From: an uncultured Treponema sp.
Lineage (GTDB): Bacteria > Spirochaetota > Spirochaetia > Treponematales > Treponemataceae
Length of the DNA: 64,000 nucleotides
Reading direction: 5' to 3'
Assembly (NCBI GenBank): GCA_947167345.1
Contig: CAMVHR010000001.1
Coordinates: 1 to 64,000, forward strand
In this document: in pieces, positions 1 through 64,000 of the stretch
Position numbering within the stretch: position 1 is the first letter of the stretch
Layout: each line of letters starts with the position of its first letter
Notes under the pieces: model-generated
Seen by the model: only the letters and a program-made list of their open reading frames with translations
Told to the model about the DNA's origin: nothing
The model's database searches: none
Made by a program: the position numbers and the translations under genes

Positions 1-73
1 ATTTCATAGCCTAATAATGCTGACGTTTTTGTAAATTATGTCGCGAAAAAAGCTTGCTTTTTGCTGAAATTCC

Positions 74-105
74 ACCTTTCATCCCTAAAATTCGACGTTT
101 ATCCC
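74..105 (+). promoter_or_regulatory. phased direct repeats, possible LytTR-type activator site
   Basis: Two copies of a motif with the core TTYATCCC (74-85 and 94-105) lie exactly 20 bases apart. The second copy ends 7 bases before a good -35 box, which is where an activator would bind. GACGTTTAT in the second copy fits the LytTR-family consensus at 8 of 9 positions; the spacing is a base or two shorter than in classic LytTR sites. A second occurrence with the same 20-base phase is at 60140-60171. The resemblance is seen directly; the regulator identity is inference. Confidence 0.4.
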
Positions 106-112
106 ACTTTTG

Positions 113-140
113 TTGACAGATTTTGAATTTCGGGTATAAA
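113..140 (+). promoter_or_regulatory. sigma70-type promoter for the surface lipoprotein
   Basis: TTGACA at 113-118 and TATAAA at 135-140 are separated by 16 bases, predicting a start near base 147 and a leader of about 95 bases before the strong AGGAGG at 231-236. Nothing else upstream in the window competes with it. Confidence 0.55.
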
Positions 141-299
141 ATTCAAGCAAATTCGCAAGAATATATAAGAATTGTCCTTAGGAATAGTAGACAAAAACGT
201 TTGCTGTGTTAAAATATAATTGAATATCATAGGAGGCTGTATGTCCGTCAAAAATCTTTACAAAAAGTCCTTAATGGGTATTGACAAAAATTGCGTAAA

Positions 300-3284
300 A
301 TGTTATGGGGGGGGGTACTTTGTAAAACAGTAAAACCGCTGAAAGCGGCGCTTTTCAGTGCGTTACTCCTTTTCTTTCTATTATTAAGCGCTACCTTCAT
401 TTCCTGTGCAGGCGGAGCTGGAAGTCCTAAAGGCACCGAAGCAGAAGGAACAGCCCTTGCCATCAAGCTTCCAGACACATCAAAAACCCTTTATGAAAAA
501 GAAGCTATAGTTTCCTTTACAGTAACCGTAAGCTCAGGCTCGTTCACCAGCACAAAAAGTGCAGGCAAAGGCGAAACAATGCTGTTTTCAAACCTTCCTG
601 TTGGAAATTACAGCGTAAAGGCATACGGAAAGACAGCCATCGGTGCTGTAGCTGCAAAATGCGAGACTTCCGTAACGATTGTTGCAGGTGAGACAACTAC
701 GACAACCTTACATCTTTCAAGACTTGACCACTGGACAGTAACGTTCTTAAACGAAGATGGCTCAACAATTTCAACACAAGACGTTTCCGACGGCTACACC
801 GTTTCAAAACCTGCAGATCCTACGAAAGAAGGCTACAACTTCAGTGGATGGAGGACAAGCCCAACGGCAACCTCAAGCTTTGACTTCAATACCCCTATAA
901 CAGCAGATACGACCCTTCACGCAAAGTTTGGCATTAAGACATATAAGATTACATTTAACTACAATGGTGGAACGGTTGGAACTGCGACAAGTACAACAGT
1001 GGATGCTGATTATAATACATCTCCGACAGTCCCTACCACAGCTCCTACACGTACTGCACCTGACGGAAGTGCATATACATTTATGAACGGCTGGAATGAA
1101 AGTCCAGATGCCACTACCATACTTGCAGGTCTGGATCCTGCCACTGCCGACAAGACTTACTATGCCGTTTGGTCTCCAAAGGTTAAGGTTACATTTGACT
1201 ATAACGGCGGAACAAACGCTGGAAGTACTAAAAAGGAAGTTTATCCAAACAAGGATACTGCTCCTGAAGTCCCTGCAAGTACCGAAGAACCTTCAAAGTC
1301 AGGTTACAAGTTCATGGGCTGGGCATCCACAAGCAACGCAACAGTTGCCGACAACACGGTTTCAACTACTCCTGTAAGTGCAGACACGACATATTATGCG
1401 GTATGGCTTCCTGCATATAATATTACTTATGTGTCAACACCGTATGCAGTCAACTCTACAAACTATCCTGCTTTCGTAAGCTACACGAGCGATGATGGAC
1501 TTGCCTCTCTGCCTAGCCCTACATTGACAGGATATCGTTTTGACGGATGGTACACGGACACAGCGTTTACTCCTGAAAACAATGTTACTTCCATTGATGC
1601 AGGAACTACAGGACCTGTAACTCTTTATGCAAAATGGTATGTTAAGTTTGTTGCAGATACTCATAATTCCGATAGTGGTTCTGCCACACCGCTTGAAGTC
1701 CTCTACGGTTCAACCGTAGCATCTTTGTCGAATACACTTTTCACTACGACTCCTGCAAAGTCTCATGCCACATCTCTTGGATGGTTCAAGTCTTCTTATG
1801 ATGATGGCGAAGGAACAAGTGCTTCTTCTACTGCGTACAATTTCAGTGCGGAAGTTACCGAACCGTTCAGCCTGCACGTAAAGTGGGAGTCAACTGAGAT
1901 TACATGGGTAAGCGACATTACTCTTGGCACCGACTATACATCTACAAGCGGAGCATACAAGTATTACCCTGCAACAGGATGGTCTGCATCGGAAATGCCT
2001 GCTCCTACACACACTGGACTTACTTTTGCAGGATGGTATAAAAATAAGAGTGCAGATGGAACTACATATTCAAATAAGGTAGAGTCCATAGCCGCTGGAA
2101 CAAGTGGCGAGATGACGCTCTACGCAAAGTGGACGGCTACTGTTACAATACTTGAGTACAGGGCAACGACAGAGGATCCTAATCCTCCACAGATAGGAAC
2201 GGCTCAGACGGTAATCTACGGCAAAAAGGCTACAAAGCCTAGCCCTGACCCTACTACATCAAGGGCTTCGGAAGGTTATACTGACTTCTTGGGATGGCAG
2301 ACTGCCGAAGGCAGTGCTGACCCTACAGACTTTAATTTTACTACCGCTACTATAACAAAAGATACTGTTGTATTCGGAAAGTGGAAGAAGCTTTATACAA
2401 ACTTTGAAGGAACGTATGCAGAATTCCTTGCAGCAGAATTTGTTCCAGACAATACCGCCGCAACTGCATACACGGTAAAGATTACTTCTGCAACAAATAG
2501 TCAGCTTTCAAACATTGCTAAGGCAATAGGAAAATCTTCTTATTCTAATTACAAGGGGGTATATATAAACCTTGATCTGTCAGATTGCGGTGCAACCGAG
2601 ATACCTTCTGGAGCTTTCAAAAACGACAGCTCTTATGCTGGAACAGGAATTGCAACGTACCTTACAGGAATAGTACTACCTTCTGGACTTCAAAAACTGA
2701 ATTATGCAGCATTTATGGGCTGCTCTGGAATTATAGGTAACATTGTAATTCCTGATACCGTAACGGATTTAGGAGATTACACATTTAGAGAATGTTCTGG
2801 AATTACAGGTATAAATATTCCTTCTGGCATAACAGAACTAAAACAGAGTGTATTTGAATCTAGTGGAATTACAAGCATTGTAATTCCTTCTACTGTAACA
2901 AAAATTGAAAGTAGCGCATGTGAGAATTGTTCTGGAATTACGGGGGCAGTTACAATTCCAAACTCTGTAACTGAAATAGGAAGCAGAGCTTTTCAAGGAT
3001 GTTCTGGTATTACGGGAATAACTATACCAGATGGCGTTAGTAAAATAGGCAGTTACGCATTCCAATACTGTTCAGGCATTACAGGTACTATTACCATTCC
3101 TGATTCTGTAACTGAAATAGGAAACAGTGCTTTTAAAGGATGTTCTAGCATTACAGATTTTACCGTAACTGGAACGTGGGATGGTCACTGGCTTGATGCT
3201 ACCGGAACTATATCAGATGCAGATGCCACACTTACAAAAGCAAAGCTTGTTAATGGTGGACTTTACCACTATATCCGCCAGTAA
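300..3284 (+). CDS. surface lipoprotein with InlB-type and BspA-like leucine-rich repeats, phase-variable start
   Basis: About 994 residues read from ATG 300. An N-terminal hydrophobic segment ends in a lipobox (FISC, Cys36), so the product should be an exported lipoprotein. Next come about seven Listeria-Bacteroides (InlB B/Flg_new) type repeats marked by V/I-T-F-x-x-x-G-G and GY-x-F-x-GW signatures, then from about residue 780 BspA-like LRR_5 repeats (IP-x-x-V-T-x-I-G-x-x-A-F-x-G-C). Such proteins act as adhesins or host-binding surface proteins in other bacteria; the ligand here is unknown. The start is odd. The only good Shine-Dalgarno (AGGAGG, 231-236) serves ATG 241, whose frame enters the nine-G tract 307-315 and stops at about 331. 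One more G (or two fewer) would join ATG 241 to this frame. As sequenced, only weak starts (TTG 291, ATG 300) lie in frame, so the gene is probably OFF or weakly translated. Confidence 0.85.
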   Translation: MLWGGVLCKTVKPLKAALFSALLLFFLLLSATFISCAGGAGSPKGTEAEGTALAIKLPDTSKTLYEKEAIVSFTVTVSSGSFTSTKSAGKGETMLFSNLPVGNYSVKAYGKTAIGAVAAKCETSVTIVAGETTTTTLHLSRLDHWTVTFLNEDGSTISTQDVSDGYTVSKPADPTKEGYNFSGWRTSPTATSSFDFNTPITADTTLHAKFGIKTYKITFNYNGGTVGTATSTTVDADYNTSPTVPTTAPTRTAPDGSAYTFMNGWNESPDATTILAGLDPATADKTYYAVWSPKVKVTFDYNGGTNAGSTKKEVYPNKDTAPEVPASTEEPSKSGYKFMGWASTSNATVADNTVSTTPVSADTTYYAVWLPAYNITYVSTPYAVNSTNYPAFVSYTSDDGLASLPSPTLTGYRFDGWYTDTAFTPENNVTSIDAGTTGPVTLYAKWYVKFVADTHNSDSGSATPLEVLYGSTVASLSNTLFTTTPAKSHATSLGWFKSSYDDGEGTSASSTAYNFSAEVTEPFSLHVKWESTEITWVSDITLGTDYTSTSGAYKYYPATGWSASEMPAPTHTGLTFAGWYKNKSADGTTYSNKVESIAAGTSGEMTLYAKWTATVTILEYRATTEDPNPPQIGTAQTVIYGKKATKPSPDPTTSRASEGYTDFLGWQTAEGSADPTDFNFTTATITKDTVVFGKWKKLYTNFEGTYAEFLAAEFVPDNTAATAYTVKITSATNSQLSNIAKAIGKSSYSNYKGVYINLDLSDCGATEIPSGAFKNDSSYAGTGIATYLTGIVLPSGLQKLNYAAFMGCSGIIGNIVIPDTVTDLGDYTFRECSGITGINIPSGITELKQSVFESSGITSIVIPSTVTKIESSACENCSGITGAVTIPNSVTEIGSRAFQGCSGITGITIPDGVSKIGSYAFQYCSGITGTITIPDSVTEIGNSAFKGCSSITDFTVTGTWDGHWLDATGTISDADATLTKAKLVNGGLYHYIRQ
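307..315 (+). repeat. poly-G tract (9 G), slippage site at gene start
   Basis: Nine consecutive G lie 66 bases after ATG 241 and inside the signal-peptide region of the lipoprotein. A frame check shows 9 G puts ATG 241 out of frame, while 10 G would give a continuous product through the lipobox. Poly-G contingency tracts are established in Treponema pallidum. The exact G count is also a common assembly uncertainty. Confidence 0.75.
2640..3170 (+). repeat. tandem LRR-coding DNA repeats
   Basis: About seven imperfect tandem units of roughly 69-75 bases share phrases such as TGTTCTGGAATTAC and GTAACTGAAATAGGAA, and encode the C-terminal BspA-like leucine-rich repeats. The similarity at DNA level makes unit gain or loss by recombination plausible. 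Confidence 0.7.
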
Positions 3285-3367
3285 GTATTGTGCAGTGCTA
3301 AAACTGGAGTTCTGTGTTTAGGTATTAATGCTAGCCAAACAAATTTGGCTTTAGGACACTAATAACA

Positions 3368-3426
3368 AAAGCCTGAGTTTCTGCAATCTTGTGAAGTACA
3401 CTTCACTTGCAGAAGCTCAGGCTTTT
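3368..3426 (+). terminator. intrinsic terminator after the lipoprotein gene
   Basis: GCCTGAGTTTCTGCA at 3371-3385 pairs with its near-exact complement at 3408-3422, with a second hairpin (GTGAAGT/ACTTCAC) in the loop, followed by a T run. A-residues before the stem make it potentially bidirectional. Confidence 0.75.
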
Positions 3427-3477
3427 TCTGTATTAATATTTTGTATTGTCAGCAGGCTTACGAGCACTAATAAAAAG

Positions 3478-3510
3478 AGCCGTCTGTAATCATAAAGTGC
3501 AGACGGCTTT
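3478..3510 (+). terminator. second terminator-like hairpin
   Basis: AGCCGTCTG and CAGACGGCT form a 9-bp stem around a 14-base loop. The T run is short (TTT), so it may be a weak terminator or a processing site. Confidence 0.4.
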
Positions 3511-3582
3511 CATGTAAGCAAAAGCCAACAAAAAATGTTGACATAAAATGCAATGTCAATGTATAGTAAAAGAAATGGAGAA

Positions 3583-3667
3583 CGCTCGTAAACGAGCGAC
3601 TTGCCTCCGTTAGCTAGTTATATAAACCGCCTTCAAAAGCTGTCACACTATGGGGCGGTTTTTTTAT
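3583..3667. terminator. hairpin CGCTCGT/ACGAGCG and terminator AACCGCC/GGGCGGTT
   Basis: A perfect short palindrome lies at about 3583-3598. A second stem runs AAACCGCC (3624-3631) to GGGCGGTTT (3653-3661), followed by seven T. The second has the form of an intrinsic terminator, yet no gene ends nearby on the + strand, so it may belong to a decayed element. Confidence 0.45.
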
Positions 3668-3707
3668 GCTCTTATCCTATTTTATTAGGAAGGAAAGCAG
3701 GTCTATG

Positions 3708-3752
3708 AACAATCGCAAGCGATTGTTTCCGAGTTTTGCTTTGCAAAACTCG
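3708..3752. repeat. two adjacent perfect palindromes next to the Rpn gene
   Basis: AACAATCGC/GCGATTGTT (3708-3727, 2-base loop) is followed directly by CGAGTTTTGC/GCAAAACTCG (3730-3752, 3-base loop). The stems are 9 and 10 bp without mismatch and have no U-run, so they are not ordinary terminators. They form part of the 598-base gap 3285-3882, which holds only hairpins and no convincing reading frame, and may be extragenic palindromes tied to the neighbouring Rpn-type gene. Confidence 0.5.
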
Positions 3753-3882
3753 CTAAGCAATACACGCAGTGGATTGCGACCTTCATTCATGAGAAATCGG
3801 AGGCAAGCCGCCACAATTTACAAACGTTCGGCACAAATATAGCAAAAACGACTACCTATGGCAAGACATAGGAATTATAAGC

Positions 3883-4809
3883 TTATTCTTCTATTTCTTT
3901 TGCCAGTTCTTCTATTTTTTCAATCGGCAAACCAATGGCTTGTGAAATCTGCTCATGAGTACCGAGTTTCATCGCAAGCAGGTTTTTGGCATTTGCAATT
4001 GCATTTGCTTTCATGCCTCTCTTTAGACCTCTTTTTTCTCCAATTTTAATGCCTCGTTCCTCAGCATTTGCAAGTCCGCTTCTTATGTCTCGTTCCTGAC
4101 CTTCAATTTTGCCCTGTATTATCCAGTTCCAGCGTTCATCGCTCAGTGCATTTAGCATGACTTCTGCTTTCATTATGCCCTCCTCAGATTTTGCAATGCG
4201 GTCAATTATACTTTTCTTTTTCGGATTATCTACTTCTTGTAAAAATTTACCCCATTTTATTGCAGTTGGCAAGGCTTCTATGTCCGTTTTGTCATTAATA
4301 GGTGGCAGTTTGGGCAGTTCCATGAAGATTACGTTGATTATGCCTGGAAGTTTTGCACCGTCATTAGTATCTGTTAGTGTGTAATGATGTATTGGTGCTT
4401 CATTCTTTTTGTCAAACATGAAATTCATCACTGTAATCTGATATGATTTCGGCATGTCCTTCCAATCTTCTCCGCGCAGACGATTTGAGCTTACAAGCCG
4501 TGCTGCATAGTACTCAGCACGGTTTCCGAAATCGCAGTCTTTATCTAAGCCCTGCATCTCAACCTGCGCAGTTGTGCCATCTCCAAGAACACAGTTGATA
4601 TCGAAGCTTATGCCCTTTTCTCCGTCAAACTGTATTGCAGGCTCGTTTTCTTTTACAGTAACTTCGGTGATAGTCTCTCCAATCATTGCTGAAAGAAAAG
4701 ATTTCAGTGCAATTCTTGATTCTTCCCTGTCCTGTGTGAAGATGGACTTGAAGTTTCTGTCGATACGTGGGTTTAGTAAAGGTTTGATTTGTTTTTGTGT
4801 TTTATTCAT
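3883..4809 (-). CDS. PD-(D/E)XK nuclease family transposase / Rpn-type recombination-promoting nuclease
   Basis: 308 residues from the ATG at 4809, chosen over an upstream in-frame ATG because AGGAG lies 8 bases before it. The N-terminus (LLNPRIDRNFKSIF) and the central D...E-x-Q strand region (GDGTTAQVEMQG) fit the PD-(D/E)XK transposase family (PDDEXK_2) related to E. coli Rpn proteins, which promote RecA-independent recombination. The C-terminal third is charged and rich in G-EKRG-x-KRG runs, as is usual here, ending in a short IGLPIEKIEELAKEIEE helix. It stands alone beside perfect palindromes (3708-3752). A truncated relative lies at 60441-60962, with the same C-terminal layout. Full-length and apparently intact. 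Confidence 0.85.
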   Translation of the reverse strand: MNKTQKQIKPLLNPRIDRNFKSIFTQDREESRIALKSFLSAMIGETITEVTVKENEPAIQFDGEKGISFDINCVLGDGTTAQVEMQGLDKDCDFGNRAEYYAARLVSSNRLRGEDWKDMPKSYQITVMNFMFDKKNEAPIHHYTLTDTNDGAKLPGIINVIFMELPKLPPINDKTDIEALPTAIKWGKFLQEVDNPKKKSIIDRIAKSEEGIMKAEVMLNALSDERWNWIIQGKIEGQERDIRSGLANAEERGIKIGEKRGLKRGMKANAIANAKNLLAMKLGTHEQISQAIGLPIEKIEELAKEIEE

Positions 4810-5037
4810 TTTGAATACTCCTATACTATTGATATGCACGAGATCCTTCTTTTTTGTACGAATTTTTAGAAAAAAAATTACTTTTAATCTTGAAAAGTTA
4901 AGATACGGGAATGTCTAAATGTTGTATTGAAGTATCAACTTTACTGGATAAATACCAAAAAAAATAAGAAAAAAACTTGCATTTTTTTCAAAGTCAAATA
5001 ATAATATATATTTAAGGATAATTAGGAGTATCTTGTT

Positions 5038-6639
5038 ATGACTACAGAAAAAATTGCAGAAGAAATTGCCTCTGGAAAGGCAATTCTTGGTATTGAATTC
5101 GGTTCTACACGTATTAAGGCTGTTCTTATTAATTCAGAGAATGAGCCTGTAGCAAGCGGTGCTTTTGACTGGGAAAATTCCCTCATAGACGGCATTTGGA
5201 CATATTCGCTTGATGAAATCCATAATGGAATATCAACGGCTTTTGTTGATATGAAAAAAGACGTGCAGGCTAAGTATGGCGTAAAACTTACAAAACTTCG
5301 TGCAATGGGTGTAAGTGCAATGATGCACGGTTATCTTGCTTTTGATAAGAACGGTAATCTTCTTGTTCCTTTCCGTACCTGGAGAAATACAATTACAGGT
5401 GAAGCTTCTGAAAAACTTTCTTCTTTGTTTAACTATCCTATTCCTGAACGCTGGAGCATTGCCCACTTGTATCAGGCAATCCTTAAGAAAGAAAATCATG
5501 TAAAGGATGTTGCTTTCTTTACAACACTTGCAGGTTATGCACACTGGATGCTGACAGGCGAAAAGGTTCTTGGTGTTGGAGATGCTTCCGGCATGTTCCC
5601 GGTAGACGCAACAACTGGCGACTACGACAAAGACATGGTTTCTAAGTTTGAAAATCTTGTAGCTCCATGCGGTTTTGCATGGAAGCTCAGCAATATATTG
5701 CCTAAATGCTTGCCTGCAGGGGCAAGTGCTGGTGCTATGACTGCAGATGGTGCCAAATGGCTTGATCCAGAAGGCACTCTTGAACCAGGTACTCCTCTTG
5801 CTCCTCCTGAAGGTGATGCTGGAACTGGAATGGTTGCCACAAATTCTGTAGCACCTAGGACTGGTAATGTTTCTGCTGGAACTTCTGTATTTGCAATGGT
5901 TGTTCTTGAAAAAGCCTTGTCCAAGGCATACAACGGTTTGATTGACATTGTTGCAACACCAGACGGAAAGCCCACTGCAATGGCACATGCAAACAACTGT
6001 ACTGGTGAATATGACAAATGGATTAAGATGTTCGGTGCTGCTGCAGAACTTCTTGGTGCAAAATTCAGCAAGGGCGAAATGTACGATAAACTTCTTGCCT
6101 GTGCAATGAAAGGCGACAAAGATTGTGGTGGGCTCATTCCTTATAACTACATTTCTGGCGAAAGCATGACAGGCTTTGCTTCTGGCCGCCCTCTGTTTGT
6201 ACGTACACAGAATGCAAACTTTACTCTTGAAAACTTTATGCGCGCACAGCTGTTTACTGCCCTTGGTGCATTGCGTACTGGCATGGACATTCTTTTTGAC
6301 AGCGAGCATGTAAAGATTGACCGCCTTACAGGTCACGGCGGATTCTTTAAGACAGAAAATGTTGGTCTTCCAATCATGGCTGCTGCAATGCATACCCCTG
6401 TATCTGCATTAAGCACGGCTGGAGAAGGCGGTCCATGGGGCATGGCACTTCTTGCTTCTTTCCTTGTAAACGGCAATGGAGCAAAGCTTGCTGACTGGCT
6501 TGAAAAGAATGCTTTTGCAAACGCAAAGGTTTCAACTGTACAGCCTGACAAGGCAGATATTGACGGCTTTAACGGCTTCTTTGCAAACTACAAGAAGGGA
6601 CTTGCCGTTGAGCGTGCTGCTGTAGAAAATCTTGACTAA
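5038..6639 (+). CDS. FGGY-family carbohydrate kinase, probable L-ribulokinase
   Basis: 533 residues, the usual length for the Bacteroidetes/spirochaete type of ribulokinase rather than classic AraB. The N-terminal ATP-binding motif GIEFGSTRIKAV is at about residues 18-29, and the second-domain motif AGEGGPWGMALLA near the C-terminus fits FGGY kinases. It probably phosphorylates L-ribulose (or a related ketopentose) in the cytoplasm. The next gene, 20 bases on, encodes AraD, which uses the product L-ribulose 5-phosphate; that context supports the call. Start ATG 5038 has AGGAG 9 bases upstream. A possible promoter, TTGCAT at 4977 with an AT-rich -10 near 5000, precedes it. No isomerase gene is adjacent. 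Confidence 0.8.
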   Translation: MTTEKIAEEIASGKAILGIEFGSTRIKAVLINSENEPVASGAFDWENSLIDGIWTYSLDEIHNGISTAFVDMKKDVQAKYGVKLTKLRAMGVSAMMHGYLAFDKNGNLLVPFRTWRNTITGEASEKLSSLFNYPIPERWSIAHLYQAILKKENHVKDVAFFTTLAGYAHWMLTGEKVLGVGDASGMFPVDATTGDYDKDMVSKFENLVAPCGFAWKLSNILPKCLPAGASAGAMTADGAKWLDPEGTLEPGTPLAPPEGDAGTGMVATNSVAPRTGNVSAGTSVFAMVVLEKALSKAYNGLIDIVATPDGKPTAMAHANNCTGEYDKWIKMFGAAAELLGAKFSKGEMYDKLLACAMKGDKDCGGLIPYNYISGESMTGFASGRPLFVRTQNANFTLENFMRAQLFTALGALRTGMDILFDSEHVKIDRLTGHGGFFKTENVGLPIMAAAMHTPVSALSTAGEGGPWGMALLASFLVNGNGAKLADWLEKNAFANAKVSTVQPDKADIDGFNGFFANYKKGLAVERAAVENLD

Positions 6640-6659
6640 GGAAAAATGGAGATATTGAA

Positions 6660-7379
6660 ATGTCTAAATATCAGACAATAAAAGAACAGGCTTACGAAGC
6701 TAACATGCAGATTCCTGCACAGCATCTTGCCTTGTATACATGGGGAAACGTTTCTGCATTTGATAAGGCTGCAGGAGTGTTTGCAATTAAGCCTAGTGGA
6801 GTGCCATATCCAGAACTGACAGCTGACAGCATGGTTATTGTAGACCTTGACGGTAAAGTTGTTGAAGGAAATTTGCGACCTTCCAGTGACACTCCTACAC
6901 ATGTTGTGCTGTACAAAGAATTTGCAGTAAATGACGGTGCTAACATCAACGGCATCATTCATACTCATTCTACCTATGCTGTAAGCTGGGCACAGGCTGT
7001 ACGCCCTGTACCTCTGTTTGGAACAACTCACGCAGACCACATTCAGACAGAAGTTCCTTGCACTCCATATCTTTCTGAAGAAGCCGTAAAGAACGATTAT
7101 GAAAGGGAAACAGGCAACCTGATTGTAAGCCATTTCCGCAATCTTCATTTAAACCCAAATGAAGTAAACATGGTCCTTGTTGGTGGTCATGGTCCTTTCG
7201 CATGGGGTGCAACTGCTGATAAGGCTGTTTATAATGCTGCTGTTCTTGAAGAAGTGAGCCACATGGCATTGAACACTGTCATGATTCAAAGCGGAGCAAC
7301 AACTCTTCCTTCTTACATTATTGATAAGCACTATCAGAGAAAGCATGGTCCAAATGCTTATTACGGACAGTCTAAATAA
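6660..7379 (+). CDS. araD: L-ribulose-5-phosphate 4-epimerase
   Basis: 239 residues, class II aldolase/adducin fold. Zinc ligands are visible as HTH (about residues 101-103) and the later GGHGPFAW histidine (about 173); SSDTPTH holds the catalytic-site Asp (about 77). It converts L-ribulose 5-phosphate to D-xylulose 5-phosphate, feeding the pentose phosphate pathway. It follows the FGGY kinase by 20 bases and is certainly co-transcribed; a strong terminator follows. The xylulokinase near 61 kb gives a second entry to the same intermediate. Confidence 0.92.
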   Translation: MSKYQTIKEQAYEANMQIPAQHLALYTWGNVSAFDKAAGVFAIKPSGVPYPELTADSMVIVDLDGKVVEGNLRPSSDTPTHVVLYKEFAVNDGANINGIIHTHSTYAVSWAQAVRPVPLFGTTHADHIQTEVPCTPYLSEEAVKNDYERETGNLIVSHFRNLHLNPNEVNMVLVGGHGPFAWGATADKAVYNAAVLEEVSHMALNTVMIQSGATTLPSYIIDKHYQRKHGPNAYYGQSK

Positions 7380-7403
7380 GTAATACCGCATTTTATACTC
7401 CTT

Positions 7404-7447
7404 GTCCTGTACGACTGAAGTTTTCAGTACGTGCAGGACTTTTTTTT
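7404..7447 (+). terminator. intrinsic terminator after araD
   Basis: GTCCTGTACG (7404-7413) pairs with CGTGCAGGAC (7430-7439), followed by eight T. Confidence 0.85.
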
Positions 7448-7469
7448 GCCCAGCATTTTTGTTTATGCA

Positions 7470-7498
7470 TTGTCAATGCTTGTCAATTGCTGTAACAT
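7470..7498 (+). promoter_or_regulatory. promoter for the orphan binding-protein gene
   Basis: TTGTCA (7470-7475), 17-base spacer, TAACAT (7493-7498). The start near 7505 leaves a 20-base leader containing GGAGGA. Confidence 0.5.
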
Positions 7499-7524
7499 GA
7501 AAAACGTTATTTTTGGAGGAAGTA

Positions 7525-8733
7525 ATGAAAAAAGCAGCAGCAATTGCAGCATTTTGTGCTGTAATATTCGGATTTTTGGGATGCGGAAAAAACTCTGTAA
7601 ATCCTTCTGCATCTAAGGGAAAAGAAAAGGTTCGTCTTACAGTATGGGAGTCTGCCAATGGACCGGATGAATTTATTAAGCGTGCAGGACTTGCGTATAC
7701 TAAAATTCATCCTAATGTAGAGATTGAGTTTGTTAATGTTGAAGTTGGAGATTCTTCTGATCAGATTCTTATAGACGGTCCGGCAGGTCTTGGACCTGAT
7801 TTGTTTGCAGCTCCTCATGACAAACTTGGTGGACTTGTTACCGGAGGTCTTGTTCTTGAAACGGTAAATCCTTCTGAGGTTTCTAAAGAAGTTCTTGGAG
7901 CTTGTTCCCAGGCACTAAAGTATGAAGGCAAGATGTACGGATATCCTGTCAGTGCCGAAACTTATGCCTTGTTTTACAATAAAGAGCTTATTCCTGAAAA
8001 AGAAGTTCCTAAAACATGGGAAGAACTTGCGGAATGGGTGAGAATTTTTAATTTGAGAAATCTAACTAAGACTGGTTTTGTAATGGAGGTTGGCAGCGGT
8101 TATTATACTATTATTTTTACGACGTCTAACAGTAACCGCCTGTTTGGACCTTTCGGTACGGATACTTCAAAATCTTATCTTAATAATGAGGCTGCCGTAA
8201 AAGGAATGAAGTTTTTTCAGTCTCTGCGTGCAATTGTAGATGAGCCCGCTTCTGATTTATCTTCGGCTAACTGCAAAGCTGCCTTTCAGTCTGGTAATGC
8301 TGCAATGTTTATTACCGGTTTATGGAATGTAAATTTGTTTGAGGATGCAGGCATCAACTTTGGTGTTGCTCCTTTGCCGTCATTGCCCGGAGAGGTTACT
8401 CCTGCTGCTTCATTCAGTGGTACACGTGCCATGTTTGTAAGTTCCTATTCTAAGCATCCTTCAGAAGCTGCCGATTTTGCACGCTTTTTGCTTACACCGG
8501 AAATGCAGCAACTCAGGTTTAATCTGACTGGTGCAATGCCTGCGATAAATACTTCTGTAAGCAGCAAGTATATGTCTGGTTTTTTAAAGCAGCTTGACTA
8601 TGCATTCCCTATGCCTTCAATTCCTGAAATGACAGCTTTCTGGGATGCAATGGGCAATGCCAGCAAAAACATCTGGGATGGTGCGGATGTTCAGAAAGAG
8701 CTTGATGAATGTGATGCATTGATCATAAAGTGA
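7525..8733 (+). CDS. extracellular sugar-binding lipoprotein (ABC family 1), without adjacent permeases
   Basis: 402 residues from ATG 7525, preceded by GGAGGA. The signal peptide ends in a lipobox (FGFLGC). The mature part starts VRLTVWES, shows a PDLFAAPHDKLG strand and later PAASFSGTRAMFVS, all typical of MalE/UgpB-type solute-binding proteins of CUT1 transporters. It should hold an oligosaccharide or sugar at the outer face of the inner membrane. No permease or ATPase gene lies near; the next gene encodes a membrane HD-GYP protein. It may feed a transporter encoded elsewhere or serve as a sensory binding protein. The araBD neighbours suggest a pentose or pentose oligomer, but that is inference. 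Confidence 0.85.
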   Translation: MKKAAAIAAFCAVIFGFLGCGKNSVNPSASKGKEKVRLTVWESANGPDEFIKRAGLAYTKIHPNVEIEFVNVEVGDSSDQILIDGPAGLGPDLFAAPHDKLGGLVTGGLVLETVNPSEVSKEVLGACSQALKYEGKMYGYPVSAETYALFYNKELIPEKEVPKTWEELAEWVRIFNLRNLTKTGFVMEVGSGYYTIIFTTSNSNRLFGPFGTDTSKSYLNNEAAVKGMKFFQSLRAIVDEPASDLSSANCKAAFQSGNAAMFITGLWNVNLFEDAGINFGVAPLPSLPGEVTPAASFSGTRAMFVSSYSKHPSEAADFARFLLTPEMQQLRFNLTGAMPAINTSVSSKYMSGFLKQLDYAFPMPSIPEMTAFWDAMGNASKNIWDGADVQKELDECDALIIK

Positions 8734-8755
8734 TAGTGGCAATCTTAAAATGATA

Positions 8756-8780
8756 AAGGCAGTCACAAAATGATTGCCTT
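8756..8780 (+). terminator. hairpin between binding protein and HD-GYP genes
   Basis: AAGGCAGTCA and TGATTGCCTT form a 10-bp stem with a 5-base loop. There is almost no U-run, so it is at best a weak terminator. The 3' arm overlaps the -35 box of the next promoter. Confidence 0.4.
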
Positions 8781-8802
8781 ATCTTTATGTTTGGAGTAGA
8801 AT
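8774..8802 (+). promoter_or_regulatory. promoter for the HD-GYP gene
   Basis: TTGCCT (8774-8779), 17-base spacer, TAGAAT (8797-8802). The predicted start is near 8809, just ahead of AGGGTG and the GTG start codon. Confidence 0.45.
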
Positions 8803-8822
8803 AGATAAAAGGGTGCCGTTAA

Positions 8823-10556
8823 GTGATTTCTTTATATAAAGTTATTATTTCTATTCCTCTCATATTGAATACTCTATGCATTTTGCTTATTATTAAGCGA
8901 AAACCATCTTTGGAACAGAAATATGCTCTGGCTGTTTCGTTTTTGACAATATTTATTGGTCGTGGTTATTATCTGGTTACCATGGAGCAGACTTATCTAG
9001 TCGGTTTGAGGATTATTTATGCAATAGCAATAATCCTTATGCCCCTGTTTATCGAGATAAATTCACTAATCTTTAATGTTCATATTTCCAGAAGAATATT
9101 TACTGTCATAGCATCCTTTACATTGTTTGCAGTCTTTGTCCTTATACTGTCGTATGATTCAAACATTTTTATTGATAAAATATTAAATTCTGCATTAACA
9201 TTGTATTATTTATATGCTATAAGCATGGTCGTATTTACCGTTGCAATCTTTATATTCCGCATGATTACATGCCGTAAGAATGAAAGATTCTTTTTTATAC
9301 GCCATTTCATAATGTGCATACTACCTCTTTTATCGCTTTGCTTCATAAATGTAAACAAAGTGTTTTTCTTTCTGCCGCCATATATGTTGTCCTGCTTCAT
9401 TGCATCAATAACGATTCTTATTTTACAGGAAAAATTTTCTAATCTGCCTGATCAGGCTCTTTCTGTTGTTGAAAATGCAGTTCCAGGACCTTGTTTTATT
9501 GTTGATGAAAAATTTATGGTTCATGATGCCAATCTGGCGGCAGTACAGATGTTTCCTGAATATCTGTCTGTCCGTAAGCTGATGAAAAAGCCTGTAAAGG
9601 CAAATGATTTGTTGATGCAGGTTATTTTTAATGCTACAAATGCTGTTCATTCCAAAGATAACATATTTGAAGTTGATGACAAGCAGTATCAGGGCTCATG
9701 TGTTGCAATCAAGTCGGATTTTCGATTTTATGGCTATTCTGTTGTATTGAAGGACATTACTGCTCAGACTGATGTCGTATTAAAGCTTGAGCGCCGCAAT
9801 GAGCAGCAGAAGCAGATTTTACGTTATTATGAGGATGAAATTTCAAGCATTCAAAGTAAAATTGTTTCAGGCCTTATGCAGCTTCTCTTTGCTGCAGACA
9901 GAGAAACCGGCGAACACATCAGACGCATCAGTAATTATACGAATGTCATTGCACGTCAGCTTTTGCTGGAAGGCAAATTCTCTAACACACTTACAGATCG
10001 TTATGTAGAAGTATTAACTAAGATTTCTCCTCTTCATGATATTGGAAAGATAAAAATTTCTAAAAAGAATTCTCCGTCGTCTTCTTATGAGTCTGGCATA
10101 TCTTATTTGAGCGATGCCGAATCTCAGAGACATGTAATATCGGGTGCAGAAATAATTGATTCTCTTATTCTAAATAATCCTGATGATTTGTTTTATTCTC
10201 TTTCAAAAGAAGTAACGCTGTATCATCATGAGTGGTGGGATGGGGAAGGATATCCTAAAGGCCTTAAAGGATATGAAATTCCGCTTGCTGCAAGAATTGT
10301 TGCTGTCGCGGATGTTTTTGATAGTATTTCTTTTAGGGAGTATAAGCAGTCTCATAGGTCGAATTTTGCACAAGTTTTTAATTCTATCGTTTTGTATTCT
10401 GGTAAAAGATTTGATCCTGCTGTTATTGATGCTTTTAAGAATGCAAAAAGTAAAATTGAAAAGCTTTATGACGAGATGCTTGTCGAAGATTTGTCACTGA
10501 ATGGAGTTGGTGATGTTGAAAGTAAGCGTGGGGGGGGGGTATTTAAAAATTTTTAA
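8823..10556 (+). CDS. membrane HD-GYP domain protein, probable cyclic-di-GMP phosphodiesterase
   Basis: 577 residues, GTG start. The first 210 residues hold about seven hydrophobic helices (a 7TM-type sensor region), then a PAS-like segment (about 215-325), a short coiled region, and a full HD-GYP domain: RETGEHIRRISNY, HDIGK (His405) and HHEWWDGEGYP (468-478), with all metal and GYP residues present. The family hydrolyses cyclic di-GMP. It is encoded 90 bases after a sugar-binding lipoprotein, so its membrane part may respond to that neighbour; this is inference. The 3' end contains ten G (10530-10539), which code GGG in the tail. Loss of one G gives a longer tail, and gain of one gives an earlier stop; only the last residues change. 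Confidence 0.85.
   Translation: MISLYKVIISIPLILNTLCILLIIKRKPSLEQKYALAVSFLTIFIGRGYYLVTMEQTYLVGLRIIYAIAIILMPLFIEINSLIFNVHISRRIFTVIASFTLFAVFVLILSYDSNIFIDKILNSALTLYYLYAISMVVFTVAIFIFRMITCRKNERFFFIRHFIMCILPLLSLCFINVNKVFFFLPPYMLSCFIASITILILQEKFSNLPDQALSVVENAVPGPCFIVDEKFMVHDANLAAVQMFPEYLSVRKLMKKPVKANDLLMQVIFNATNAVHSKDNIFEVDDKQYQGSCVAIKSDFRFYGYSVVLKDITAQTDVVLKLERRNEQQKQILRYYEDEISSIQSKIVSGLMQLLFAADRETGEHIRRISNYTNVIARQLLLEGKFSNTLTDRYVEVLTKISPLHDIGKIKISKKNSPSSSYESGISYLSDAESQRHVISGAEIIDSLILNNPDDLFYSLSKEVTLYHHEWWDGEGYPKGLKGYEIPLAARIVAVADVFDSISFREYKQSHRSNFAQVFNSIVLYSGKRFDPAVIDAFKNAKSKIEKLYDEMLVEDLSLNGVGDVESKRGGGVFKNF
10530..10539 (+). repeat. poly-G tract (10 G) at the 3' end of the HD-GYP gene
   Basis: Ten G sit 17 bases before the stop codon and 60 bases before the M16 peptidase ATG. 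With 10 G the tail reads RGGGVFKNF; 9 G gives RGGGYLKIFNFM; 11 G gives RGGGGI. A slippery tract here could alter the tail or, as for T. pallidum tpr genes, affect a promoter for the downstream gene. Confidence 0.7.
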
Positions 10557-10598
10557 TTTTATGTAACTGATTATGTTCAATATTTGTTCTAATATATT

Positions 10599-13508
10599 AT
10601 GAGTACGTTATATATAAAAAAATTGCACTGTGTTGCACTGTCTGTTGCGACATTTCTTTCCGTTTTTATTTTTAATGGGTGTAGAACTTCAAAATCTTCT
10701 GTTGCCCAAAATCTTAAGCAATACACTCTTGATAATGGTCTTACATTGTTTACTGCAAAGGATGATTCTGTCCCATTGGTATATATAGAAATTGCAGTGC
10801 GTTGTGGTGCTGTGTCTCAGACCCCCGAAACAGCCGGACTGTTTCATCTCTATGAGCACATGATGTTTAAGGGAAATCTTTTATATGGAGATGCAGCATC
10901 GTTCAGTCGTGCCGAAAATGACATGGGTGTTACTTCTCAGAATGGTTCCACCGGTATAGACTGTGTGAATTATTTTTTTACAATACCTAAGGATCAGCTT
11001 GAGAAAGGCCTTTCATTCTGGAATGCTGCAATACGAAGCCCCCTTATAGATGAGAATGAACTTGAAAATGAAAAGAAAGTTGTTCTTGCAGAAATTCAGG
11101 GCAATGAAGCTTCTCCCACTCAAATATATAGCAGCTATTTAAGAAACAAGTTGTTCCCGGAAGCTCCTTATAGAACGGATCCGAGTGGTTCTGCTGAAGT
11201 TGTAAGTAACGCAACTGTTGCACAGCTTCGCGACATGCAGTCCAAGTATTATATTCCCAAAAATGCAGCTCTGTTTGTTGGCGGTGACATAGACAGCGAT
11301 GAAGTTTATGAGCTTGTCAAGAAAATTTTTGGTACATGGAGCAATAATGGTAATGAAAAACCTTCTGATGGTGCTCAGCAGGATACAGATCCGTTTGATT
11401 CCGTTTGCTACGCCGTTATGCCTTATGACCGCATTTCTCCGCAAATTGCCGAGGTTGCAGTTTGCTTTCGTGGACCAGATGCTGATTTTGACATAGATGA
11501 TACATATTCTGCAGATTATCTTTGTAGTCTTCTCAGCGAACCTGATGGACTTTATAAGACAACTCTTGTAAATGAAGAAAATCTTATGATTCCTGATGTT
11601 GACTATGTATGGAGTGGCTATCATACATCACGTGCATGTGGTATTTTTGAATTTGGAAGCATGATGCTTTCTCCTCAGACCGATCTGCCTGCGCGTGTAG
11701 ATTCATTCCTTTCTACTGTACAAGATAAAATTCTTCCGCAGATGGCTGCCACTAAGTCTTTGTATTCAAGTTCAAAAGTCAAATCAATTACGTCTAAAAT
11801 GAAAAATTCTGATATTGTTTCATCTCAGACGGCGACTGGACTTTTGAATACGGTACGTTTCTGGTGGAATGTTACATCACCAGACTATTATTATTCGTAC
11901 AATGACAAGGTTTCTCATGTAAAGCAGTCAAACATAAAGCAGTTTGTTTCTTCTTATTTTGCAGAAAAAAAGCCGATGGTAGTTGTGCTTGTCAATCCAG
12001 ATGTGTATGAATCCATTAAGGAAGAGTTTTCTGTGGCAGGTTACGAACTTATAAATTCTGAAAATGCATTTTGGTGGAAGAATGAAAAGTTCAATTCAAA
12101 TCCGGCAAAGGTCGCGTCTGAAATTCCTGATATGCTTAAGCAGGAAATATATATTCCTCTTGAAAAGACAAATGAAACTGTCTATGACATTAGTGAAGAA
12201 CCTGAAGTAAAGACATTTAATCTTAAGAATGGCATTCCTGTATATGTAAAGTATAACCCGTCATACAAAGTTGATTCTGTAAACATTGTTGTCAGGGGTG
12301 GAATTTCTCATCTTGCAGAAGAGACGTCGGGGCTTGAATCTTCTCTATTCAACATGATGGCTTTGAGTTCTGAAAAGTATAATAAAGCTTCTCGTGATTT
12401 ATTACAGTACAAGACCGAAAGCGGTATTGGTGTTTATTCAAAAGTAGCTGGTACAGCTTTGTGTCTTAGTGTTATAGACGATTATCTGTATGACATGCTG
12501 CCGGTGTTTACAGATGGTTTTTTGCATCCGTCATTTGAACAGAGCGTATATGAAAACATGATGACCGATTATGAACAGTCTGTTCAGAGTACACTTAACA
12601 GTCCGTCTTCATTCCTGTCGTATGAAATTAACAGGGAGCTTTATAAAAATCATCCGTTCAAGACAAAAGCTACTGTAAAGCCTGAATCTCTTCAGAATAT
12701 TACCATAGAGAACATGAGGGATTTGCATTCAAAAATTATGAATGCTGCGGACATGTTTATTGTTGCTGTTGGCAGTCTTGATGGACAAAAGCTTGTTTCT
12801 GCCTTGAACAAGACAATCGGCAATATTGAATGGAATGAAGAAAACAAATCCAAAGACTTGGACATTCCTCCTTTGCAGATAGAGAATGATGTCCATGTTC
12901 TAAGCATGGATTCTGCAAGAGGTACTGGTTATGTTTCCCGTGTGTTTGCATCGCCTGTTGCTGCTGACGATGATTATATTCCTGCTGTTCTTGCTGCCAG
13001 CATTTATAGTGATATCCTTTACAATCTTGTGCGTGAGCATTATGGAGCCTGCTATACCCCATCCTCGTTTGTTCCGATTTCTAGAGCACCTTTAGGCATG
13101 GAATATCTTTACAGCCTTTCTGACCCTGTTAATTTTGTAAAATACATGGAAGAAGCTCGTTCCTATATGGCTATGGGAAAGTTTGTAGAGCCTTCAAACA
13201 AGAATACGGTATACAGAATTACCGACATAAAAGATCATTTGGAAAGCTATAAGAATAAATATTACATTTCAACGTATTCTGAGGAACAGACTGCTGGAAG
13301 TGTAGCTGCAAATATTATTTACAATCAGATGAGCTACGGTGATATGTTCTACAATAAAAAGCTTGATGTACAAGTAAAGAATGTTACGGCAGAGCAGATT
13401 ATACGCGTGTTCAAAAAATACTGGGTTGATGCTCCTTGCCAATGGTGGGTAATGGTTGGCCCTGATTTTAAGGCTGCTGCTGAGAAGGCTTTGGCTGCAA
13501 ATCCTTAG
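10599..13508 (+). CDS. M16 family (pitrilysin-type) zinc metallopeptidase, lipoprotein
   Basis: 969 residues with both halves of an M16 pair in one chain. A lipobox (IFNGC, Cys28) marks export and membrane anchoring. The inverted zinc motif HLYEH is at 83-87, with the downstream glutamate region ENEKKVVLAEIQGNE about 75 residues later. The C-terminal half (from about 530) repeats the fold without the zinc motif, as usual. It should degrade peptides in the periplasm or at the surface. No Shine-Dalgarno precedes ATG 10599, although the signal peptide fits this start. It lies 42 bases after the HD-GYP gene and may share its transcript. A strong terminator follows. Confidence 0.88.
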   Translation: MSTLYIKKLHCVALSVATFLSVFIFNGCRTSKSSVAQNLKQYTLDNGLTLFTAKDDSVPLVYIEIAVRCGAVSQTPETAGLFHLYEHMMFKGNLLYGDAASFSRAENDMGVTSQNGSTGIDCVNYFFTIPKDQLEKGLSFWNAAIRSPLIDENELENEKKVVLAEIQGNEASPTQIYSSYLRNKLFPEAPYRTDPSGSAEVVSNATVAQLRDMQSKYYIPKNAALFVGGDIDSDEVYELVKKIFGTWSNNGNEKPSDGAQQDTDPFDSVCYAVMPYDRISPQIAEVAVCFRGPDADFDIDDTYSADYLCSLLSEPDGLYKTTLVNEENLMIPDVDYVWSGYHTSRACGIFEFGSMMLSPQTDLPARVDSFLSTVQDKILPQMAATKSLYSSSKVKSITSKMKNSDIVSSQTATGLLNTVRFWWNVTSPDYYYSYNDKVSHVKQSNIKQFVSSYFAEKKPMVVVLVNPDVYESIKEEFSVAGYELINSENAFWWKNEKFNSNPAKVASEIPDMLKQEIYIPLEKTNETVYDISEEPEVKTFNLKNGIPVYVKYNPSYKVDSVNIVVRGGISHLAEETSGLESSLFNMMALSSEKYNKASRDLLQYKTESGIGVYSKVAGTALCLSVIDDYLYDMLPVFTDGFLHPSFEQSVYENMMTDYEQSVQSTLNSPSSFLSYEINRELYKNHPFKTKATVKPESLQNITIENMRDLHSKIMNAADMFIVAVGSLDGQKLVSALNKTIGNIEWNEENKSKDLDIPPLQIENDVHVLSMDSARGTGYVSRVFASPVAADDDYIPAVLAASIYSDILYNLVREHYGACYTPSSFVPISRAPLGMEYLYSLSDPVNFVKYMEEARSYMAMGKFVEPSNKNTVYRITDIKDHLESYKNKYYISTYSEEQTAGSVAANIIYNQMSYGDMFYNKKLDVQVKNVTAEQIIRVFKKYWVDAPCQWWVMVGPDFKAAAEKALAANP

Positions 13509-13550
13509 GGAGTTGTGTCGCAAAACCTGATTATAGATATAATGCAATAA

Positions 13551-13598
13551 AAAAAGGCATTCGGAAAATCTGAAAGATAAATCCGAATGCCTTTTTTT
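13551..13598. terminator. bidirectional intrinsic terminator
   Basis: GGCATTCGGA (13556-13565) pairs with TCCGAATGCC (13582-13591), flanked by an A run on the left and seven T on the right. It serves the convergent M16 gene and the minus-strand secreted-protein operon. Confidence 0.85.
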
Positions 13599-13609
13599 GT
13601 TTATTAGCC

Positions 13610-14305
13610 TTATTCAGAAGCTTCTTCTTCTTTTTCTTCTTGTGGAAGCTGAACTAAATCAATGTGTTGTGCGGTCACTTTATCCAAAGCAGCCTGTGCT
13701 TCTTCAAGATTATATGTGGTAGAGATTAGTGTTGCATCCAAATCGTCTCCCTGTATAAGATATGACAAGTCTCCTATATATATGGCTTTTGCATCTTCTG
13801 GTACAGAAAATTTAATTCTGACTGGAAGTTCTGATTTTAAGTATTCTGAATAAAATAATGTATAGAAGACTTTTCTTAATCTTACAATTTTGTCAGTTGG
13901 AATTTTATATTTAATGAAGAAATAATTACCTTCGCAGAAAATGCTGACATTACTTCTGTAAAAGTTTTCCTGATCTTTTTCTTTTGGATAAATGCATTGA
14001 ACCTGATACATGTCAGGATGTTTTTGAGCTTCTTCATCTAATCCTTCTGATTCTGCAAGGAATGTTCTGTTTACTTGAGTTGTATCAGCATTAATTTTTC
14101 CTACAAGAATAAATTCTCTTTTCCCGACACTTGTAATTTTTACTTCTTTATCAAGTTCAGTAAGGTAAGGTCTTGAATTATATGCAGCCTTTACTATTTT
14201 TGTAACAGGAATGTCTACGCCGACACCCCCCATTCCAATGCTTATTGCATGTGCTGTTATTCCTGTGATGCACATTACTGCAAGTGTTATAAAATGCTTT
14301 TTCAT
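13610..14305 (-). CDS. secreted protein of unknown function, last gene of the M48 operon
   Basis: 231 residues with a clear signal peptide (cleavage after AHA, about residue 20) and no other membrane segment. I do not recognise the family. The mature part begins with Gly-rich GMGGVGVDIPV and ends in a very acidic tail (EEKEEEASE). GGAG lies 9 bases before the start. It is the last of four minus-strand genes (16758 to 13610). Context suggests an envelope role with the M48 peptidase, but nothing in the sequence fixes it. A six-G run falls in the signal-peptide end, too short to call slippery. Confidence 0.6.
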   Translation of the reverse strand: MKKHFITLAVMCITGITAHAISIGMGGVGVDIPVTKIVKAAYNSRPYLTELDKEVKITSVGKREFILVGKINADTTQVNRTFLAESEGLDEEAQKHPDMYQVQCIYPKEKDQENFYRSNVSIFCEGNYFFIKYKIPTDKIVRLRKVFYTLFYSEYLKSELPVRIKFSVPEDAKAIYIGDLSYLIQGDDLDATLISTTYNLEEAQAALDKVTAQHIDLVQLPQEEKEEEASE

Positions 14306-14333
14306 TATAAATCTCCTTTTCTTTGTTTTTTAT

Positions 14334-14960
14334 CTATTCTTTTTCTTCAAGAAGAGTGTTAAGTCTTTCTTGAAGTTTAATTTCCCATTCTGTATCTTTA
14401 TACAAAGTAATGGCATTTTTTAATACATCAGCTTCCCATTCGGCTGGTGTTTTGGGACCTAGGAGAACAGGGGTCATTTCTACAAGGTCTTTATATTCTG
14501 CCGTCGCACGAGCTCTGTAATAACCGAAATAATAAATGCCAGGCTTGTTAGGAATTTCAATTGTTAGAGGTGTGTCTTTTTGTGAAAAATGCTCTTTATA
14601 ACTATAGCTTGTTACACGCCTTTTAAATCCTGGCGCACCACCATTACCGACATACGATGTCATATTTTCTACACCTTCAAGGTGCTGTAGTATGTAACGG
14701 CTTCCTGGACGTACAGGTTTTGAAATGAAATAATCTCCTGTCATCGTCTGCTTATCTGGTGCAAAGTCGGAATTTGTCTGTGTAAAGCTTATTGTTGCTT
14801 TTGAATCCATTGAATTAAAAGCTCCGTAAAATATAACGGAGTCTTCTGGTGTACCAGATACATCATGAAATTCTTCTACTAATTTTGGATTCCATCTTTT
14901 TGCTGAACAAAAGACAGCTATTGCAATTACTATTAAAAATAAACTTATGCTTTTCTTCAT
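14334..14960 (-). CDS. secreted or lipoprotein of unknown function
   Basis: 208 residues from ATG 14960. This start is preferred because AAGGA is 9 bases upstream, whereas it nearly touches an earlier in-frame ATG (14969). It lies 2 bases after the stop of the M48 gene, so translation is probably coupled. The N-terminal hydrophobic stretch ends AVFC, a plausible spirochaete lipobox. The mature part looks like beta-rich segments (GIYYFGYYRARATAEY). The family is unknown to me. Its role may relate to the peptidase encoded just upstream. Confidence 0.6.
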   Translation of the reverse strand: MKKSISLFLIVIAIAVFCSAKRWNPKLVEEFHDVSGTPEDSVIFYGAFNSMDSKATISFTQTNSDFAPDKQTMTGDYFISKPVRPGSRYILQHLEGVENMTSYVGNGGAPGFKRRVTSYSYKEHFSQKDTPLTIEIPNKPGIYYFGYYRARATAEYKDLVEMTPVLLGPKTPAEWEADVLKNAITLYKDTEWEIKLQERLNTLLEEKE

Positions 14961-14962
14961 TT

Positions 14963-15727
14963 TTAACATTCCTTTATGTTTTTAATTCTATTTGGCAAAA
15001 ATGGATGGCTTGAACAGGCTTCTATAAATTTAACAGAGAAGCTTCTTCTTTTCTTTGCACTTTCAATATACTTGTCTACATTTACTTTTTTGTACAGACT
15101 TTTTCCAGCTGCAAGGACAAGAAGACCTTTCTCTGAACCACCGTCTGATAAATCGTGTCCGATATTGTCACAGGTGTATTCACAGCTTCTTGAGTAAGCA
15201 GCTGTTAAGAATGGAACAACAGAACTGAAAGCTGTCCAGAATCTTTTTGACATGTGGTGTCTTTTTACGTGACCCAATTCATGTCCAAGAATGAACTTTA
15301 CAGCTTCAACATCTGTTTCTATCATGTCGAATATGTCCGAGTAGATTGCAATATAGTTTTTGCAGGAAAATCTTATTGCAAATGCATTCAGTGCACCTCC
15401 CTGCTGAATAAGGAAGAGAGGTGGAATCTTTTTCATGCCAAGTTCCTTTGCCATGCCTGCATAACTCTGATATATCTCAGGAAACTGTTCTTCTGTTATT
15501 TCTACACCGTTTCCTTTAAGGTAGCCGACAATGAATACTTTGTAGAAGAACACATACAGTACTATCATTATTACATATACCGAAAGTGGTGCAATCATAG
15601 CTACAATTCTTTCGTCTGCGGAAGAAAGGGCTTTAATTAAAAGCATTATGATGCATAAAATCACAAGGCTTACTACAGCTTTGATGCCAAAATAAAAATT
15701 TTCTTTTTTGTTTACTCGAACTTTCAT
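14963..15727 (-). CDS. M48 family membrane zinc metallopeptidase (HtpX/Ste24-like)
   Basis: 254 residues. Two hydrophobic helices (about 13-32 and 42-66) precede the peptidase domain. The zinc motif HELGH is at 149-153 and the third ligand lies in SRSCEYTCD (Glu183, with Asp187 following), the standard M48 arrangement. Members cleave membrane or envelope proteins in quality control. It is the second gene of a four-gene operon in which the other three products are exported proteins; they could be substrates or partners. Shorter than HtpX (about 290). Confidence 0.85.
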   Translation of the reverse strand: MKVRVNKKENFYFGIKAVVSLVILCIIMLLIKALSSADERIVAMIAPLSVYVIMIVLYVFFYKVFIVGYLKGNGVEITEEQFPEIYQSYAGMAKELGMKKIPPLFLIQQGGALNAFAIRFSCKNYIAIYSDIFDMIETDVEAVKFILGHELGHVKRHHMSKRFWTAFSSVVPFLTAAYSRSCEYTCDNIGHDLSDGGSEKGLLVLAAGKSLYKKVNVDKYIESAKKRRSFSVKFIEACSSHPFLPNRIKNIKEC

Positions 15728-15756
15728 AAAGTTGCTCCTATTTATTTTTTCACGTT

Positions 15757-16758
15757 TTAACGTGTTTTTGCCTTAAGCCTTTGTTCAAGAACTTTTATTT
15801 TTAGTTTTTTGTCATGTTTTTTTATGTGTTTGTATTTTAGCAATTGAAAGTCAAGTCCTTTTTCTGAGGCATTCTCTGATGTATTTGTCTTTAACTGATG
15901 TTCAACGTTACCGGCAATAAATGCGAGCAATAATATTCCGGAATAGTTACAGTCTGCTATTTCTTTAGGATAGCAGCTTTCATCTATTACTATATGAACA
16001 ACAGGACTTTCCAATGCGAAATTTAGTATTTCAGAATATTTGCTTGGAATAAAGTCTTTTGCACAGTCTTTATCGTTTCTAAACTCATCAATCAAGGCAA
16101 GCAGTCTGCTCCTGTCTTCTTCTGACAGTTCTTGATTAGCCGCTTTATTTTCCCCTACGAATTTAAATGTATGGTAGTTTGAAAATAATGGACTGTCCTC
16201 TGCAATGCCGTCCTTGGTTATGCCTGCAAAATTAATGTCATTGAACAGGTAAGCTCTCATTACAATGCCTTGTCCGTCTTTATAAAAGAATTCGGCCATT
16301 ATGTATTTATAACCTTCTGCATATCCAGATTTGGGATTCTGCAAGAATGTCGTGCAGCCAAAGTCTCCGTTAAACTCTTTCTTTACATCGTTATCATCAA
16401 AGGATGATATGGTATTGCCAGGAACTTCATAGCCTGCAATGTTATTTAAGCACATGAACACCCACATTGCAAACTGAAGATTTAAATCTTCCCGAGTTGT
16501 GCCTGTGTCAGCAAAAAGCGAATACCTTAATTCTCCTTCAAGACCATTTTTGGTGATCTTGAAACTTTTTGTTACGGCGACATCATCGTTTTCTTTGTTT
16601 TCAATTTCTTCCATATCGGGCGTAAGCATAAAGAAAACTTCGCAGTCCTGTGGGGTTTCTGCGATTTTGAACCTGCTTCCTGCAATTCCTGCAAAACAGA
16701 TGTCTGTCATTACTAAAAATAGTAAAATGAACAGAATAAAATATTTGTTCTTTAACAT
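15757..16758 (-). CDS. secreted protein of unknown function, first gene of the M48 operon
   Basis: 333 residues with a signal peptide (cleavage near CFA, about residue 23), no further membrane helices, and a basic C-terminal tail (KHIKKHDKKLKIKVLEQRLK). AAGGAG precedes the ATG. I recognise no domain. It heads the four-gene minus-strand operon ending at 13610, 29 bases before the M48 gene, and diverges from glnA. Confidence 0.6.
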   Translation of the reverse strand: MLKNKYFILFILLFLVMTDICFAGIAGSRFKIAETPQDCEVFFMLTPDMEEIENKENDDVAVTKSFKITKNGLEGELRYSLFADTGTTREDLNLQFAMWVFMCLNNIAGYEVPGNTISSFDDNDVKKEFNGDFGCTTFLQNPKSGYAEGYKYIMAEFFYKDGQGIVMRAYLFNDINFAGITKDGIAEDSPLFSNYHTFKFVGENKAANQELSEEDRSRLLALIDEFRNDKDCAKDFIPSKYSEILNFALESPVVHIVIDESCYPKEIADCNYSGILLLAFIAGNVEHQLKTNTSENASEKGLDFQLLKYKHIKKHDKKLKIKVLEQRLKAKTR

Positions 16759-16997
16759 AATGATATTTTCTCCTTTTTTATGCTAAAATAATATGGTAAT
16801 AGCGTAATGCTAAAAAGATAGCCTAGAGATTATGCTTATGAAGTCAAGATATGAATTATTGATAAAATATGTGAGTAGATGGGAGGGGGTAATTGTTAAA
16901 ACTTTTATATTCATGTACTAAGTATAGCTATCTGCCTTATATTTGTCAAGTTTTTCGAACGTTTTAACAGATTTTTAATAAATTTCTTTTTATGGTA

Positions 16998-17026
16998 TTG
17001 ACTTTTTTTGAATGATATTGTAGTGT
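16998..17026 (+). promoter_or_regulatory. promoter for the glutamine synthetase leader
   Basis: TTGACT (16998-17003), 17-base spacer, TAGTGT (17021-17026). The predicted start near 17033 places the leader hairpin at about +10. The divergent region 16759-16997 holds only the upstream operon's ribosome-binding site and AT-rich promoter DNA; I saw no small gene there. Confidence 0.45.
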
Positions 17027-17042
17027 GAAAGTACAAAACATC

Positions 17043-17121
17043 AAAGGCGATGTGAATAGTTTTTTTAGTAGTTCCGAAAATTTCGGAATGATTAAAGCAA
17101 CTGTTCACATCGCCTTTTTTT
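17043..17121 (+). promoter_or_regulatory. glnA leader hairpin, putative transcription attenuator
   Basis: A 19-bp stem (17043-17061 with 17099-17117) has no mismatch and one G-U pair, starts AAAGGCG, ends CGCCTTT, and continues into a seven-T run. Its apical region holds an inner hairpin TTCCG/CGGAA with a 7-base loop. The preceding gene is divergent, so this cannot be a terminator for an upstream gene; it must lie in the glnA leader. It shares design and exact 27-base spacing to the start codon with the amt leader at 19279-19340. Confidence 0.65.
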
Positions 17122-17148
17122 ATGTATCGACTTTTATGGAGGATATGT

Positions 17149-19239
17149 ATGGCTGTTAATGTCCCTGAATTGTTTGGCAGTATGGTTTTTAATCAGAAAG
17201 TAATGAAAGACAGGTTGCCGAAGGAAACTTTTAAGGCTCTCAAAAAGACTCTTGATGATGGAGAACCTCTCCACATAGACATTGCAAATCAAGTTGCTCA
17301 TGCAATGAAAGAGTGGGCTATTGAAAAAGGTGCAACTCACTATACACACTGGTTCCAGCCATTGACAGGAATTACAGCTGAAAAGCATGACTCATTTATT
17401 ACTCCACAGGATGACGGTAGCGTAATAATGGCATTCAGCGGAAAGGAACTTGTAAAAGGTGAGCCAGATGCTTCTTCTTTCCCTTCTGGAGGCCGTCGCG
17501 CAACATTCGAAGCTCGCGGTTATACAGTCTGGGATCCGACTGCATACCCTTTTATAAAAGAGCATACCCTGTGTATCCCGACAGCATTCTGTTCATACAC
17601 TGGCGAAGCACTCGATAAAAAGACTCCTCTTCTTCGCTCAATGGAAGCTCTGAATGTTCAGGCAAAGAGAATCCTTAAATTGTTTGGCAAGGATATTCGC
17701 CACGTTGCTACAACAGTTGGTCCTGAGCAGGAATACTTTATTGTAGACCGCAAGCTCTTTGATGAACGCAAAGATCTTCTCATGACAGGTCGCACTCTTT
17801 TTGGAGCAAAACCTTCTAAAGGTCAGGAAATGGATGACCAGTACTTTGCAGCTCTTAACCCAAGAATTGTAGAGTACATGGAAGATTTGAACGAAACTTT
17901 GTGGAAATATGGCATCTATTCAAAGACAGAACATAACGAAGTTGCCCCTGCCCAGCACGAAATGGCTCCAATCTTTACAACAACAAACCTTTCTACTGAT
18001 CAGAACCAGCTGACAATGGAAGTGATGAAGAAAGTTGCAAAACGCCATGGACTTGTATGCCTTCTTCATGAAAAGCCTTTTGCTGGTGTAAACGGTTCTG
18101 GTAAGCATAACAACTGGTCTATGTCTACAAATGAAGGTGAGAACCTTCTTGAACCAGGAAAAACACCTGCCAGCAATGCTCAGTTTATTCTGTTCTTGAC
18201 TGCAATAATTAAGGCTGTAGACGAAAATCAGGATTTGCTGCGCATTTCTGTTGCAAGCGCTGGTAATGATCATCGTCTTGGAGCAAACGAGGCACCTCCA
18301 GCTATTATTTCTGTATATCTTGGTGACGAGCTTCATGCAGTTCTTGAGTCTATCAAGGATGGTACTCCTTACAACAGGGCTACAAACCAGAAGATGACGA
18401 TTGGTGTTGACGTTCTGCCACCTATTCCAAAGGATTCTACAGACCGCAACCGTACATCTCCATTTGCATTTACAGGTAATAAGTTTGAATTCCGTTCATG
18501 TGGTTCAAGCCTTTCAATTGCTGGTCCTAACACAACCCTTGATGCAATTGTTGCTTATACTCTTAAGCAGTTTGCCGATGAACTGGAACAGGCAAAAGAC
18601 TTTAATTCTGCATTGCAGGCGTTGATTAAGAGGGAAATTACTGCACACTGGAGAATCGTATTCAACGGTAACGGATATGATGCTTCATGGGTTAAGGAAG
18701 CCGAAAAGCGCGGTCTTTTAAACCTTAAGACTCTGCCTGATGCAATGGCACACTATCTTGATGCAAAGAACATCAAATTGTTTACTGAACTTGGTGTTTA
18801 CACAGAAGTTGAGATGAAGAGCCATTATGACATTAAGCTTGAAAAGTATGCACAGGTTCTGAACATTGAAGTTCAGACAATGCTTGAAATGATTAATAAA
18901 GACATTTTGCCTGCTGCATATAAATATATCCGCGATGTAAGCAAGACTGTTGCAGACTTGAAAGCTGTAGTTCCTTCTGCAAAGGCAACTGCAGAAACAA
19001 ATCTCCTTTCTACACTTGATGGTCTGGTAAATGAACTTGCTCTGAAGGAAGAGGCTTTGTGCAAGGCTCATCTTGCGGCAAAAGCTTCTGATGACCCAAT
19101 GACAATCGCCCGTGCTTACGTTGATTCTGTTATTCCTGCAATGACAGAAGCTCGTGCCGTAGCAGATCAGATTGAGCCACTGCTTGGTGAAGACTATAAG
19201 CCATATCCTTCTTACGAGGATTTGCTGTTTAGAGTTTAG
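17149..19239 (+). CDS. glnN: glutamine synthetase type III
   Basis: 696 residues, the length of GSIII (about 700), much longer than GSI or GSII. N-terminal [29 protein letters not shown] and the ATP/metal-site [10 protein letters not shown] are characteristic of the family. The enzyme makes glutamine from glutamate, ammonia and ATP in the cytoplasm. Start ATG 17149 is chosen for GGAGG 8 bases upstream; an in-frame ATG at 17122 lacks a site. GSIII has no adenylylation loop, so control is likely by transcription, consistent with the terminator-like leader hairpin (17043-17121). The next gene, 128 bases on, is the ammonium transporter, behind a matching hairpin. Confidence 0.93.
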
Positions 19240-19278
19240 CTCTCAGTAGTTTTTTTGTAGTAACTGTTTTTTTAGCAC

Positions 19279-19340
19279 AAAGGCGTGCATGACATTCAAC
19301 CGTTTGTTTATAACGGCTCAATGTCGTGCACGCCTTTTTT
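19279..19340 (+). promoter_or_regulatory. amt leader hairpin / terminator between glnN and amt
   Basis: An 18-bp stem (19279-19296 with 19320-19337) with one G-U pair, starting AAAGGCG and closing CGCCTTT plus a U-run. It contains an inner hairpin CCGTT/AACGG with a 7-base loop. It ends 27 bases before the amt ATG, leaving no room for a promoter after it. Transcripts from glnN or from a promoter in the 39 bases upstream must pass it, so read-through control is expected. Confidence 0.65.
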
Positions 19341-19367
19341 ATTTTGCCATATTACGGAGGTAAAAAT

Positions 19368-21113
19368 ATGGATATAAGTGAAATTTCAACCCAAATCTCA
19401 CAGGTAAGCGGTGATATTTGGAGCGTATGGTTCTTGGCAGGAGCTGCACTGGTATTTTGGATGCAGGCTGGTTTTGCCATGGTAGAAGCAGGATTTACTC
19501 GTGCAAAAAACACTGGTAACATTATCATGAAGAACCTTATGGATTTCTGCATTGGAACTGTAATGTGGTTTCTTATTGGTGCTTCCCTCATGCTTTCTTA
19601 TACTGATCCTGCAACTGGTGAGGTAAGCCGTGGAATATGGTCATTCTTTGGAAAACCAGGCTTTAGTGTATTTAGCCAGTATGCAACGTTTGACTTTTCA
19701 GGCTTTGTCTTTAACCTTGTGTTCTGCGCTACTACAGCTACAATTGTTTCTGGAGCAATGGCAGAAAGAACCAAGTTTTCTACATACTGCATTTACTCAG
19801 CAATAATATCTGGAATAATCTATCCTATAGAAGCTCACTGGATATGGGGTGGGGGATTCCTTGCTTCATGGGGATTCCATGACTATGCAGGTTCATGCTG
19901 CATTCACATGGTAGGTGGCATTTGTGCTCTTATTGGAGCTAAAATTCTTGGGCCACGTCTGGGCAAGTTTGAGAAAGATAGTTCCGGCAAAATCATAAAG
20001 GTTCATGGATTCCCTGGACACAACATTGCCATGGGTGCACTCGGTGTGTTTATACTTTGGTTGGGTTGGTACGGATTTAACGGTGCTGCGGCAACAGACG
20101 TTCCTACACTCGGTTCTATATTCCTGACAACAACAGTTGCTCCAGCTGTTGCAACTGTTGTAGCAATGCTCTTTACATGGATTAAATATGGTAAACCAGA
20201 TGTTTCAATGTGTCTTAATGCATCCCTTGCAGGTCTTGTTGCCATTACAGCACCATGTGATGTTGCTGACTGTGCTGGAGCTGCCATAATTGGTGTTGTG
20301 GCAGGTCTTCTTGTAATATTTGGTGTATGGCTGTTGGATTATAAACTTCATGTAGATGATCCTGTAGGTGCTGTTGCCGTCCACATGATGAACGGTATCT
20401 GGGGTACTGTAGCCGTAGGTCTTTTTGCAACTGATTCTGCTCCAGGATTTGCCCTTGCCGGAATTAAGGAAGGTGTATTCTATGGTGGTGGTTTTGAACA
20501 GCTTGGAAAGCAGTTTGGAGGAATGGGCATTACAATTATATGGACTATAATAACCATAACAATAGCATTCCTTATCCTTAAAAGTACAATAGGACTTCGC
20601 GTAAGCGCAGAGGAAGAAATTATAGGTCTTGATAAGCTTGAGCATGGTCTTTCATCAAGTTATGCAGGATTTTCAATCAGCTATACTCAGGAAGAAGTTG
20701 AAGAAGCAAAAGAGGCTGGCATAGCCATACCTGAAACAGCTCCTGCTTCAAAAGATGTTCCGGCTCATAAAGTTGTTATCATTACACGTCAGAGCAAATT
20801 TGATGCCCTTAAGACTGCCATGAATGATATTGGTGTTACAGGAATGACAGTTGTGAATGTTATGGGCTGCGGAATGCAGAAGGGTGCTGCGGAGTATTAC
20901 CGCGGAGCACCAGTTGCAATGAGCCTTTTGCCAAAGATAAAGGTCGAGATAGTTGTTTCAAAGGTTCCTGTCGAGACTGTGGTAGAAGTTGCAAAGAAGG
21001 CTCTCTACACTGGACATATAGGAGACGGAAAGATATTCGTCTATCCTGTTGATAATGTTGTAAAAGTCCGTACTGGAGAATCTGGATACGATGCCTTACA
21101 GGATGAAGAGTAA
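19368..21113 (+). CDS. amt: ammonium transporter with fused C-terminal PII domain
   Basis: 581 residues from ATG 19368 (GGAGG upstream). Residues 1 to about 425 form an Amt/Mep channel: MQAGFAMVEAGFTRAKN, the first pore His in CCIHMVGG and the second in GAVAVHMMNG. After a linker, about 467-581 form a complete PII signal protein, with the C-terminal signature TGHIGDGKIFVYPVDN. The channel imports ammonium; PII proteins plug Amt according to ADP/ATP and 2-oxoglutarate, so this fusion is a built-in gate. The T-loop reads YYRGAPVAMSLLPK: the uridylylated Tyr51 of GlnB/GlnK is Val, so that modification cannot occur. Expression probably follows the leader hairpin at 19279-19340. Confidence 0.93.
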   Translation: MDISEISTQISQVSGDIWSVWFLAGAALVFWMQAGFAMVEAGFTRAKNTGNIIMKNLMDFCIGTVMWFLIGASLMLSYTDPATGEVSRGIWSFFGKPGFSVFSQYATFDFSGFVFNLVFCATTATIVSGAMAERTKFSTYCIYSAIISGIIYPIEAHWIWGGGFLASWGFHDYAGSCCIHMVGGICALIGAKILGPRLGKFEKDSSGKIIKVHGFPGHNIAMGALGVFILWLGWYGFNGAAATDVPTLGSIFLTTTVAPAVATVVAMLFTWIKYGKPDVSMCLNASLAGLVAITAPCDVADCAGAAIIGVVAGLLVIFGVWLLDYKLHVDDPVGAVAVHMMNGIWGTVAVGLFATDSAPGFALAGIKEGVFYGGGFEQLGKQFGGMGITIIWTIITITIAFLILKSTIGLRVSAEEEIIGLDKLEHGLSSSYAGFSISYTQEEVEEAKEAGIAIPETAPASKDVPAHKVVIITRQSKFDALKTAMNDIGVTGMTVVNVMGCGMQKGAAEYYRGAPVAMSLLPKIKVEIVVSKVPVETVVEVAKKALYTGHIGDGKIFVYPVDNVVKVRTGESGYDALQDEE

Positions 21114-21144
21114 GGCATTGTAGGAATGTAAAAAAGTTCTCCTC

Positions 21145-22413
21145 CTACAGAGTCTGTTCGGCAAGCCAGCTCCACAGACTCTGTTCTTTTCCATCTGCAC
21201 TTTTTGTAAAGCATTTATCATTAAGTGCATATATCCATGACCAGTGGCCAAAATATTCTGTTCCGTCTTCGCCATGGACATCCTTAAACAGAGAAACCTT
21301 TGCTTGCGGCAGTTTTTTTGTGGTGGCAATGATATGCTCAGAAGGTTTTACAGTATCGTCATTTTCTGCCGCAACAAACCAAAGCGGCACTTTTTTTAGG
21401 GCATCAATATCATTCTGTGTAAGCCATCTGTCATTGTATGCCTCGCAGATAGGATATGCTGCGGCAAAAAAATCGGGATAGTGCAAAAGAAGGTTGATTG
21501 TCATGTAGCCGCCATTTGAACATCCCCCAAGGTATATTCTGGAAGTGTCTATTGCTTTGTTTTTCTTTACAAATTCCTTTATTACATGCATACATTCTTC
21601 GGTATACTGGGAAGATTTGTCTGTAACGCTGTCGCTTTCTATGTCGTATGGCGTTTCGTGATCCATCCAGACTGTAGGTGTCTGAACGCACAGAACGTAA
21701 GCCCCTTCTGGAAAATATGACTGGATTGGATTTTCTGCAAGTGCTGTAACCTTGTTTCCCAAGAGTACGATTTCTGTGTCGTGCCCACCTTCTCCTGCAC
21801 CGTGAAGCCATATAATGAGCGGATGCTTTTTGCCGTCATCATAGGATGATGGTGTATATGCACATGCTGTCAGTCGGTTAAATGTTTTTACTTCGCTAAA
21901 AACTGTTGTCTGCGGACAAAACATGTCATTGAATGTCGTTATGGGGTTTGAAAGTTTTGCATGTGAAATTGAGTGAGGAAAACTCATTTTCCATTCATTT
22001 TTTTCATTTTCTTCATTCCAGTTAAACGGATTTTCTTCTTTTGCAAGCGGATGTATTTTTAGCTCTAATGCTAGATGGTCAAGGACTGTACCACTAGGCA
22101 ATTCTTCTTTTCTGTTTCCGTCTATGTCACACAAGTAGCAGTCCGTTACTGTCCTTTTTTTTCCTTCCGCTGTTACTGTAAAAAGCTCTGGCTTTAAATC
22201 TTCGTTAGTAAAATCATCTATTGCATCGGTGTTGAGTATTATTTTGCTTATTGCAGGTCCCCAGTCACAGCCTTGAATGACAAGTGTGTATGAGTTTGCC
22301 TTTTCCTTGAACTGCTCAAGAGTCTCTTTAATCATCTTGCGTTTCCATTTTGTAATAAGTACAAAAAGCAGAGCCATTACTGCCATAATAACTATTCCAG
22401 ATGTAGTGCCCAT
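21145..22413 (-). CDS. membrane-anchored alpha/beta hydrolase (esterase/prolyl-oligopeptidase-like)
   Basis: 422 residues. One N-terminal helix (about 6-21) probably anchors it, with the catalytic part outside. The C-terminal half (from about 195) is an alpha/beta hydrolase: HPLIIWLHGAGEGG (oxyanion strand), nucleophile GGCSNGGY, acid in AAENDDTVKPSEH, and His in GHWSWIY. This matches predicted feruloyl/PHB-esterase-like families that often cut plant polymers or peptides; the substrate is unknown. The N-terminal 190 residues resemble the accessory beta domain of such esterases. It starts 2 bases after the YczE-like gene, whose end carries its AAGGAG site. Confidence 0.8.
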   Translation of the reverse strand: MGTTSGIVIMAVMALLFVLITKWKRKMIKETLEQFKEKANSYTLVIQGCDWGPAISKIILNTDAIDDFTNEDLKPELFTVTAEGKKRTVTDCYLCDIDGNRKEELPSGTVLDHLALELKIHPLAKEENPFNWNEENEKNEWKMSFPHSISHAKLSNPITTFNDMFCPQTTVFSEVKTFNRLTACAYTPSSYDDGKKHPLIIWLHGAGEGGHDTEIVLLGNKVTALAENPIQSYFPEGAYVLCVQTPTVWMDHETPYDIESDSVTDKSSQYTEECMHVIKEFVKKNKAIDTSRIYLGGCSNGGYMTINLLLHYPDFFAAAYPICEAYNDRWLTQNDIDALKKVPLWFVAAENDDTVKPSEHIIATTKKLPQAKVSLFKDVHGEDGTEYFGHWSWIYALNDKCFTKSADGKEQSLWSWLAEQTL

Positions 22414-22415
22414 AA

Positions 22416-23096
22416 TTACTCCTTAAATATGGAAATATGTTCTTTCATGAATTTGCCGACTTGCGTTATGGCAGGTCCCATGGCAAAAGCCATTATTGTG
22501 GAGCCTAGCATGGAACTTTGTACTCCGTTTATTGCTGTAAGTCCAGCTACAAGTCCGATTATTACGCCTGCAAGGTCGTAAGCAATTCTTAGAATAAAGT
22601 ACGGTATCGTTGAGATTTTCTGACTGATTATCTTTATTGCCGCATCGTATGGTGAAAGTCCCATGTCGCAGTTCATGTAGACTGCTGCTGTAATTACAAA
22701 GAAAGCAAGGGCAGCGATAAAAACTACAATTCTTAATGCAAGGTATTCAGGATTTGTAATGAGTGCATGAAAACCTGTGATTTTCCATAGCCAGCAGCTG
22801 AAATCTGCCGTGTATCCTATAAAAACCATGTTTAACAGTGTTCCGGCACCTATAAGGCGAGGATTAAATGCTATGGTAAATACAAGCATTACAATGTTCA
22901 GCAGAACCTGCCAGTTGCCCAAGGTCCATCCTATCTTGTTTGCAATGTTGACGTTCATAAATGTGTAAGGATCTGTTCCCCAAGAGGCTTCTATTAAAAA
23001 AGATAAGGTGAATCCCATAAGAAATATGGCGAATGCCACGACAATAAGTTTTTTCCAAAAGTTCTTTACAATAAATTGTTCAAGGTTTAGTTTCAT
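22416..23096 (-). CDS. YczE/YyaS/YitT-family membrane protein
   Basis: 226 residues from ATG 23096 (AGGA upstream), with about six membrane helices. The GLSPYDAAI and GTDPYTFMN repeats (an internal duplication) are the hallmark of the YczE/YitT group. The function is unknown; some members affect secretion of peptides or regulators. It is translationally coupled to the hydrolase gene that follows. Confidence 0.8.
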   Translation of the reverse strand: MKLNLEQFIVKNFWKKLIVVAFAIFLMGFTLSFLIEASWGTDPYTFMNVNIANKIGWTLGNWQVLLNIVMLVFTIAFNPRLIGAGTLLNMVFIGYTADFSCWLWKITGFHALITNPEYLALRIVVFIAALAFFVITAAVYMNCDMGLSPYDAAIKIISQKISTIPYFILRIAYDLAGVIIGLVAGLTAINGVQSSMLGSTIMAFAMGPAITQVGKFMKEHISIFKE

Positions 23097-23113
23097 GATT
23101 TCCTCGTGCAAGG

Positions 23114-23142
23114 ATTATATTATAGAAGGGATAGTGGTTCAA
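23114..23142 (-). promoter_or_regulatory. promoter for the YczE-like/hydrolase operon
   Basis: Reading the minus strand, TTGAAC (23142-23137), 17-base spacer, TATAAT (23119-23114). It predicts a short leader carrying GAGGA before ATG 23096. Confidence 0.5.
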
Positions 23143-23188
23143 GTATAGGGCAGAGCGAAAAAAAAATAAATATTTTATTGTGCAAGTG

Positions 23189-23217
23189 CTTGACAATAAT
23201 GTTTGTTTTGTATATGA
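23189..23217 (+). promoter_or_regulatory. consensus promoter for tRNA-Asn
   Basis: TTGACA (23189-23194), 17-base spacer, TATGAT (23212-23217), start near 23224, 16 bases before the tRNA. Confidence 0.75.
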
Positions 23218-23239
23218 TACTAATCACGTTAAAGCGAAT

Positions 23240-23312
23240 GCTCCCTTAGCTCAGTTGGTAGAGCAACGGACTGTTAATCCGTCTGTCGCAAGTTCAATCC
23301 TTGCAGGGGGCG
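23240..23312 (+). tRNA. tRNA-Asn(GTT)
   Basis: A 73-base cloverleaf. The acceptor GCTCCCT pairs with AGGGGGC (one G-U), the D arm is GCTCAGTTGGTAGAGC, the anticodon stem ACGGA/TCCGT encloses CTGTTAA with GTT at 23273-23275, and the T arm is GCAAG-TTCAATC-CTTGC. The CCA end is not encoded. It has its own consensus promoter and terminator. Confidence 0.97.
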
Positions 23313-23317
23313 CTTTT

Positions 23318-23344
23318 AGGCTAGGTTTTACCTAGCCTTTTTTT
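23318..23344 (+). terminator. terminator after tRNA-Asn
   Basis: AGGCTAGG (23318-23325) pairs with CCTAGCCT (23331-23338), followed by a T run. Confidence 0.85.
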
Positions 23345-23358
23345 ATGCCAAATTTTTC

Positions 23359-23386
23359 TTGACATACAGATTTTGCTGTGTAAAAT
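23359..23386 (+). promoter_or_regulatory. promoter of the YesM-like kinase, predicting a leaderless mRNA
   Basis: TTGACA (23359-23364), 16-base spacer, TAAAAT (23381-23386). The expected start at 23391-23395 is only 3-7 bases before ATG 23398, and no Shine-Dalgarno exists. Confidence 0.55.
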
Positions 23387-23397
23387 TTAAATAACCA

Positions 23398-25179
23398 ATG
23401 CTAAAACTCCTGACAAGCCTTTCTTTTTCCAAGCGTTTGCTCCTTCTTTTTATTGTGAGTAGTATTGTGCCCTTATTCCTGCTTTCGTTTGTATTTATGG
23501 AAATAAGCCAGTGGGCACTTCAAAGAAATTCCATGCGACAGGCTGAAGATGTAATTGATTCTGTGTCAAAAACAGCTGCGGAAACTGTAAGCGGAGCATT
23601 TTCTTTGGCCAGAGAACTTGCTTTATCTTCTTCTGTAATGGATTGGTGTTCTGATCGGGGGAGTGTGGAGGAAAATAATGCCCTCATTTCAAACTTATTT
23701 CAGGACATAGCCCTGCGTGGTAAAGACAGTGATTATCAGATATATCTTGTATCTTATAAAAGCGAACGTACAATTTCGCGAGGCATTGTGCCTCAGGAAT
23801 ACACTCTTGCATCTTATTCAGACTGGGGCATATTCCACCGTATCAGAAAAGAAATTGACGGTACTCTGTTTGTTCAGCCACACCATCTTACGGGAAACTG
23901 CATTGCGGCAGTCTGTGTACCTGTCTGTAACTTTGATGGTAGAAGAGAAGGTTGTGTAATTGTTGACATTCTAAGGTCTGGTTTTGCCGCAAAGCTTTCA
24001 AATCTGTCCGGCATTAACATTTTTAGTCAGTTTTACATATACGACAGTAGCGGATGCATTGCTTATAGTAGTTATTCTGTAGAGGCAGAAGGTTCTTTTA
24101 TGCAGGACATTCAGATTCTTGTGGCAAAATCCCAGTTACAGTCTGTATGCAGTACAGTCTCTGTGCCTTTTTCAGAATCATCGGTTTATGTCTGCGGTAT
24201 TCTCCCTGATGATGAAAAATTATGGTTTGTCCGAGGTTTGCGTCATTTGACTGTAAAGACTGCCTTGCTAACGGCTTTATTTGCTATTTTGATTGCTGCT
24301 GTTGTTTCCCGTTCGGTTGCACAACCTGTTCGAAGTTTGGCAGATGCCATGCAACATGCCGAGGCCGGGGAGCTTGACGTTCAGTGTCCAGAGCCAACCT
24401 ATCCTTTTGCAGACAGGGACATGACGTTTCTTATACGCAGGTTTAACAAGATGGTTTCGCACATTTCGCAACTGACAGATGATCGCGTTGAACAGCAAAG
24501 GCTTTTGCGAGTGGCAGAAGTAAAGTCGTTGCAGGCTCAGATAAGTCCTCATTTTCTTTACAACACACTTAATTCAATAAAGTCTATGGCAAAGTTTGCA
24601 GGTGCAACAAAGATTTCCAAGATGGTTACTAACCTTGGTAAGCTTTTACGTGACAGTTTTGCACCGGAAGATGATTTTTGTTCTATAGAACATGCCCTTG
24701 AAATTGTCCGCAATTACTTTGACATTGAATCAATGCGATGGGAAAATAAATTCCTTTTTGTAGAAGAAATAGATCAAAAGCTTTTACCGTATCCTATTCC
24801 AAGGCTTGTCATTCAGCCTGTGGTTGAAAATGCCCTTGTTCATGGACTTGAAGAAAAAGGTGAAAGCGGAACTTTGTATATTCGAGGTTATTTTGAGGAC
24901 TGTGAAGACGGCTCTCGTGACATAATTATAGAAGTGCATGATGACGGAATCGGCATGGATGAAAAGACATTGCAAGAAATTCAGGAAAACTTGCGTAATG
25001 TTACACGGTCAAAGCGACTCGGCAGTAACGGCATTGCACTTGTAAATACACACTCCCGTCTCAGGCTTTTGTACGGGGAGTCTTACGGGCTTTCCATTCA
25101 GTCTCAGAAAGACAAGGGGACTACTGTATCAATACGCATACCGGAGGATTTGAGGCATGATAAGAGTTCTGGTTGTTGA
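23398..25179 (+). CDS. YesM-type sensor histidine kinase
   Basis: 593 residues. TM1 (about 14-34), an extracytoplasmic sensor region of about 240 residues, TM2 (about 283-302), HAMP, then His_kinase/HATPase_c. The phosphoacceptor is in SPHFLYNTLNS (His385); the N box is VIQPVVENALVHG and the G box DDGIGM. It pairs with the AraC-type regulator encoded immediately after it with a 23-base overlap. Such LytS/YesM systems control sugar uptake genes in treponemes and firmicutes; the convergent CUT1 ABC operon is the obvious target, though no site was identified. The start is supported by the signal anchor and by a promoter that predicts a leaderless transcript. Confidence 0.9.
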   Translation: MLKLLTSLSFSKRLLLLFIVSSIVPLFLLSFVFMEISQWALQRNSMRQAEDVIDSVSKTAAETVSGAFSLARELALSSSVMDWCSDRGSVEENNALISNLFQDIALRGKDSDYQIYLVSYKSERTISRGIVPQEYTLASYSDWGIFHRIRKEIDGTLFVQPHHLTGNCIAAVCVPVCNFDGRREGCVIVDILRSGFAAKLSNLSGINIFSQFYIYDSSGCIAYSSYSVEAEGSFMQDIQILVAKSQLQSVCSTVSVPFSESSVYVCGILPDDEKLWFVRGLRHLTVKTALLTALFAILIAAVVSRSVAQPVRSLADAMQHAEAGELDVQCPEPTYPFADRDMTFLIRRFNKMVSHISQLTDDRVEQQRLLRVAEVKSLQAQISPHFLYNTLNSIKSMAKFAGATKISKMVTNLGKLLRDSFAPEDDFCSIEHALEIVRNYFDIESMRWENKFLFVEEIDQKLLPYPIPRLVIQPVVENALVHGLEEKGESGTLYIRGYFEDCEDGSRDIIIEVHDDGIGMDEKTLQEIQENLRNVTRSKRLGSNGIALVNTHSRLRLLYGESYGLSIQSQKDKGTTVSIRIPEDLRHDKSSGC

Positions 25180-25972
25180 AGATGAGCCTATTGTCCGGCG
25201 GGATTTAGTCCTTACAACTCCGTGGGAAGAATTGGGCTGTGTGTGTATTGGAGGGGCAGAAGACAGTAGCAAGGCATTGCAGCTAATCAAGGAGCAAATG
25301 CCTGAACTTATCATTACAGATATCAGAATGCCGGGAATGAGCGGTTTGGATTTAATAGAAATTGTTGCAGAAATGAGTGCTGTTTCAGAAGACGGATATT
25401 ATTGCGAGTGCATAATACTTTCTGGCTATAGCGATTTTGAGTATGCCCGGCAAGCTATGCGATCAGGTGTGCAGGAATATTTGGTAAAGCCTGTTGACGA
25501 TGAAGAGCTTGCAAATGCCATCCGAAGGGCTCGGCAGCGTATTGAAGCCCATAAAAACGATGATACTCTCAGAAAAAAGTTGTCAGACTCAAATGAAAGC
25601 ATGTTGATGCTCTTTAAGGAATATAAGCTTGGGGAGCGAAAGACTTCTAACTCACGCTATGTGGAACAGGCTATTGAATTGATTACGTCATCTTATATTG
25701 GTGGCATTACGATAGAAACTGCTGCAGAAAAAATGTCAATCTCTGCAAGCTATTTGAGCCGTATTTTCAAGCAGGAAACAGGATACACTTTTGTTGATTA
25801 CCTTACATATTACCGTATAAAGAGGGCGACAGAACTTTTGCGTTCCCCTGCTGCAAAAATATATGAAGTTGCAGACCTTGTAGGTTATACAGATGCAAGA
25901 TATTTTAGTCAGATATTCCGAAAGCTTACAGGTGTTACACCAAAAGAATTTCGCGACAGTCAGAAACTATAA
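25157..25972 (+). CDS. YesN-type response regulator with AraC DNA-binding domain
   Basis: 271 residues. The receiver domain (1-125) has the acidic pair EDE (8-10), phosphoacceptor Asp55 in ITDIRMPGMSG, and Lys in YLVKPVDD. The C-terminal AraC/XylS domain (about 167-271) carries both helix-turn-helix units (ITIETAAEKMSISASYLSRIF and the VADLVGYTDARYFSQ signature). It is a transcriptional regulator phosphorylated by the overlapping kinase. Its last 6 bases overlap the convergent gene on the minus strand. Confidence 0.92.
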   Translation: MIRVLVVEDEPIVRRDLVLTTPWEELGCVCIGGAEDSSKALQLIKEQMPELIITDIRMPGMSGLDLIEIVAEMSAVSEDGYYCECIILSGYSDFEYARQAMRSGVQEYLVKPVDDEELANAIRRARQRIEAHKNDDTLRKKLSDSNESMLMLFKEYKLGERKTSNSRYVEQAIELITSSYIGGITIETAAEKMSISASYLSRIFKQETGYTFVDYLTYYRIKRATELLRSPAAKIYEVADLVGYTDARYFSQIFRKLTGVTPKEFRDSQKL

Positions 25973-27016
25973 AGCTCGCCAAAGCTGTAAAAGTTTTTCC
26001 TTTTGCCTTGCTGCTTCATAAATGTTGTATGGCAGAATTTCTAGCTCGTTCAAAGGTCTTGCTCCTTCAGGCAGTTGTATGTCTGTGCGGACGCTTCTTC
26101 TGTACCATTTGCGTGCAATCAGCTCCTGCACAGTTTTACTGAGTACAAAATCAATAAACACTTTTGCCGCTTCTGCATTCCTTGCATTCTTTACTAAAGC
26201 TACACCATCAGGTACGGCGACAGTTCCGTCTTTGGGGTAGACAATAGAAAGTGTATCTCCTGAATTTACGAACGACAGTGCTGCATCTTCAGACGTGAGT
26301 CCTGCAAAAAATTCTCCACATGCAACAGACTGATGTACAGATGTTGATGATGAGGCTATTCCTGCAGGAAAAGCTTGTTTTTTTATTGCACGCAAGAGTG
26401 TCCAGTTTTCTTCCTCTGATGTAAGAAGAATTGCGTTTAACATTGTGTATGCTGAACCTGATTTTTCAGGGTCAGGAATTATTATCCTGCTTGAAAAAAA
26501 AGCATCCTTAAGATCTGCCCATCGTTCAGGCTTTTTCTGTTGTGGAACTAGTGCTTCGTTGTAAACTATTACCATTGTCATTACAGAAAAACCTGTCCAT
26601 AAGTTTTCATCATCAATGTATGAACTGTCTATGTTTTTTACGGTTGTAGGAATATATGGCATAAAAAACTGCTTTGCAGCTTCCAGCGATTCAACTCCGC
26701 CACCCCAAAAAACATCGGCAGAAGGTTTGTCTGCCATTTCTTCTTTTTGCAGGCACGAAAGAAGTTCTCCTGTTCCTCCGTGAACCATCTGTACATACAT
26801 TCCTGTCCGCTGTCGGAACTCTATGACAATGAATTCTACCTTTTCAACAGGGTGCGGAGAATAAATGACTAAATCTGGTACTGCCGTTTGCTGTGGCAAG
26901 TTCTGGTAAGGCTGAACCTGTCTCTTTCTATATGCATGGCATGAAACAAAGCTTGCACAAGCAAGCACCAAAAACAAACATGTAATGTTTGGTACAGTAC
27001 CAGATTTCTTTTTCAT
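25967..27016 (-). CDS. second extracellular binding protein in the sugar ABC operon (Fe/polyamine-type fold)
   Basis: 349 residues with a lipobox (FVSC, Cys27). The mature part (VPDLVIYSPHPVEKVEFIV, DVFWGGGVESLEAAKQ) resembles family-1 iron/2-aminoethylphosphonate binding proteins (FbpA/AfuA type), not the sugar type. It overlaps the upstream permease gene by 4 bases, so it is co-translated with the transporter. A spare binding protein of another family beside a YesMN pair suggests it could be a periplasmic sensor partner for the kinase rather than a transport component; this is inference. Confidence 0.82.
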   Translation of the reverse strand: MKKKSGTVPNITCLFLVLACASFVSCHAYRKRQVQPYQNLPQQTAVPDLVIYSPHPVEKVEFIVIEFRQRTGMYVQMVHGGTGELLSCLQKEEMADKPSADVFWGGGVESLEAAKQFFMPYIPTTVKNIDSSYIDDENLWTGFSVMTMVIVYNEALVPQQKKPERWADLKDAFFSSRIIIPDPEKSGSAYTMLNAILLTSEEENWTLLRAIKKQAFPAGIASSSTSVHQSVACGEFFAGLTSEDAALSFVNSGDTLSIVYPKDGTVAVPDGVALVKNARNAEAAKVFIDFVLSKTVQELIARKWYRRSVRTDIQLPEGARPLNELEILPYNIYEAARQKEKLLQLWRAL

Positions 27017-27861
27017 TCTTTTCCTGCTGAGTAAACGGAAGAACCGCCTACGAAGTATTTTGAAAGGCTGAAGAACAGTATGAAGATTGGAATGCTTGCA
27101 ATAACTGCAACAGCCATCATAATTCCTTCATCGGCATATTTTTCCGCGGCGAACTTAACAATATATGCAGGAATTGTCTTCATTTTTTCGCTTTGAGCTA
27201 CAAGAAGCGGCCACAGAAGGTTGTCCCACTGCTGGCGGAATGTAAGGACTGCAAGTGTTGCAATTGCTGGTGTGCAGTTTGGAAGTACTGTCTTAAGAAA
27301 AATCTGTGGTTCCGAAGCTCCGTCAATACGCGCGGCATCAAGCATGTCCTCTGGAAAAGTTATGATGTATTGCCTCATCTGGAAAACTGCAAATGCATTT
27401 ACCATAAACGGAACTATGAGTCCTGCGTATGTGTTCTGCATGTGAAGGTTCATTACAACCATATACAGAGGAACCATGATTGTTTCAAAAGGAATCATCA
27501 TTGTAGCCATGATTGCAAGGAATACAATGTTGCGTCCCTTGAACTTGTATTTTGCAAGTCCGAATCCTACAAGCGATGCCAGAATTATTGTTGTGCAGGT
27601 GACTGCAACTGCAACCAGAAGGCTGTTGAAAATATTACGCAGATAGATGAATGAACGATCATTTCCTGCAATGGCATTAAAATAATTCTGGAAATGAAAT
27701 GGTTTTGGAATCCATCTGTACGGCATCTTCATAATGTCGATAGCTCTCATAAAGCTTGCTGTAAGCATGAACAGAAGCGGAATGACGGTGATTGCGCAGA
27801 AGAGGATAAGAAAAACCCATATTACAATGTCTGCATTTTTTGCTCTTACATCTTTTTTCAT
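27013..27861 (-). CDS. CUT1 sugar ABC transporter permease (MalG/UgpE type)
   Basis: 282 residues, six membrane helices, with the EAA-like loop DMLDAARIDGASEPQIFLK contacting the ATPase. AAAGGAG precedes the ATG. It forms the membrane channel with the permease encoded 11 bases upstream. No ATPase gene is in the operon, so a shared MsmK/UgpC-type subunit encoded elsewhere must energise it. Confidence 0.92.
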   Translation of the reverse strand: MKKDVRAKNADIVIWVFLILFCAITVIPLLFMLTASFMRAIDIMKMPYRWIPKPFHFQNYFNAIAGNDRSFIYLRNIFNSLLVAVAVTCTTIILASLVGFGLAKYKFKGRNIVFLAIMATMMIPFETIMVPLYMVVMNLHMQNTYAGLIVPFMVNAFAVFQMRQYIITFPEDMLDAARIDGASEPQIFLKTVLPNCTPAIATLAVLTFRQQWDNLLWPLLVAQSEKMKTIPAYIVKFAAEKYADEGIMMAVAVIASIPIFILFFSLSKYFVGGSSVYSAGKE

Positions 27862-27872
27862 GGTAATCTCCT

Positions 27873-28781
27873 TTAATATGAAACATCATCGCTTTTTGAA
27901 AAGCGGAACTGAATGCATGTAAGTGCGAGCATGATGAGGAAAAGAATTATACTCATGACACTTGCTCTGCTTATTGCAAGGTCTCTCATTGCCGTATTGT
28001 AAATGTTCAGCGTGATGACGTTTATAGGTGCGAGAGGCGCACCACTTTGAGTGAACATATATTGAGTACTGAATGTCTTGATGCACTGTATCATGGCCAT
28101 GATTGATACCATTACAATTGTAGGTTTGAGCAAAGGAATTGTAATTGTCCAAAACTGTTGAAAACGACTTGCACCGTCAATTGTTGCAGCTTCATATACA
28201 GTTGTAGGAATTTTGCCTATGCCTGTAATGTACAGTATTGTGAAATATCCCACATATTTCCAGAAATATACCAGTATGGTAGAAAAACGTACCATTTTAG
28301 AATCTGCAAGCCACTTGTAGTCAATTCCTGTTGTTCCATGAATCATATTCATAAATTGATTCATGATGCCGCGCGGATCAAGGAGTATCATCCAGATAAG
28401 TGCAATTACTACAGATGAAAGGACTGCTGGTGAATATAAAATCATCTGCATTGTTCTTTTTGCACGGCTGCGTGTAGATATGAGAACTGCAAGCAGAAGG
28501 CACACGATTACAAGCGGTACGAAGCACCCGACTGTGAATATTGCCGTTGCCTTCATTGAATTCCAAAAGTCTGGGCTTGACAATATCTTTATGTAGTTTG
28601 CAAGTCCAACGAATGCTGGCTTTTTGAGAGAAAGCAGTTTTTTATTGTAAAGGCTTGTAATGATGGCATTTATAATAGGGTAAAATGAAAACAGGGCAAA
28701 AAAGATGAGTCCCGGCATTGTAAAGTACCATCCCCATCTTGCTTTTTTTTGTTCAAAAGATGTTTTTTTATGCTTTGTCAT
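27873..28781 (-). CDS. CUT1 sugar ABC transporter permease (MalF/UgpA type)
   Basis: 302 residues with about six helices; RWGWYFTMPGLIFFALFSFYP at the N-terminus is typical, and the EAA loop reads VYEAATIDGASRFQQF. It partners the following MalG-type permease. It is separated from the binding-protein gene by a 93-base gap containing a perfect 16-bp hairpin, which should lower its expression relative to the binding protein. Confidence 0.92.
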   Translation of the reverse strand: MTKHKKTSFEQKKARWGWYFTMPGLIFFALFSFYPIINAIITSLYNKKLLSLKKPAFVGLANYIKILSSPDFWNSMKATAIFTVGCFVPLVIVCLLLAVLISTRSRAKRTMQMILYSPAVLSSVVIALIWMILLDPRGIMNQFMNMIHGTTGIDYKWLADSKMVRFSTILVYFWKYVGYFTILYITGIGKIPTTVYEAATIDGASRFQQFWTITIPLLKPTIVMVSIMAMIQCIKTFSTQYMFTQSGAPLAPINVITLNIYNTAMRDLAISRASVMSIILFLIMLALTCIQFRFSKSDDVSY

Positions 28782-28806
28782 ATATTCCTCCTGATTTTTA
28801 TTGTAA

Positions 28807-28849
28807 AAGGCTGTGCAAAGGATGGTGGTGTACTCCTTTGCACAGCCTT
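28807..28849 (-). terminator. 16-bp intercistronic hairpin between binding protein and permeases
   Basis: Bases 28807-28822 pair perfectly with 28834-28849. On the minus transcript it is followed only by a short U run, as expected for a leaky terminator or mRNA-stabilising stem that lets the binding protein be made in excess of the permeases. Confidence 0.7.
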
Positions 28850-28874
28850 ACTGCCTTGCGGCAGCTTTGGATTA

Positions 28875-30203
28875 TTACTCTTCGTCTAAAACAGCCTGAA
28901 CATTCTTTCTGAGATCAGCAAGGGCTGCTTCAGGGGAGGTGCCTGAGAGCATAACTGATTCTACAGCGTTTTTAAGCAGGGAATCTATTTTAGGAGAGTT
29001 TTCTGCATAATATACGACACTTCCACTTTCAAGGTCTTTTTTGAATACGTCTGAATATGGCATTTCCTTGAATGTGTCGGACTCAAACAGAGCTTTCGTA
29101 GGCTGAACGATTGCAACCTTTTTAAGATATTCTTCGCTGTGGCTGAGCATGAAGCCAAGTAGCTTCCATGCAGCTGTGCGCTGTGCTGCAGATTTTTGTG
29201 CATTGACCATGTAATAGTGTCCGTAGTAGTGGCATGGCACAGTCTGTTTTGCATTCTTCCACTGTGGATATGGAATGACCATCCAGTCGTCGCTTTTAAA
29301 GAATGAAGGATTTGATGAAGCCATTCTCTGTTCCTGATACAATCCGCTCAGAGACATGGCAATTTCATTCTGGTTGTTGTCAAAAATCTTTCTTGCTGCT
29401 GTGTATGTTGGAGAGCCAAGATTATCTCCAGAAGGTCCGAAATCCTTCATATAGCGCAATGCGGTAAGCCATGCATCATCATTTACGATTGCCTTTTTAC
29501 CGTCATCACTTACTAGCTTTCCTCCAAGCTGTTCTACCATTGGCACCCAGCTTATAAGGTAATATGGGTAGCGGAAGTCAAATCCTCGTCTTGTAATGAT
29601 TTCTCCGTCATGAATGGAAATTTTTTTTGAAACTTCAACAATGTCTTCCCAAGTCTTTGGAGCATCCTTTTCAGGATCAAGTCCTGCATCCTTAAAAATA
29701 TTTTTGTTAAGGTATACGCACCAGTTTGTAAGTTCCAGCGGAAGTCCGTAAATCTTTCCGTCCAGAGTTACAGGATCAAGCATTTTGTCCATGTAAGAGG
29801 CTACCAGTTCCTTCTGATTTTTGTAGCCTGCTGCAACTACATCCACAGGTGCAACACGTCCGTTTATTACAAAAGGATATTCATCATTTATTTCAATGTT
29901 AAAAATGTCTGGTCCCTGGTTTGCTGCGAATCCCGCAACAAGAATGTCCTTGATTTTTCCAGATGGATATGTGACATAATTTACTGTAACATTCGGATTT
30001 GCGTCTTGAAACTCTTTTATAAGTCTCTGCTCTAATTCCGTGCGGTTCTGGTCTTCGTGTGTCCAGATTGTAAGTTCTACAGGTTGAGATGGATCAAAAG
30101 CTGCTTCTGCTTTATCTTTTCCACAAGATATAAAACTTGTTGCTATAGAAGCTGCAACCAATGCACATCCTGCAGACAGTATTGTTCGTAATGTTTTTTT
30201 CAT
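28875..30203 (-). CDS. extracellular sugar-binding lipoprotein of the CUT1 ABC transporter
   Basis: 442 residues. The signal peptide ends in a lipobox (SFISC, Cys27). The mature N-terminus VELTIWTHEDQNRTELEQRL and the GPDIFNIE strand are typical of UgpB/MalE-type family-1 binding proteins. It delivers an oligosaccharide or glycerophosphodiester-like substrate to the two permeases; the substrate is not determined. AGGAGG precedes the ATG. It heads the minus-strand operon that converges on the YesMN genes. Confidence 0.92.
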   Translation of the reverse strand: MKKTLRTILSAGCALVAASIATSFISCGKDKAEAAFDPSQPVELTIWTHEDQNRTELEQRLIKEFQDANPNVTVNYVTYPSGKIKDILVAGFAANQGPDIFNIEINDEYPFVINGRVAPVDVVAAGYKNQKELVASYMDKMLDPVTLDGKIYGLPLELTNWCVYLNKNIFKDAGLDPEKDAPKTWEDIVEVSKKISIHDGEIITRRGFDFRYPYYLISWVPMVEQLGGKLVSDDGKKAIVNDDAWLTALRYMKDFGPSGDNLGSPTYTAARKIFDNNQNEIAMSLSGLYQEQRMASSNPSFFKSDDWMVIPYPQWKNAKQTVPCHYYGHYYMVNAQKSAAQRTAAWKLLGFMLSHSEEYLKKVAIVQPTKALFESDTFKEMPYSDVFKKDLESGSVVYYAENSPKIDSLLKNAVESVMLSGTSPEAALADLRKNVQAVLDEE

Positions 30204-30389
30204 AAAATTCCTCCTGAAATTTTCTTTCTGATAATAGAATCTGACTGTTTTGAGGTTTTCGCAATGAGGGAAATCTGAACTAATGTTGAAAATTCTATCT
30301 AAATTTCAGTTCCTGTTTTTACAATCAAAAAAACACTTCTGCCTTTATTATGATAGGCGTAAGGTAAATTAATCGTAAGGAGTGACAGC

Positions 30390-30713
30390 GTGGAATCAGA
30401 AAGAATTATAGAACATCCCATTTTGGGTGCTCCTGAAAAAGGAGCGTTGGTTACGTTTACTTTTGATGGTAAGGAATTGCAGGGTTATGAAGGAGAACCT
30501 GTAGCAGCTGCTTTAAAGGCTGCTGGAATTTTAAAACATCGTGAAACTTCACGTCTTCACAAGCCGAGGGGAATTTTCTGTGCAATAGGCAGATGTACTG
30601 ATTGTGTAATGGTTGTTGATTCAGTACCTAATACGCGAACATGCATAACCCCATTGAAAGCTGGCATGAAAGTTCAGACACAGTACGGTTGCAGTGCTGA
30701 AAAAACATGGTAG
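30390..30713 (+). CDS. (2Fe-2S) small subunit of a flavin dehydrogenase (HcnA/SoxA-like)
   Basis: 107 residues, GTG start with AAGGAG upstream. The CAIGRCTDC motif, with a later Cys in NTRTCIT, binds a plant-type 2Fe-2S cluster (Fer2_4). Such subunits form complexes with the two FAD proteins encoded next (HcnABC, D-hydroxyproline or L-proline dehydrogenase, opine oxidase types). It is the first gene of the four-gene set and carries electrons between flavins. The substrate is unknown; the island context points to an amino acid or amine. Confidence 0.85.
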   Translation: MESERIIEHPILGAPEKGALVTFTFDGKELQGYEGEPVAAALKAAGILKHRETSRLHKPRGIFCAIGRCTDCVMVVDSVPNTRTCITPLKAGMKVQTQYGCSAEKTW

Positions 30714-30722
30714 GAGCGGAAT

Positions 30723-32300
30723 ATGGAAAGATACAATCTGATAGTAGTAGGTGCTGGACCTGCAGGACTTAGTGCTGCAATAGAATCTGCAAGGCGAGGA
30801 ATGTCTGTCATTGTCTTTGATGAGAACCACAAACCTGGAGGACAGCTTTTTAAGCAGATTCATAAATTCTTTGGTTCTAAAGAGCACAAGGCAAAGATAA
30901 GAGGCTTTAATATTGGAACAGAACTGTTAAAGGAAGCTTCTGATGCTGGTGTTATTGTAAAGCTTGATGCCACAGTTACTGGCATTTTTGAAAATAAAGA
31001 AGTTACTGTAAATCATGATGGCTTGATTCATCATTACAAGGCAGATTCTGTAATCATTGCTACAGGTGCTGCAGAAAATATGGTGCCGTTTGAAGGCTGG
31101 ACATTGCCAGGTGTAATTGGAGCTGGTGCCGCACAGACTTTAATGAATCTTCATGGTGTGCGACCCGGCAAAAAGATTCTTATGCTTGGTTCTGGAAACG
31201 TAGGACTTGTTGTAAGTTTTCAGCTTTTGCAGGCAGGATGTGAAGTCGTTGCTCTTGTTGATGCTGCTCCAAGAATTGGAGGTTATGGTGTTCATGCCGC
31301 AAAAGTTGCTCGTACTGGTGTACCGTTCTATATGGGATACACAATCAAGAAGGTTGAAGGTTCTGAAAAAGTTGAAGGTGTAATAATCGGCAAGGTTGAT
31401 GAGCACTTTAAGATTATTCCTGGAACAGAAATCCATTTTGATGTGGACACCGTGTGTGTAGCAGTGGGACTCTCTCCTATGAGTCAGCTTTTGAAGATGT
31501 CAGGCTGTAAGATGGAAGATAATCCACGCCGTGGTGGTCAGGTGCCTATTGTTGATGAATACGGTGAAACTTCTGTTCTATGTTTGTTTGCGGCAGGCGA
31601 TGTAAGTGGAATTGAAGAAGCTAGTTCTGCAATGATAAAAGGACGCATGGCAGGTCTTCGTGCTGCATACAGGCTTGGTTTTACAGAAGAGACTGTAATG
31701 GCAGAGACGGAATCTGTTTATGCTGCGGATTTAAACAGTTTGAGACAGGGAATGTTCGCACCCGGCAATAAGGGAAAGCTTATTGAAAAGACTGATGAAG
31801 GCATTTCTGTTTCTGAAAATCTTTTGACCAAGGGCTTTATTGCTGATGATGAAATTGCACGCTTTCCTGGATTTACAAAACAGAAGGGCTTGCACCCAGT
31901 CATTGAATGTACACAGAACATTCCTTGTAATCCGTGTCAGGATGCGTGCAAAAAGCACTGCATAAAAATAGGCTCGTGCATTACGGCTCTTCCGTGTGTA
32001 GATAAAGAGTCTAAATGCATGGGGTGCGGAATGTGTGTTGCAAACTGTTCCGGTCAGGCAATCTTTCTTGTGGAAGAGGATTTTGAACCAGGCTTTACAA
32101 GCATAACTCTTCCTTATGAATTTTTGCCTCTGCCAGAAAGGGGCGAAAAGGGAAAGGCTTTAAGCCGAAGCGGACAGGTGTTGTGTGATGCAGAAGTCTT
32201 GCAGGTAAAAAGTTCTCCTGCATTTGACAAGACACATTTACTTACAATGAAAGTTCCAAACGATTTTGCAGATACTGCAAGATTTTGGAAACGTGGATAA
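30723..32300 (+). CDS. NAD(P)/FAD-dependent oxidoreductase with 4Fe-4S domain (HcnB/OoxA-like)
   Basis: 525 residues. The N-terminal Rossmann GAGPAGLSAAIESARRG binds FAD; a second, MLGSGNVGLVVSFQLL, binds the other dinucleotide; FAAGDVSG is the FAD-pyrophosphate motif. C-terminal to these, two ferredoxin-like cysteine groups (CNPCQDACKKHC and CMGCGMCVANC, about residues 403-443) bind Fe-S clusters, more than in HcnB. This resembles the iron-sulfur-rich version found in anaerobes, which may pass electrons to ferredoxin rather than quinone or oxygen. It overlaps the mRNA of the BFD-like gene with a 11-base gap. Confidence 0.85.
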   Translation: MERYNLIVVGAGPAGLSAAIESARRGMSVIVFDENHKPGGQLFKQIHKFFGSKEHKAKIRGFNIGTELLKEASDAGVIVKLDATVTGIFENKEVTVNHDGLIHHYKADSVIIATGAAENMVPFEGWTLPGVIGAGAAQTLMNLHGVRPGKKILMLGSGNVGLVVSFQLLQAGCEVVALVDAAPRIGGYGVHAAKVARTGVPFYMGYTIKKVEGSEKVEGVIIGKVDEHFKIIPGTEIHFDVDTVCVAVGLSPMSQLLKMSGCKMEDNPRRGGQVPIVDEYGETSVLCLFAAGDVSGIEEASSAMIKGRMAGLRAAYRLGFTEETVMAETESVYAADLNSLRQGMFAPGNKGKLIEKTDEGISVSENLLTKGFIADDEIARFPGFTKQKGLHPVIECTQNIPCNPCQDACKKHCIKIGSCITALPCVDKESKCMGCGMCVANCSGQAIFLVEEDFEPGFTSITLPYEFLPLPERGEKGKALSRSGQVLCDAEVLQVKSSPAFDKTHLLTMKVPNDFADTARFWKRG

Positions 32301-32311
32301 GGGGTGAAACA

Positions 32312-32626
32312 ATGATGAATGATAGATCACGGGATATAGGACCTTTTGTTCCTGGACCGGATGATGACATGATAATATGCAGGTGTGAAGAAATTACTAA
32401 AGGCGAAATTCGCAGGGCTGTTCATGAAGGCATGTGGACTATGCAGGAAATCCGTAGATATTTAAGGTGTGGCATGGGACTTTGTCAGGGACAGACTTGT
32501 TCAAAACTTGTAAAAGGAATTGTAGCTGTGGAACAGAAAGCCAGTCCTGCGGTGATTACCCCTGCTACAAGCAGAGGTCCTATCCGTCCTACTGAAATGA
32601 GTATTCTTGCAAGGGAGGAATTGTAA
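32312..32626 (+). CDS. BFD-like (2Fe-2S) protein of the dehydrogenase complex
   Basis: 104 residues from ATG 32312 (GGGGTG upstream). It has the bacterioferritin-associated-ferredoxin pattern, CRCEE...CGMGLCQGQTC, four cysteines for a 2Fe-2S cluster. In related enzymes this domain is fused to the FAD subunit; here it is a separate gene. It likely relays electrons within the complex. Confidence 0.85.
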   Translation: MMNDRSRDIGPFVPGPDDDMIICRCEEITKGEIRRAVHEGMWTMQEIRRYLRCGMGLCQGQTCSKLVKGIVAVEQKASPAVITPATSRGPIRPTEMSILAREEL

Positions 32627-32627
32627 T

Positions 32628-33761
32628 ATGCAGACTAAAGCTGATGTAATTGTAATAGGTGCAGGCATTGTTGGTAATGCAACTGCATATTATCTTGCAA
32701 AAAAAGGTAAGCGAGTAACACTTCTTGAGGCATCTGACTATATTGGCAATGGCGGTTCTTCCAGAAATGGTGGCGGTGTAAGACAGTCAGGACGTAATCC
32801 TAAGGAACTGCCTCTGATGGTGTGGGGCGTAAAAAATATCTGGCCTTTTTTGAGTGAAGAACTGGGGGTTGATACAGAATATACTCAGGGCGGAAATTTG
32901 CGACTAGGTAAGACAGAAGAACATCTTAAGATTTTGCAGAAGCTTGCGGATGGAGCTGTAAAGTGCGGAGTCGATGTAAAGATGATTGATGCCGCAGAGG
33001 TAAAGAAAATTAATCCTTACATGAGCGATGAAGTAATAGGAGCGTCTTGGTGTCCGACTGATGGTCATGCAAATCCTCTTATTACAACATTGGGATATTA
33101 TAAAAAAGCCCGTGAACTTGGTGTAGATTTTATTACTGGAGCTCCAGTAACGCGCATAATTACAAAAGCTGGACATGTTGTTGGTGTAGAAACACCCGAA
33201 CAGGTTTTTGAAGCAGGTGATGTTGTTGTTGCAGCAGGATATGAAAGCAATGAAATTCTAAAGAATGTAGGCATAAACATTCCCATGAAAAAACATGCTC
33301 TTTCTTGTCTTGTGACGGAAGCCGAGCCTAAAATGTTCTCACAGATGCTTGGAACTGCCATGGCGGACTTTTACGGCCATCAGACTAAGCACGGCTCTTT
33401 TGTAATGGGCGGCACGGATGGTTTTGATGAAGTTCCCGCTCGTATTGATGATTCTTACCCATTGGTGGGTTCCAGCATGGTTAGTGCAACCTGCCGTGGA
33501 ATTTTGGGATATTTCCCTATTTTGAAAAATGCCAAGGTTGTGCGTGCTTGGGGCGGTTATGGAGACTTCTGTGTGGACGGCGTTGCAACAGTAAGCAAGT
33601 GCGATGAAGTTCCTGGATTATATATTGAATGTGGCTTTACAGGACATGGATTTGGCATTGGTCCTTCTGCCGCATACAATATTGCAGAGCTTATAACAGA
33701 AGGTTCTTGCCCGGCAGATATCAGCCCTCTGCACTATAATCGCTTTAAGCCTGCAAAATAG
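32628..33761 (+). CDS. FAD-dependent oxidoreductase, DAO family (catalytic subunit, HcnC/SoxB-like)
   Basis: 377 residues from ATG 32628 (GGAGG upstream, one base after the previous stop). N-terminal FAD motif VIVIGAGIVGNATAYYLAKKG and the SSRNGGGVRQSGRNP segment place it with DAO-fold amine/amino-acid dehydrogenases (sarcosine, glycine, proline, opine). C-terminal GFTGHGFGIGP fits the family. It should oxidise the substrate's C-N bond, giving an imine that RidA, encoded downstream, could hydrolyse. The exact substrate cannot be read from sequence. Confidence 0.87.
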   Translation: MQTKADVIVIGAGIVGNATAYYLAKKGKRVTLLEASDYIGNGGSSRNGGGVRQSGRNPKELPLMVWGVKNIWPFLSEELGVDTEYTQGGNLRLGKTEEHLKILQKLADGAVKCGVDVKMIDAAEVKKINPYMSDEVIGASWCPTDGHANPLITTLGYYKKARELGVDFITGAPVTRIITKAGHVVGVETPEQVFEAGDVVVAAGYESNEILKNVGINIPMKKHALSCLVTEAEPKMFSQMLGTAMADFYGHQTKHGSFVMGGTDGFDEVPARIDDSYPLVGSSMVSATCRGILGYFPILKNAKVVRAWGGYGDFCVDGVATVSKCDEVPGLYIECGFTGHGFGIGPSAAYNIAELITEGSCPADISPLHYNRFKPAK

Positions 33762-33775
33762 AATTTTACTTGATG

Positions 33776-33825
33776 TATTCCATATAAGCCCTTATACTTT
33801 TTATAAGGAGATTTTATATGGAATA
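33776..33825 (+). promoter_or_regulatory. hairpin burying the chemoreceptor ribosome-binding site and start codon
   Basis: A 12-bp perfect stem (33776-33787 with 33814-33825) contains the ATG at 33818. Nested inside, CCTTATA (33790-33796) pairs with TATAAGG (33802-33808), covering most of AAGGAG (33805-33810). Both stems are AU-rich, so opening by temperature, a protein or a small RNA is plausible. The same inverted repeat could instead be a DNA operator. Confidence 0.5.
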
Positions 33826-35704
33826 TACTTTTAAGGAACGTGCAAAATTTGATAGAAAAGCTTTTTTTTGGCTCATGGAATGTTATCTTGCTCCTTTTCT
33901 GTTTTTCGGACCTGTCGCGATTTTTTCTGGAGCCTTAAGCTCAGCTGAATTTGCAAAATTGATTACGGATGGCTTTCTTATGATTTTTACCATTCTTGCT
34001 TTTGTTTTAGTTCCAGTCATTATGTACAGATCCCTTAGAAAAAAGTTTGCATTATATGATGGATCTTCCCAGTCCATACGTTCTACAAATCTTTTCTTTA
34101 AAAATTGGTATAACTTGAATATTGCTTTTGTAGTTAGCTTTTTCGCATTGTTTTCTGCATTGATAATAGTACGTGCAAATGCCATCGGACTGAGTTTTGG
34201 ACAGTTTGAAAATAACTGGAATTCTTTTATTTCCTGGATAACCCTTTTATGGGGGCTTGCATTTGGCTTTTCAATGATAGGCTTTGTCATCATGTTGCAG
34301 ATTATAGACAAATCTTTGTTTTGGCTTCCGCATTACAAGGAAGTTCAGCTTATGTCCGTGAGCCAGAGGACAAATGTTGTCATTCTGCTTGCCATGATTT
34401 CCATTGTGCTGGGAATTGAGCATGTTGTTTCTGTTCCTGCAAATCTTCAGAACGGTGTCAAGTATTTGATGTGGTCAAAGCTATTGCCTGTAGGAATTGT
34501 TTTTACCATAGCAAATTTCACAAGTACATTCTATACAGTGCTTTCAATACGAATCGGAATCATAGATGTAAAGAATCATACTGAAGAACTGTCGAAAAAG
34601 AATTATAGAGTTAGCCCTTTGCGTGTTGAATGTCGATGCGAAATAGGTGAACTTGTAAACAATATAAATTCGTTCAGGGACGAAACAAAGGCGATTCTTT
34701 CAGAAATGTCATCTTCTGCAAAAAATTCAGAGAATACAGCAACAGACTTGAAAGTTGAACTTGGTTCGGCAAGCCGTGCAGTTGATGAAATTTCAAAAAA
34801 TATTGAAATTGTTCAGACAGAAATGAACAACCAGTCTTCAGGAGTTGAAGAGTCGAATGTGTCTGTAAATCAAATTGTATCGCGTCTGAAAGAGCTTAAT
34901 GAGAGAATAGAATCCCAGTCGTCTACTGTGAGTGAATCTTCTGCCGCTGTAGATGAAATGGTTGCAAATGTACATTCTGTAACTCAGATTCTTGAAAAGA
35001 ACATGAAAACCATAGATCATCTTGGAAATGCTTCTGAAGAGGGACGTAAGAAGATTAATAATGCCGTAACTGTTGCCGCTCAGGTTCAGCAGCAGTCTTC
35101 CCTTTTGCTTGATGCAAGTAAAATTATTCAGACAATAGCAAGTCAGACGAACCTTCTGGCAATGAATGCTGCAATAGAGTCTGCCCATGCAGGTGAAGCT
35201 GGACAAGGTTTTGCTGTTGTCGCTGATGAAATACGAAAACTTGCAGAACAGTCAAGTTCGCAGGGAAAAAACATGGATCAGAATTTGAAAAACCTGTCGG
35301 AAGCAATAAATCATATTTCTGAAAGCATAGAAGAAGTACAGAAGCAGTTTGATGTCATTTATGATTTTGCAAATACTGTTCGTTCTCAGGAACTTGTCGT
35401 TAAACATGCTATGGATGAGCAGAATGAGGGTAATCAGCAGGTACTTGAAGCAATGAAGAGCATTAGTGATTCAACTGTTATAGTCCGCGGAAATTCCAGC
35501 GAAATTATGGCAGGAACCGATCAAATGGTAAAGGAAATGAATGTTCTTTCGGAGGCAACTCAGCGTATTAGTGATAGTATGCACATGATGACATCAAGTG
35601 TAGAAAACATTGCATCTGCCGTAAAACAGGTGACCGATAACTCGGATCGAAATCTTCAGGATACTCATGAACTGACGGAAAAGATAAATACATTCTCTCT
35701 GTAA
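33818..35704 (+). CDS. methyl-accepting chemotaxis protein with multi-pass membrane sensor
   Basis: 628 residues. Six hydrophobic helices fill about 15-260 rather than the usual two helices with a periplasmic domain. A HAMP-like stretch then leads to the long coiled-coil signalling domain whose conserved tip, [20 protein letters not shown], lies at about 440-460. It controls flagellar taxis through CheA/CheW. Its position 57 bases after the dehydrogenase genes suggests taxis toward, or metabolic sensing of, the same nitrogen compound. Translation may be limited by the stem covering its start (33776-33825). Confidence 0.92.
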
Positions 35705-35712
35705 AGGCACTC

Positions 35713-35741
35713 TTGACAGCATGTCTGAAATAAAATAATAT
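35713..35741 (+). promoter_or_regulatory. promoter for the AraC-family regulator
   Basis: TTGACA (35713-35718), 17-base spacer, TAATAT (35736-35741), start near 35748. It lies after the chemoreceptor gene and before the hairpin at 35756, which places that hairpin in this promoter's leader. Confidence 0.6.
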
Positions 35742-35755
35742 TTTAGTGTTGCAAT

Positions 35756-35799
35756 GACGCATCTAAAGTCTTAATGGCTTTGGGTGCGTCTTTTTTTTT
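35756..35799 (+). terminator. terminator-type hairpin in the AraC-family gene leader
   Basis: GACGCATCTAAAG (35756-35768) pairs with CTTTGGGTGCGTC (35778-35790; wobbles and a mismatch inside), followed by nine T. It can end chemoreceptor transcripts, but it also lies between a good promoter and the ATG 28 bases later, so it should attenuate the regulator gene. Confidence 0.65.
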
Positions 35800-35827
35800 G
35801 CTCATATTATAGCTGGTGGTTGTGTAA

Positions 35828-36667
35828 ATGAAATATAAGACTGAACTCATGTCAATTCAGCCATATTTTGTGCTGGACGCTGATGATTTTTGCCAGAAAG
35901 TGTTGCTTCAAAAAGGAATTTCTCATTTTTATAGTTTTTCTAACTATTCAGATTCAGACATTCCAATCAAACTTTTTGTAGACGGATGCAGTAATATTAT
36001 TTTTGAGTATAGTAAAGCCTCTGATGACCTCTGGTCAGTACGAAGTCATTTTATTGGAAGTACAATAGAACCAAGAACTTTTTGCGTAAGAAAAAACTGC
36101 GAATATTTTTGTGTACGTCTGCAACCAAGTGCCGCTTGTTTTATAAAAGAAATAGGTGTCAAAGATTCTATTGGAAAAATTATTATTCTTGATGAACTTT
36201 CTTCTATGAAAGAATTTTGCAGCACAATGGGAATGCAGAAAAATTTTGATTCAAGAATGCACACTTTTTTAGACTACTATGAAAATATTTTACAGGCTAA
36301 AGAAGATAAATCAAAAAACTGTCTTTTCAGACAGATTGCTGACATTATTGTTCAGCACAGGGGCATGATAAAGGTTAGCGAACTTGAAAAACTGACAGGT
36401 TATTCTTCAAGATACATAAACATTATATTTGAACAGGAGTTAGGATTCAGCATTAAACAGCTTTGCACAAGCGTAAAGTTTCAGTTTTTATTGAATGATT
36501 TAAATCGAGGTGCTTCTGATTCTTTGACAAGGCTTTCATCTGAATATAAGTTTTATGATCAGGCTCATTTTATTCATGAGTTTAAGAACTGTACTGGAAA
36601 GACTCCTTCTGAATATGCCAGTGAGGTGTTTAAAGGAAATTATGTACAGAATATAGTGAATATGTAA
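35828..36667 (+). CDS. AraC-family transcriptional regulator
   Basis: 279 residues. The N-terminal 165 residues form an effector domain I do not recognise; the C-terminal 100 hold the AraC helix-turn-helix pair, with the second-unit signature YDQAHFIHEFKNCTGKTPSEY clear and the first at ISELEKLTGYS-like KVSELEKLTGYSSRYINI. The ribosome-binding site is weak (GGTGG). It lies between the dehydrogenase and ornithine-cyclodeaminase-like genes and is the likely local regulator of the island. Confidence 0.85.
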   Translation: MKYKTELMSIQPYFVLDADDFCQKVLLQKGISHFYSFSNYSDSDIPIKLFVDGCSNIIFEYSKASDDLWSVRSHFIGSTIEPRTFCVRKNCEYFCVRLQPSAACFIKEIGVKDSIGKIIILDELSSMKEFCSTMGMQKNFDSRMHTFLDYYENILQAKEDKSKNCLFRQIADIIVQHRGMIKVSELEKLTGYSSRYINIIFEQELGFSIKQLCTSVKFQFLLNDLNRGASDSLTRLSSEYKFYDQAHFIHEFKNCTGKTPSEYASEVFKGNYVQNIVNM

Positions 36668-36738
36668 TGTTCCGATTTTTACAAGAACTTTTACTTGCAG
36701 AATGTTAAAGTACATTATCAAAACAATTTAGAGACAGC

Positions 36739-36783
36739 AAAGACGCTGAGGTTTTCTAAGTGAAAGCTTCGCGTCTTTTTTTT
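36739..36783 (+). terminator. terminator-type hairpin directly before the ornithine-cyclodeaminase-like gene
   Basis: AAAGACGC (36739-36746) pairs with GCGTCTTT, continuing through a bulge into GAGGTTTTC/GAAAGCTTC, about 17 bp, then eight T ending 20 bases before ATG 36804. A promoter cannot fit after it. It may end the AraC transcript while also gating read-through into the catabolic genes. Confidence 0.65.
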
Positions 36784-36803
36784 ATGTCTCAAGGAGTGTA
36801 TGT

Positions 36804-37940
36804 ATGGAATATCCAAAGGTTGATTTCTTGTATTTGAGTGAAGAGGACATGATTGCAGCTGGCGTAAAGGACATGGCTGGCTGCATTGAAGCAATGGAAG
36901 AAATGTTCAAACTCTTAAAAGCCGGCAATTACCGCATGGGTGGAGCAAATGGAAACTCACACGGATGTATGGTTACATTCCCTGCAACATCTCCATTTCC
37001 TGAAATGCCAGTTGATGGCCCTGATCGTCGCTTTATGGCAATGCCTGCATATCTTGGCGGACGCTTCGATATGGCTGGAATGAAATGGTACGGCTCCAAT
37101 GTTGAAAATCGTGAAAAGGGATTGCCTCGTTCAATTCTCATGTTGACATTGAACGATAAGGATACAGGCGCCCCACTTGCATATATGAGTGCAAACATTC
37201 TTTCTGCTTATAGAACTGGTGCTGTGCCTGGTGTCGGATTTAAATATTTTGCTCCAGAAGATGCTTCTGTAGCTGGCATTGTAGGACCTGGCGTAATGAG
37301 TAAGACAGCTCTTGCTGCAATTATGTCAGCACGTCCAAGTGTAAAGACTGTAAAGGTAAAGGGACGCGGAAAAAAATCTCTGGATTCTTTCATCTCTGCA
37401 GCAAGAACTGATTATCCTTCTGTTGAGTTTGTTGTTGTGGAAAGCATTGAAGAAGCAACACGTGGTAGTGACATTGTTTACGTAAGTACATCCGTTCCTA
37501 CGGGAAATATTTCAGAATATCCTTACATCAAGGAAGAATGGATTAAGAAGGGGGCAATGATTTGTACAACGGCTTCTTTGCGTTTTGATGATGACTTTAT
37601 CATTAACCGCGCACGTAACGTTGCGGACAACATAAAACTGTATGAAGCTTGGGAAGAAGAGTACAAGCCTGACGCATACAATACAATCCCTATCCCTGCT
37701 GTTCGTGTAGAAGATCTTATTGTAGAAGGTAAGATGAAGAAAGAACAGATTGATGATTTGGGAGATGTCCTTACTGGTAAGATTCCTGTACACAGAAATA
37801 AGGATGAAATTGTAGTTTATTCTGTTGGTGGAATGCCTGTTGAAGACATTGCATGGGGAACAATTGTGTACCGCAATGCACTTGCAAAGGGCATTGGCAC
37901 AAAGCTGAACCTTTGGAATAAGCCTTACATGGTTGTTTAA
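36804..37940 (+). CDS. ornithine cyclodeaminase / mu-crystallin family protein
   Basis: 378 residues. MAGMKWYGSNVENREKGLPRS and the Rossmann segment VAGIVGPGVMSKTALAA identify the family, whose members include ornithine cyclodeaminase, alanine dehydrogenase and imine reductases. Close homologues in gut anaerobes are, as I recall, labelled tyramine oxidase subunit B; I would not rely on that name. It probably acts on an amino acid or imine linked to the dehydrogenase encoded upstream. AAGGAG precedes the ATG. It starts the run of closely packed genes to 41785, and its leader carries a terminator-like hairpin. Confidence 0.85.
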   Translation: MEYPKVDFLYLSEEDMIAAGVKDMAGCIEAMEEMFKLLKAGNYRMGGANGNSHGCMVTFPATSPFPEMPVDGPDRRFMAMPAYLGGRFDMAGMKWYGSNVENREKGLPRSILMLTLNDKDTGAPLAYMSANILSAYRTGAVPGVGFKYFAPEDASVAGIVGPGVMSKTALAAIMSARPSVKTVKVKGRGKKSLDSFISAARTDYPSVEFVVVESIEEATRGSDIVYVSTSVPTGNISEYPYIKEEWIKKGAMICTTASLRFDDDFIINRARNVADNIKLYEAWEEEYKPDAYNTIPIPAVRVEDLIVEGKMKKEQIDDLGDVLTGKIPVHRNKDEIVVYSVGGMPVEDIAWGTIVYRNALAKGIGTKLNLWNKPYMVV

Positions 37941-37964
37941 TAAAAGCATTACAGGAGAATGATT

Positions 37965-38324
37965 ATGGAATTTAGCAGAGTAGAAGTTATAACAGGAATT
38001 TCAAAGATTACAGCCTTGCAGAAGGCTCTTGGCCGGTTCCGCATTTCAGGAATGACTGTATATCAGGTTTTAGGCTGTGGAGTCCAACACGGAACTCAGG
38101 AGTTTGAAGTTGAAGAGCGCAAAGAGATTCAACTTCTTCCAAAGGAAGTTGTAATGATTGTTCTTCCTACTTCAGAAGTTCCAGACCTTATTGAATTTCT
38201 TAAAAAGGAACTTTATACAGGTCATATTGGTGACGGAAAGATTTTTGTAAGCCAGATTACCGATATTGTCCGTGTTCGTACAGGTGAGCAGGGAATGGAA
38301 GCACTTATTTCAGGAGAAAAATGA
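37965..38324 (+). CDS. PII-family nitrogen regulatory protein
   Basis: 119 residues from ATG 37965; an ATG 6 bases earlier sits too close to AGGAG. The C-terminal signature TGHIGDGKIFVSQITDIVRVRTG is nearly identical to that of the Amt-fused PII domain. The T-loop is divergent (QEFEVEERKEIQLLPK) and lacks Tyr51, so no uridylylation. PII proteins bind ADP/ATP and 2-oxoglutarate and control a partner by contact. Placed between catabolic enzymes and an amino-acid permease, it may regulate one of those. The 4-base overlap with the RidA gene implies tight coupling. Confidence 0.9.
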   Translation: MEFSRVEVITGISKITALQKALGRFRISGMTVYQVLGCGVQHGTQEFEVEERKEIQLLPKEVVMIVLPTSEVPDLIEFLKKELYTGHIGDGKIFVSQITDIVRVRTGEQGMEALISGEK

Positions 38325-38710
38325 TGAAAAGAATAAACTATTCTTCTGGAGCACCGCTTGAACAGAAAATGGGATATTCCAGGGCTGTAAGGATAGGAGA
38401 CTTTATATTCGTTGGCGGCACTACTTCCGTACAGCCTGACGGTTCTGTGTATGGGGAAGGTGATTCTTATGCACAGGTAAAGTATATCCTTGAAAAACAG
38501 ATTAAAATGATAGAACAGGCTGGCGGCAAAAAAGAAGATGTATATAATGTGCAGATGTTTTGGACTCCAGATTTTGATAAGTCTGGCATGAAAGCGTATA
38601 CGGAACTGTTTCATGATGTAATGCCATTGTGCACTGCTGTTACAGTTTCTTCTCTGAATAGACCGACACAACTTGTAGAAATTGAAATGTCGGCCGCTGT
38701 TCAGACTTGA
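38321..38710 (+). CDS. RidA (YjgF/YER057c) family protein
   Basis: 129 residues, typical length. FIFVGGTTSVQPDG and the C-terminal RPTQLVEIEMSAA place it in the Rid family; RidA itself hydrolyses reactive imines/enamines to ketoacids plus ammonia. That fits products of both the flavin dehydrogenase and L-serine dehydratase in this cluster. The conserved Arg before P(x)xLVEIE is present (RPTQLVEIE). Confidence 0.9.
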   Translation: MMKRINYSSGAPLEQKMGYSRAVRIGDFIFVGGTTSVQPDGSVYGEGDSYAQVKYILEKQIKMIEQAGGKKEDVYNVQMFWTPDFDKSGMKAYTELFHDVMPLCTAVTVSSLNRPTQLVEIEMSAAVQT

Positions 38711-38741
38711 GTTTTACAGAATAAATTTAACGGGAGGTTCT

Positions 38742-40229
38742 ATGTCAACCAAAGAACAGAGACTTGGGTTGGGTAGCGTTATAGCAACTGGTGTTGGATT
38801 GATTGTTGCAACAAGCTGCCTTTTGTCCATTGGACAGGGGGCAAGTGCAATTGGTACAACATTTGTAATAAGCATGGCTCTTGCCTGTGCATTCAATATT
38901 CTTACAGCACTTTCTATCTGTGAATTGAATGCTCTTATGCCTAACATATCTGGAGGAATGGCACAGTTTACACTTGCAAGCTGTGGACCTGTTTTTACAA
39001 TAGTTACTAATATGGGAGGGTTCTTGTGCTGTCAGGTGATTTTGGGCAGCTCCGAAGCTTCCATGTTTGGTAACACATTAAGTCAGGTTTTGCCTTCTAT
39101 TCCTATTTCTGGCGCAATGTATTCAATTGCACTTATTGTATTGCTGTGCATTTTGAACTTGCGCGGTGTAGATATGTTTGCAAAAATCCAGAACTTTGTA
39201 GCTTACGGGCTGATTATTTCGCTCATTGTACTGGGCATTCTGGGTGTCGTAAAAATAAATCCTTCTGCCGTTGTTGAACAGCCATCTGTTCTTTCTTCGG
39301 AAATGGGGGATATATTTTCACTGTTAGGACTTTCTTTCTTCCTTTTTATTGGTGTAGAATTTATAGTTCCTATTGCTCCAGAAGTAAAGAATTCACGTCG
39401 TGTAGTTCCGCTTGGAATGGTACTGAGTCTTGTAATCATTCTTGTAATGCAGATTCTCATTACCTTCGGATTTAAGAACTATACAGCATGGAATGAACTT
39501 TCTCAGAGTACAATTCCTCATGTTCTATATGGAACTGCACTTTTAGGAAAAGCTGGAACTGTATGGATGAGTGTTGTATCTATTCTTGCGGTTGTAAGTT
39601 CTGTTAATACAATCATGTTCGGCATTCCTCAGCTGTGCTATGGAATGGCTAAGATTGATTTGCTGCCAAAGTTCTTCATGCGTAAGAATAGCAGAGGTAA
39701 CCCTTACGTTGCCTTGCTTATAGTTACAATTGCATTATGTGCAATTAATGCAACAGGACTTAGTTCAAGTGAAAAGCTCGTGTTCTTGATTAACATTGGA
39801 TGTGTATTCTGGATTTTCTGTTATGTAATGGTTCATATTGATGTAATCATTCTGCGCTTTAGAATGCCAAAAGCTCCACGCACATTTAAGTTACCGTTGG
39901 GCATTTTAATTCCTATAATTGGAGTTGCAGGAAATCTGTACATGATATGGAACATTGCACCTGATGCAAGAAACCGTATCATAATATTTGGAATCTTTGG
40001 CGGAGTTTCGCTTTTTCTTGCTGTGTACGCATTCTTTTGGGTAAAGTTCAGAATGAAGAAGCCGTTCTTTAAGCCGTTTGCAATTAAGGATGTAATGGCA
40101 ATGGATACTGATTTGTATCAGATACGCCATTATCCGCTTCTTGCAAAAAAGTTTCATATTGAAGCAACTCCAGATGTCGTTGCTGTAAGTGCGGAAACAA
40201 ATACTGGTACACGGCCTGATTTGGATTGA
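38742..40229 (+). CDS. APC-family amino acid permease
   Basis: 495 residues from ATG 38742 (GGGAGG upstream) with about twelve membrane helices. The first helix region GLGSVIATGVGLIVATSC, with the GQGASAIG motif, is typical of amino acid-polyamine-organocation transporters. The C-terminal 60 residues are cytosolic. It probably imports the amino acid or amine used by the island. It is followed within 4 bases by the serine dehydratase genes. Confidence 0.88.
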   Translation: MSTKEQRLGLGSVIATGVGLIVATSCLLSIGQGASAIGTTFVISMALACAFNILTALSICELNALMPNISGGMAQFTLASCGPVFTIVTNMGGFLCCQVILGSSEASMFGNTLSQVLPSIPISGAMYSIALIVLLCILNLRGVDMFAKIQNFVAYGLIISLIVLGILGVVKINPSAVVEQPSVLSSEMGDIFSLLGLSFFLFIGVEFIVPIAPEVKNSRRVVPLGMVLSLVIILVMQILITFGFKNYTAWNELSQSTIPHVLYGTALLGKAGTVWMSVVSILAVVSSVNTIMFGIPQLCYGMAKIDLLPKFFMRKNSRGNPYVALLIVTIALCAINATGLSSSEKLVFLINIGCVFWIFCYVMVHIDVIILRFRMPKAPRTFKLPLGILIPIIGVAGNLYMIWNIAPDARNRIIIFGIFGGVSLFLAVYAFFWVKFRMKKPFFKPFAIKDVMAMDTDLYQIRHYPLLAKKFHIEATPDVVAVSAETNTGTRPDLD

Positions 40230-40232
40230 TGT

Positions 40233-40925
40233 ATGAATATTTTTGACATATTAGGACCTGTTATGGTTGGACCTTCCAGTTCTCATACAGCTGGTGCTGT
40301 GCGGATGGGGTATGTTGCTCTAAAACTTCTAAAGGACAAACCTGTGTATGCCAGCATAGAATTGTTCGGTTCATTCGCTGCAACTGGCAAAGGACACGGA
40401 ACTGACCGTGCTCTTGTTGCCGGTTTGCTAGGAATGAAAAGTGATGACAGCAGAATACCATACAGTCTTAATATTGCTCAGGATGAAGGCATGCGAGTTT
40501 TTTTTGAATATCCTGAAAACAATGGAGTTCAGACTGCTGATTTTCACCAGGGTGATATGCACCCGAATACCGCGGTTTTTAATCTGCAGGGAGAACACGG
40601 CAGAAAACTTTGCATGCAGGCTTCTTCCATTGGCGGTGGAAGAATTATGGTAAACAAGATAGACGGCATTACTGTAAACTTTTCTGGAGAAATGCATACT
40701 CTGATTGTTCACAACTATGACACCCCTGGTCATGTTGCCGCCGTAACAAATCTTTTATTTGAAAACAAAATAAATATTGCCACAATGAATTTGTATCGTG
40801 TTGGACGCGGTGCTTATGCTGTAATGGTTTTGGAAACGGATCAGAGTGTTGATGAAAAAATTGTCTGCGATATTGAGAAAATAAAAGGTATAATAAAAGT
40901 AACTTATTTTGACGGAGAACAATAA
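40233..40925 (+). CDS. sdaAB: L-serine ammonia-lyase, iron-sulfur-dependent, beta subunit
   Basis: 230 residues. GPSSSHTAGAVRMG near the start is the family signature, and the C-terminal ACT domain (LIVHNYDTPGHVAAVTNLL) is present. With the alpha subunit it converts L-serine to pyruvate and ammonia. The stop codon overlaps the next start (TAATG). Confidence 0.94.
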   Translation: MNIFDILGPVMVGPSSSHTAGAVRMGYVALKLLKDKPVYASIELFGSFAATGKGHGTDRALVAGLLGMKSDDSRIPYSLNIAQDEGMRVFFEYPENNGVQTADFHQGDMHPNTAVFNLQGEHGRKLCMQASSIGGGRIMVNKIDGITVNFSGEMHTLIVHNYDTPGHVAAVTNLLFENKINIATMNLYRVGRGAYAVMVLETDQSVDEKIVCDIEKIKGIIKVTYFDGEQ

Positions 40926-41785
40926 TGGCTTTTAAAACACTCAAAGAAATTGCAGATTATGCCATTGCAGAAAAACTTCCATTTTGGAAAGCAGTATTAA
41001 AAGATGATTGCGAAGAAAATGGAACTGACCAAAAAACTTCCGTTGAAAAAATGGCACATCTTTGGGCAGTCATGCTTGATACTGTAAAAAATTATAATCC
41101 CGATGAAGTTTCTGCCAGCGGTTTGAGTGGAACTGATGGTGAAAAATTTGCTCGCTATGCATCTGAGAATAAATCATTATTTGGAAGTTCTGTATCTGAA
41201 ATGATAAGTGTTGCAATTAAAACTGCAGAAGCCAATGCCTGTATGCACCGCATTGTTGCATGCCCTACAGCTGGTTCTTGTGGGGTTGTACCTTCTGTGT
41301 TTATTCCTCTATTTAAAAGCGGTGCTGCTACAGAAGAAGATTGCATTCACGCACTTTTTACGGCTGCAGGCATTGGAAAAATCATAGCTATGAATGCAAG
41401 CATTTCTGGAGCAGAAGGCGGATGTCAGGCAGAAATAGGTTCTGCATCTGCAATGGCAAGTGGTGCATTGGTTGAAATGCGAGGTGGAACTCCAGAGCAG
41501 ATTGTTGCAGCCGTAGGTTTTGCACTTCAAAATTTAATGGGACTTGTGTGTGACCCTGTTGGCGGACTTGTAGAAATTCCTTGTGTAAAGCGTAATGTTA
41601 TTGGATGTGTGAATGCTGTGTCGTGTGCAGAAATGGCTCTTGCAGGAATTTGTGTCAGAATTCCTGCTGATGAGACTGTTTGTGCAATGGCAGCTGTAGG
41701 AAGAGCTATGAATGTTGATTTACGCGAAACAGGACGAGGCGGTCTTGCAGCAACTCCTGCGGCTCTGAGTATTGTTCATAGATAA
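40925..41785 (+). CDS. sdaAA: L-serine ammonia-lyase, iron-sulfur-dependent, alpha subunit
   Basis: 286 residues. PTAGSCGVVPSV and the cysteines in EGGCQAEIG, GLVCDPVGG and later CAEMALAG fit the 4Fe-4S-binding alpha chain of the two-subunit enzyme. It is the last gene of the amino-acid island; no strong terminator follows, only an 84-base gap before the next membrane protein gene. Confidence 0.94.
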   Translation: MAFKTLKEIADYAIAEKLPFWKAVLKDDCEENGTDQKTSVEKMAHLWAVMLDTVKNYNPDEVSASGLSGTDGEKFARYASENKSLFGSSVSEMISVAIKTAEANACMHRIVACPTAGSCGVVPSVFIPLFKSGAATEEDCIHALFTAAGIGKIIAMNASISGAEGGCQAEIGSASAMASGALVEMRGGTPEQIVAAVGFALQNLMGLVCDPVGGLVEIPCVKRNVIGCVNAVSCAEMALAGICVRIPADETVCAMAAVGRAMNVDLRETGRGGLAATPAALSIVHR

Positions 41786-41869
41786 TTATCCCATATAAAA
41801 AATATGTTTCCTTATTCGTAACCTTTGCATTCTTTTATCTTTTTTTTGTTAGGGAGACACATTAAGTCT

Positions 41870-43555
41870 ATGAATGTATTTAAACGTATTTTTGTAAATG
41901 TCAGGGAATCGGTTGTAAGGTTCCCTGTAAGCCTTTTACTTGGTATTGCCTGCTCTGTAATTGCATCAATCCTTATCATGGGGAATGTAAAAGAGCCTGT
42001 TGAAAAAATCTTTATATCATATTTGAAAGCCGGTTCATGGGGGATTGTATTTTCTGTATTCGTACAGCTTCTTTTGGAACGCCTTGTTGCATTGAAAAAG
42101 CTTCCTCATGCGGCTGTTCTGTATGCAGTTTCTCAAGCAGTAGCTCTTGTGTGCTGCCTTGTTCCTATGCGCATTCTGTTTAATTCTGAAAGTGTTTTTA
42201 CTTGGATATGCTATTTTGGAACATTGTATGCCTTGGTTTTGGGCGTGTTTTTCCTGCTTAAATTCATTCAGGGTGAAAAACTTCTTGCCTATACAATTTC
42301 CTATTCATTTTCAATAGCATCCATTGCTTCTAGCTGTATAGGCATTGGTTCTACGATCATTGCAATGGCAATTGAAAAACTCATATTAAAAAAAGAAAGT
42401 TTCAATGAAAATCTTTATATGGTAATCTGGACTTGTTCTTTCTTTATATTTGCCATACAGTTTTTTATTGCATATTTTTCTCGCAAAGATGAATTTGTAA
42501 TTCCAAAGGCAGTTACCGTTATTAATTTTTACATCATGTTTCCTTTGTATGCAATCCTTCTGCTGGTTCTTTATGTCTATATCGTTCAGAGCGTTGTGTT
42601 AGGAACCATGCCTCACATGAACTGGTTTGTTTCTATTGCAACAGCACTGTTCATTGCTTTCTGGTTTGCATTCAAGCCATTTGAAAACAAAATTACTAAG
42701 TTTCTTTACAAGGCAGGTGCTTATTTCTTAATGCCTCTTGTTCTTATTCAATGGATAAATTTTATTCAGAGAATTAATGCTTATGGTTTTACAACAGCAC
42801 GTGTGGCAAGCCTGTACTATATTATTTTCAGTACGGCATTTTTAATTCTTTCTGCAATAAAGTGTGGAAAATATAATTTTCATGCAATATGGGTGCTTGC
42901 TGTAATTTTCCTTATTGCATCTATTACTCCGCTTAACATAAAGCGCATGGCATTAAAAAGCCAGATGTCAAGGATTGAAAAAATATTCAAAGCACACAAT
43001 TTATTTAAAGACGGCAAAGTTGTACCCGCTTCAAATGAAAGTGAATTTTCAGACGAAGAAAAAGAGCAGATTCTGGAAAGCTTCAAGAGCTTTGACCTTT
43101 ATGCAAAAGACGTAAAAATTCAACGTATTGTCAGCATTCTTGATTACGAAGGTTTTGATGATGCTAACTGGGGAGATTTTGAACTGTTTAAGCATAACTT
43201 CGGTTTTGAAAGAAAATCTTCATATTTAAAGAATAATCGTAATTATATATCTTTTTATGCCTCTGAAAATCTTGTATATGATGTTTCGGCATACAAAAAA
43301 ATGTCAGCATTTGACGGTTATAAAAAGGAAGGAAAAGTCTTTGCAAAAACTGAATTTGGCGATGTTGATATTACAAATTTTATAGCTGAGCAAAAAAAAT
43401 CAAATTCGTTAGAGGATAGAAAAGAGCCATTGTATTATGTGGCTCCTGATGGAATTGAACTTTATTTTGTACGCATGAGTTTTTGGGAAGATGAATTTGA
43501 TTCTCCAGATGATCGTAAATACTTCGATTGTTCTGGCTATGCATTCCTAAAATAA
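41870..43555 (+). CDS. DUF4153-type multi-pass membrane protein
   Basis: 561 residues from ATG 41870. The first 365 residues contain about eleven hydrophobic helices; the last 190 are soluble and mixed (a domain seen at the end of DUF4153 proteins). Function unknown. The nearest Shine-Dalgarno (AGGGAG) is 14 bases upstream, further than usual. It converges with the DUF456 gene, overlapping by 9 bases. Confidence 0.75.
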   Translation: MNVFKRIFVNVRESVVRFPVSLLLGIACSVIASILIMGNVKEPVEKIFISYLKAGSWGIVFSVFVQLLLERLVALKKLPHAAVLYAVSQAVALVCCLVPMRILFNSESVFTWICYFGTLYALVLGVFFLLKFIQGEKLLAYTISYSFSIASIASSCIGIGSTIIAMAIEKLILKKESFNENLYMVIWTCSFFIFAIQFFIAYFSRKDEFVIPKAVTVINFYIMFPLYAILLLVLYVYIVQSVVLGTMPHMNWFVSIATALFIAFWFAFKPFENKITKFLYKAGAYFLMPLVLIQWINFIQRINAYGFTTARVASLYYIIFSTAFLILSAIKCGKYNFHAIWVLAVIFLIASITPLNIKRMALKSQMSRIEKIFKAHNLFKDGKVVPASNESEFSDEEKEQILESFKSFDLYAKDVKIQRIVSILDYEGFDDANWGDFELFKHNFGFERKSSYLKNNRNYISFYASENLVYDVSAYKKMSAFDGYKKEGKVFAKTEFGDVDITNFIAEQKKSNSLEDRKEPLYYVAPDGIELYFVRMSFWEDEFDSPDDRKYFDCSGYAFLK

Positions 43556-44035
43556 AGATTTTACGGCAGTTATGACTATGACTGCTGCTACAACAAGCCT
43601 TAAACCAGTTCCTGTTATGAATCCCAGAAAGGAGTAACAGGCAGAGTTTAAGGCTTTTTTTATGTTTGTGCTGTCATGAAGCATTTCGCCAATAAAAGCC
43701 CCGATGAATGGTCCTAGGAATATCAACACAATCTGTCCTGTGAACATTCCTGCAAAAACACCTATTGTAGAACCCCAGCTGCCAGCCTTTGAGCCGCCCG
43801 ATTTCTTTGTAAAATAAGATGGAACTAGATTGTTTACTATCTCGACGGCGACGCATACTACCGCAAAGATTATTATGTGTGTCCAGGTAAGTGATGAAAA
43901 TGAAACAAAAGAACTGACTAACATTCCTGTCCAGCACAGAGGCGTGCCAGGAAGCCCGGGGATGATACATCCTATGATGCCTACAATAAACAGCAGAACG
44001 GCTGCGGCAATTAGAGCAATGTTTGTAACTGTCAT
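43547..44035 (-). CDS. DUF456 small membrane protein
   Basis: 162 residues from ATG 44035 (GGAGG upstream), four to five helices. GIIGCIIPGLPGTPLCWTGM and the glycine-rich GSKAGSWGSTIGVFAGMF segments are the DUF456 hallmark. The function is unknown. It starts 2 bases after the aminopeptidase stop. Confidence 0.82.
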   Translation of the reverse strand: MTVTNIALIAAAVLLFIVGIIGCIIPGLPGTPLCWTGMLVSSFVSFSSLTWTHIIIFAVVCVAVEIVNNLVPSYFTKKSGGSKAGSWGSTIGVFAGMFTGQIVLIFLGPFIGAFIGEMLHDSTNIKKALNSACYSFLGFITGTGLRLVVAAVIVITAVKSLF

Positions 44036-44037
44036 TA

Positions 44038-45381
44038 TTAATCCTCCTTGACAAGATTCCATGAAGTTCTGTAAAATTCTTCAATTGCCATTATCATCAG
44101 TGCAGGATCTTTTGCACCGGCACTTTCGTAAGGGGAATGCATTGCCCACTGGGCAAGACCTATGTCCACGCATGGAATTGAAACCTGGTTTCCGCTTATG
44201 TTGCCGAGAGTTGAACCTCCTGCCATGTCAGAGCGGTTTGTGAATGTCTGATATGGAACCTCTGCATTTTCACATATCTGCTTGAAGAGTGCCGCACTGA
44301 ATGCATCTGTTGTGTATTTTTGTGCCGCATTGAATTTTATTACAGGGCCTTTGTTTACCACAGGTCTGTTTACAGGATCTGCAACAGATGTGTAATTAGG
44401 ATGCACTGCATGCGCATTGTCCGCACTTATCATGAAGCTTTGTGCCAGAGCCGTGTAAAATTGTTCGTCTGTTCTTTTTAGTCCTGCGTTTATTCTGTTG
44501 AGGGTATCTTTTAAGAAAGTTGATGCAGCCCCTTGCTTTGTCTGACTGCCTACTTCTTCATTGTCAAATACACAATGCACAGTGCAGTAACTGTCGTTTT
44601 GTGAGTTTATAAAAGCTTTGAATGTTGTCCATGCACATTCTAGGTCATCAAGTTGCGATGAAGCTATAAATTCTTCATCTGCACCCCATAACGTTCCAGA
44701 AACTCTGTTGTATAAAAACAGGTCAGAACTTAAAATGTCTTTTTCTTGCACCCCTGCTGATTCTGCAACTGTCTGCGTGAACTTTTTGTTAGAAGCTGTA
44801 ACTGTGTACACTGGCAGCAGTTCCTGCTGTACGTTATATTTCTGTCCGTCATTTGCGTTCCTGTTCATGTGTATTGCAAGATTTGGAATGATAAGAAGGT
44901 CTTTATTTACGTTTACAAGTTTTTGTACAAGCCCTATTGTTCCGTCTTTGTTCTGCCCCCTGCATATAATTCTTCCTGCAACGGATAGTGGTCTGTCAAA
45001 CCATGGAGCACACAACATGCCTCCATATTTTTCGACATTAAGGGTTATGTATTCGCCAGATTTAATCTCTTCGTTTTCTTTTATCTTAAAAGATGGAGAA
45101 TCGCTGTGCGAAGCTGTAATTGAAAATCCTTTGAAACTAGCAGAGGGAATTTTAAATGATATGATAGAAGAACTGTTTCGTGTAGTAAAGTAGCTTTTGC
45201 CTTGTTCAAGGTGCCACTCTTCTTGTTCCTTTAATTCTGTAAATCCATTGGCAATAAGATTTTCTGTGAAATTATGCACGGCATGAAAACAGCTTGGGCT
45301 TTTTTGAATGAAGCAAAGAAGGTCTTTCGCTGTCTGCCTGTAATTCTGCGTGTCGGTAGTGTCTGAATTTGATTTTTCCAT
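44038..45381 (-). CDS. M18 family aminopeptidase (aspartyl aminopeptidase type)
   Basis: 447 residues, usual M18 length. SITASHSDSPSFKIK holds the first metal His and Asp, VFDNEEVGSQTKQGA the catalytic and bridging acids, and ISADNAHAVHPNY and NRSDMAGGSTLG further conserved sites. A cytoplasmic dinuclear metallopeptidase removing N-terminal acidic residues in peptide recycling. The start sits about 7 bases after an extended -10 box, so the mRNA should be leaderless; there is no Shine-Dalgarno. Confidence 0.92.
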   Translation of the reverse strand: MEKSNSDTTDTQNYRQTAKDLLCFIQKSPSCFHAVHNFTENLIANGFTELKEQEEWHLEQGKSYFTTRNSSSIISFKIPSASFKGFSITASHSDSPSFKIKENEEIKSGEYITLNVEKYGGMLCAPWFDRPLSVAGRIICRGQNKDGTIGLVQKLVNVNKDLLIIPNLAIHMNRNANDGQKYNVQQELLPVYTVTASNKKFTQTVAESAGVQEKDILSSDLFLYNRVSGTLWGADEEFIASSQLDDLECAWTTFKAFINSQNDSYCTVHCVFDNEEVGSQTKQGAASTFLKDTLNRINAGLKRTDEQFYTALAQSFMISADNAHAVHPNYTSVADPVNRPVVNKGPVIKFNAAQKYTTDAFSAALFKQICENAEVPYQTFTNRSDMAGGSTLGNISGNQVSIPCVDIGLAQWAMHSPYESAGAKDPALMIMAIEEFYRTSWNLVKED

Positions 45382-45388
45382 GAATACG

Positions 45389-45434
45389 ATTATAGCATAA
45401 TCTTCTTGAAAAACACAGTTTATAATAATATAAT
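45389..45434. promoter_or_regulatory. divergent overlapping promoters, both predicting leaderless mRNAs
   Basis: Plus strand: TTGAAA (45406-45411), 17-base spacer, TATAAT (45429-45434), start about 45441, ATG 45443. Minus strand: extended TGCTATAAT (45397-45389), start about 45382, ATG 45381. Only 61 bases separate the two start codons and no ribosome-binding site fits either. Confidence 0.6.
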
Positions 45435-45442
45435 AGATAAAA

Positions 45443-46996
45443 ATGTTTTCTATAAAGAAAAAGCTTGTTTACCTTCTGGTTGTCTGTGTTTTTTTGACAG
45501 CGGTTATTTTGGGTGGTATCGGACTTTTTAAGGTAACAAGCGTCATTAACCGGAATTCAAAAAGTGCTCTTACACTTGTAGGCTCTGCTGAAAAGCAGCG
45601 TCTTAACGTCATTATAAGCAATCTTGAGCAGTCAGTGAATTACCTTGAAGACATTACTGTCGGGCATATTACGGACTTAAACAGCCTGATTGAAGATGAA
45701 TCTTACCGTAATAAAATTACAAAAGAACTGGAATATCTGTCTTACAGCCTTGTTTCAAATACAAATTTTGCACTTTCATGTTATTTGCGTTATAACCCAA
45801 AGCTTTTTCCGTCTACGGAAGGTTTTTTCTGGATGAAATCGCTTGCATCGCAAACATTCATGCACGAACCGTGTACCGACATATTGGAGTACAATCCAAA
45901 TGATGTTGAGCATGTCGGCTGGTATTACATACCTGTTAACCGCCATGCTCCTACATGGCTTGTTCCGTACTATAATAAAAATGTCGGAATAAACATGGTT
46001 TCCTATGTAGTTCCGATATACATAAAAAATACACTCATTGGTGTTGTCGGCATGGATATTGATTTTTCATATATCATGCGTGAGATAAATGAAATTAATC
46101 CGTATAGAACGGGATATGCCTATCTTTCTGATCAAAAGGAAAGCCTTATTTATCACAAGGACTATAAGTTTGGCTCAATAATGAAAAAAGCTAAGGATTC
46201 CCTTGAAGAAACTTTTATAATGTCAAACGGATGGCATCTTGTTGTTGGTGTTCCCAAAAAGGAGATCAGCAATGAAAAGCGTCAGATTCTTCCATTTATG
46301 ATTATTGCTACATTAATTGTAGGCCTTATATTCATTGTCATTTCTGTCTATAATGTGTCTCAGGTCATTAATCCTTTACTTGAACTTAATAGTGCAATAA
46401 AGGAAATTGCTGCAGGCAACATGGACATTAATATTTCATTTAAGTCAAATGATGAAATCGGTATGCTTGCGGAAAACTTTAGAAAAGCAATCCGTACTTT
46501 GCCTACGTTCATGTATACCGATGCGTTGACAGGCATAAAAAATTCCGCTGCCTATAAAAGGTCTGTTTCGGACTATGAGGCAAAGATTTCTTCCGGCATC
46601 ATGAATACGTTTGGTGTTATTGTTTTTGATGTTAACAATCTTAAGACAACCAATGACAGATATGGTCATGAATCTGGCAACAAGCTGATTTGCAAGGCTT
46701 CTTCTTTTATATGTCATTCCTTTAAGTCTAGCCCTGTCTTCAGGATTGGCGGAGATGAATTTGTGGCAGTCCTGCAGAATTCAGATTATGCCAACAGGGA
46801 TGAGTTGATAAAGGCTTTTGATTCGTCAATGTCAAATGAAAAGATTGAAGTTCCGGGGGCAGAGCTTACTCTTTCAATAGCAAGAGGTCTTGCCGTGTTC
46901 GATGCTTCCGTTGATAAAGCGTATGCAGATGTATTCAAGCGTGCAGATGATGCAATGTATGAAAATAAAAATAAAATGAAAGAGGTTTTAAAATGA
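45443..46996 (+). CDS. Cache-sensor diguanylate cyclase
   Basis: 517 residues: TM1 (about 8-28), an extracytoplasmic Cache-like domain (about 35-280), TM2 (about 288-308), HAMP, then GGDEF (about 350-517) with RIGGDEF at 434-440. The usual inhibitory RxxD site is not seen upstream of it. It should make cyclic di-GMP in response to an external ligand. The last 4 bases overlap the aldolase-like gene, an unusual pairing. No Shine-Dalgarno; the promoter predicts a leaderless mRNA. Confidence 0.9.
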   Translation: MFSIKKKLVYLLVVCVFLTAVILGGIGLFKVTSVINRNSKSALTLVGSAEKQRLNVIISNLEQSVNYLEDITVGHITDLNSLIEDESYRNKITKELEYLSYSLVSNTNFALSCYLRYNPKLFPSTEGFFWMKSLASQTFMHEPCTDILEYNPNDVEHVGWYYIPVNRHAPTWLVPYYNKNVGINMVSYVVPIYIKNTLIGVVGMDIDFSYIMREINEINPYRTGYAYLSDQKESLIYHKDYKFGSIMKKAKDSLEETFIMSNGWHLVVGVPKKEISNEKRQILPFMIIATLIVGLIFIVISVYNVSQVINPLLELNSAIKEIAAGNMDINISFKSNDEIGMLAENFRKAIRTLPTFMYTDALTGIKNSAAYKRSVSDYEAKISSGIMNTFGVIVFDVNNLKTTNDRYGHESGNKLICKASSFICHSFKSSPVFRIGGDEFVAVLQNSDYANRDELIKAFDSSMSNEKIEVPGAELTLSIARGLAVFDASVDKAYADVFKRADDAMYENKNKMKEVLK

Positions 46997-47970
46997 AAGA
47001 GATTTCCTCTCTGTTAGGTTATCGCGAGGGAATAAGGGTTCTGGATGCAACACTGCGTGACGGTGGTCTGGTGAATGATTTTTATTTTACTGATGATTTT
47101 GCAAAGGCTTTGTATCAGTCAAATTGTGATGCCGGTGTTGATTACATGGAAGTTGGCTACAGGGCTTCAAAAAAACTTTTTGATGTTGAAAAGTTCGGAA
47201 AATGGAAATTCAGTACTGATGAAGATATTCTTTCTGTAATAGGTGATAATGCGGAAAAGAAAGTAAAACTCGCCGTAATGGCGGATGTCGGTCGCTGTGA
47301 CTATAAGGATGATATTCATGAACGTTCAAACAGTCCCCTTGACTTGATTCGTGTTGCCTGCTATGTGCATCAGATGCCGACTGCAATAGACATGATTGAG
47401 GATGCAAAGAAAAAGGGCTATGAAGTAACATGCAATGTCATGGCAATTTCTACTGCCCAGGAAGGTGATGTTCGTGTTGCCCTCGACATGCTTGGACGGT
47501 CTCCTGTTGATGTAATTTACATTGTTGACAGTTTTGGTTCCCTGTACCCGGAACAGATTGCAAGAATTGTTTCTCTGTACAAGGAATATGCCGACAGATA
47601 TGGAAAAAAGCTTGGCATTCATGCCCACAACAATCAGCAGCTTGCATTTGCAAATACAATAGAGGCTGTAGGTGATGGTGTTGACTGGCTTGATGCAACT
47701 TATAACGGCATGGGACGCGGAGCCGGCAACTGTTCAATGGAAAACCTTATGGGCTTGCTTCGCAATCCAAAATATAACATTTACCCAGTACTGAAATTTA
47801 TTGAAAAAGAAATAGTAAAGCTTAAGAAAGATGGTGTCGTGTGGGGATATGATATGCAGTATCTTATAACTGGCATTTTGAACCAGCATCCTCGTACTGC
47901 AATTGCCTTTACTAAAGATAAACGCAGTGATTATGCTTCATTCTATAATGAAATGATTGCACAGGAGTGA
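46993..47970 (+). CDS. HMGL-like (DRE-TIM) aldolase-family enzyme
   Basis: 325 residues. RVLDATLRDGGLVNDF near the N-terminus is the metal/catalytic motif of the DRE-TIM metallolyases (4-hydroxy-2-oxovalerate aldolase, HMG-CoA lyase, isopropylmalate synthase), and GIHAHNNQQLAFANT holds the two metal His. Shorter than isopropylmalate synthase and lacking its C-terminal domain, closest in form to 4-hydroxy-2-ketovalerate aldolase-like proteins found with sugar-nucleotide clusters. The substrate is unknown. Its overlap with a cyclase gene guarantees co-expression. Confidence 0.82.
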   Translation: MKEISSLLGYREGIRVLDATLRDGGLVNDFYFTDDFAKALYQSNCDAGVDYMEVGYRASKKLFDVEKFGKWKFSTDEDILSVIGDNAEKKVKLAVMADVGRCDYKDDIHERSNSPLDLIRVACYVHQMPTAIDMIEDAKKKGYEVTCNVMAISTAQEGDVRVALDMLGRSPVDVIYIVDSFGSLYPEQIARIVSLYKEYADRYGKKLGIHAHNNQQLAFANTIEAVGDGVDWLDATYNGMGRGAGNCSMENLMGLLRNPKYNIYPVLKFIEKEIVKLKKDGVVWGYDMQYLITGILNQHPRTAIAFTKDKRSDYASFYNEMIAQE

Positions 47971-47990
47971 AATAGATTTCTGTAAATGAA

Positions 47991-48028
47991 AATACCCGTA
48001 TATCTTGTAAGATGTACGGGTATTTTTT
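47991..48028 (+). terminator. terminator after the aldolase-like gene
   Basis: AATACCCGTA (47991-48000) pairs with TACGGGTATT (48015-48024), inner TATCTT/AGATG, then a T run. A-rich flank on the left allows use by the convergent GlsB-like gene too. Confidence 0.8.
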
Positions 48029-48057
48029 GTCTATAAGATAATTCTGTCTTTATAGAT

Positions 48058-48312
48058 TTAGAACTTTTTGCCAAGTACCAGACGTACAATGGCAATTAAT
48101 AGACATGCTCCTGCAACAGATACAATGAATCCTGCAAGACCTGATGCCGTAATGTGCAGGAATCCTGCAAGCCAGTGTCCCAATGCAGAACCGACAATAC
48201 CCAAAAGACAACTCATCCAGAAACCGTGTGCGCTCTTCATGAACAGGCATGCAAGCCATCCGATGAATGCTCCGATTAAAATCTGAATAATTAATGCTAC
48301 CAATGAAGTCAT
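48058..48312 (-). CDS. GlsB/YeaQ/YmgE-type small membrane protein
   Basis: 84 residues, three helices, with the glycine-rich IGAFIGWLACLFM start typical of the transglycosylase-associated family. It is linked to envelope stress in other bacteria. AAGGAG precedes the ATG. Single-gene unit. Confidence 0.85.
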   Translation of the reverse strand: MTSLVALIIQILIGAFIGWLACLFMKSAHGFWMSCLLGIVGSALGHWLAGFLHITASGLAGFIVSVAGACLLIAIVRLVLGKKF

Positions 48313-48411
48313 GAAACTAAATCTCCTTTATATTTGGTGCAAACATTATAGCATAAATATTCATTTTTTGGTATAGTTTTGTTACCATTTATTTTCATAA
48401 GAGGTACATAT

Positions 48412-50001
48412 ATGGCATCTATTTCATGGAATAACCTGAATAAGCTGGAGAGTTTTAAAAAACTTCAGTCTCTTAAGGGTAATGTTTCTGTTGCAAAGGA
48501 ACTTGGCGGAGCAGACGGAGCAGCCCGTGTTGCAAAATATACAATTCCGATGGGCGGCGGTCTTACTTATAATTATGCTGCCAAGCAGGTAAACGAGCAG
48601 ATTATAAGTGTTTTTAAGAATCTTGTTGAAGAAGCTCAGCTTTTGGAAAAATTTGAAGCTTTGTATAACGGGGATGTAATCAATACTGGCGAAAAACGTA
48701 TGGTTTTGCACCAGCTCACACGTGGTCAGCTTGGAAAAGATGTTACCGCTGATGGAGTGAACAAAAGAAACTTCTATGTTGAACAGCAGAAAAAGATTGC
48801 CGATTTTGCAGAAAAAGTTCATTCAGGCAAGCTTTTGAATGAAAAAGGCGAAAAATATACTACAGTATGCCAGATTGGTATTGGTGGTTCTGACCTTGGT
48901 CCTCGTGCCATGTACCTTGCACTTGAAAACTGGGCAAAGGCAAACAACACATTCAAGATGGATGCCCACTTCATTTCAAATGTAGATCCTGATGACGCAG
49001 CATCTGTCATTGCTTCACTTGATCTTGCAAAGACAATATTTATCCTTGTTTCTAAGAGCGGTACTACTCTTGAAACTCTTACAAACGAGTCTTTCGTAAA
49101 GAACTTTATAAAGGATGCAGGGCTTGATCCGTCAAAGCACATGATTGCCGTAACAAGCGAGACTTCTCCTTTGGCAAAAAGCCCAGACTATCTTGCAGCA
49201 TTCTTTATGGATGACTACATTGGCGGTCGTTATTCTTCTACATCTGGTGTTGGCGGAGCAATCCTTAGCCTTGCATTTGGTGCAGACGTATTTGCACGCT
49301 TTTTGAACGGTGCTGCCGAAGAAGATAAGTGTGCTACAGAAAAGGACATTACAAAGAATGCAGCCCTTATGGATGCTGTAATCGGTGTTTATGAACGCAA
49401 TGTTCAGGGATTTCCTTCTACAGCAATCCTTCCATATTCACAGGCTCTTTCTCGATTCCCTGCTCACTTGCAGCAGCTTGATATGGAATCTAACGGAAAG
49501 AGCGTAAACCGCTTTGGTGAAAAGCTTGACTATGTAACTGGTCCTGTAATTTTCGGTGAGCCTGGTACAAACGGACAGCACTCATTCTATCAGCTTTTGC
49601 ATCAGGGAACGGACATCATTCCTTTGCAGTTCATTGCATATCAGCAGAATCAGACTGGTAAGGACATTGACATTCAGGGGTCTACAAGCCAGACAAAGCT
49701 TTGTGCAAATGTTGTAGCTCAGATTATTGCTTTTGCATGCGGTAAGACAGATGACAATCCTAACAAGTTCTTTGCTGGAGAACGTCCTTCAAGCCTTATC
49801 TACGGAAAGCAGGTTACTCCAGAGTCTTTGGGTGCATTGCTTGCTCATTATGAAAACAAAGTAATGTTCCAGGGCTTCTTATGGAATGTAAACAGCTTTG
49901 ATCAGGAAGGTGTTCAGCTTGGTAAGGTTCTTGCAAAGACTGTTCTTTCTGGCAAGATGGACGGAGCTCTCAAAGCTTTTGCGGACTTGATGATAAAATA
50001 A
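48412..50001 (+). CDS. pgi: glucose-6-phosphate isomerase
   Basis: 529 residues from ATG 48412 (GAGG upstream). IGIGGSDLGPRAMYLALE, the signature region DDYIGGRYSSTSGVGG and a C-terminal lysine-containing segment near QLGKVLAK fit the family. It interconverts glucose 6-phosphate and fructose 6-phosphate in glycolysis. It is followed by a strong terminator and looks monocistronic. Confidence 0.95.
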   Translation: MASISWNNLNKLESFKKLQSLKGNVSVAKELGGADGAARVAKYTIPMGGGLTYNYAAKQVNEQIISVFKNLVEEAQLLEKFEALYNGDVINTGEKRMVLHQLTRGQLGKDVTADGVNKRNFYVEQQKKIADFAEKVHSGKLLNEKGEKYTTVCQIGIGGSDLGPRAMYLALENWAKANNTFKMDAHFISNVDPDDAASVIASLDLAKTIFILVSKSGTTLETLTNESFVKNFIKDAGLDPSKHMIAVTSETSPLAKSPDYLAAFFMDDYIGGRYSSTSGVGGAILSLAFGADVFARFLNGAAEEDKCATEKDITKNAALMDAVIGVYERNVQGFPSTAILPYSQALSRFPAHLQQLDMESNGKSVNRFGEKLDYVTGPVIFGEPGTNGQHSFYQLLHQGTDIIPLQFIAYQQNQTGKDIDIQGSTSQTKLCANVVAQIIAFACGKTDDNPNKFFAGERPSSLIYGKQVTPESLGALLAHYENKVMFQGFLWNVNSFDQEGVQLGKVLAKTVLSGKMDGALKAFADLMIK

Positions 50002-50036
50002 CTCTCTTTTAGGCATTTATAACCAAATCATTTAGG

Positions 50037-50085
50037 GCAGTACAGAATTGCTTGCTTTATCGTAGGCTTTTGTACTGCTTTTTTT
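50037..50085 (+). terminator. terminator after pgi
   Basis: GCAGTACA (50037-50044) pairs with TGTACTGC (50071-50078), followed by seven T. Confidence 0.8.
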
Positions 50086-50159
50086 GTTTAAAAATATTTA
50101 AAAACCGTGCGTAATACTCATTTTTTGTTTTTGTTTTCATGATACATTTTGATTGTATC

Positions 50160-50552
50160 ATGACGGAAAGTGTTTTTAAAAATGTTAAAAGAATATATTC
50201 TATTTACCGCTTTTTAAGTTTTCTTGCCTGTAGCATGTCTTTTATGCCGTTAAGTGCGCAGCAGGCATCCTGCCTTGTAACAAAATCATCATCTTCTGTG
50301 CAAAGCCTGTGCTGGTCACAAGATGATTCGTTGTATGCCGTAGGTGCAGACAATGAAGTTTTCGTCATGAAGGCAGACGGAAATAGTGCTGAATGTTCAG
50401 TGCCTGTTCCTGCAGCAAGTTTTTTAGGCTTTGCCACGGAAAGTGTTTCCGACAGTCTTCTGCTTTTGGCTCTGTCTGAGCAAGGAGCACTTTCTGCATG
50501 GAATGTGAACGGAGCTGTACCATTGCCTGCCGTGTCTGTGCACAGAAGCTAA
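50160..50552 (+). pseudogene. N-terminal fragment of a secreted beta-propeller-like protein
   Basis: About 130 codons: a signal peptide (ending near PLSAQQ), then WD40-like blades (VQSLCWSQDDSLYAVGADN, LLLALSEQGALSAWNVN). A propeller needs some 280 residues, so only the first two blades remain. The frame stops at 50552, and a different coding frame continues just after, belonging to another domain type. I read this as the left part of a deletion or frameshift chimera. No Shine-Dalgarno is visible. Confidence 0.55.
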
Positions 50553-50571
50553 GGTTGATGTTTCAAACTAT

Positions 50572-51618
50572 ATGAATGAACCTCCTGCAAAACCAACTGA
50601 CTTTGTTGCAGAAAAGATTGACAGCTCTGCATTCCAGACAGACATTGATGCATATTATGATGTTCGTTTCACATGGAAGGATGAATCAGACAATGAAACA
50701 TATTTTGAGCTTGTCCTTAAAGAATATGATGCAGCAGGAACTGAAATTGCACATCAGACATTCCCTATAAGTGGCACTGATGATTCAGAACTTGCAAGGT
50801 TGCTTGGCAGCGATGATTCTCTTATTGCAGGAAGCGAAACTTGTACGCTGCGCCTGCCTACAGGACGTTTGTTTGATGTAACGATTCAATCAAAGAATGC
50901 TATGGGTGGACTTGGAGAAGTTTCACGAAGTGACAGTGCTTCTTCTAACCCTGGCTACACGGCTTATGCAGCAGATGTTAAGATTAACCTTGTTCGCAGG
51001 GTATATAATCTTGACGGTGGAAAACTTTCTTACAAGGGAGAGGCTTATATCGGTTCTTATTATGATTACAACATTTATGATGGAACAGATATTCCTTTGG
51101 TTGAAATTGACGGAACTAATGATACACTTATAAAGAAGGTTGGTTCTACAGAATACATCTTTGAAGCATGGAAAGATGATTCTACACATAAAGTTCTTGC
51201 AAGTGATTTTGTTCCTGCAGGATTCAAGGATGGTGCTTATACTGCAAAATATCCTACAAACATAATAAAGTTCGAGGTTGCAGACTATAAGGACATAACA
51301 ACGACCGACATTAAGGTCAGTGCCGGAGATGACATTGAACTGTCTGGAGACCTTCCTAACTTTGTTGCAAAAGCTCCTAAGGCTGATGACATAACGGTCG
51401 AAGTTGTGAATGTTGAAGATTTTGAGTCTTACAAGTTCTCAATAGCCGGAGGTCTTGGCAATATGGAAAGACAGGTTGTATCTGAAGGTTCTGCAAATGC
51501 ATGGACATTCAATACTGGCGACTATGAGTCTGGCAACTACAACATTCTTGTTGAAGCCGTCCGCAAGGAAGACAGACAGTCTTACAGCTATTCTTTCAAC
51601 CTTAAGATTGCAAGATAG
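50572..51618 (+). pseudogene. C-terminal part of a secreted fibronectin/InlB-like protein, probably 5'-truncated
   Basis: 348 residues from ATG 50572, but the frame is already protein-like from about 50545 (EAKVDVSNY) and no ribosome-binding site or signal peptide exists. It shows a fibronectin-III-like region (residues 1-110, AKPTDFVAEKIDSS, FELVLKEYDAAG) and an InlB-repeat-like segment (RVYNLDGGKLSYKGEAY). It is out of frame with the propeller fragment that precedes it. Either one frameshift broke a single gene, or a deletion fused two surface-protein genes. It ends 15 bases from the convergent ECF-like gene. Confidence 0.6.
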
Positions 51619-51632
51619 AAAACTTCATAAAG

Positions 51633-52229
51633 TCAGACTACTGAAATCTGTTCAGATTGTAGCTTGGCTTTTTTAAGGCATATCCTAAAGCCCTTGCTTA
51701 TGTACCATCCTGCAAATACGGAAAAAATCTTGTCAAGTGTGTTTGCAGGAATTCGGGCAAGGATAGAAGATACCAATAAAGGTATTTGAGATTTTAAGAA
51801 TACGAATGACGCATAGCTTGTGCGGATGCTTTCCTTGTAGTGAAAATGGGTGAATATAATGGAAAAGATAATGCCACCTTCAAAGCTTATTATTATTGCA
51901 AGAATTACTGATATAATAAGACAAAGTATGGCATTTTCTTCATGCTGTTTTCGTAATGCAAGGCGTATGCCTAAAACTACAGTAAGGCTGCACAATACAA
52001 AGGCTAGGTCCGAAAGATTGGTCTTGTCGAATACGATCAGATGGTATGATACTGCTGCAACAACACCACTGGTGCATGAAATGAACGAAGCGGCTGCCGT
52101 TAATATAGTGTCCAAAAATAGCGGTATGCTATACTTTACTACAAGTATATGCAGTACTGTGTTTAACATTCCGCATACAAGGCCTATTGCCAGATGGATA
52201 AAAAAAGTGCGCAAGGAAAAATTACGCAT
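51633..52229 (-). CDS. multi-pass membrane protein, ECF-S-component-like, in a two-component operon
   Basis: 198 residues from ATG 52229, chosen because GGAGG is 6 bases upstream. About five to six helices. The segment SIPLFLDTILTAAASFISCTSGVVAAVSYHLI recalls the substrate-binding subunits of ECF vitamin transporters, in particular the F-LDT-I motif, but I cannot assign a substrate. It overlaps the end of the kinase gene by 8 bases. With no transporter ATPase nearby, a sensory or accessory role for the kinase is possible. Confidence 0.55.
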   Translation of the reverse strand: MRNFSLRTFFIHLAIGLVCGMLNTVLHILVVKYSIPLFLDTILTAAASFISCTSGVVAAVSYHLIVFDKTNLSDLAFVLCSLTVVLGIRLALRKQHEENAILCLIISVILAIIISFEGGIIFSIIFTHFHYKESIRTSYASFVFLKSQIPLLVSSILARIPANTLDKIFSVFAGWYISKGFRICLKKAKLQSEQISVV

Positions 52230-53400
52230 AAGGAACCTCCAGTCGTATTTCAGTGCCATCTTCATCAGAAGAAATGGAAAGATTTGCCCTTATCTCTTCT
52301 GCACGGGAATGCATTCCGCGCAGTCCAAGATGAGAAGTGTCTGTAATGACTTCATCACAGTTGAATCCAGAGCCGTCATCAGTGATAAAGAATATGGCAG
52401 ATTTATCTGTACAGCGAATCATTACGGAGACTTCCGAAGGATTTGCATGACGTGCGGCATTATTCATTGCTTCCTGCATTATGCGGTAACAATGAAGCTT
52501 CTTTTTTGCTGACAGGCTATTAAGGGCTGACGGCAAGGAGGGAGAATTATAGTCTTTTACAAAAAACTTGCATGGAATGTTCCTGTATGAGGAAAAAGCC
52601 GTACATAAATCTTTCAGCAGAAGTTTGAAATCTGCCGTATCAATGTTAATGGGATCAGCATTGTGTATGATGGAGCGAATCTCGTTTATGTTTGTGCGGT
52701 TGAGAGAAGAAATCTTTTCTGCAATGGAATGAGCTTCTTCTGTGTTGTTTATATATGGCGTAAGCTGATTGAATAGAAGCGCAACTGCACCAAGATTCTG
52801 ACTTACAGTGTCATGCAGATCCCTGTATATTTTGTTCCGTTCCTTGTCTTTTACCTGTTCTATAAACTTTGCTCTTTCACTTTCTATTTCAATCTCTTGC
52901 TTTTTCTGCTTTGTGCTCATGTAAGAAATCAGAATTATTGACATTATGATTAAAAGCATTATTACTGTTATTGTCAGGCTTATGTACTGAATTGATGCTT
53001 TATTAACCATTTCATTTTCTCGCTTGTAAATGAAACTTGTGTACCGTTGTATTTTTACAAGATGCATGAAAGTTTTCTGGCAGAGTTGGGTACCACATTC
53101 AAGAAGAGCTTCTGCTTCTCCCTGAATTTGTTCAATAGTGCCAGAAAAATCTTCGTTCTGAATGACGAAGTAGTTCCATGAATTTGTTAACTTGTATTCA
53201 TCTAGAAAAATAATAAAGTCCTGTATAGCCTGTTCATGTCCAGTACTTTCATTCAGAATATTATCTTCTAATTCCTGAAAAGCTGTCAGTAGATCTTCAG
53301 AAGTGTGAATGTTATTCTTTTGTGAATATACTTCTCTGCATTGTAAGGTGGGTGCAAGTAGAAGAATAAGGACGAGCTTTACAATTGTGAAGCGATTCAT
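52222..53400 (-). CDS. NarX/DesK-type sensor histidine kinase
   Basis: 392 residues. N-terminal signal anchor, an external region of about 110 residues, TM2 (about 137-160), a coiled segment, HisKA_3 with IYRDLHDTVSQNLGA (phosphoacceptor His), and HATPase_c (NAARHA, DDGSGF, GLRGM motifs). It phosphorylates the LuxR-type regulator encoded upstream with a 4-base ATGA overlap. AGGG is 8 bases before the ATG. Confidence 0.9.
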   Translation of the reverse strand: MNRFTIVKLVLILLLAPTLQCREVYSQKNNIHTSEDLLTAFQELEDNILNESTGHEQAIQDFIIFLDEYKLTNSWNYFVIQNEDFSGTIEQIQGEAEALLECGTQLCQKTFMHLVKIQRYTSFIYKRENEMVNKASIQYISLTITVIMLLIIMSIILISYMSTKQKKQEIEIESERAKFIEQVKDKERNKIYRDLHDTVSQNLGAVALLFNQLTPYINNTEEAHSIAEKISSLNRTNINEIRSIIHNADPINIDTADFKLLLKDLCTAFSSYRNIPCKFFVKDYNSPSLPSALNSLSAKKKLHCYRIMQEAMNNAARHANPSEVSVMIRCTDKSAIFFITDDGSGFNCDEVITDTSHLGLRGMHSRAEEIRANLSISSDEDGTEIRLEVPYA

Positions 53401-54041
53401 TGTGAGAACCCTAGTTTTTTCAGCATCGAAAACTTGTCATTTGTGTCTGTCTTGTCATAAATCTTGCTTAGATGATTTTCGAGTGTTCTTTGTGATATGC
53501 CTAGTTTTTCGGCGGCATCTTTATTTGAAAGACCTTGTGCTATGCATTCAATTACACACTTTTCCTTTTTTGTAAGTGCATCTATCATGAATGCTGCTTG
53601 TTTTACAGTGTTTGAAAGATCGTGCTGTATGTAAACGTTTCCAATCGCTGCTTCATTAATTGCTTCAAGCAGAATATGTATGTTTGAATTTTTTGATACA
53701 TAACCAAGACATCCGTATTCTTCGCTCATTGCCTTATTTATGTAAATGCCGGAATCAAATGAAGAATAGACTACAGTGCGTATGTCTTTGCCGGATTCAT
53801 TTATCATCTTTAGTACTGAATATCCATTTGTGTTGTCGGAAGTTCCACTTTCTTTAAGAGAAAGGTCAACTACAGCCACACATATTTCATCTTTGTCTAT
53901 GTTTATGGACTGAATAAGCTGTTCAGCCTGATTCATGCATGAAGCCTGTCCTATGATTTTCCAGTCGGAGTGTTTAGTAATCCAGTCTGCAACTCCTGTT
54001 CTGAGCATGTCGTGATCGTCAATTAGTATTAAAGATTTCAT
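53397..54041 (-). CDS. NarL/LuxR-family response regulator
   Basis: 214 residues from ATG 54041 (GGAG 12 bases upstream; an in-frame TTG further up lacks a site). Receiver with IDDHD acidic pocket and phosphoacceptor in VAVVDLSL; C-terminal HTH (about 155-214) with LTKKEKCVIECIAQGLSNKDAAEKLGIS. First gene of the regulator-kinase-membrane protein operon. Targets unknown. Confidence 0.9.
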   Translation of the reverse strand: MKSLILIDDHDMLRTGVADWITKHSDWKIIGQASCMNQAEQLIQSINIDKDEICVAVVDLSLKESGTSDNTNGYSVLKMINESGKDIRTVVYSSFDSGIYINKAMSEEYGCLGYVSKNSNIHILLEAINEAAIGNVYIQHDLSNTVKQAAFMIDALTKKEKCVIECIAQGLSNKDAAEKLGISQRTLENHLSKIYDKTDTNDKFSMLKKLGFSQ

Positions 54042-54114
54042 TTTTTCTATATACTCCAAATAAACTAATAAATCTCATCCGAACAAAATTATTTTAATCT
54101 ACATCTTGAAAAGC

Positions 54115-54999
54115 TTAAAGCTTAAAAAGCTTCTTGCAGTTTTCATCTACAATCTTGCATAGCTTGTCTACGGTTATATTGCGCTTAGTGGCAATAAAAT
54201 CGTAAGTGTAGCGTATGAAAAGAGGAGTATTCGGCTGCCCCCTGAAAGGCACTGGTGTAAGATAAGGAGCATCTGTTTCAAGCAGTATGCGATCATCTGG
54301 AACATAGCGTAAAAGATTTTCCATTTCATAAAGCTTGTTTTTCTTTGTGTATGTTACGGCTCCTCCAAAAGCAATGTGCCAGCCTCTATCTAAAAAGGCT
54401 TTTGCTTCATCTTCCCCGTAAGAATAGCAGTGAACAATGCCTTTATGATAGCCAGCTTCATCTATGCACGAAAGAGTGTCTTCAAATGCATCTCGAGAAT
54501 GAATGATTACTGGCAGCTGAAGCTTTTTGGCGAGCTTTATCTGCATGATAAACATCTCCCTCTCGCCTTCAAACATTTCTTTGTCAAAGTCGTCTTCGCT
54601 CCTGCCATCTACACCGCTCGGATTCCAGTGGTGGTCAAGACCACATTCACCAATGGCGGCAATCTTTTTTGCAAAGCGTTCATCTGTGTCAGTTGCGTCT
54701 TCAATTTGTTCTTCCAGAGTTTCCATGCAGCTGTAGCGGTCTCGTATGGAGTCTGGATCTGGCCAGATGCCTGCTGAAAAGTATGCCATCTTTTCGGCTC
54801 TGCCTTTTAGTACGGAATCTTCTATTAAATCAATGCTTTCTGCAAAATATGCCTGCCTGTCCAGCAAATCGTCAGCTTTTGTTCCAATATCCAGTGCAAA
54901 AGCAGTGCGGTTCTGTGCCATTTCTTCAAGTATTTGTGCACCTTTCTGAGAGTCACCTTCTGTCAGTTTGTAAAAATGAAAATGGGTATCGCTGTACAT
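54115..54999 (-). CDS. TatD-family metal-dependent hydrolase/DNase
   Basis: 294 residues. N-terminal SDTHFHF supplies the first two metal His, GECGLDHHWN the central Glu, then IIHSRDA and VHCYSYGED His, and LLETDAPYLTP the last Asp: the full TatD metal set. Likely a 3'-5' exonuclease or related housekeeping hydrolase. The start lacks a Shine-Dalgarno and sits 9 bases after a -10 box, so the transcript is probably leaderless. Confidence 0.9.
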   Translation of the reverse strand: MYSDTHFHFYKLTEGDSQKGAQILEEMAQNRTAFALDIGTKADDLLDRQAYFAESIDLIEDSVLKGRAEKMAYFSAGIWPDPDSIRDRYSCMETLEEQIEDATDTDERFAKKIAAIGECGLDHHWNPSGVDGRSEDDFDKEMFEGEREMFIMQIKLAKKLQLPVIIHSRDAFEDTLSCIDEAGYHKGIVHCYSYGEDEAKAFLDRGWHIAFGGAVTYTKKNKLYEMENLLRYVPDDRILLETDAPYLTPVPFRGQPNTPLFIRYTYDFIATKRNITVDKLCKIVDENCKKLFKL

Positions 55000-55008
55000 A
55001 ATAGATTT

Positions 55009-55037
55009 ATTTTACAGAATTTTTAAGATAATGTACA
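55009..55037 (-). promoter_or_regulatory. promoter of the TatD gene, predicting a leaderless mRNA
   Basis: Minus strand TGTACA (55037-55032), 17-base spacer, TAAAAT (55014-55009). The start is expected at about 55002, two or three bases before ATG 54999. Confidence 0.5.
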
Positions 55038-55094
55038 CTGTCGCAAGGTTTTCTTTGTATTTATACTAAAGCGTTTTTACATATATTAAATTCA

Positions 55095-55123
55095 TTGACT
55101 TTAAGCACATTCTTGACTAGAAT
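55095..55123 (+). promoter_or_regulatory. promoter for ilvD
   Basis: TTGACT (55095-55100), 17-base spacer, TAGAAT (55118-55123), start near 55130, giving a 42-base leader with GAGG. Confidence 0.55.
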
Positions 55124-55171
55124 AACTCTTTATATAACAACTATATTCACTATTGTTCGAGGTACAGTCTT

Positions 55172-56863
55172 ATGGCAAAAAAAAGCGACAATGCAACAAA
55201 AGGGGCAGCACGTGCTCCTCACCGATCTTTGTTTTATGCTTCAGGTTACACTGATGAAGAATTGAATCAGCCTTTGGTTGGTATTATTTGCGCGAAAAAC
55301 GAGCTTATTCCAGGACACATCGAACTGGACCGAATAAGCGAGGCTGTAAAAGCTGGTGTACGCATGGCTGGAGGAACTCCTATTGAATTCCCTGCAATCG
55401 GTGTCTGTGACGGCATTGCCATGGGACACGAGGGAATGAAATATTCTCTGGTAACACGTGAATTGATTGCAGACTCTGTTGAGTGCGTTGCAAAGGCTCA
55501 TCAGTTTGATGCTTTGGTCATGATTCCTAACTGCGACAAGATTGTTCCTGGCATGCTCATGGCAGCAGCCCGTCTTGATTTGCCGACTGTTTTTGTAAGT
55601 GGTGGTCCTATGATGCCTGGCCATCTTCCTGGAAACGACCCTTCTAATCCTTATTCTGGTAAAAACCTTTCTTTAACAGATATGTTTGAGGCTGTAGGTG
55701 GTCTTGCTGTAGGAAAGATTAACGAAGAGCAGCTTAAGGAAATGGAACACAGTGCATGTCCTGGTTGCGGTGCTTGTTCTGGCATGTTTACTGCAAACTC
55801 AATGAACTGTCTTACAGAAGTTCTTGGTCTTGGTTTGCCAGGTAACGGAACAATTCCTGCTGTTACTGGCGAACGCATTGCCCTTGCAAAGCACGCTGGC
55901 ATGGCTGTAATGAATATGTACAACAAGGGCATTACTGCACGTCAGATGATGACTGCCGAAAACTTCCGCAACGGTCTTGCTGCCGACATGGCATTGGGCT
56001 GTTCAAGTAATACAATGCTCCATCTTCCTGCAATTGCTCACGAAGCTGGCATTGAAATTGATTTGCATGAAGTAAACGAAATTTCTAACCGCACTCCAAA
56101 CTTGTGCCATCTCGCTCCTGCTGGACATACTTTTATGTGTGAGCTTAACGATGCCGGTGGTGTACAGGCTGTTCTTGCAGAGCTTGCAAAAAAGAACCTT
56201 ATCAATACAAGCCTCATGACTGTAACTGGCAAGACTATTGCAGAAAACATAAAGGGCGTAAAGAACCGCAATCCAGAAATCTTGCGTCCTATAGAAAATC
56301 CTTTCAGCGACAATGGTGGCATTGCAATTCTGTTTGGAAACCTTGCTCCTAATGGTACTGTTGTAAAGCGTTCTGCATGTGCAAAAGAGCTTATGCTGCA
56401 TACTGGTCCTGCTCGTGTTTTCAATGACGAGAGCGAGGCTATGGAAGCTGTTCAAAACCGCAAGATAAACGCTGGTGATGTTGTTGTTATCCGCTATGAA
56501 GGTCCAAAGGGTGGCCCTGGTATGCGTGAAATGCTTGCTGTTACTGCTGCCCTTGCAGGTCAGGGATTGGACAAGCAGGTTGCTTTGATTACAGACGGAC
56601 GTTTCTCTGGTGCAACACGCGGAGCTTCTTTGGGACATTGTTCTCCTGAAGCTGCTGTTGGTGGACCAATTGCCCTTGTTCAGGAAGGCGATAAGATTAC
56701 ACTCGACATCAACAACTACAAGATTCATCTTGAAGTAAGCGATGAAGAACTTGCAAAGCGCAAGGCTGCATGGAAAGCTCCAGCTCCAAAGGTAACGACA
56801 GGCTACCTTGCACGCTATGCAAAACTTGTTTCATCTGCTGACAAGGGCGCAATCTTACAGTAA
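55172..56863 (+). CDS. ilvD: dihydroxy-acid dehydratase
   Basis: 563 residues, full length. Fe-S ligands are visible in NCDKIVPGM and [39 protein letters not shown] is the C-terminal signature. It makes 2-ketoisovalerate and 2-keto-3-methylvalerate in branched-chain amino acid synthesis. No other ilv gene is in the window. It is followed within 15 bases by a membrane protein gene of unknown role. Confidence 0.95.
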
Positions 56864-56878
56864 GCAGGAGGATAGTTT

Positions 56879-57568
56879 ATGAATGTACTTATGGAACTGC
56901 TTCAGAACAGAGGTAAATTTATAGATGAAATTACAGATAGTATTGATATAAAAAAGAAAGTTTTAAGCCTGCTTGTAACATGTGTATGTTCTTTTGCTAT
57001 TTATGGCTTTATTATGGGACTTTCCAACAGTATAATGCAGTCTTTTTCTTCTATGGTAAAACTTCCTCTGCTTTATCTTGCTACAACTGGAATTTGCTTT
57101 CCTACTTTTTTTATATTTTACAGTCTCTTTGGAGCGAAAACGACTCTTTCAAAATGCATTGCATATATGCTTACATCCATTTGTGTAATGGGTGTCATAC
57201 TGCTTGCTTTTGCACCTGTCACGCTGTTTTTTCTGCTTACAAGCAAAAACTATACTTTCTTTAAGTTACTGAATGTTCTGTTCTTTTCCGTATCAGGCAT
57301 TGTAGGAATTAGCTTTTTCTACAAAATGATTATTGCGGTTGATTCAAAAGATTCTAATTCTTCTGATGGTGCATCAGCTGCTCATGGAGCTAGAAACAAG
57401 ATACTCTTTTTCTGGTTGATTTTATATGCGTTTGTTGGAACTCAGTTAGCTTGGACATTGAGACCTTTCTTTGGTGCTCCAAACATGCCGTTTGAATTAA
57501 TCCGAAAATTAGGCGGTAACTTTTATGTGGATGTATGCCGTTCATTCTTCCACTTGTTTAATTTATAA
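56879..57568 (+). CDS. conserved membrane protein of unknown function
   Basis: 229 residues with about five helices. The C-terminal GTQLAWTLRPFFGAPNMPF motif recurs in a family I recognise by sight in many bacteria, but its function is unknown to me. AGGAGG precedes the ATG. Co-transcribed with ilvD and followed by a terminator. Confidence 0.7.
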   Translation: MNVLMELLQNRGKFIDEITDSIDIKKKVLSLLVTCVCSFAIYGFIMGLSNSIMQSFSSMVKLPLLYLATTGICFPTFFIFYSLFGAKTTLSKCIAYMLTSICVMGVILLAFAPVTLFFLLTSKNYTFFKLLNVLFFSVSGIVGISFFYKMIIAVDSKDSNSSDGASAAHGARNKILFFWLILYAFVGTQLAWTLRPFFGAPNMPFELIRKLGGNFYVDVCRSFFHLFNL

Positions 57569-57593
57569 AACCCCTTGATTCATTGTGATTCTG

Positions 57594-57627
57594 CACCGTA
57601 TTCTCGTAAGGAATACGGTGTTTTTTT
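57594..57627 (+). terminator. terminator after the ilvD operon
   Basis: CACCGTATTC (57594-57603) pairs perfectly with GAATACGGTG (57611-57620), followed by seven T. Confidence 0.88.
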
Positions 57628-57659
57628 ATTCTTGCAGGAGCTTTTAAAGTATTTAAAAC

Positions 57660-57688
57660 TTTACAACGCGGTATTCCTATGTTAAAAT
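57660..57688 (+). promoter_or_regulatory. promoter for the organic-acid carrier operon
   Basis: TTTACA (57660-57665), 17-base spacer, TAAAAT (57683-57688), start near 57695. Confidence 0.5.
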
Positions 57689-57728
57689 TTTTTTATAAAC
57701 TAAACGCTTGTGTAAGGAGAAAATGTTA

Positions 57729-59105
57729 ATGGAAAAGAAGAAAACGTATACGCTTTTTAACCTGCCGTGGTACTATTTTGCAGTCTTTGGTGCCGTAGTT
57801 CTGCTTGCAACCTATTTCGGAGTCCTTCCGGAAGGCATGGCTGGATGCTTTGCCTTTATGATTGTCGTGGGTACGATTCTTTTTGAAATTGGTGAACACG
57901 CTCCAATCATCCGCTCTTATTTGGGCGGAGGCGCGATTGTCGTTCTGTTCGGAGTGGCTCTGCTCAACTACTTTAACCTTTTGCCTGCTGCTACAAAGCT
58001 TGCCGACGGTACTACTCAGTACAATATGTTTGCACATCTTGATTTGGTAGGCAATATACGCAAATTCTTCCGTCCTACGGGCGCATTCCTTGACTTTTAT
58101 ATTGCAGCATTGATTACAGGTTCTATTCTTGGCATGAACAGAAAACTTCTTGTAAAGGCTGCTGCAAGATATTTTCCTGCAATCATCGGAGCTGTTGTTG
58201 TTTCTTTTGGTCTTACAACTTTGGTTGGAACAATAATGGGCTTTGGTTCAATAAAATCACTTCTTCTTATTGCACTTCCTATTATGGGCGGTGGCATGGG
58301 TGCTGGTGCTGTTCCACTTTCAAAGATTTTTGAAAGCTCTGGAACAATGACAGCTTCTCAGGCCATTTCCATAATGACTCCTGCCGTTGCAATAGGTAAC
58401 GCAATTTCTATCGTAATAGCCGGAATCTTAAGCAAGACCCTTAAAGGCAACTGGAACGGTCACGGTCAGCTGATGCAGGCTGGCGTTACAGACCCTTCGG
58501 AGCTTGCAATTAGCCCTGAGATGCAGAAAAAGCGCGATGACATTAGTGTAGGCAAGATGGGCGTAGGTCTTTTGGTTTCATGTTCATTCTTTGCATTCGG
58601 ATACATTGTTGCAAAATGCTGGAACATGATTGTTCCTGGTGTAAGCATTCATGCCTATGCATGGATGATTATTACTGTTGCAGTCTGTAAGATTTTTAAT
58701 CTTCTTCCAGAAGAAATAGAAATTGCCTGTTATCAGTGGTTCCAGTTTATTATGAAGAACCTTACGACAACTCTTTTGTTTGGTATTGGTCTTTGCTATC
58801 TTGACCTTGATACTGTCATAAAGAGCTTTAGCATTACATATCTTATTCTGTGTCTTGTAGCCTGTGGAGGTGCATTCTTTGGGGCTGCCATAATAGGAAA
58901 GCTTGTAGGATTCTATCCTCTTGAAGCTGGAATTACAGCTGGGCTGTGTATGGCAAACATGGGCGGTACAGGCGACGTTGCCGTTCTTTCTGCTGCTGAC
59001 CGCATGGAGCTCATGCCTTTTGCTCAGATTTCTTCACGCTTGGGAGGCGCTATAATTCTTGTTATAGGCTCTCTTATGCTTTCTGTCATGGGAGGACTAC
59101 TCTAA
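57729..59105 (+). CDS. 2-hydroxycarboxylate transporter family protein (CitS/CimH-like)
   Basis: 458 residues from ATG 57729; AAGGAG is 9 bases before it, against 3 for an earlier ATG. About eleven helices; the duplicated reentrant-loop motifs (ALPIMGGGMGAGAVPLSKI and the late GLCMANMGGTGDVAVLSAADRM) are characteristic of the 2-HCT family, which moves citrate, malate or lactate with sodium or by exchange. It is followed after 3 bases by another organic-acid carrier gene. Confidence 0.9.
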   Translation: MEKKKTYTLFNLPWYYFAVFGAVVLLATYFGVLPEGMAGCFAFMIVVGTILFEIGEHAPIIRSYLGGGAIVVLFGVALLNYFNLLPAATKLADGTTQYNMFAHLDLVGNIRKFFRPTGAFLDFYIAALITGSILGMNRKLLVKAAARYFPAIIGAVVVSFGLTTLVGTIMGFGSIKSLLLIALPIMGGGMGAGAVPLSKIFESSGTMTASQAISIMTPAVAIGNAISIVIAGILSKTLKGNWNGHGQLMQAGVTDPSELAISPEMQKKRDDISVGKMGVGLLVSCSFFAFGYIVAKCWNMIVPGVSIHAYAWMIITVAVCKIFNLLPEEIEIACYQWFQFIMKNLTTTLLFGIGLCYLDLDTVIKSFSITYLILCLVACGGAFFGAAIIGKLVGFYPLEAGITAGLCMANMGGTGDVAVLSAADRMELMPFAQISSRLGGAIILVIGSLMLSVMGGLL

Positions 59106-59108
59106 ATT

Positions 59109-60047
59109 ATGGAAAGCTTTTGGATTGCCTTTTATGCGGTCATTCCTTTCCTTCTGTACATGTCGTTCGGGGCATTTGTGCGGAAGGTAGGCTGGGCGGA
59201 AGAATCATTCTTAAACAAACTTAATACTCTTGTGTTCAAGGCGTTTTTTCCGCTGTTGATGTTTAAGAACATTTACTGGATGGATACTGCTTTTGAAGTG
59301 AACGTGCCTTTTGTGCTGTTTGCCGTAATAAGCGTTCTTACGGTTATTGTTCTTTTAATGCTGATTGTACCGCGCCTTGTAAAGGGCAATCCTCAGAGGG
59401 GCGTTATTGTGCAGGGAATTTACCGCAGCAACCTTGCACTTTTTGCCATTCCTCTTGCAGAAAATATTTACGGCAGTGGAAGCAGCTTGCTGGCTACTAT
59501 GCTGGTTGCTTTTATTATTCCCATCTATAATGTGTGTGCTGTTATTGTTCTGGAATATTTCAGCGGTGCGTCTTCAAGCAAGTTTAATCTTGTAAAGAAA
59601 ATCTGTACCAATCCGCTTATTCTTGGCATTGTGGCTGGTGCTGCATTCTATTTTCTGCACATTCCGATTCCTTCATTTATTGCAAAGCCATTCAAGGTTT
59701 GTGCCGACATGGCAACTCCTTTGGCTTTGTTTGCTTTGGGTGGAACTTTGCGTTTTACGGCAGTGAAGGGGAATGCACGCATTCTTACATGCACTCTTAT
59801 TGTAAAGATGATTTTGCTGCCACTTGTAATTTTTGCAATTTCAATGCTGTTCCCGTTTTCGCCAGTTGAAAGGTTCATGCTTCTGATCGTATTTGCAACA
59901 CCTACAGCGGTAAGTTCTTACCCTATGGCACAAAATATGGGTGGCGATGGTCCTCTTGCTGGCCAGATTGTTGTGTTTACAACGACACTCTCAATTTTTA
60001 CGCTGTTCCTTTTTATTTTTATTCTCCGCTTATTGGGATTAATCTGA
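59109..60047 (+). CDS. AEC-family transporter (auxin efflux carrier / malate permease type)
   Basis: 312 residues, ten helices in two five-helix halves. GIYRSNLALFAIPLAENIYG and a C-terminal ATPTAVSSYPMAQNMGGDGPLAGQIV are typical. Family members transport malate or malonate. Its pairing with a 2-HCT carrier suggests exchange or uptake and release of a related dicarboxylate; the direction is unknown. Confidence 0.88.
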   Translation: MESFWIAFYAVIPFLLYMSFGAFVRKVGWAEESFLNKLNTLVFKAFFPLLMFKNIYWMDTAFEVNVPFVLFAVISVLTVIVLLMLIVPRLVKGNPQRGVIVQGIYRSNLALFAIPLAENIYGSGSSLLATMLVAFIIPIYNVCAVIVLEYFSGASSSKFNLVKKICTNPLILGIVAGAAFYFLHIPIPSFIAKPFKVCADMATPLALFALGGTLRFTAVKGNARILTCTLIVKMILLPLVIFAISMLFPFSPVERFMLLIVFATPTAVSSYPMAQNMGGDGPLAGQIVVFTTTLSIFTLFLFIFILRLLGLI

Positions 60048-60139
60048 AAAACTGTAAATGTTGCTGTGTTGGTGCTATAAAATTTCATGTCAGAAAACTA
60101 TTTTTACATGACAAAATCAAAAATTTTGTAAGACTACGC

Positions 60140-60171
60140 AACATTCATCCCTAAAAAACGACGTTCATCCC
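60140..60171 (+). promoter_or_regulatory. second copy of the phased TTYATCCC direct repeats
   Basis: ATTCATCCC (60143-60151) and GTTCATCCC (60163-60171) are 20 bases apart, with the same TAAAA-CGAC spacer core as the copy at 74-105. Where copy one has TTGACA and TATAAA, here there is only TGTAAA and no -10, so this may be the stub of a lost promoter. The gap 60048-60440 contains nothing else but the terminator at 60363. Confidence 0.45.
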
Positions 60172-60362
60172 AGTTTTGTGTAAAAGTAAAATCGAATGTG
60201 CTAAACGCAGTTCGGGAAGGTACTAAATTTGAAGCCCCTTATGAGTATCCAGACTGTATCATACAAGTTATGGATTAATAAAAACATGCCTTTAGGCTTC
60301 ATCTGCTGTGGTTCTGCACAAAACATGCAGTCTACACGGCTGTACAAGCCTTACCTAAAAAT

Positions 60363-60416
60363 AAAAGGGCTGTCCAAGAAGCTTCTTGCCGAAGCTTTAT
60401 TCGGACAGCCTTTTTT
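60363..60416. terminator. bidirectional terminator next to the Rpn remnant
   Basis: GGCTGTCC (60368-60375) pairs with GGACAGCC (60403-60410) with further AAGCTT-containing pairing inside, T run on the right and A run on the left. Confidence 0.7.
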
Positions 60417-60440
60417 ACTATTCAGCTTGTGTAGTGTACA

Positions 60441-60962
60441 CTAAACTTCTTGCAAAGATACATCTTTTGCCAACTCCTCAATCTTTTTTACAGATAGCTC
60501 TGTTATGTCTGCAATGTCATTTACAGGGTACTTTCGAGCTAGCATGTTTCTAGCACTTGCAATTTTTGCTTCATTCATACCTTGCTCTTTACCAACTGCT
60601 ATGCCTTCCTTTTTACCTCGCTTTTCTCCAATGCGAATTCCTTCTTCCTTTGACCTTCTTAGACCGTCCGCTATGTCCCTCCTGTCGCCATCGATTCGCC
60701 CCTGCTCAATCCACCGCCAGCGGTCATCGCTCAATGCCGCCAGTACAACTTCTGCGTTCATGATGCCCTCCTCTGATTCTGTAATGCTGTCTATCAAGTC
60801 CTGACTTGCAGGTTTATTCTGCTCGTACTTCAAAAATGCCCTAAGACTATTGCTTTCAACCTTGTCATAAGCCGTGCTGTTGAATATCTTGATGACTGTT
60901 CCGTCATCAATGGGCACATCAGCCTTTTCTTTGCATGTCCTTTTTACCGTATACCACGGAAT
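60441..60962 (-). pseudogene. 5'-truncated Rpn-type (PD-(D/E)XK transposase family) remnant
   Basis: The readable frame runs from just after a stop at about 60963 (PWYTVKRTCKEKADVPIDDG) to 60441, about 170 codons; an internal GTG at 60917 could start 158 residues. It matches only the C-terminal half of the family: a SEEGIMNAEVVLAALSDDRW segment like the intact gene at 3883-4809, then the GIRIGEKRGKKEG charged run and IEELAKDV end. The nuclease core is missing. The upstream side joins directly to the xylB promoter region, so the 5' half was deleted. Confidence 0.75.
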
Positions 60963-61015
60963 GCCTTATATATAACATTTGGTACATTTTTTTCTAAAGT
61001 TTGTGCAAAAATAAT

Positions 61016-61043
61016 TTGACGAATTGTAAATATTTTGTATAAT
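61016..61043 (+). promoter_or_regulatory. promoter for the xylulokinase operon
   Basis: TTGACG (61016-61021), 16-base spacer, TATAAT (61038-61043), start near 61050, immediately before a palindromic operator. Confidence 0.65.
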
Positions 61044-61052
61044 AGTACTAAT

Positions 61053-61068
61053 AGGCAAGCGGTTGCCT
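61053..61068 (+). promoter_or_regulatory. LacI-family-type operator
   Basis: AGGCAAGCGGTTGCCT is an inverted repeat with six perfect outer pairs and the core AAGCGGTT, matching the LacI-family AANCGNTT consensus. It sits right at the predicted transcription start, where a bound repressor would block xylB. No LacI-type gene is in the window. Confidence 0.6.
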
Positions 61069-61092
61069 AACAGAATTTAGGGGATATAATAA

Positions 61093-62616
61093 ATGGCATA
61101 TCTTATCGGTGTTGATTTAGGAACTAGTGGTACAAAAACAGTTATTTTTGATGAACAGGGTACACCTTTGGCATCAAAGACTATAGAATACCCTTTGTAT
61201 CAGCCTCAGAACGGCTGGGCAGAACAAGATCCTTTGGACTGGTATCATGCAGCCTGCGGCAGCATGAAAGAAGTTGTTGCAAAGAGCGGTGTTAATCCGA
61301 AAGACATAAAAGGAATCGGTATTAGCGGACAGATGCATGGTCTTGTAATGCTTGATAAAGACGGTAACGTCCTTCGCAAGAGTATTATATGGTGCGATCA
61401 GCGTACTGCAAAAGAATGTGAAGAAATAACTTCAAAAGTCGGTGCCCAGCGTCTTATTGAAATTACTGCTAATCCTGCCCTTACTGGTTTTACTGCAAGT
61501 AAGATTATGTGGGTAAAGAACAATGAGCCTGAAGTGTATGCTAAATGTGCTCATATCCTTTTGCCAAAAGATTATGTCCGCTATATGCTTACAGGCGAAT
61601 TTGCAACGGAAGTTAGCGATGCAAGCGGAATGCAGTTGCTTGATGTTCCTAACCGCTGTTGGTCTGATGAAGTTTTGACAAAACTTGATATTGATAAATC
61701 CCTTCTTGCAAAGGTTTATGAATCTCCTGAAGTAACAGGAAAGGTAACGAAGAAAGCTTCTGAACTTACAGGTGTTCCAGAAGGTACTCCTGTTGTTGGC
61801 GGTGCAGGCGATAATGCCGCTGCTGCTGTAGGAACTGGTACTGTAGAAGATGGAATTGCATTTACTACTATTGGAACAAGTGGTGTTGTTTTTGCACATA
61901 CAAGCAAAGTAAGCATTGATCCTAAAGGCCGTGTCCATACATTCTGTTGTGCCGTTCCTGGTGCATGGCATGTAATGGGTGTTACACAGGCTGCAGGTCT
62001 TTCCCTTAAATGGTTCAGGGACAATTTCTGTCATGAAGAAATGATTGCCGCTGAAGGAATGGGCAAAGATCCTTATTTTATCATGGATAAACAGGCTGAA
62101 CGCATTCCTATTGGTGCAGACAGGCTTCTTTATCTGCCATATTTGATGGGAGAAAGAACTCCTCATCTTGACCCTGACTGTCGTGGTGTATTCTTTGGTC
62201 TTTCTGCCATGCATACAAGACAGCATCTGCTGAGAGCCGTAATGGAAGGCGTTACATACAGTCAGCGTGATTCTATTGAAGTATTGCGCAGCATGGGCGT
62301 AAAGATTAACGATATGTTGGCTTGCGGTGGCGGTGGTTCTAGCCCATTATGGCGCCAGATGCTTGCTGATGTTTATAACTGTCCTGTAAAAACTGTTGTA
62401 AGTAAAGAAGGTCCTGCTCTTGGTGTCGCAATTCTTGCAGGTGTCGGAACTGGCATTTATAAGAGTGTCGTAGAAGGCTGTCATGCTGTCATTAAGACAA
62501 ACGAGCCTCAGAAGCCAATACAGGAAAACAGCGTACAGTATGAAAAGTTCTACAAGCTTTATACTCAGTTGTATCCTGCTTTGAAAGACAGTTATAAAAC
62601 TCTGTCGGCACTGTAA
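61093..62616 (+). CDS. xylB: xylulokinase
   Basis: 507 residues, FGGY family. N-terminal LIGVDLGTSGTKTVIFDEQG, the substrate-site ISGQMHGLVMLD (typical of XylB) and WCDQRT, and the C-terminal ACGGGGSSPLWRQMLADV ATP motif. It phosphorylates D-xylulose to D-xylulose 5-phosphate. AGGGGA lies before the ATG. It heads an operon with a DUF4867 gene and an isomerase-like gene, under the LacI-type operator. Confidence 0.93.
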   Translation: MAYLIGVDLGTSGTKTVIFDEQGTPLASKTIEYPLYQPQNGWAEQDPLDWYHAACGSMKEVVAKSGVNPKDIKGIGISGQMHGLVMLDKDGNVLRKSIIWCDQRTAKECEEITSKVGAQRLIEITANPALTGFTASKIMWVKNNEPEVYAKCAHILLPKDYVRYMLTGEFATEVSDASGMQLLDVPNRCWSDEVLTKLDIDKSLLAKVYESPEVTGKVTKKASELTGVPEGTPVVGGAGDNAAAAVGTGTVEDGIAFTTIGTSGVVFAHTSKVSIDPKGRVHTFCCAVPGAWHVMGVTQAAGLSLKWFRDNFCHEEMIAAEGMGKDPYFIMDKQAERIPIGADRLLYLPYLMGERTPHLDPDCRGVFFGLSAMHTRQHLLRAVMEGVTYSQRDSIEVLRSMGVKINDMLACGGGGSSPLWRQMLADVYNCPVKTVVSKEGPALGVAILAGVGTGIYKSVVEGCHAVIKTNEPQKPIQENSVQYEKFYKLYTQLYPALKDSYKTLSAL

Positions 62617-62646
62617 TTAATTGAATTGATATAAAGGTGGCTGTGT

Positions 62647-63300
62647 ATGAAATTAAAAATTAAAAGCGTTTTTTCAGATAATTTTTCTAGATACGGAAAA
62701 GTATTGAAAGGTTATGATGTAAAGGCTTTGCTTGAGACTTTGGAAAGTACAACTCCAATGCCTGCTGATAGTACTGTATATGAACCTGGTGCAAAACAGC
62801 TTGAAGACCTTCCTGTGGCAAAGGACTTTAGCTTGAATGCCTATGGCGGAATGCCGATTCAGGTTGGATACTGTAATGGTTTCAATACAAAACTGAATTG
62901 TCTTGAATATCATAGGGGCAGCGAGTTGAACATTCCTTCTCGTGATGCAATTCTTTTGCTGGCTTCTGTTGAGGATATAAAAAATGGAAGAATCAATTCT
63001 AAGAACGTTGAAGCTTTCCGTGTTCCTGCCGGTACTGTTGTGCAGGTATATGAAACAACACTTCATTATGCTCCGTGCTGTGATGTACATGGGGCAGATG
63101 TGTCGGAAGGTTTCCGCGTAATAATTGTTCTTCCAAAAGATACTAATACTGCAAAACCAGAAATTACCATACATGATGCAGAGGATAAACTCCTCTGGGC
63201 TAAAAATAAGTGGCTTATAGCCCATCCAGCTTCTGCAGAAGCAAAGCAGGGTGCTTATGTTGGCATTACTGGCGAAAATATTGACATTGCAAAAATTTAG
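62647..63300 (+). CDS. DUF4867 (cupin-like) protein
   Basis: 217 residues. The ADSTVYEPGAKQLE start and the late cupin-like LNCLEYHRGSELNIPSRDAILLLA and VYETTLHYAPC stretches fit DUF4867, a family I associate with sugar-catabolic clusters. An isomerase or epimerase/lyase role on a sugar is possible but not shown. AAAGGTGG precedes the start. It lies between xylulokinase and a fucose-isomerase-like gene. Confidence 0.75.
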   Translation: MKLKIKSVFSDNFSRYGKVLKGYDVKALLETLESTTPMPADSTVYEPGAKQLEDLPVAKDFSLNAYGGMPIQVGYCNGFNTKLNCLEYHRGSELNIPSRDAILLLASVEDIKNGRINSKNVEAFRVPAGTVVQVYETTLHYAPCCDVHGADVSEGFRVIIVLPKDTNTAKPEITIHDAEDKLLWAKNKWLIAHPASAEAKQGAYVGITGENIDIAKI

Positions 63301-63376
63301 TGCGGCTATAGTATAGTGCGCTATAACACTGTATGCTATTAAAGATAGATATTATCTGATAGGTAAGGAGAATACC

Positions 63377-64000
63377 ATGGAAAAGATGACAAATATTCCA
63401 GATGTAAAACTTGGAATTATTGCTGTGAGCAGAGACTGTTTTATAATCTCTCTCTCTGAAAAAAGACGTGCTGCTATTGTTAAGGCTTTTGGAAGCAAAG
63501 GAAGTCTTTATGAAGCAAAAACAACAGTAGAAAATGAAAAAGATATGCTTAAGGCTGTTGAGGAAGTAAAGAATGCAGGTTGTAATGCACTTGTAGTATT
63601 CCTTGGTAACTTTGGTCCGGAAACTCCTGAAACAGAAATAGCTCAGCACTTTGACGGTCCTTGCATGTTTGTTGCTGCAGCTGAAGAGACTGGCAAAGAC
63701 TTGATTAACGGTCGTGGCGATGCTTATTGTGGAATGCTTAACTGTTCATATAACCTTAATCTCCGCCACCTTAAGGGTATCATTCCTGAATATCCTGTTG
63801 GAACAGCAGAAGATATTTCACAGATGATTGTAGAATTCATCCCTGTTGCAAGAGCAATCATTGGATTGAAGAGCCTTAAGGTCATTACATTCGGTCCTCG
63901 TCCTCAGGACTTCTTTGCATGTAATGCCCCTATAAAAGGATTGTATGACATTGGTGTTGAAATTGAAGAAAACTCAGAACTTGATCTTCTTATTTCTTAC
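63377..64000 (+). CDS. L-fucose/L-arabinose isomerase family protein, partial at the window edge
   Basis: The frame opens at ATG 63377 (AAGGAG upstream) and runs to the end of the window without a stop: 208 codons of what should be some 450-500. VKLGIIAVSRDCFIISLSEK, ALVVFLGNFGPETPE and a GRGDAYCGML segment fit the FucI/AraA-like fold. With xylulokinase and DUF4867 it probably isomerises a sugar to the ketose phosphorylated next. The 76-base gap before it holds an imperfect hairpin and nothing else. Confidence 0.75.
   Translation, partial: MEKMTNIPDVKLGIIAVSRDCFIISLSEKRRAAIVKAFGSKGSLYEAKTTVENEKDMLKAVEEVKNAGCNALVVFLGNFGPETPETEIAQHFDGPCMFVAAAEETGKDLINGRGDAYCGMLNCSYNLNLRHLKGIIPEYPVGTAEDISQMIVEFIPVARAIIGLKSLKVITFGPRPQDFFACNAPIKGLYDIGVEIEENSELDLLISY

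Follow-up and report, generated by a model that had tools for sequence, protein, structure and literature searches.

The window, that is, the whole stretch of 64,000 nucleotides analysed here, comes from an uncultured Treponema sp. (assembly GCA_947167345.1, contig CAMVHR010000001.1). A large lipoprotein gene lies near its beginning, and a run of nine G is present in the 5′ part of this gene. The features of the locus are as follows.

113–142: second promoter candidate, TTGACA-N18-TAAAAT (consensus scan)
188–215, plus strand: candidate sigma-70 type promoter, TAGACA-N16-TAAAAT with an extended TG (consensus scan, 10/12)
231–236, plus strand: Shine-Dalgarno (SD) sequence AGGAGG, pairing energy −10.2 kcal/mol, found in all paralogues with the same type of module as the window gene (C1-type module)
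241–333, plus strand: short frame of the OFF phase, opened by ATG 241, crossing the tract and closed by TAA 331–333
241–306, plus strand: leader of 22 codons (MSVKN..KCY) from the SD-linked start to the tract, 81.8–100% pairwise identity among six paralogues
300–302, plus strand: ATG without SD, in the lipoprotein frame at 9 G; GTG in paralogue C57
305–307, plus strand: ATG without SD in the third frame, in the lipoprotein frame only at 8 G (paralogues C4 and C39)
307–315, plus strand: poly-G tract of nine G, the proposed switch, here in the OFF phase
316–407, plus strand: remaining signal-peptide region to the lipobox FISC (396–407) with its Cys codon at 405–407 (sequence and alignment A1)
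405–3284, plus strand: predicted mature lipoprotein with the N-terminal family domain (about 405–734), PF09479 and PF13306

The lipoprotein ORF of the window consists of 997 codons and stops at 3282–3284, and its only starts are TTG 291 and ATG 300. The tract begins 66 nt 3′ of ATG 241, the start linked to the SD sequence, and 89 nt 5′ of the lipobox Cys codon. It lies inside the 5′ coding region and downstream of the SD-linked start, as in contingency loci, and its place ahead of the lipobox (G run 307–315, FISC 396–407) had been pointed out in an earlier, sequence-only reading of this DNA. That reading also stated that the frame opened by AGGAGG and ATG 241 passes through nine G and stops at about 331, which is exact (231–236, 307–315, and TAA 331–333). 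Frame arithmetic confirmed its claim that the large frame joins ATG 241 only with one G more or two G fewer: ATG 241 meets the frame of Cys 405 at 10 G or 7 G. The third-frame ATG 305 reaches a stop at 323.

The SD pairing energy was −10.2 kcal/mol for ATG 241, −3.8 for TTG 291, −0.6 for ATG 300, and +0.5 for ATG 305. Thus, ATG 241 is ahead of ATG 300 and ATG 305 by about 10 kcal/mol, and it falls in the usual range of the window, whose 49 long ORFs mostly lie between −5 and −12. As had been claimed, only the weak TTG 291 and ATG 300 open the lipoprotein frame in the DNA as sequenced. The variable columns of the leader number 4, 5, and 9 at codon positions 1, 2, and 3, respectively, a bias that is no more than suggestive.

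A small hairpin, CCGCTGAAAGCGG, is found 3′ of the tract at 335–364 and is duplicated in paralogue C65. The hairpin might be a repeat element or merely part of the signal-peptide code. Downstream, the lipoprotein gene is adjoined by an ORF on the minus strand (3883–4839), which by inspection belongs to the Rpn/PD-(D/E)XK-like nuclease-transposase family.

Pfam analysis of the window protein detected PF09479 (Listeria-Bacteroides/InlB repeats) in five stretches (4e-48) and PF13306 (BspA-type LRR) in two stretches (2e-42), the best at about 2949–3170. With the lipobox FISC at 396–407 recognised by inspection, the gene is predicted to encode a bacterial lipoprotein with BspA-type LRR. In alignment A1, the mature N-terminus forms a conserved domain that spans about 110 positions. 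A profile of this domain found the family in 16 of the 196 genomes of the genus, and at least three copies were found only in the genome of the window and in two others, G060 and G012. Most of the family members tested by Pfam possess both kinds of parts (InlB repeats and LRR) in other numbers, and in one member (C59), DUF285 is present and the LRR match is weak. The domains suggest that the lipoproteins may be surface-exposed and that the window protein may act as a host-facing adhesin.

The G runs of the window number 76 of four, 18 of five, and one of six, followed by one of nine and one of ten. Overlapping matches to a run of eight G were seen five times against an expectation of 0.26. Genome-wide pattern searches gave 11 tracts of at least 9 G, compared with about 0.8 expected by rough extrapolation from the shorter runs. 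Nine of these 11 are found shortly before the lipobox in members of a single lipoprotein family, and the number becomes 13 when the tracts of 8 G are included; all 13 tracts (8–10 G) are just 5′ of an 'SCAG' lipobox. The reversed control of the lipobox-linked pattern gave no match in the own genome or G060. Since a run of at least 9 G is present in 185 of the 196 genomes, it is the position of the tract, not its presence, that is special.

Other G tracts were observed in the window and in the genus. The 10 G tract of the window (10530–10539) falls within the final codons of an HD-GYP-like gene (ORF 8823–10556), 60 nt 5′ of an M16-peptidase-like lipoprotein gene (10599), both named by inspection, and changes in its length would touch only the C-terminal tail of the HD-GYP-like gene. 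Elsewhere in the own genome, 9 G (C10, 65829–65837) are located inside an ORF for an FkbM-type methyltransferase (PF05050, 9e-14), which is in frame as assembled and would be a typical contingency target. Three near-complete genomes of the genus (G143, G131, and G072) carry tracts of 9–15 G, some of them just inside gene starts, such as one after an SD and ATG (L114) and one ahead of a frame of 336 codons (L117). Several of these tracts, including L122–L124, are repeated copies of one segment.

The phase was read in 12 tract genes of the own genome. Two further copies were left out: in C111, with a tract of 8 G, the frame comes to an end shortly past the lipobox, and contig C86 begins just past the tract. 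The phases relative to the SD-linked start are as follows.

C1 (window): 9 G, OFF
C2: 10 G, OFF
C4: 8 G, OFF
C18: 9 G, OFF
C19: 8 G, ON
C29: 9 G, ON
C39: 8 G, OFF
C48b: 10 G, OFF
C57: 9 G, ON, with another spacer
C59: 10 G, OFF
C65: 9 G, OFF
C91: 10 G, ON

Four genes are in frame and eight are out of frame, where a random phase predicts one third in frame. In every member, the lipoprotein frame can be followed upstream as far as the tract without a stop. In OFF genes contained whole within their contig, the body stays open for about 370–960 codons past the tract; in C39, C57, and C65, the contig stops before the gene end and the bodies are partly seen. The predicted ON length of 10 G was borne out by C91, which has the same post-tract spacing as the window gene and is in frame at exactly 10 G.

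The tract length was compared with the flanking sequences. C39, C65, and C91 carry 8, 9, and 10 G, respectively, despite being identical over at least 179 nt to the left and 25 nt to the right of the tract, and C18 (9 G) is identical to these three over 113 nt to the left. Since paralogues with identical flanks differ in the G count, the tract changes faster than its surroundings. The leaders of C4, C18, C65, and C91 share 97–100% identity. The bodies 300–1050 nt past the cysteine show 44.6–61.8% identity in nearly all pairs, with the exception of the pair C1–C18 (78%). The simplest reading is that the switch segment has been recombined or gene-converted among the copies. Contigs C1, C39, C57, C59, C65, C86, and C111 end within or near this segment, as a repeat would, and the assembly may lack further members of the family.

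In the search of relatives with a structured pattern (tract and lipobox), G060 was found. This is a sister species, a Treponema MAG from roe-deer rumen, and the label 'rumen-type' for the Treponema of the window rests on it. The same tract arrangement is present in seven genes of G060.

C133: 8 G, ON
C238: 9 G, ON
C97: 9 G, ON (frame by eye from the sequence)
C38: 9 G, OFF
C185: 8 G, OFF
C223: 9 G, OFF
C86: 7 G, OFF (frame by eye from the sequence)

Thus, three genes are ON and four are OFF. One orthologous pair was available: own C48:16187 has 5 G and is OFF, and C97 of G060 has 9 G and is ON. Orthologues also differ by short indels beside the tract. ON and OFF forms therefore both exist, the comparison being one of different paralogues except for this pair. 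The sequence-only reading had asked for differing G counts in relatives; the count is not a single one, as near-identical paralogues carry 8, 9, and 10 G and the genes of the sister species are mixed in and out of frame. A DNA search of 59 relatives with the module gave nothing outside the own genome except a trivial match of 25 nt. A single match in G161 to the structured pattern was dropped as a family member, because the scan revealed no SD-start and its body does not resemble the lipoprotein family.

Homologues without a G tract were found in the own genome (C16) and in G012 (C21, C126, C166, and C192). In these genes, an ordinary start leads into an ordinary lipoprotein signal peptide in one open frame. 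These homologues favour the view that the SD-linked ATG is the true start and that the tract was added in the lineage of the own genome and G060.

From these comparisons, we propose translational phase variation by poly-G slippage, acting in parallel across a lipoprotein family with a near-identical switch segment (probability of about 0.86). Transcription would begin upstream, and ribosomes would initiate at ATG 241 on the strong SD. Slipped-strand mispairing during replication would add G's to the tract between the start codon and the lipobox or remove them from it. Of every three lengths, one would connect the start with the lipoprotein frame (10 G here, ON), and at the other two lengths, including the 9 G sequenced, translation would end a few codons past the tract (OFF). 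The poly-G phase switch of the sequence-only reading is thus supported by the paralogues, the sister species, and the tract-less homologues. What that reading lacked is that the proposed switch belongs to a whole gene family with about a dozen sister genes. These paralogous lipoproteins, with different InlB-repeat and LRR bodies, share the arrangement, and differing combinations of surface proteins would therefore appear among the cells of one population. Since the window gene is out of frame and about a dozen sisters have 8, 9, or 10 G, the bacterium very probably shuffles the surface proteins it makes by random slippage. Mixed populations, a certain slippage rate, and phase-dependent expression would be expected. 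MutS and MutL are present and unbroken, so that switching would take place in a cell proficient in repair; these proteins would lower the slippage rates, not abolish them. Two further observations count against the switch. The ON product of the C1-type module would have a signal region of 55 residues, which is unusually long and contains extra cysteines, and several copies (C1, C39, C57, C65, C86, and C111) are at contig ends of a fragmented draft assembly.

The C1-type module might instead exert graded control, which we consider unlikely. Each frame has an ATG before the tract (241, 300, and 305), so that expression would be strong at 10 G and, beginning at the SD-less starts, weak at 9 or 8 G. 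In the lipoprotein frame, an ATG is indeed available at −7 when the tract has 9 G and at −2 when it has 8 G, the three ATGs (−66, −7, and −2) are all kept in C1, C4, C18, C39, and C65, and the product at 9 or 8 G would have a more ordinary signal peptide of about 33–35 residues. However, the SD energies of ATG 300 and ATG 305 are near zero, and the overlapping short frame, if translated, would interfere. Moreover, there is no such ATG in C2 or in S38, S185, and S223, and C57 has GTG at −7. Being without SD and not kept across the family, ATG 300 and ATG 305 may give a trace product. We regard as doubtful the further idea of a portable three-level cassette, in which a near-identical upstream region, leader, G tract, and signal peptide would be copied or gene-converted before diverged LRR/InlB bodies, the tract length selecting among the three ATGs for strong, weak, or very weak expression.

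Assembly error and gene decay, as other explanations of the OFF phase, are both very improbable. If the tract were fixed in frame and the OFF phases were homopolymer miscounts, the fragmented draft with repeats at contig ends and the error-prone nature of homopolymers would fit. However, eight out-of-frame genes among 12 would not be expected from occasional errors (at an assumed error rate of 5%), an independent MAG from a different species shows this pattern too, and the differences between orthologues include the short indels beside the tract. Broken family members on the way out could be represented by C48:16187, with its tract down to 5 G and out of frame, and by C111, which terminates early after the lipobox; against this, the uncut OFF bodies are open over hundreds of codons and the lesions are only in the tract region. 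A promoter switch of the T. pallidum tpr/tp0126 type, with TTGACA (about 281) and TATGGG (304) abutting the tract, is the least probable explanation, even though TTGACA with a 17-nt spacing to TATGGG or TATAGG is kept in the C1-type modules. These motifs are absent from the C2, C19, C29, and C48 modules, TTGACA doubles as code for leader residues, the tract comes after the spacer and not within it, and the window gene has no lipoprotein-frame start codon between the tract and the lipobox. Since the tract is 3′ of the SD and the start and inside the reading frame, this type was rejected.

If translational phase variation is correct, ruminant gut treponemes not regarded as pathogens possess a considerable repertoire of surface lipoproteins that switch independently, of a kind mostly studied in pathogens, and the broken look of such genes in draft genomes is explained. 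With a near-identical switch segment before diverged bodies and tract-less homologues in a third species, the birth of a contingency system would be open to study. The key prediction is a mixture of 8–11 G in rumen populations. Searches of an open-licence library turned up no paper describing such a poly-G switch in treponemes of the rumen.

Haemophilus lic-type loci have starts in several frames, with a tetranucleotide repeat between the alternative ATGs and the body, and their graded expression has been shown. The placement of the repeat is alike in Treponema, where the repeat is poly-G and graded expression is only possible. In Treponema pallidum, G tracts of 7–11 control outer-membrane proteins (tprL, tprE/G/J, and tp0126), and the studied ones act on promoter transcription (PMC7864442). 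The genus name and the G tracts are alike, whereas the tract of the window is inside the coding region, between the start and the lipobox. In a study of bovine and human treponemes, the fewest homopolymeric tracts were found in the commensal T. ruminis (PMC8049484). Neisseria pilC1/pilC2, as summarised in PMC5320596 (Jonsson 1991), have 9–15 G in the 5′ part of the gene, where the frame sets ON or OFF and the counts vary between strains. The proposed Treponema switch follows the same principle, with a poly-G located 5′ in the gene for a surface protein and the frame deciding the phase. However, pilC comprises two loci for a pilus protein and was shown experimentally, whereas the Treponema set comprises about a dozen genes for LRR lipoproteins and is known from sequence. 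Candidatus Mycoplasma girerdii, known from a metagenome, has many BspA-like LRR surface proteins that are individually switched by repeat-length frameshifts, a number of them OFF as assembled (PMC5476646). The repeats of this mycoplasma are mostly dinucleotides and read-level variation was shown there, whereas the Treponema case comes from an assembly; in both, a set of LRR surface proteins would be switched one by one.

Follow-up and report, generated by a model that had tools for sequence, protein, structure and literature searches.

Predicted ANTAR-controlled attenuators with a single hexaloop in the glnA and amt leaders of an uncultured treponeme

NitR was reportedly described by Stutz et al. 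in 2007 as an ANTAR regulator of ammonium assimilation. In ANTAR-regulated operons the antiterminator is a hexaloop hairpin with A at position 1 (A1) and G at position 4 (G4), part of which also belongs to the 5' arm of an intrinsic terminator, and the published targets are mostly nitrogen genes (PMC3369931). In Clostridium saccharobutylicum the ANTAR protein NitR acts by antitermination and, when nitrogen is limiting, induces the genes of glutamine synthetase and glutamate synthase (PMC6316151; also PMC4676874). The targets of EutV and NasR contain two hexaloops joined by a short linker, and the upstream one, P1, is needed (PMC3369931, PMC3369936). This two-hexaloop rule rests on few systems. 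Walshe et al. found in 2022 that EutV takes up one hexaloop at a time, binding P1 or P2 on its own about as strongly as the pair; they redefined the minimal site as a single hexaloop and raised the question of how widely such sites are used, a point that their structure paper left open (PMC8934654). A literature search without most subscription journals returned no account of ANTAR control in treponemes and no description of a nitrogen control circuit for gut treponemes.

We analyzed a window of 64,000 nucleotides from an uncultured Treponema species. On its forward strand lie glnA for a type III glutamine synthetase of 696 amino acids (17149..19239) and amt for a 581-amino-acid ammonium transporter with C-terminal PII domain (19368..21113). 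Each gene is preceded by an intrinsic terminator on the same strand, at 17043..17121 in the glnA leader (stem 17043-17117, U-run 17115-17121) and at 19279..19340 between glnA and amt (stem 19279-19337, U-run 19335-19340). No promoter was seen between the two genes. As the sequence-only reading of this DNA had described, both stems open with AAAGGCG, close with CGCCTTT plus a U-run and contain a single G-U wobble each. The AAAGGCG...CGCCTTT pattern occurs twice in the window against 0.01 expected from shuffling, and with 36-66 bases in between it is found at only these two places in the 3.2 Mb genome. Across the genus the exact pattern was noisy with many control matches, yet it pointed to glnA leaders. 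Folding against shuffles gave -43.6 kcal/mol for the glnA stem (z -12.2) and -35.4 kcal/mol for the amt stem (z -8.4).

Two further likenesses between the stems held in part. A 5-bp inner hairpin with a 7-base loop, proposed for both, is predicted for the amt stem, whereas the glnA stem is predicted to carry an 8-bp hairpin with a 3-base loop atop an extra 7-bp helix; this form is not conserved. The end of the U-run does lie 27 bases before the start codon (17149 and 19368) in both leaders, but this spacing is not kept in relatives: from the end of the stem to the glnA start we count 31 bases here, 37 and 30 in the two nearest relatives (G012 and G037), and the distance varies widely in relatives generally. 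Since the distances differ even in the nearest glnA relatives, we rejected a function of the 27-base spacing and regard it as coincidence.

The feature that appears to carry the function starts 4-5 bases upstream of the stems as first described, with CATC in the glnA and GCAC in the amt leader, and had been overlooked. Here the foot of each terminator can alternatively form a small hexaloop hairpin, ACATC(AAAGGC)GATGT at 17038..17053 before glnA and GCAC(AAAGGC)GTGC at 19275..19288 before amt, both on the forward strand. These are the proposed ANTAR sites, the glnA hairpin acting as predicted antiterminator; its loop and 3' strand are shared with the terminator. In both leaders hairpin and terminator are mutually exclusive folds. 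The hairpins alone reach -4.5 and -5.3 kcal/mol compared to -35 to -44 for the terminators; as the small hairpin is this weak beside the terminator, read-through should need a protein. An RNA class without description had been suspected, but the stem foot is an ANTAR-type hexaloop with A1 and G4 that overlaps an intrinsic terminator. Compared with the dual-hairpin definition (PMC3369931), the leaders contain a hexaloop hairpin with A1 and G4 and a stem of 3 bp or more (P2), this P2 shares bases with an intrinsic terminator ahead of a nitrogen-related gene, and an ANTAR-domain protein is encoded in the same genome. The upstream P1 hexaloop is missing, and we therefore file the leaders as a single-hexaloop variant and not as canonical members. 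With this qualification the glnA and amt leaders are very probably ANTAR-controlled transcription attenuators with one hexaloop per terminator.

For comparison, 165 glnA and amt leaders were gathered from the genus, most of which carry the hexaloop element. When no loop letters were required, 152 of 219 leader terminators had a six-base loop at their foot against 39.5 in the shuffled control, and loops of 4, 5, 7 or 9 bases numbered 21-31. Among the 152 loops A1 is present in 128, G4 in 142 and a closing C-G pair in 139; the unselected consensus reads A, A, N, G, R and mostly C or G, closed by C-G. Compensatory changes in hexaloop stem and terminator stem lie well above shuffled and slid controls, in a set chosen for having stem and terminator, which makes the percentages of paired positions partly circular. 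The 5' strand of the hexaloop is conserved and covaries, though the terminator can do without it. These comparisons support the earlier suggestion of structural selection and a common RNA-binding factor, and the further matches before nitrogen genes that had been proposed as a check were found in treponeme leaders. Element counts are low estimates, as the finder misses units with the hexaloop inside the terminator arm (e.g. G056, G032). The unit nearest amt in G020, G023, G028, G038, G085 and G089 often has a GATGAT-type loop, with G for A1 and G4 kept.

We then compared the distribution of the element with that of the ANTAR gene. An ANTAR protein is encoded in 87 of 98 genomes of the genus. 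At a completeness of at least 90%, all 39 genomes with the ANTAR gene and 2 of 7 without it contain the element (Fisher p 1.5e-5, with related genomes being non-independent); the two exceptions, G013 and G072, are fragmented assemblies in which no ANTAR gene was found. Five genomes with an ANTAR gene score no unit in the leaders examined, some of them having hexaloops in a register that the finder misses. A covariance model trained on the glnA and amt leaders, by which 150 first-look candidates were scored, yielded at least 67 matches in 12 ANTAR genomes (2-10 each) and at least 3 weak ones in 10 ANTAR-less genomes (0-1 each). In the ANTAR-less genomes G142, G180 (both near-complete) and G007 the glnA terminator is kept and the 5' strand of the hexaloop stem is lost.

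A predicted sigma-70 promoter of glnA lies at 16998..17026 on the forward strand, with -35 box TTGACT (16998-17003), a 17-base spacer and a weak -10 box TAGTGT (17021-17026) whose end lies 12 bases upstream of CATC in the hexaloop stem. In relatives 79 such promoters were found before elements compared to 7 expected, and amt leaders of Clostridia show the same closeness. Transcription typically starts about 7 bases after a -10 box. Only few bases would therefore precede the hexaloop, leaving no room for a transcribed P1. This bears on the possibility that the leaders are canonical dual-hairpin targets whose P1 is degenerate or located elsewhere, so that the architecture is not new. In every well-studied ANTAR target both P1 and P2 are present and required (PMC3369931), and many leaders contain tandem units, each with its own terminator, which in some place a second hexaloop 27-38 bases upstream. 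However, P1 candidates upstream are near chance (21 against 11 expected, n=156; 5 against 2.8 expected, n=62), most of the loop-like ones are tandem units lying ahead, and in 76 of the 79 cases only 8-13 bases separate the end of the -10 box from the stem, too few for a transcribed P1. We consider a hidden P1 improbable. G204 and G179, which belong to another family of the order, share a hairpin AACGGC-GTT-GCCGTT directly ahead of the amt hexaloop; it occupies the place of P1 but is not a hexaloop.

Still less probable is that the stems are ordinary, unregulated terminators, the amt stem ending glnA transcripts and the glnA stem insulating from upstream transcription. They are indeed strong terminators, of a style (AAAGGCG...CGCCTTT) common in the genus, but the glnA stem lies downstream of the gene's own promoter and ahead of its start codon, the neighboring upstream gene is on the opposite strand, the covarying hexaloop 5' strand is not needed for termination, and the unit is specific to nitrogen genes and ANTAR genomes. 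About equally remote is a new ligand-binding RNA or the target of a different RNA-binding protein. The targets do share a pathway, and with Rfam 15 no family reached its gathering score at the leaders, the sub-threshold matches being implausible (e.g. animal microRNAs) and the sole match in the window a tRNA elsewhere. Yet the interior of the terminators varies freely, conservation being confined to the six-base loop and its closing pair, and the loop letters match ANTAR targets and are found together with ANTAR genes. The ligand implied by the sequence-only reading is thus not indicated, and a riboswitch found no support, including in the Rfam comparison.

The putative partner of the leaders is the single ANTAR protein of this genome (C20:44559-44717), 189 amino acids long and encoded between a type I glutamine synthetase gene and asnB. 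The order glutamine synthetase then ANTAR recurs in those loci of the treponeme order that extend far enough and in all 20 ANTAR loci of genomes reached through amt, which belong mostly to Lachnospiraceae and other Clostridia. Mapped by us from a printed alignment, the EutV residues K149, E160 and M172, which contact G4 or plug the loop, are kept in nearly all proteins, and the position of Tyr164 is mostly His. Asp53 of the receiver is kept in 44 of 47 proteins of the treponeme order and mostly lost in the Clostridia set; the usual acidic pair is absent, which makes control by phosphorylation doubtful. The neighboring type I glutamine synthetase may be the nitrogen sensor. In this genome glmS apparently lies upstream of the glutamine synthetase-ANTAR pair.

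Element, covariation, co-occurrence with ANTAR genes, regulon and absence of P1 are read from the sequences, and we infer from them a mechanism in which protein binding, antitermination, transcript starts and signal are predicted parts. By default the nascent RNA would fold into the long terminator and RNA polymerase would halt before glnA or amt. When nitrogen is short, active ANTAR protein, presumably the one encoded directly after the type I glutamine synthetase, would bind the structure emerging first, the hairpin of 4-5 bp with its AAAGGC loop, recognizing A1 and G4. Because the 3' strand of the hairpin and part of its loop form the foot of the terminator, a hairpin held in this way would block the terminator and transcription would proceed. 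There would be one hexaloop per terminator at the predicted 5' end of the transcript, some leaders having units in tandem with a terminator each. The signal would be the nitrogen state and, given that the receiver domain has no acidic pair, might reach the ANTAR protein through the adjacent glutamine synthetase. Counting against an ANTAR reading are the missing P1, the elements in G013 and G072, the five ANTAR genomes without a unit and the predominance of His at Tyr164.

Among described circuits NitR is closest, an ANTAR system tied to glutamine synthetase and glutamate synthase genes. By a NitR-type definition taken from PMC6316151 and general knowledge, the ANTAR gene lies beside a glutamine synthetase gene and the element precedes genes of glutamine synthetase and glutamate synthase, the control itself being predicted. 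Unlike that of NitR, the putative regulon also includes amt, asnB, carA, dapL and dapF, and the host is a spirochaete; the units here have single hexaloops. With EutV of Enterococcus faecalis (PMC3369931, PMC8934654) the leaders share the A1/G4 hexaloop on the terminator, and the G4-contacting residues of the protein are largely kept; EutV, however, is activated by phosphorylation and its targets need both P1 and P2 at a linker of 5-12 bases, whereas here the receiver has no acidic pair and each terminator one hexaloop. NasR and AmiR (PMC3369936, PMC7496416) likewise act on nitrogen genes by antitermination, AmiR with a pseudo-receiver that is not phosphorylated, but their targets are dual hairpins; NasR senses through a nitrate-binding domain and AmiR through its partner AmiC, while the gene neighbor here is type I glutamine synthetase. 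Walshe et al. expected single sites where no time limit is set by a transcribing polymerase (PMC8934654), whereas those proposed here overlap terminators. The system thus appears to be of the kind of NitR, EutV and NasR, and the variant without P1 looks new. The leaders suggest that single hexaloop sites may be widely used, and point to a nitrogen control circuit for gut treponemes. They form a large natural set of putative single-loop attenuators with promoters too near for P1 and ANTAR-less complete relatives as controls, which makes the single-hexaloop question directly testable.

Further units extend the candidate regulon. A third one in the window, TGC(AATGAC)GCA at 35750-35761 with terminator stem 35753-35793 (35750..35801, forward strand), was absent from the training set of the model and precedes a gene for an AraC-type regulator (35828-36667). 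A fourth, CAGC(AAAGAC)GCTG at 36735-36748 with terminator stem 36739-36778 (36735..36786, forward strand), precedes a cluster on the same strand (36804..41785) that encodes an ornithine cyclodeaminase/tyramine oxidase subunit B-like protein, a PII protein (37959-38324), a RidA-like protein, an amino acid permease and L-serine ammonia-lyase beta and alpha. By inspection, a GAC(AAAGAT)GTC unit follows a sigma-70-like promoter in this genome's asnB leader (contig C20, about 44.4 kb). Both the asnB and the AraC unit escaped the genome-wide model search, the latter coming from the search of the window. Model matches outside the training set precede gltB and gltD (glutamate synthase subunits), asnB (asparagine synthase B), carA (carbamoyl phosphate synthase small subunit), dapL (LL-diaminopimelate aminotransferase) and dapF (diaminopimelate epimerase). 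Weak matches on contigs C32, C19, C6, C17 and C58 of this genome and at 13545 of the window lacked a convincing hexaloop, and we took them for ordinary terminators or chance.

The unit is also found before amt in Lachnospiraceae, where 19 of 20 such genomes tested encode an ANTAR protein, and in two ANTAR-encoding genomes of another family. ANTAR-less relatives of the same order carry a sigma-54 site (TGGCA-N-TGC) before amt in 12 of 14 cases and no hexaloop unit; sigma-54 itself is present almost everywhere. This suggests a swap of regulatory systems before amt within the order. Taken jointly, the observations might describe a broad attenuator class of spirochaetes and Lachnospiraceae in which a lone ANTAR hexaloop at the 5' end suffices, the ANTAR protein works independently of phosphorylation with type I glutamine synthetase as sensor, and sigma-54 control of amt is replaced in treponemes; this combined reading is tentative, and we give it clearly less than an even chance. 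Identity of the Amt-PII protein to proteins from Lachnospiraceae and other Clostridia is about 65-72%, suggesting that genes have passed between Clostridia and gut treponemes.
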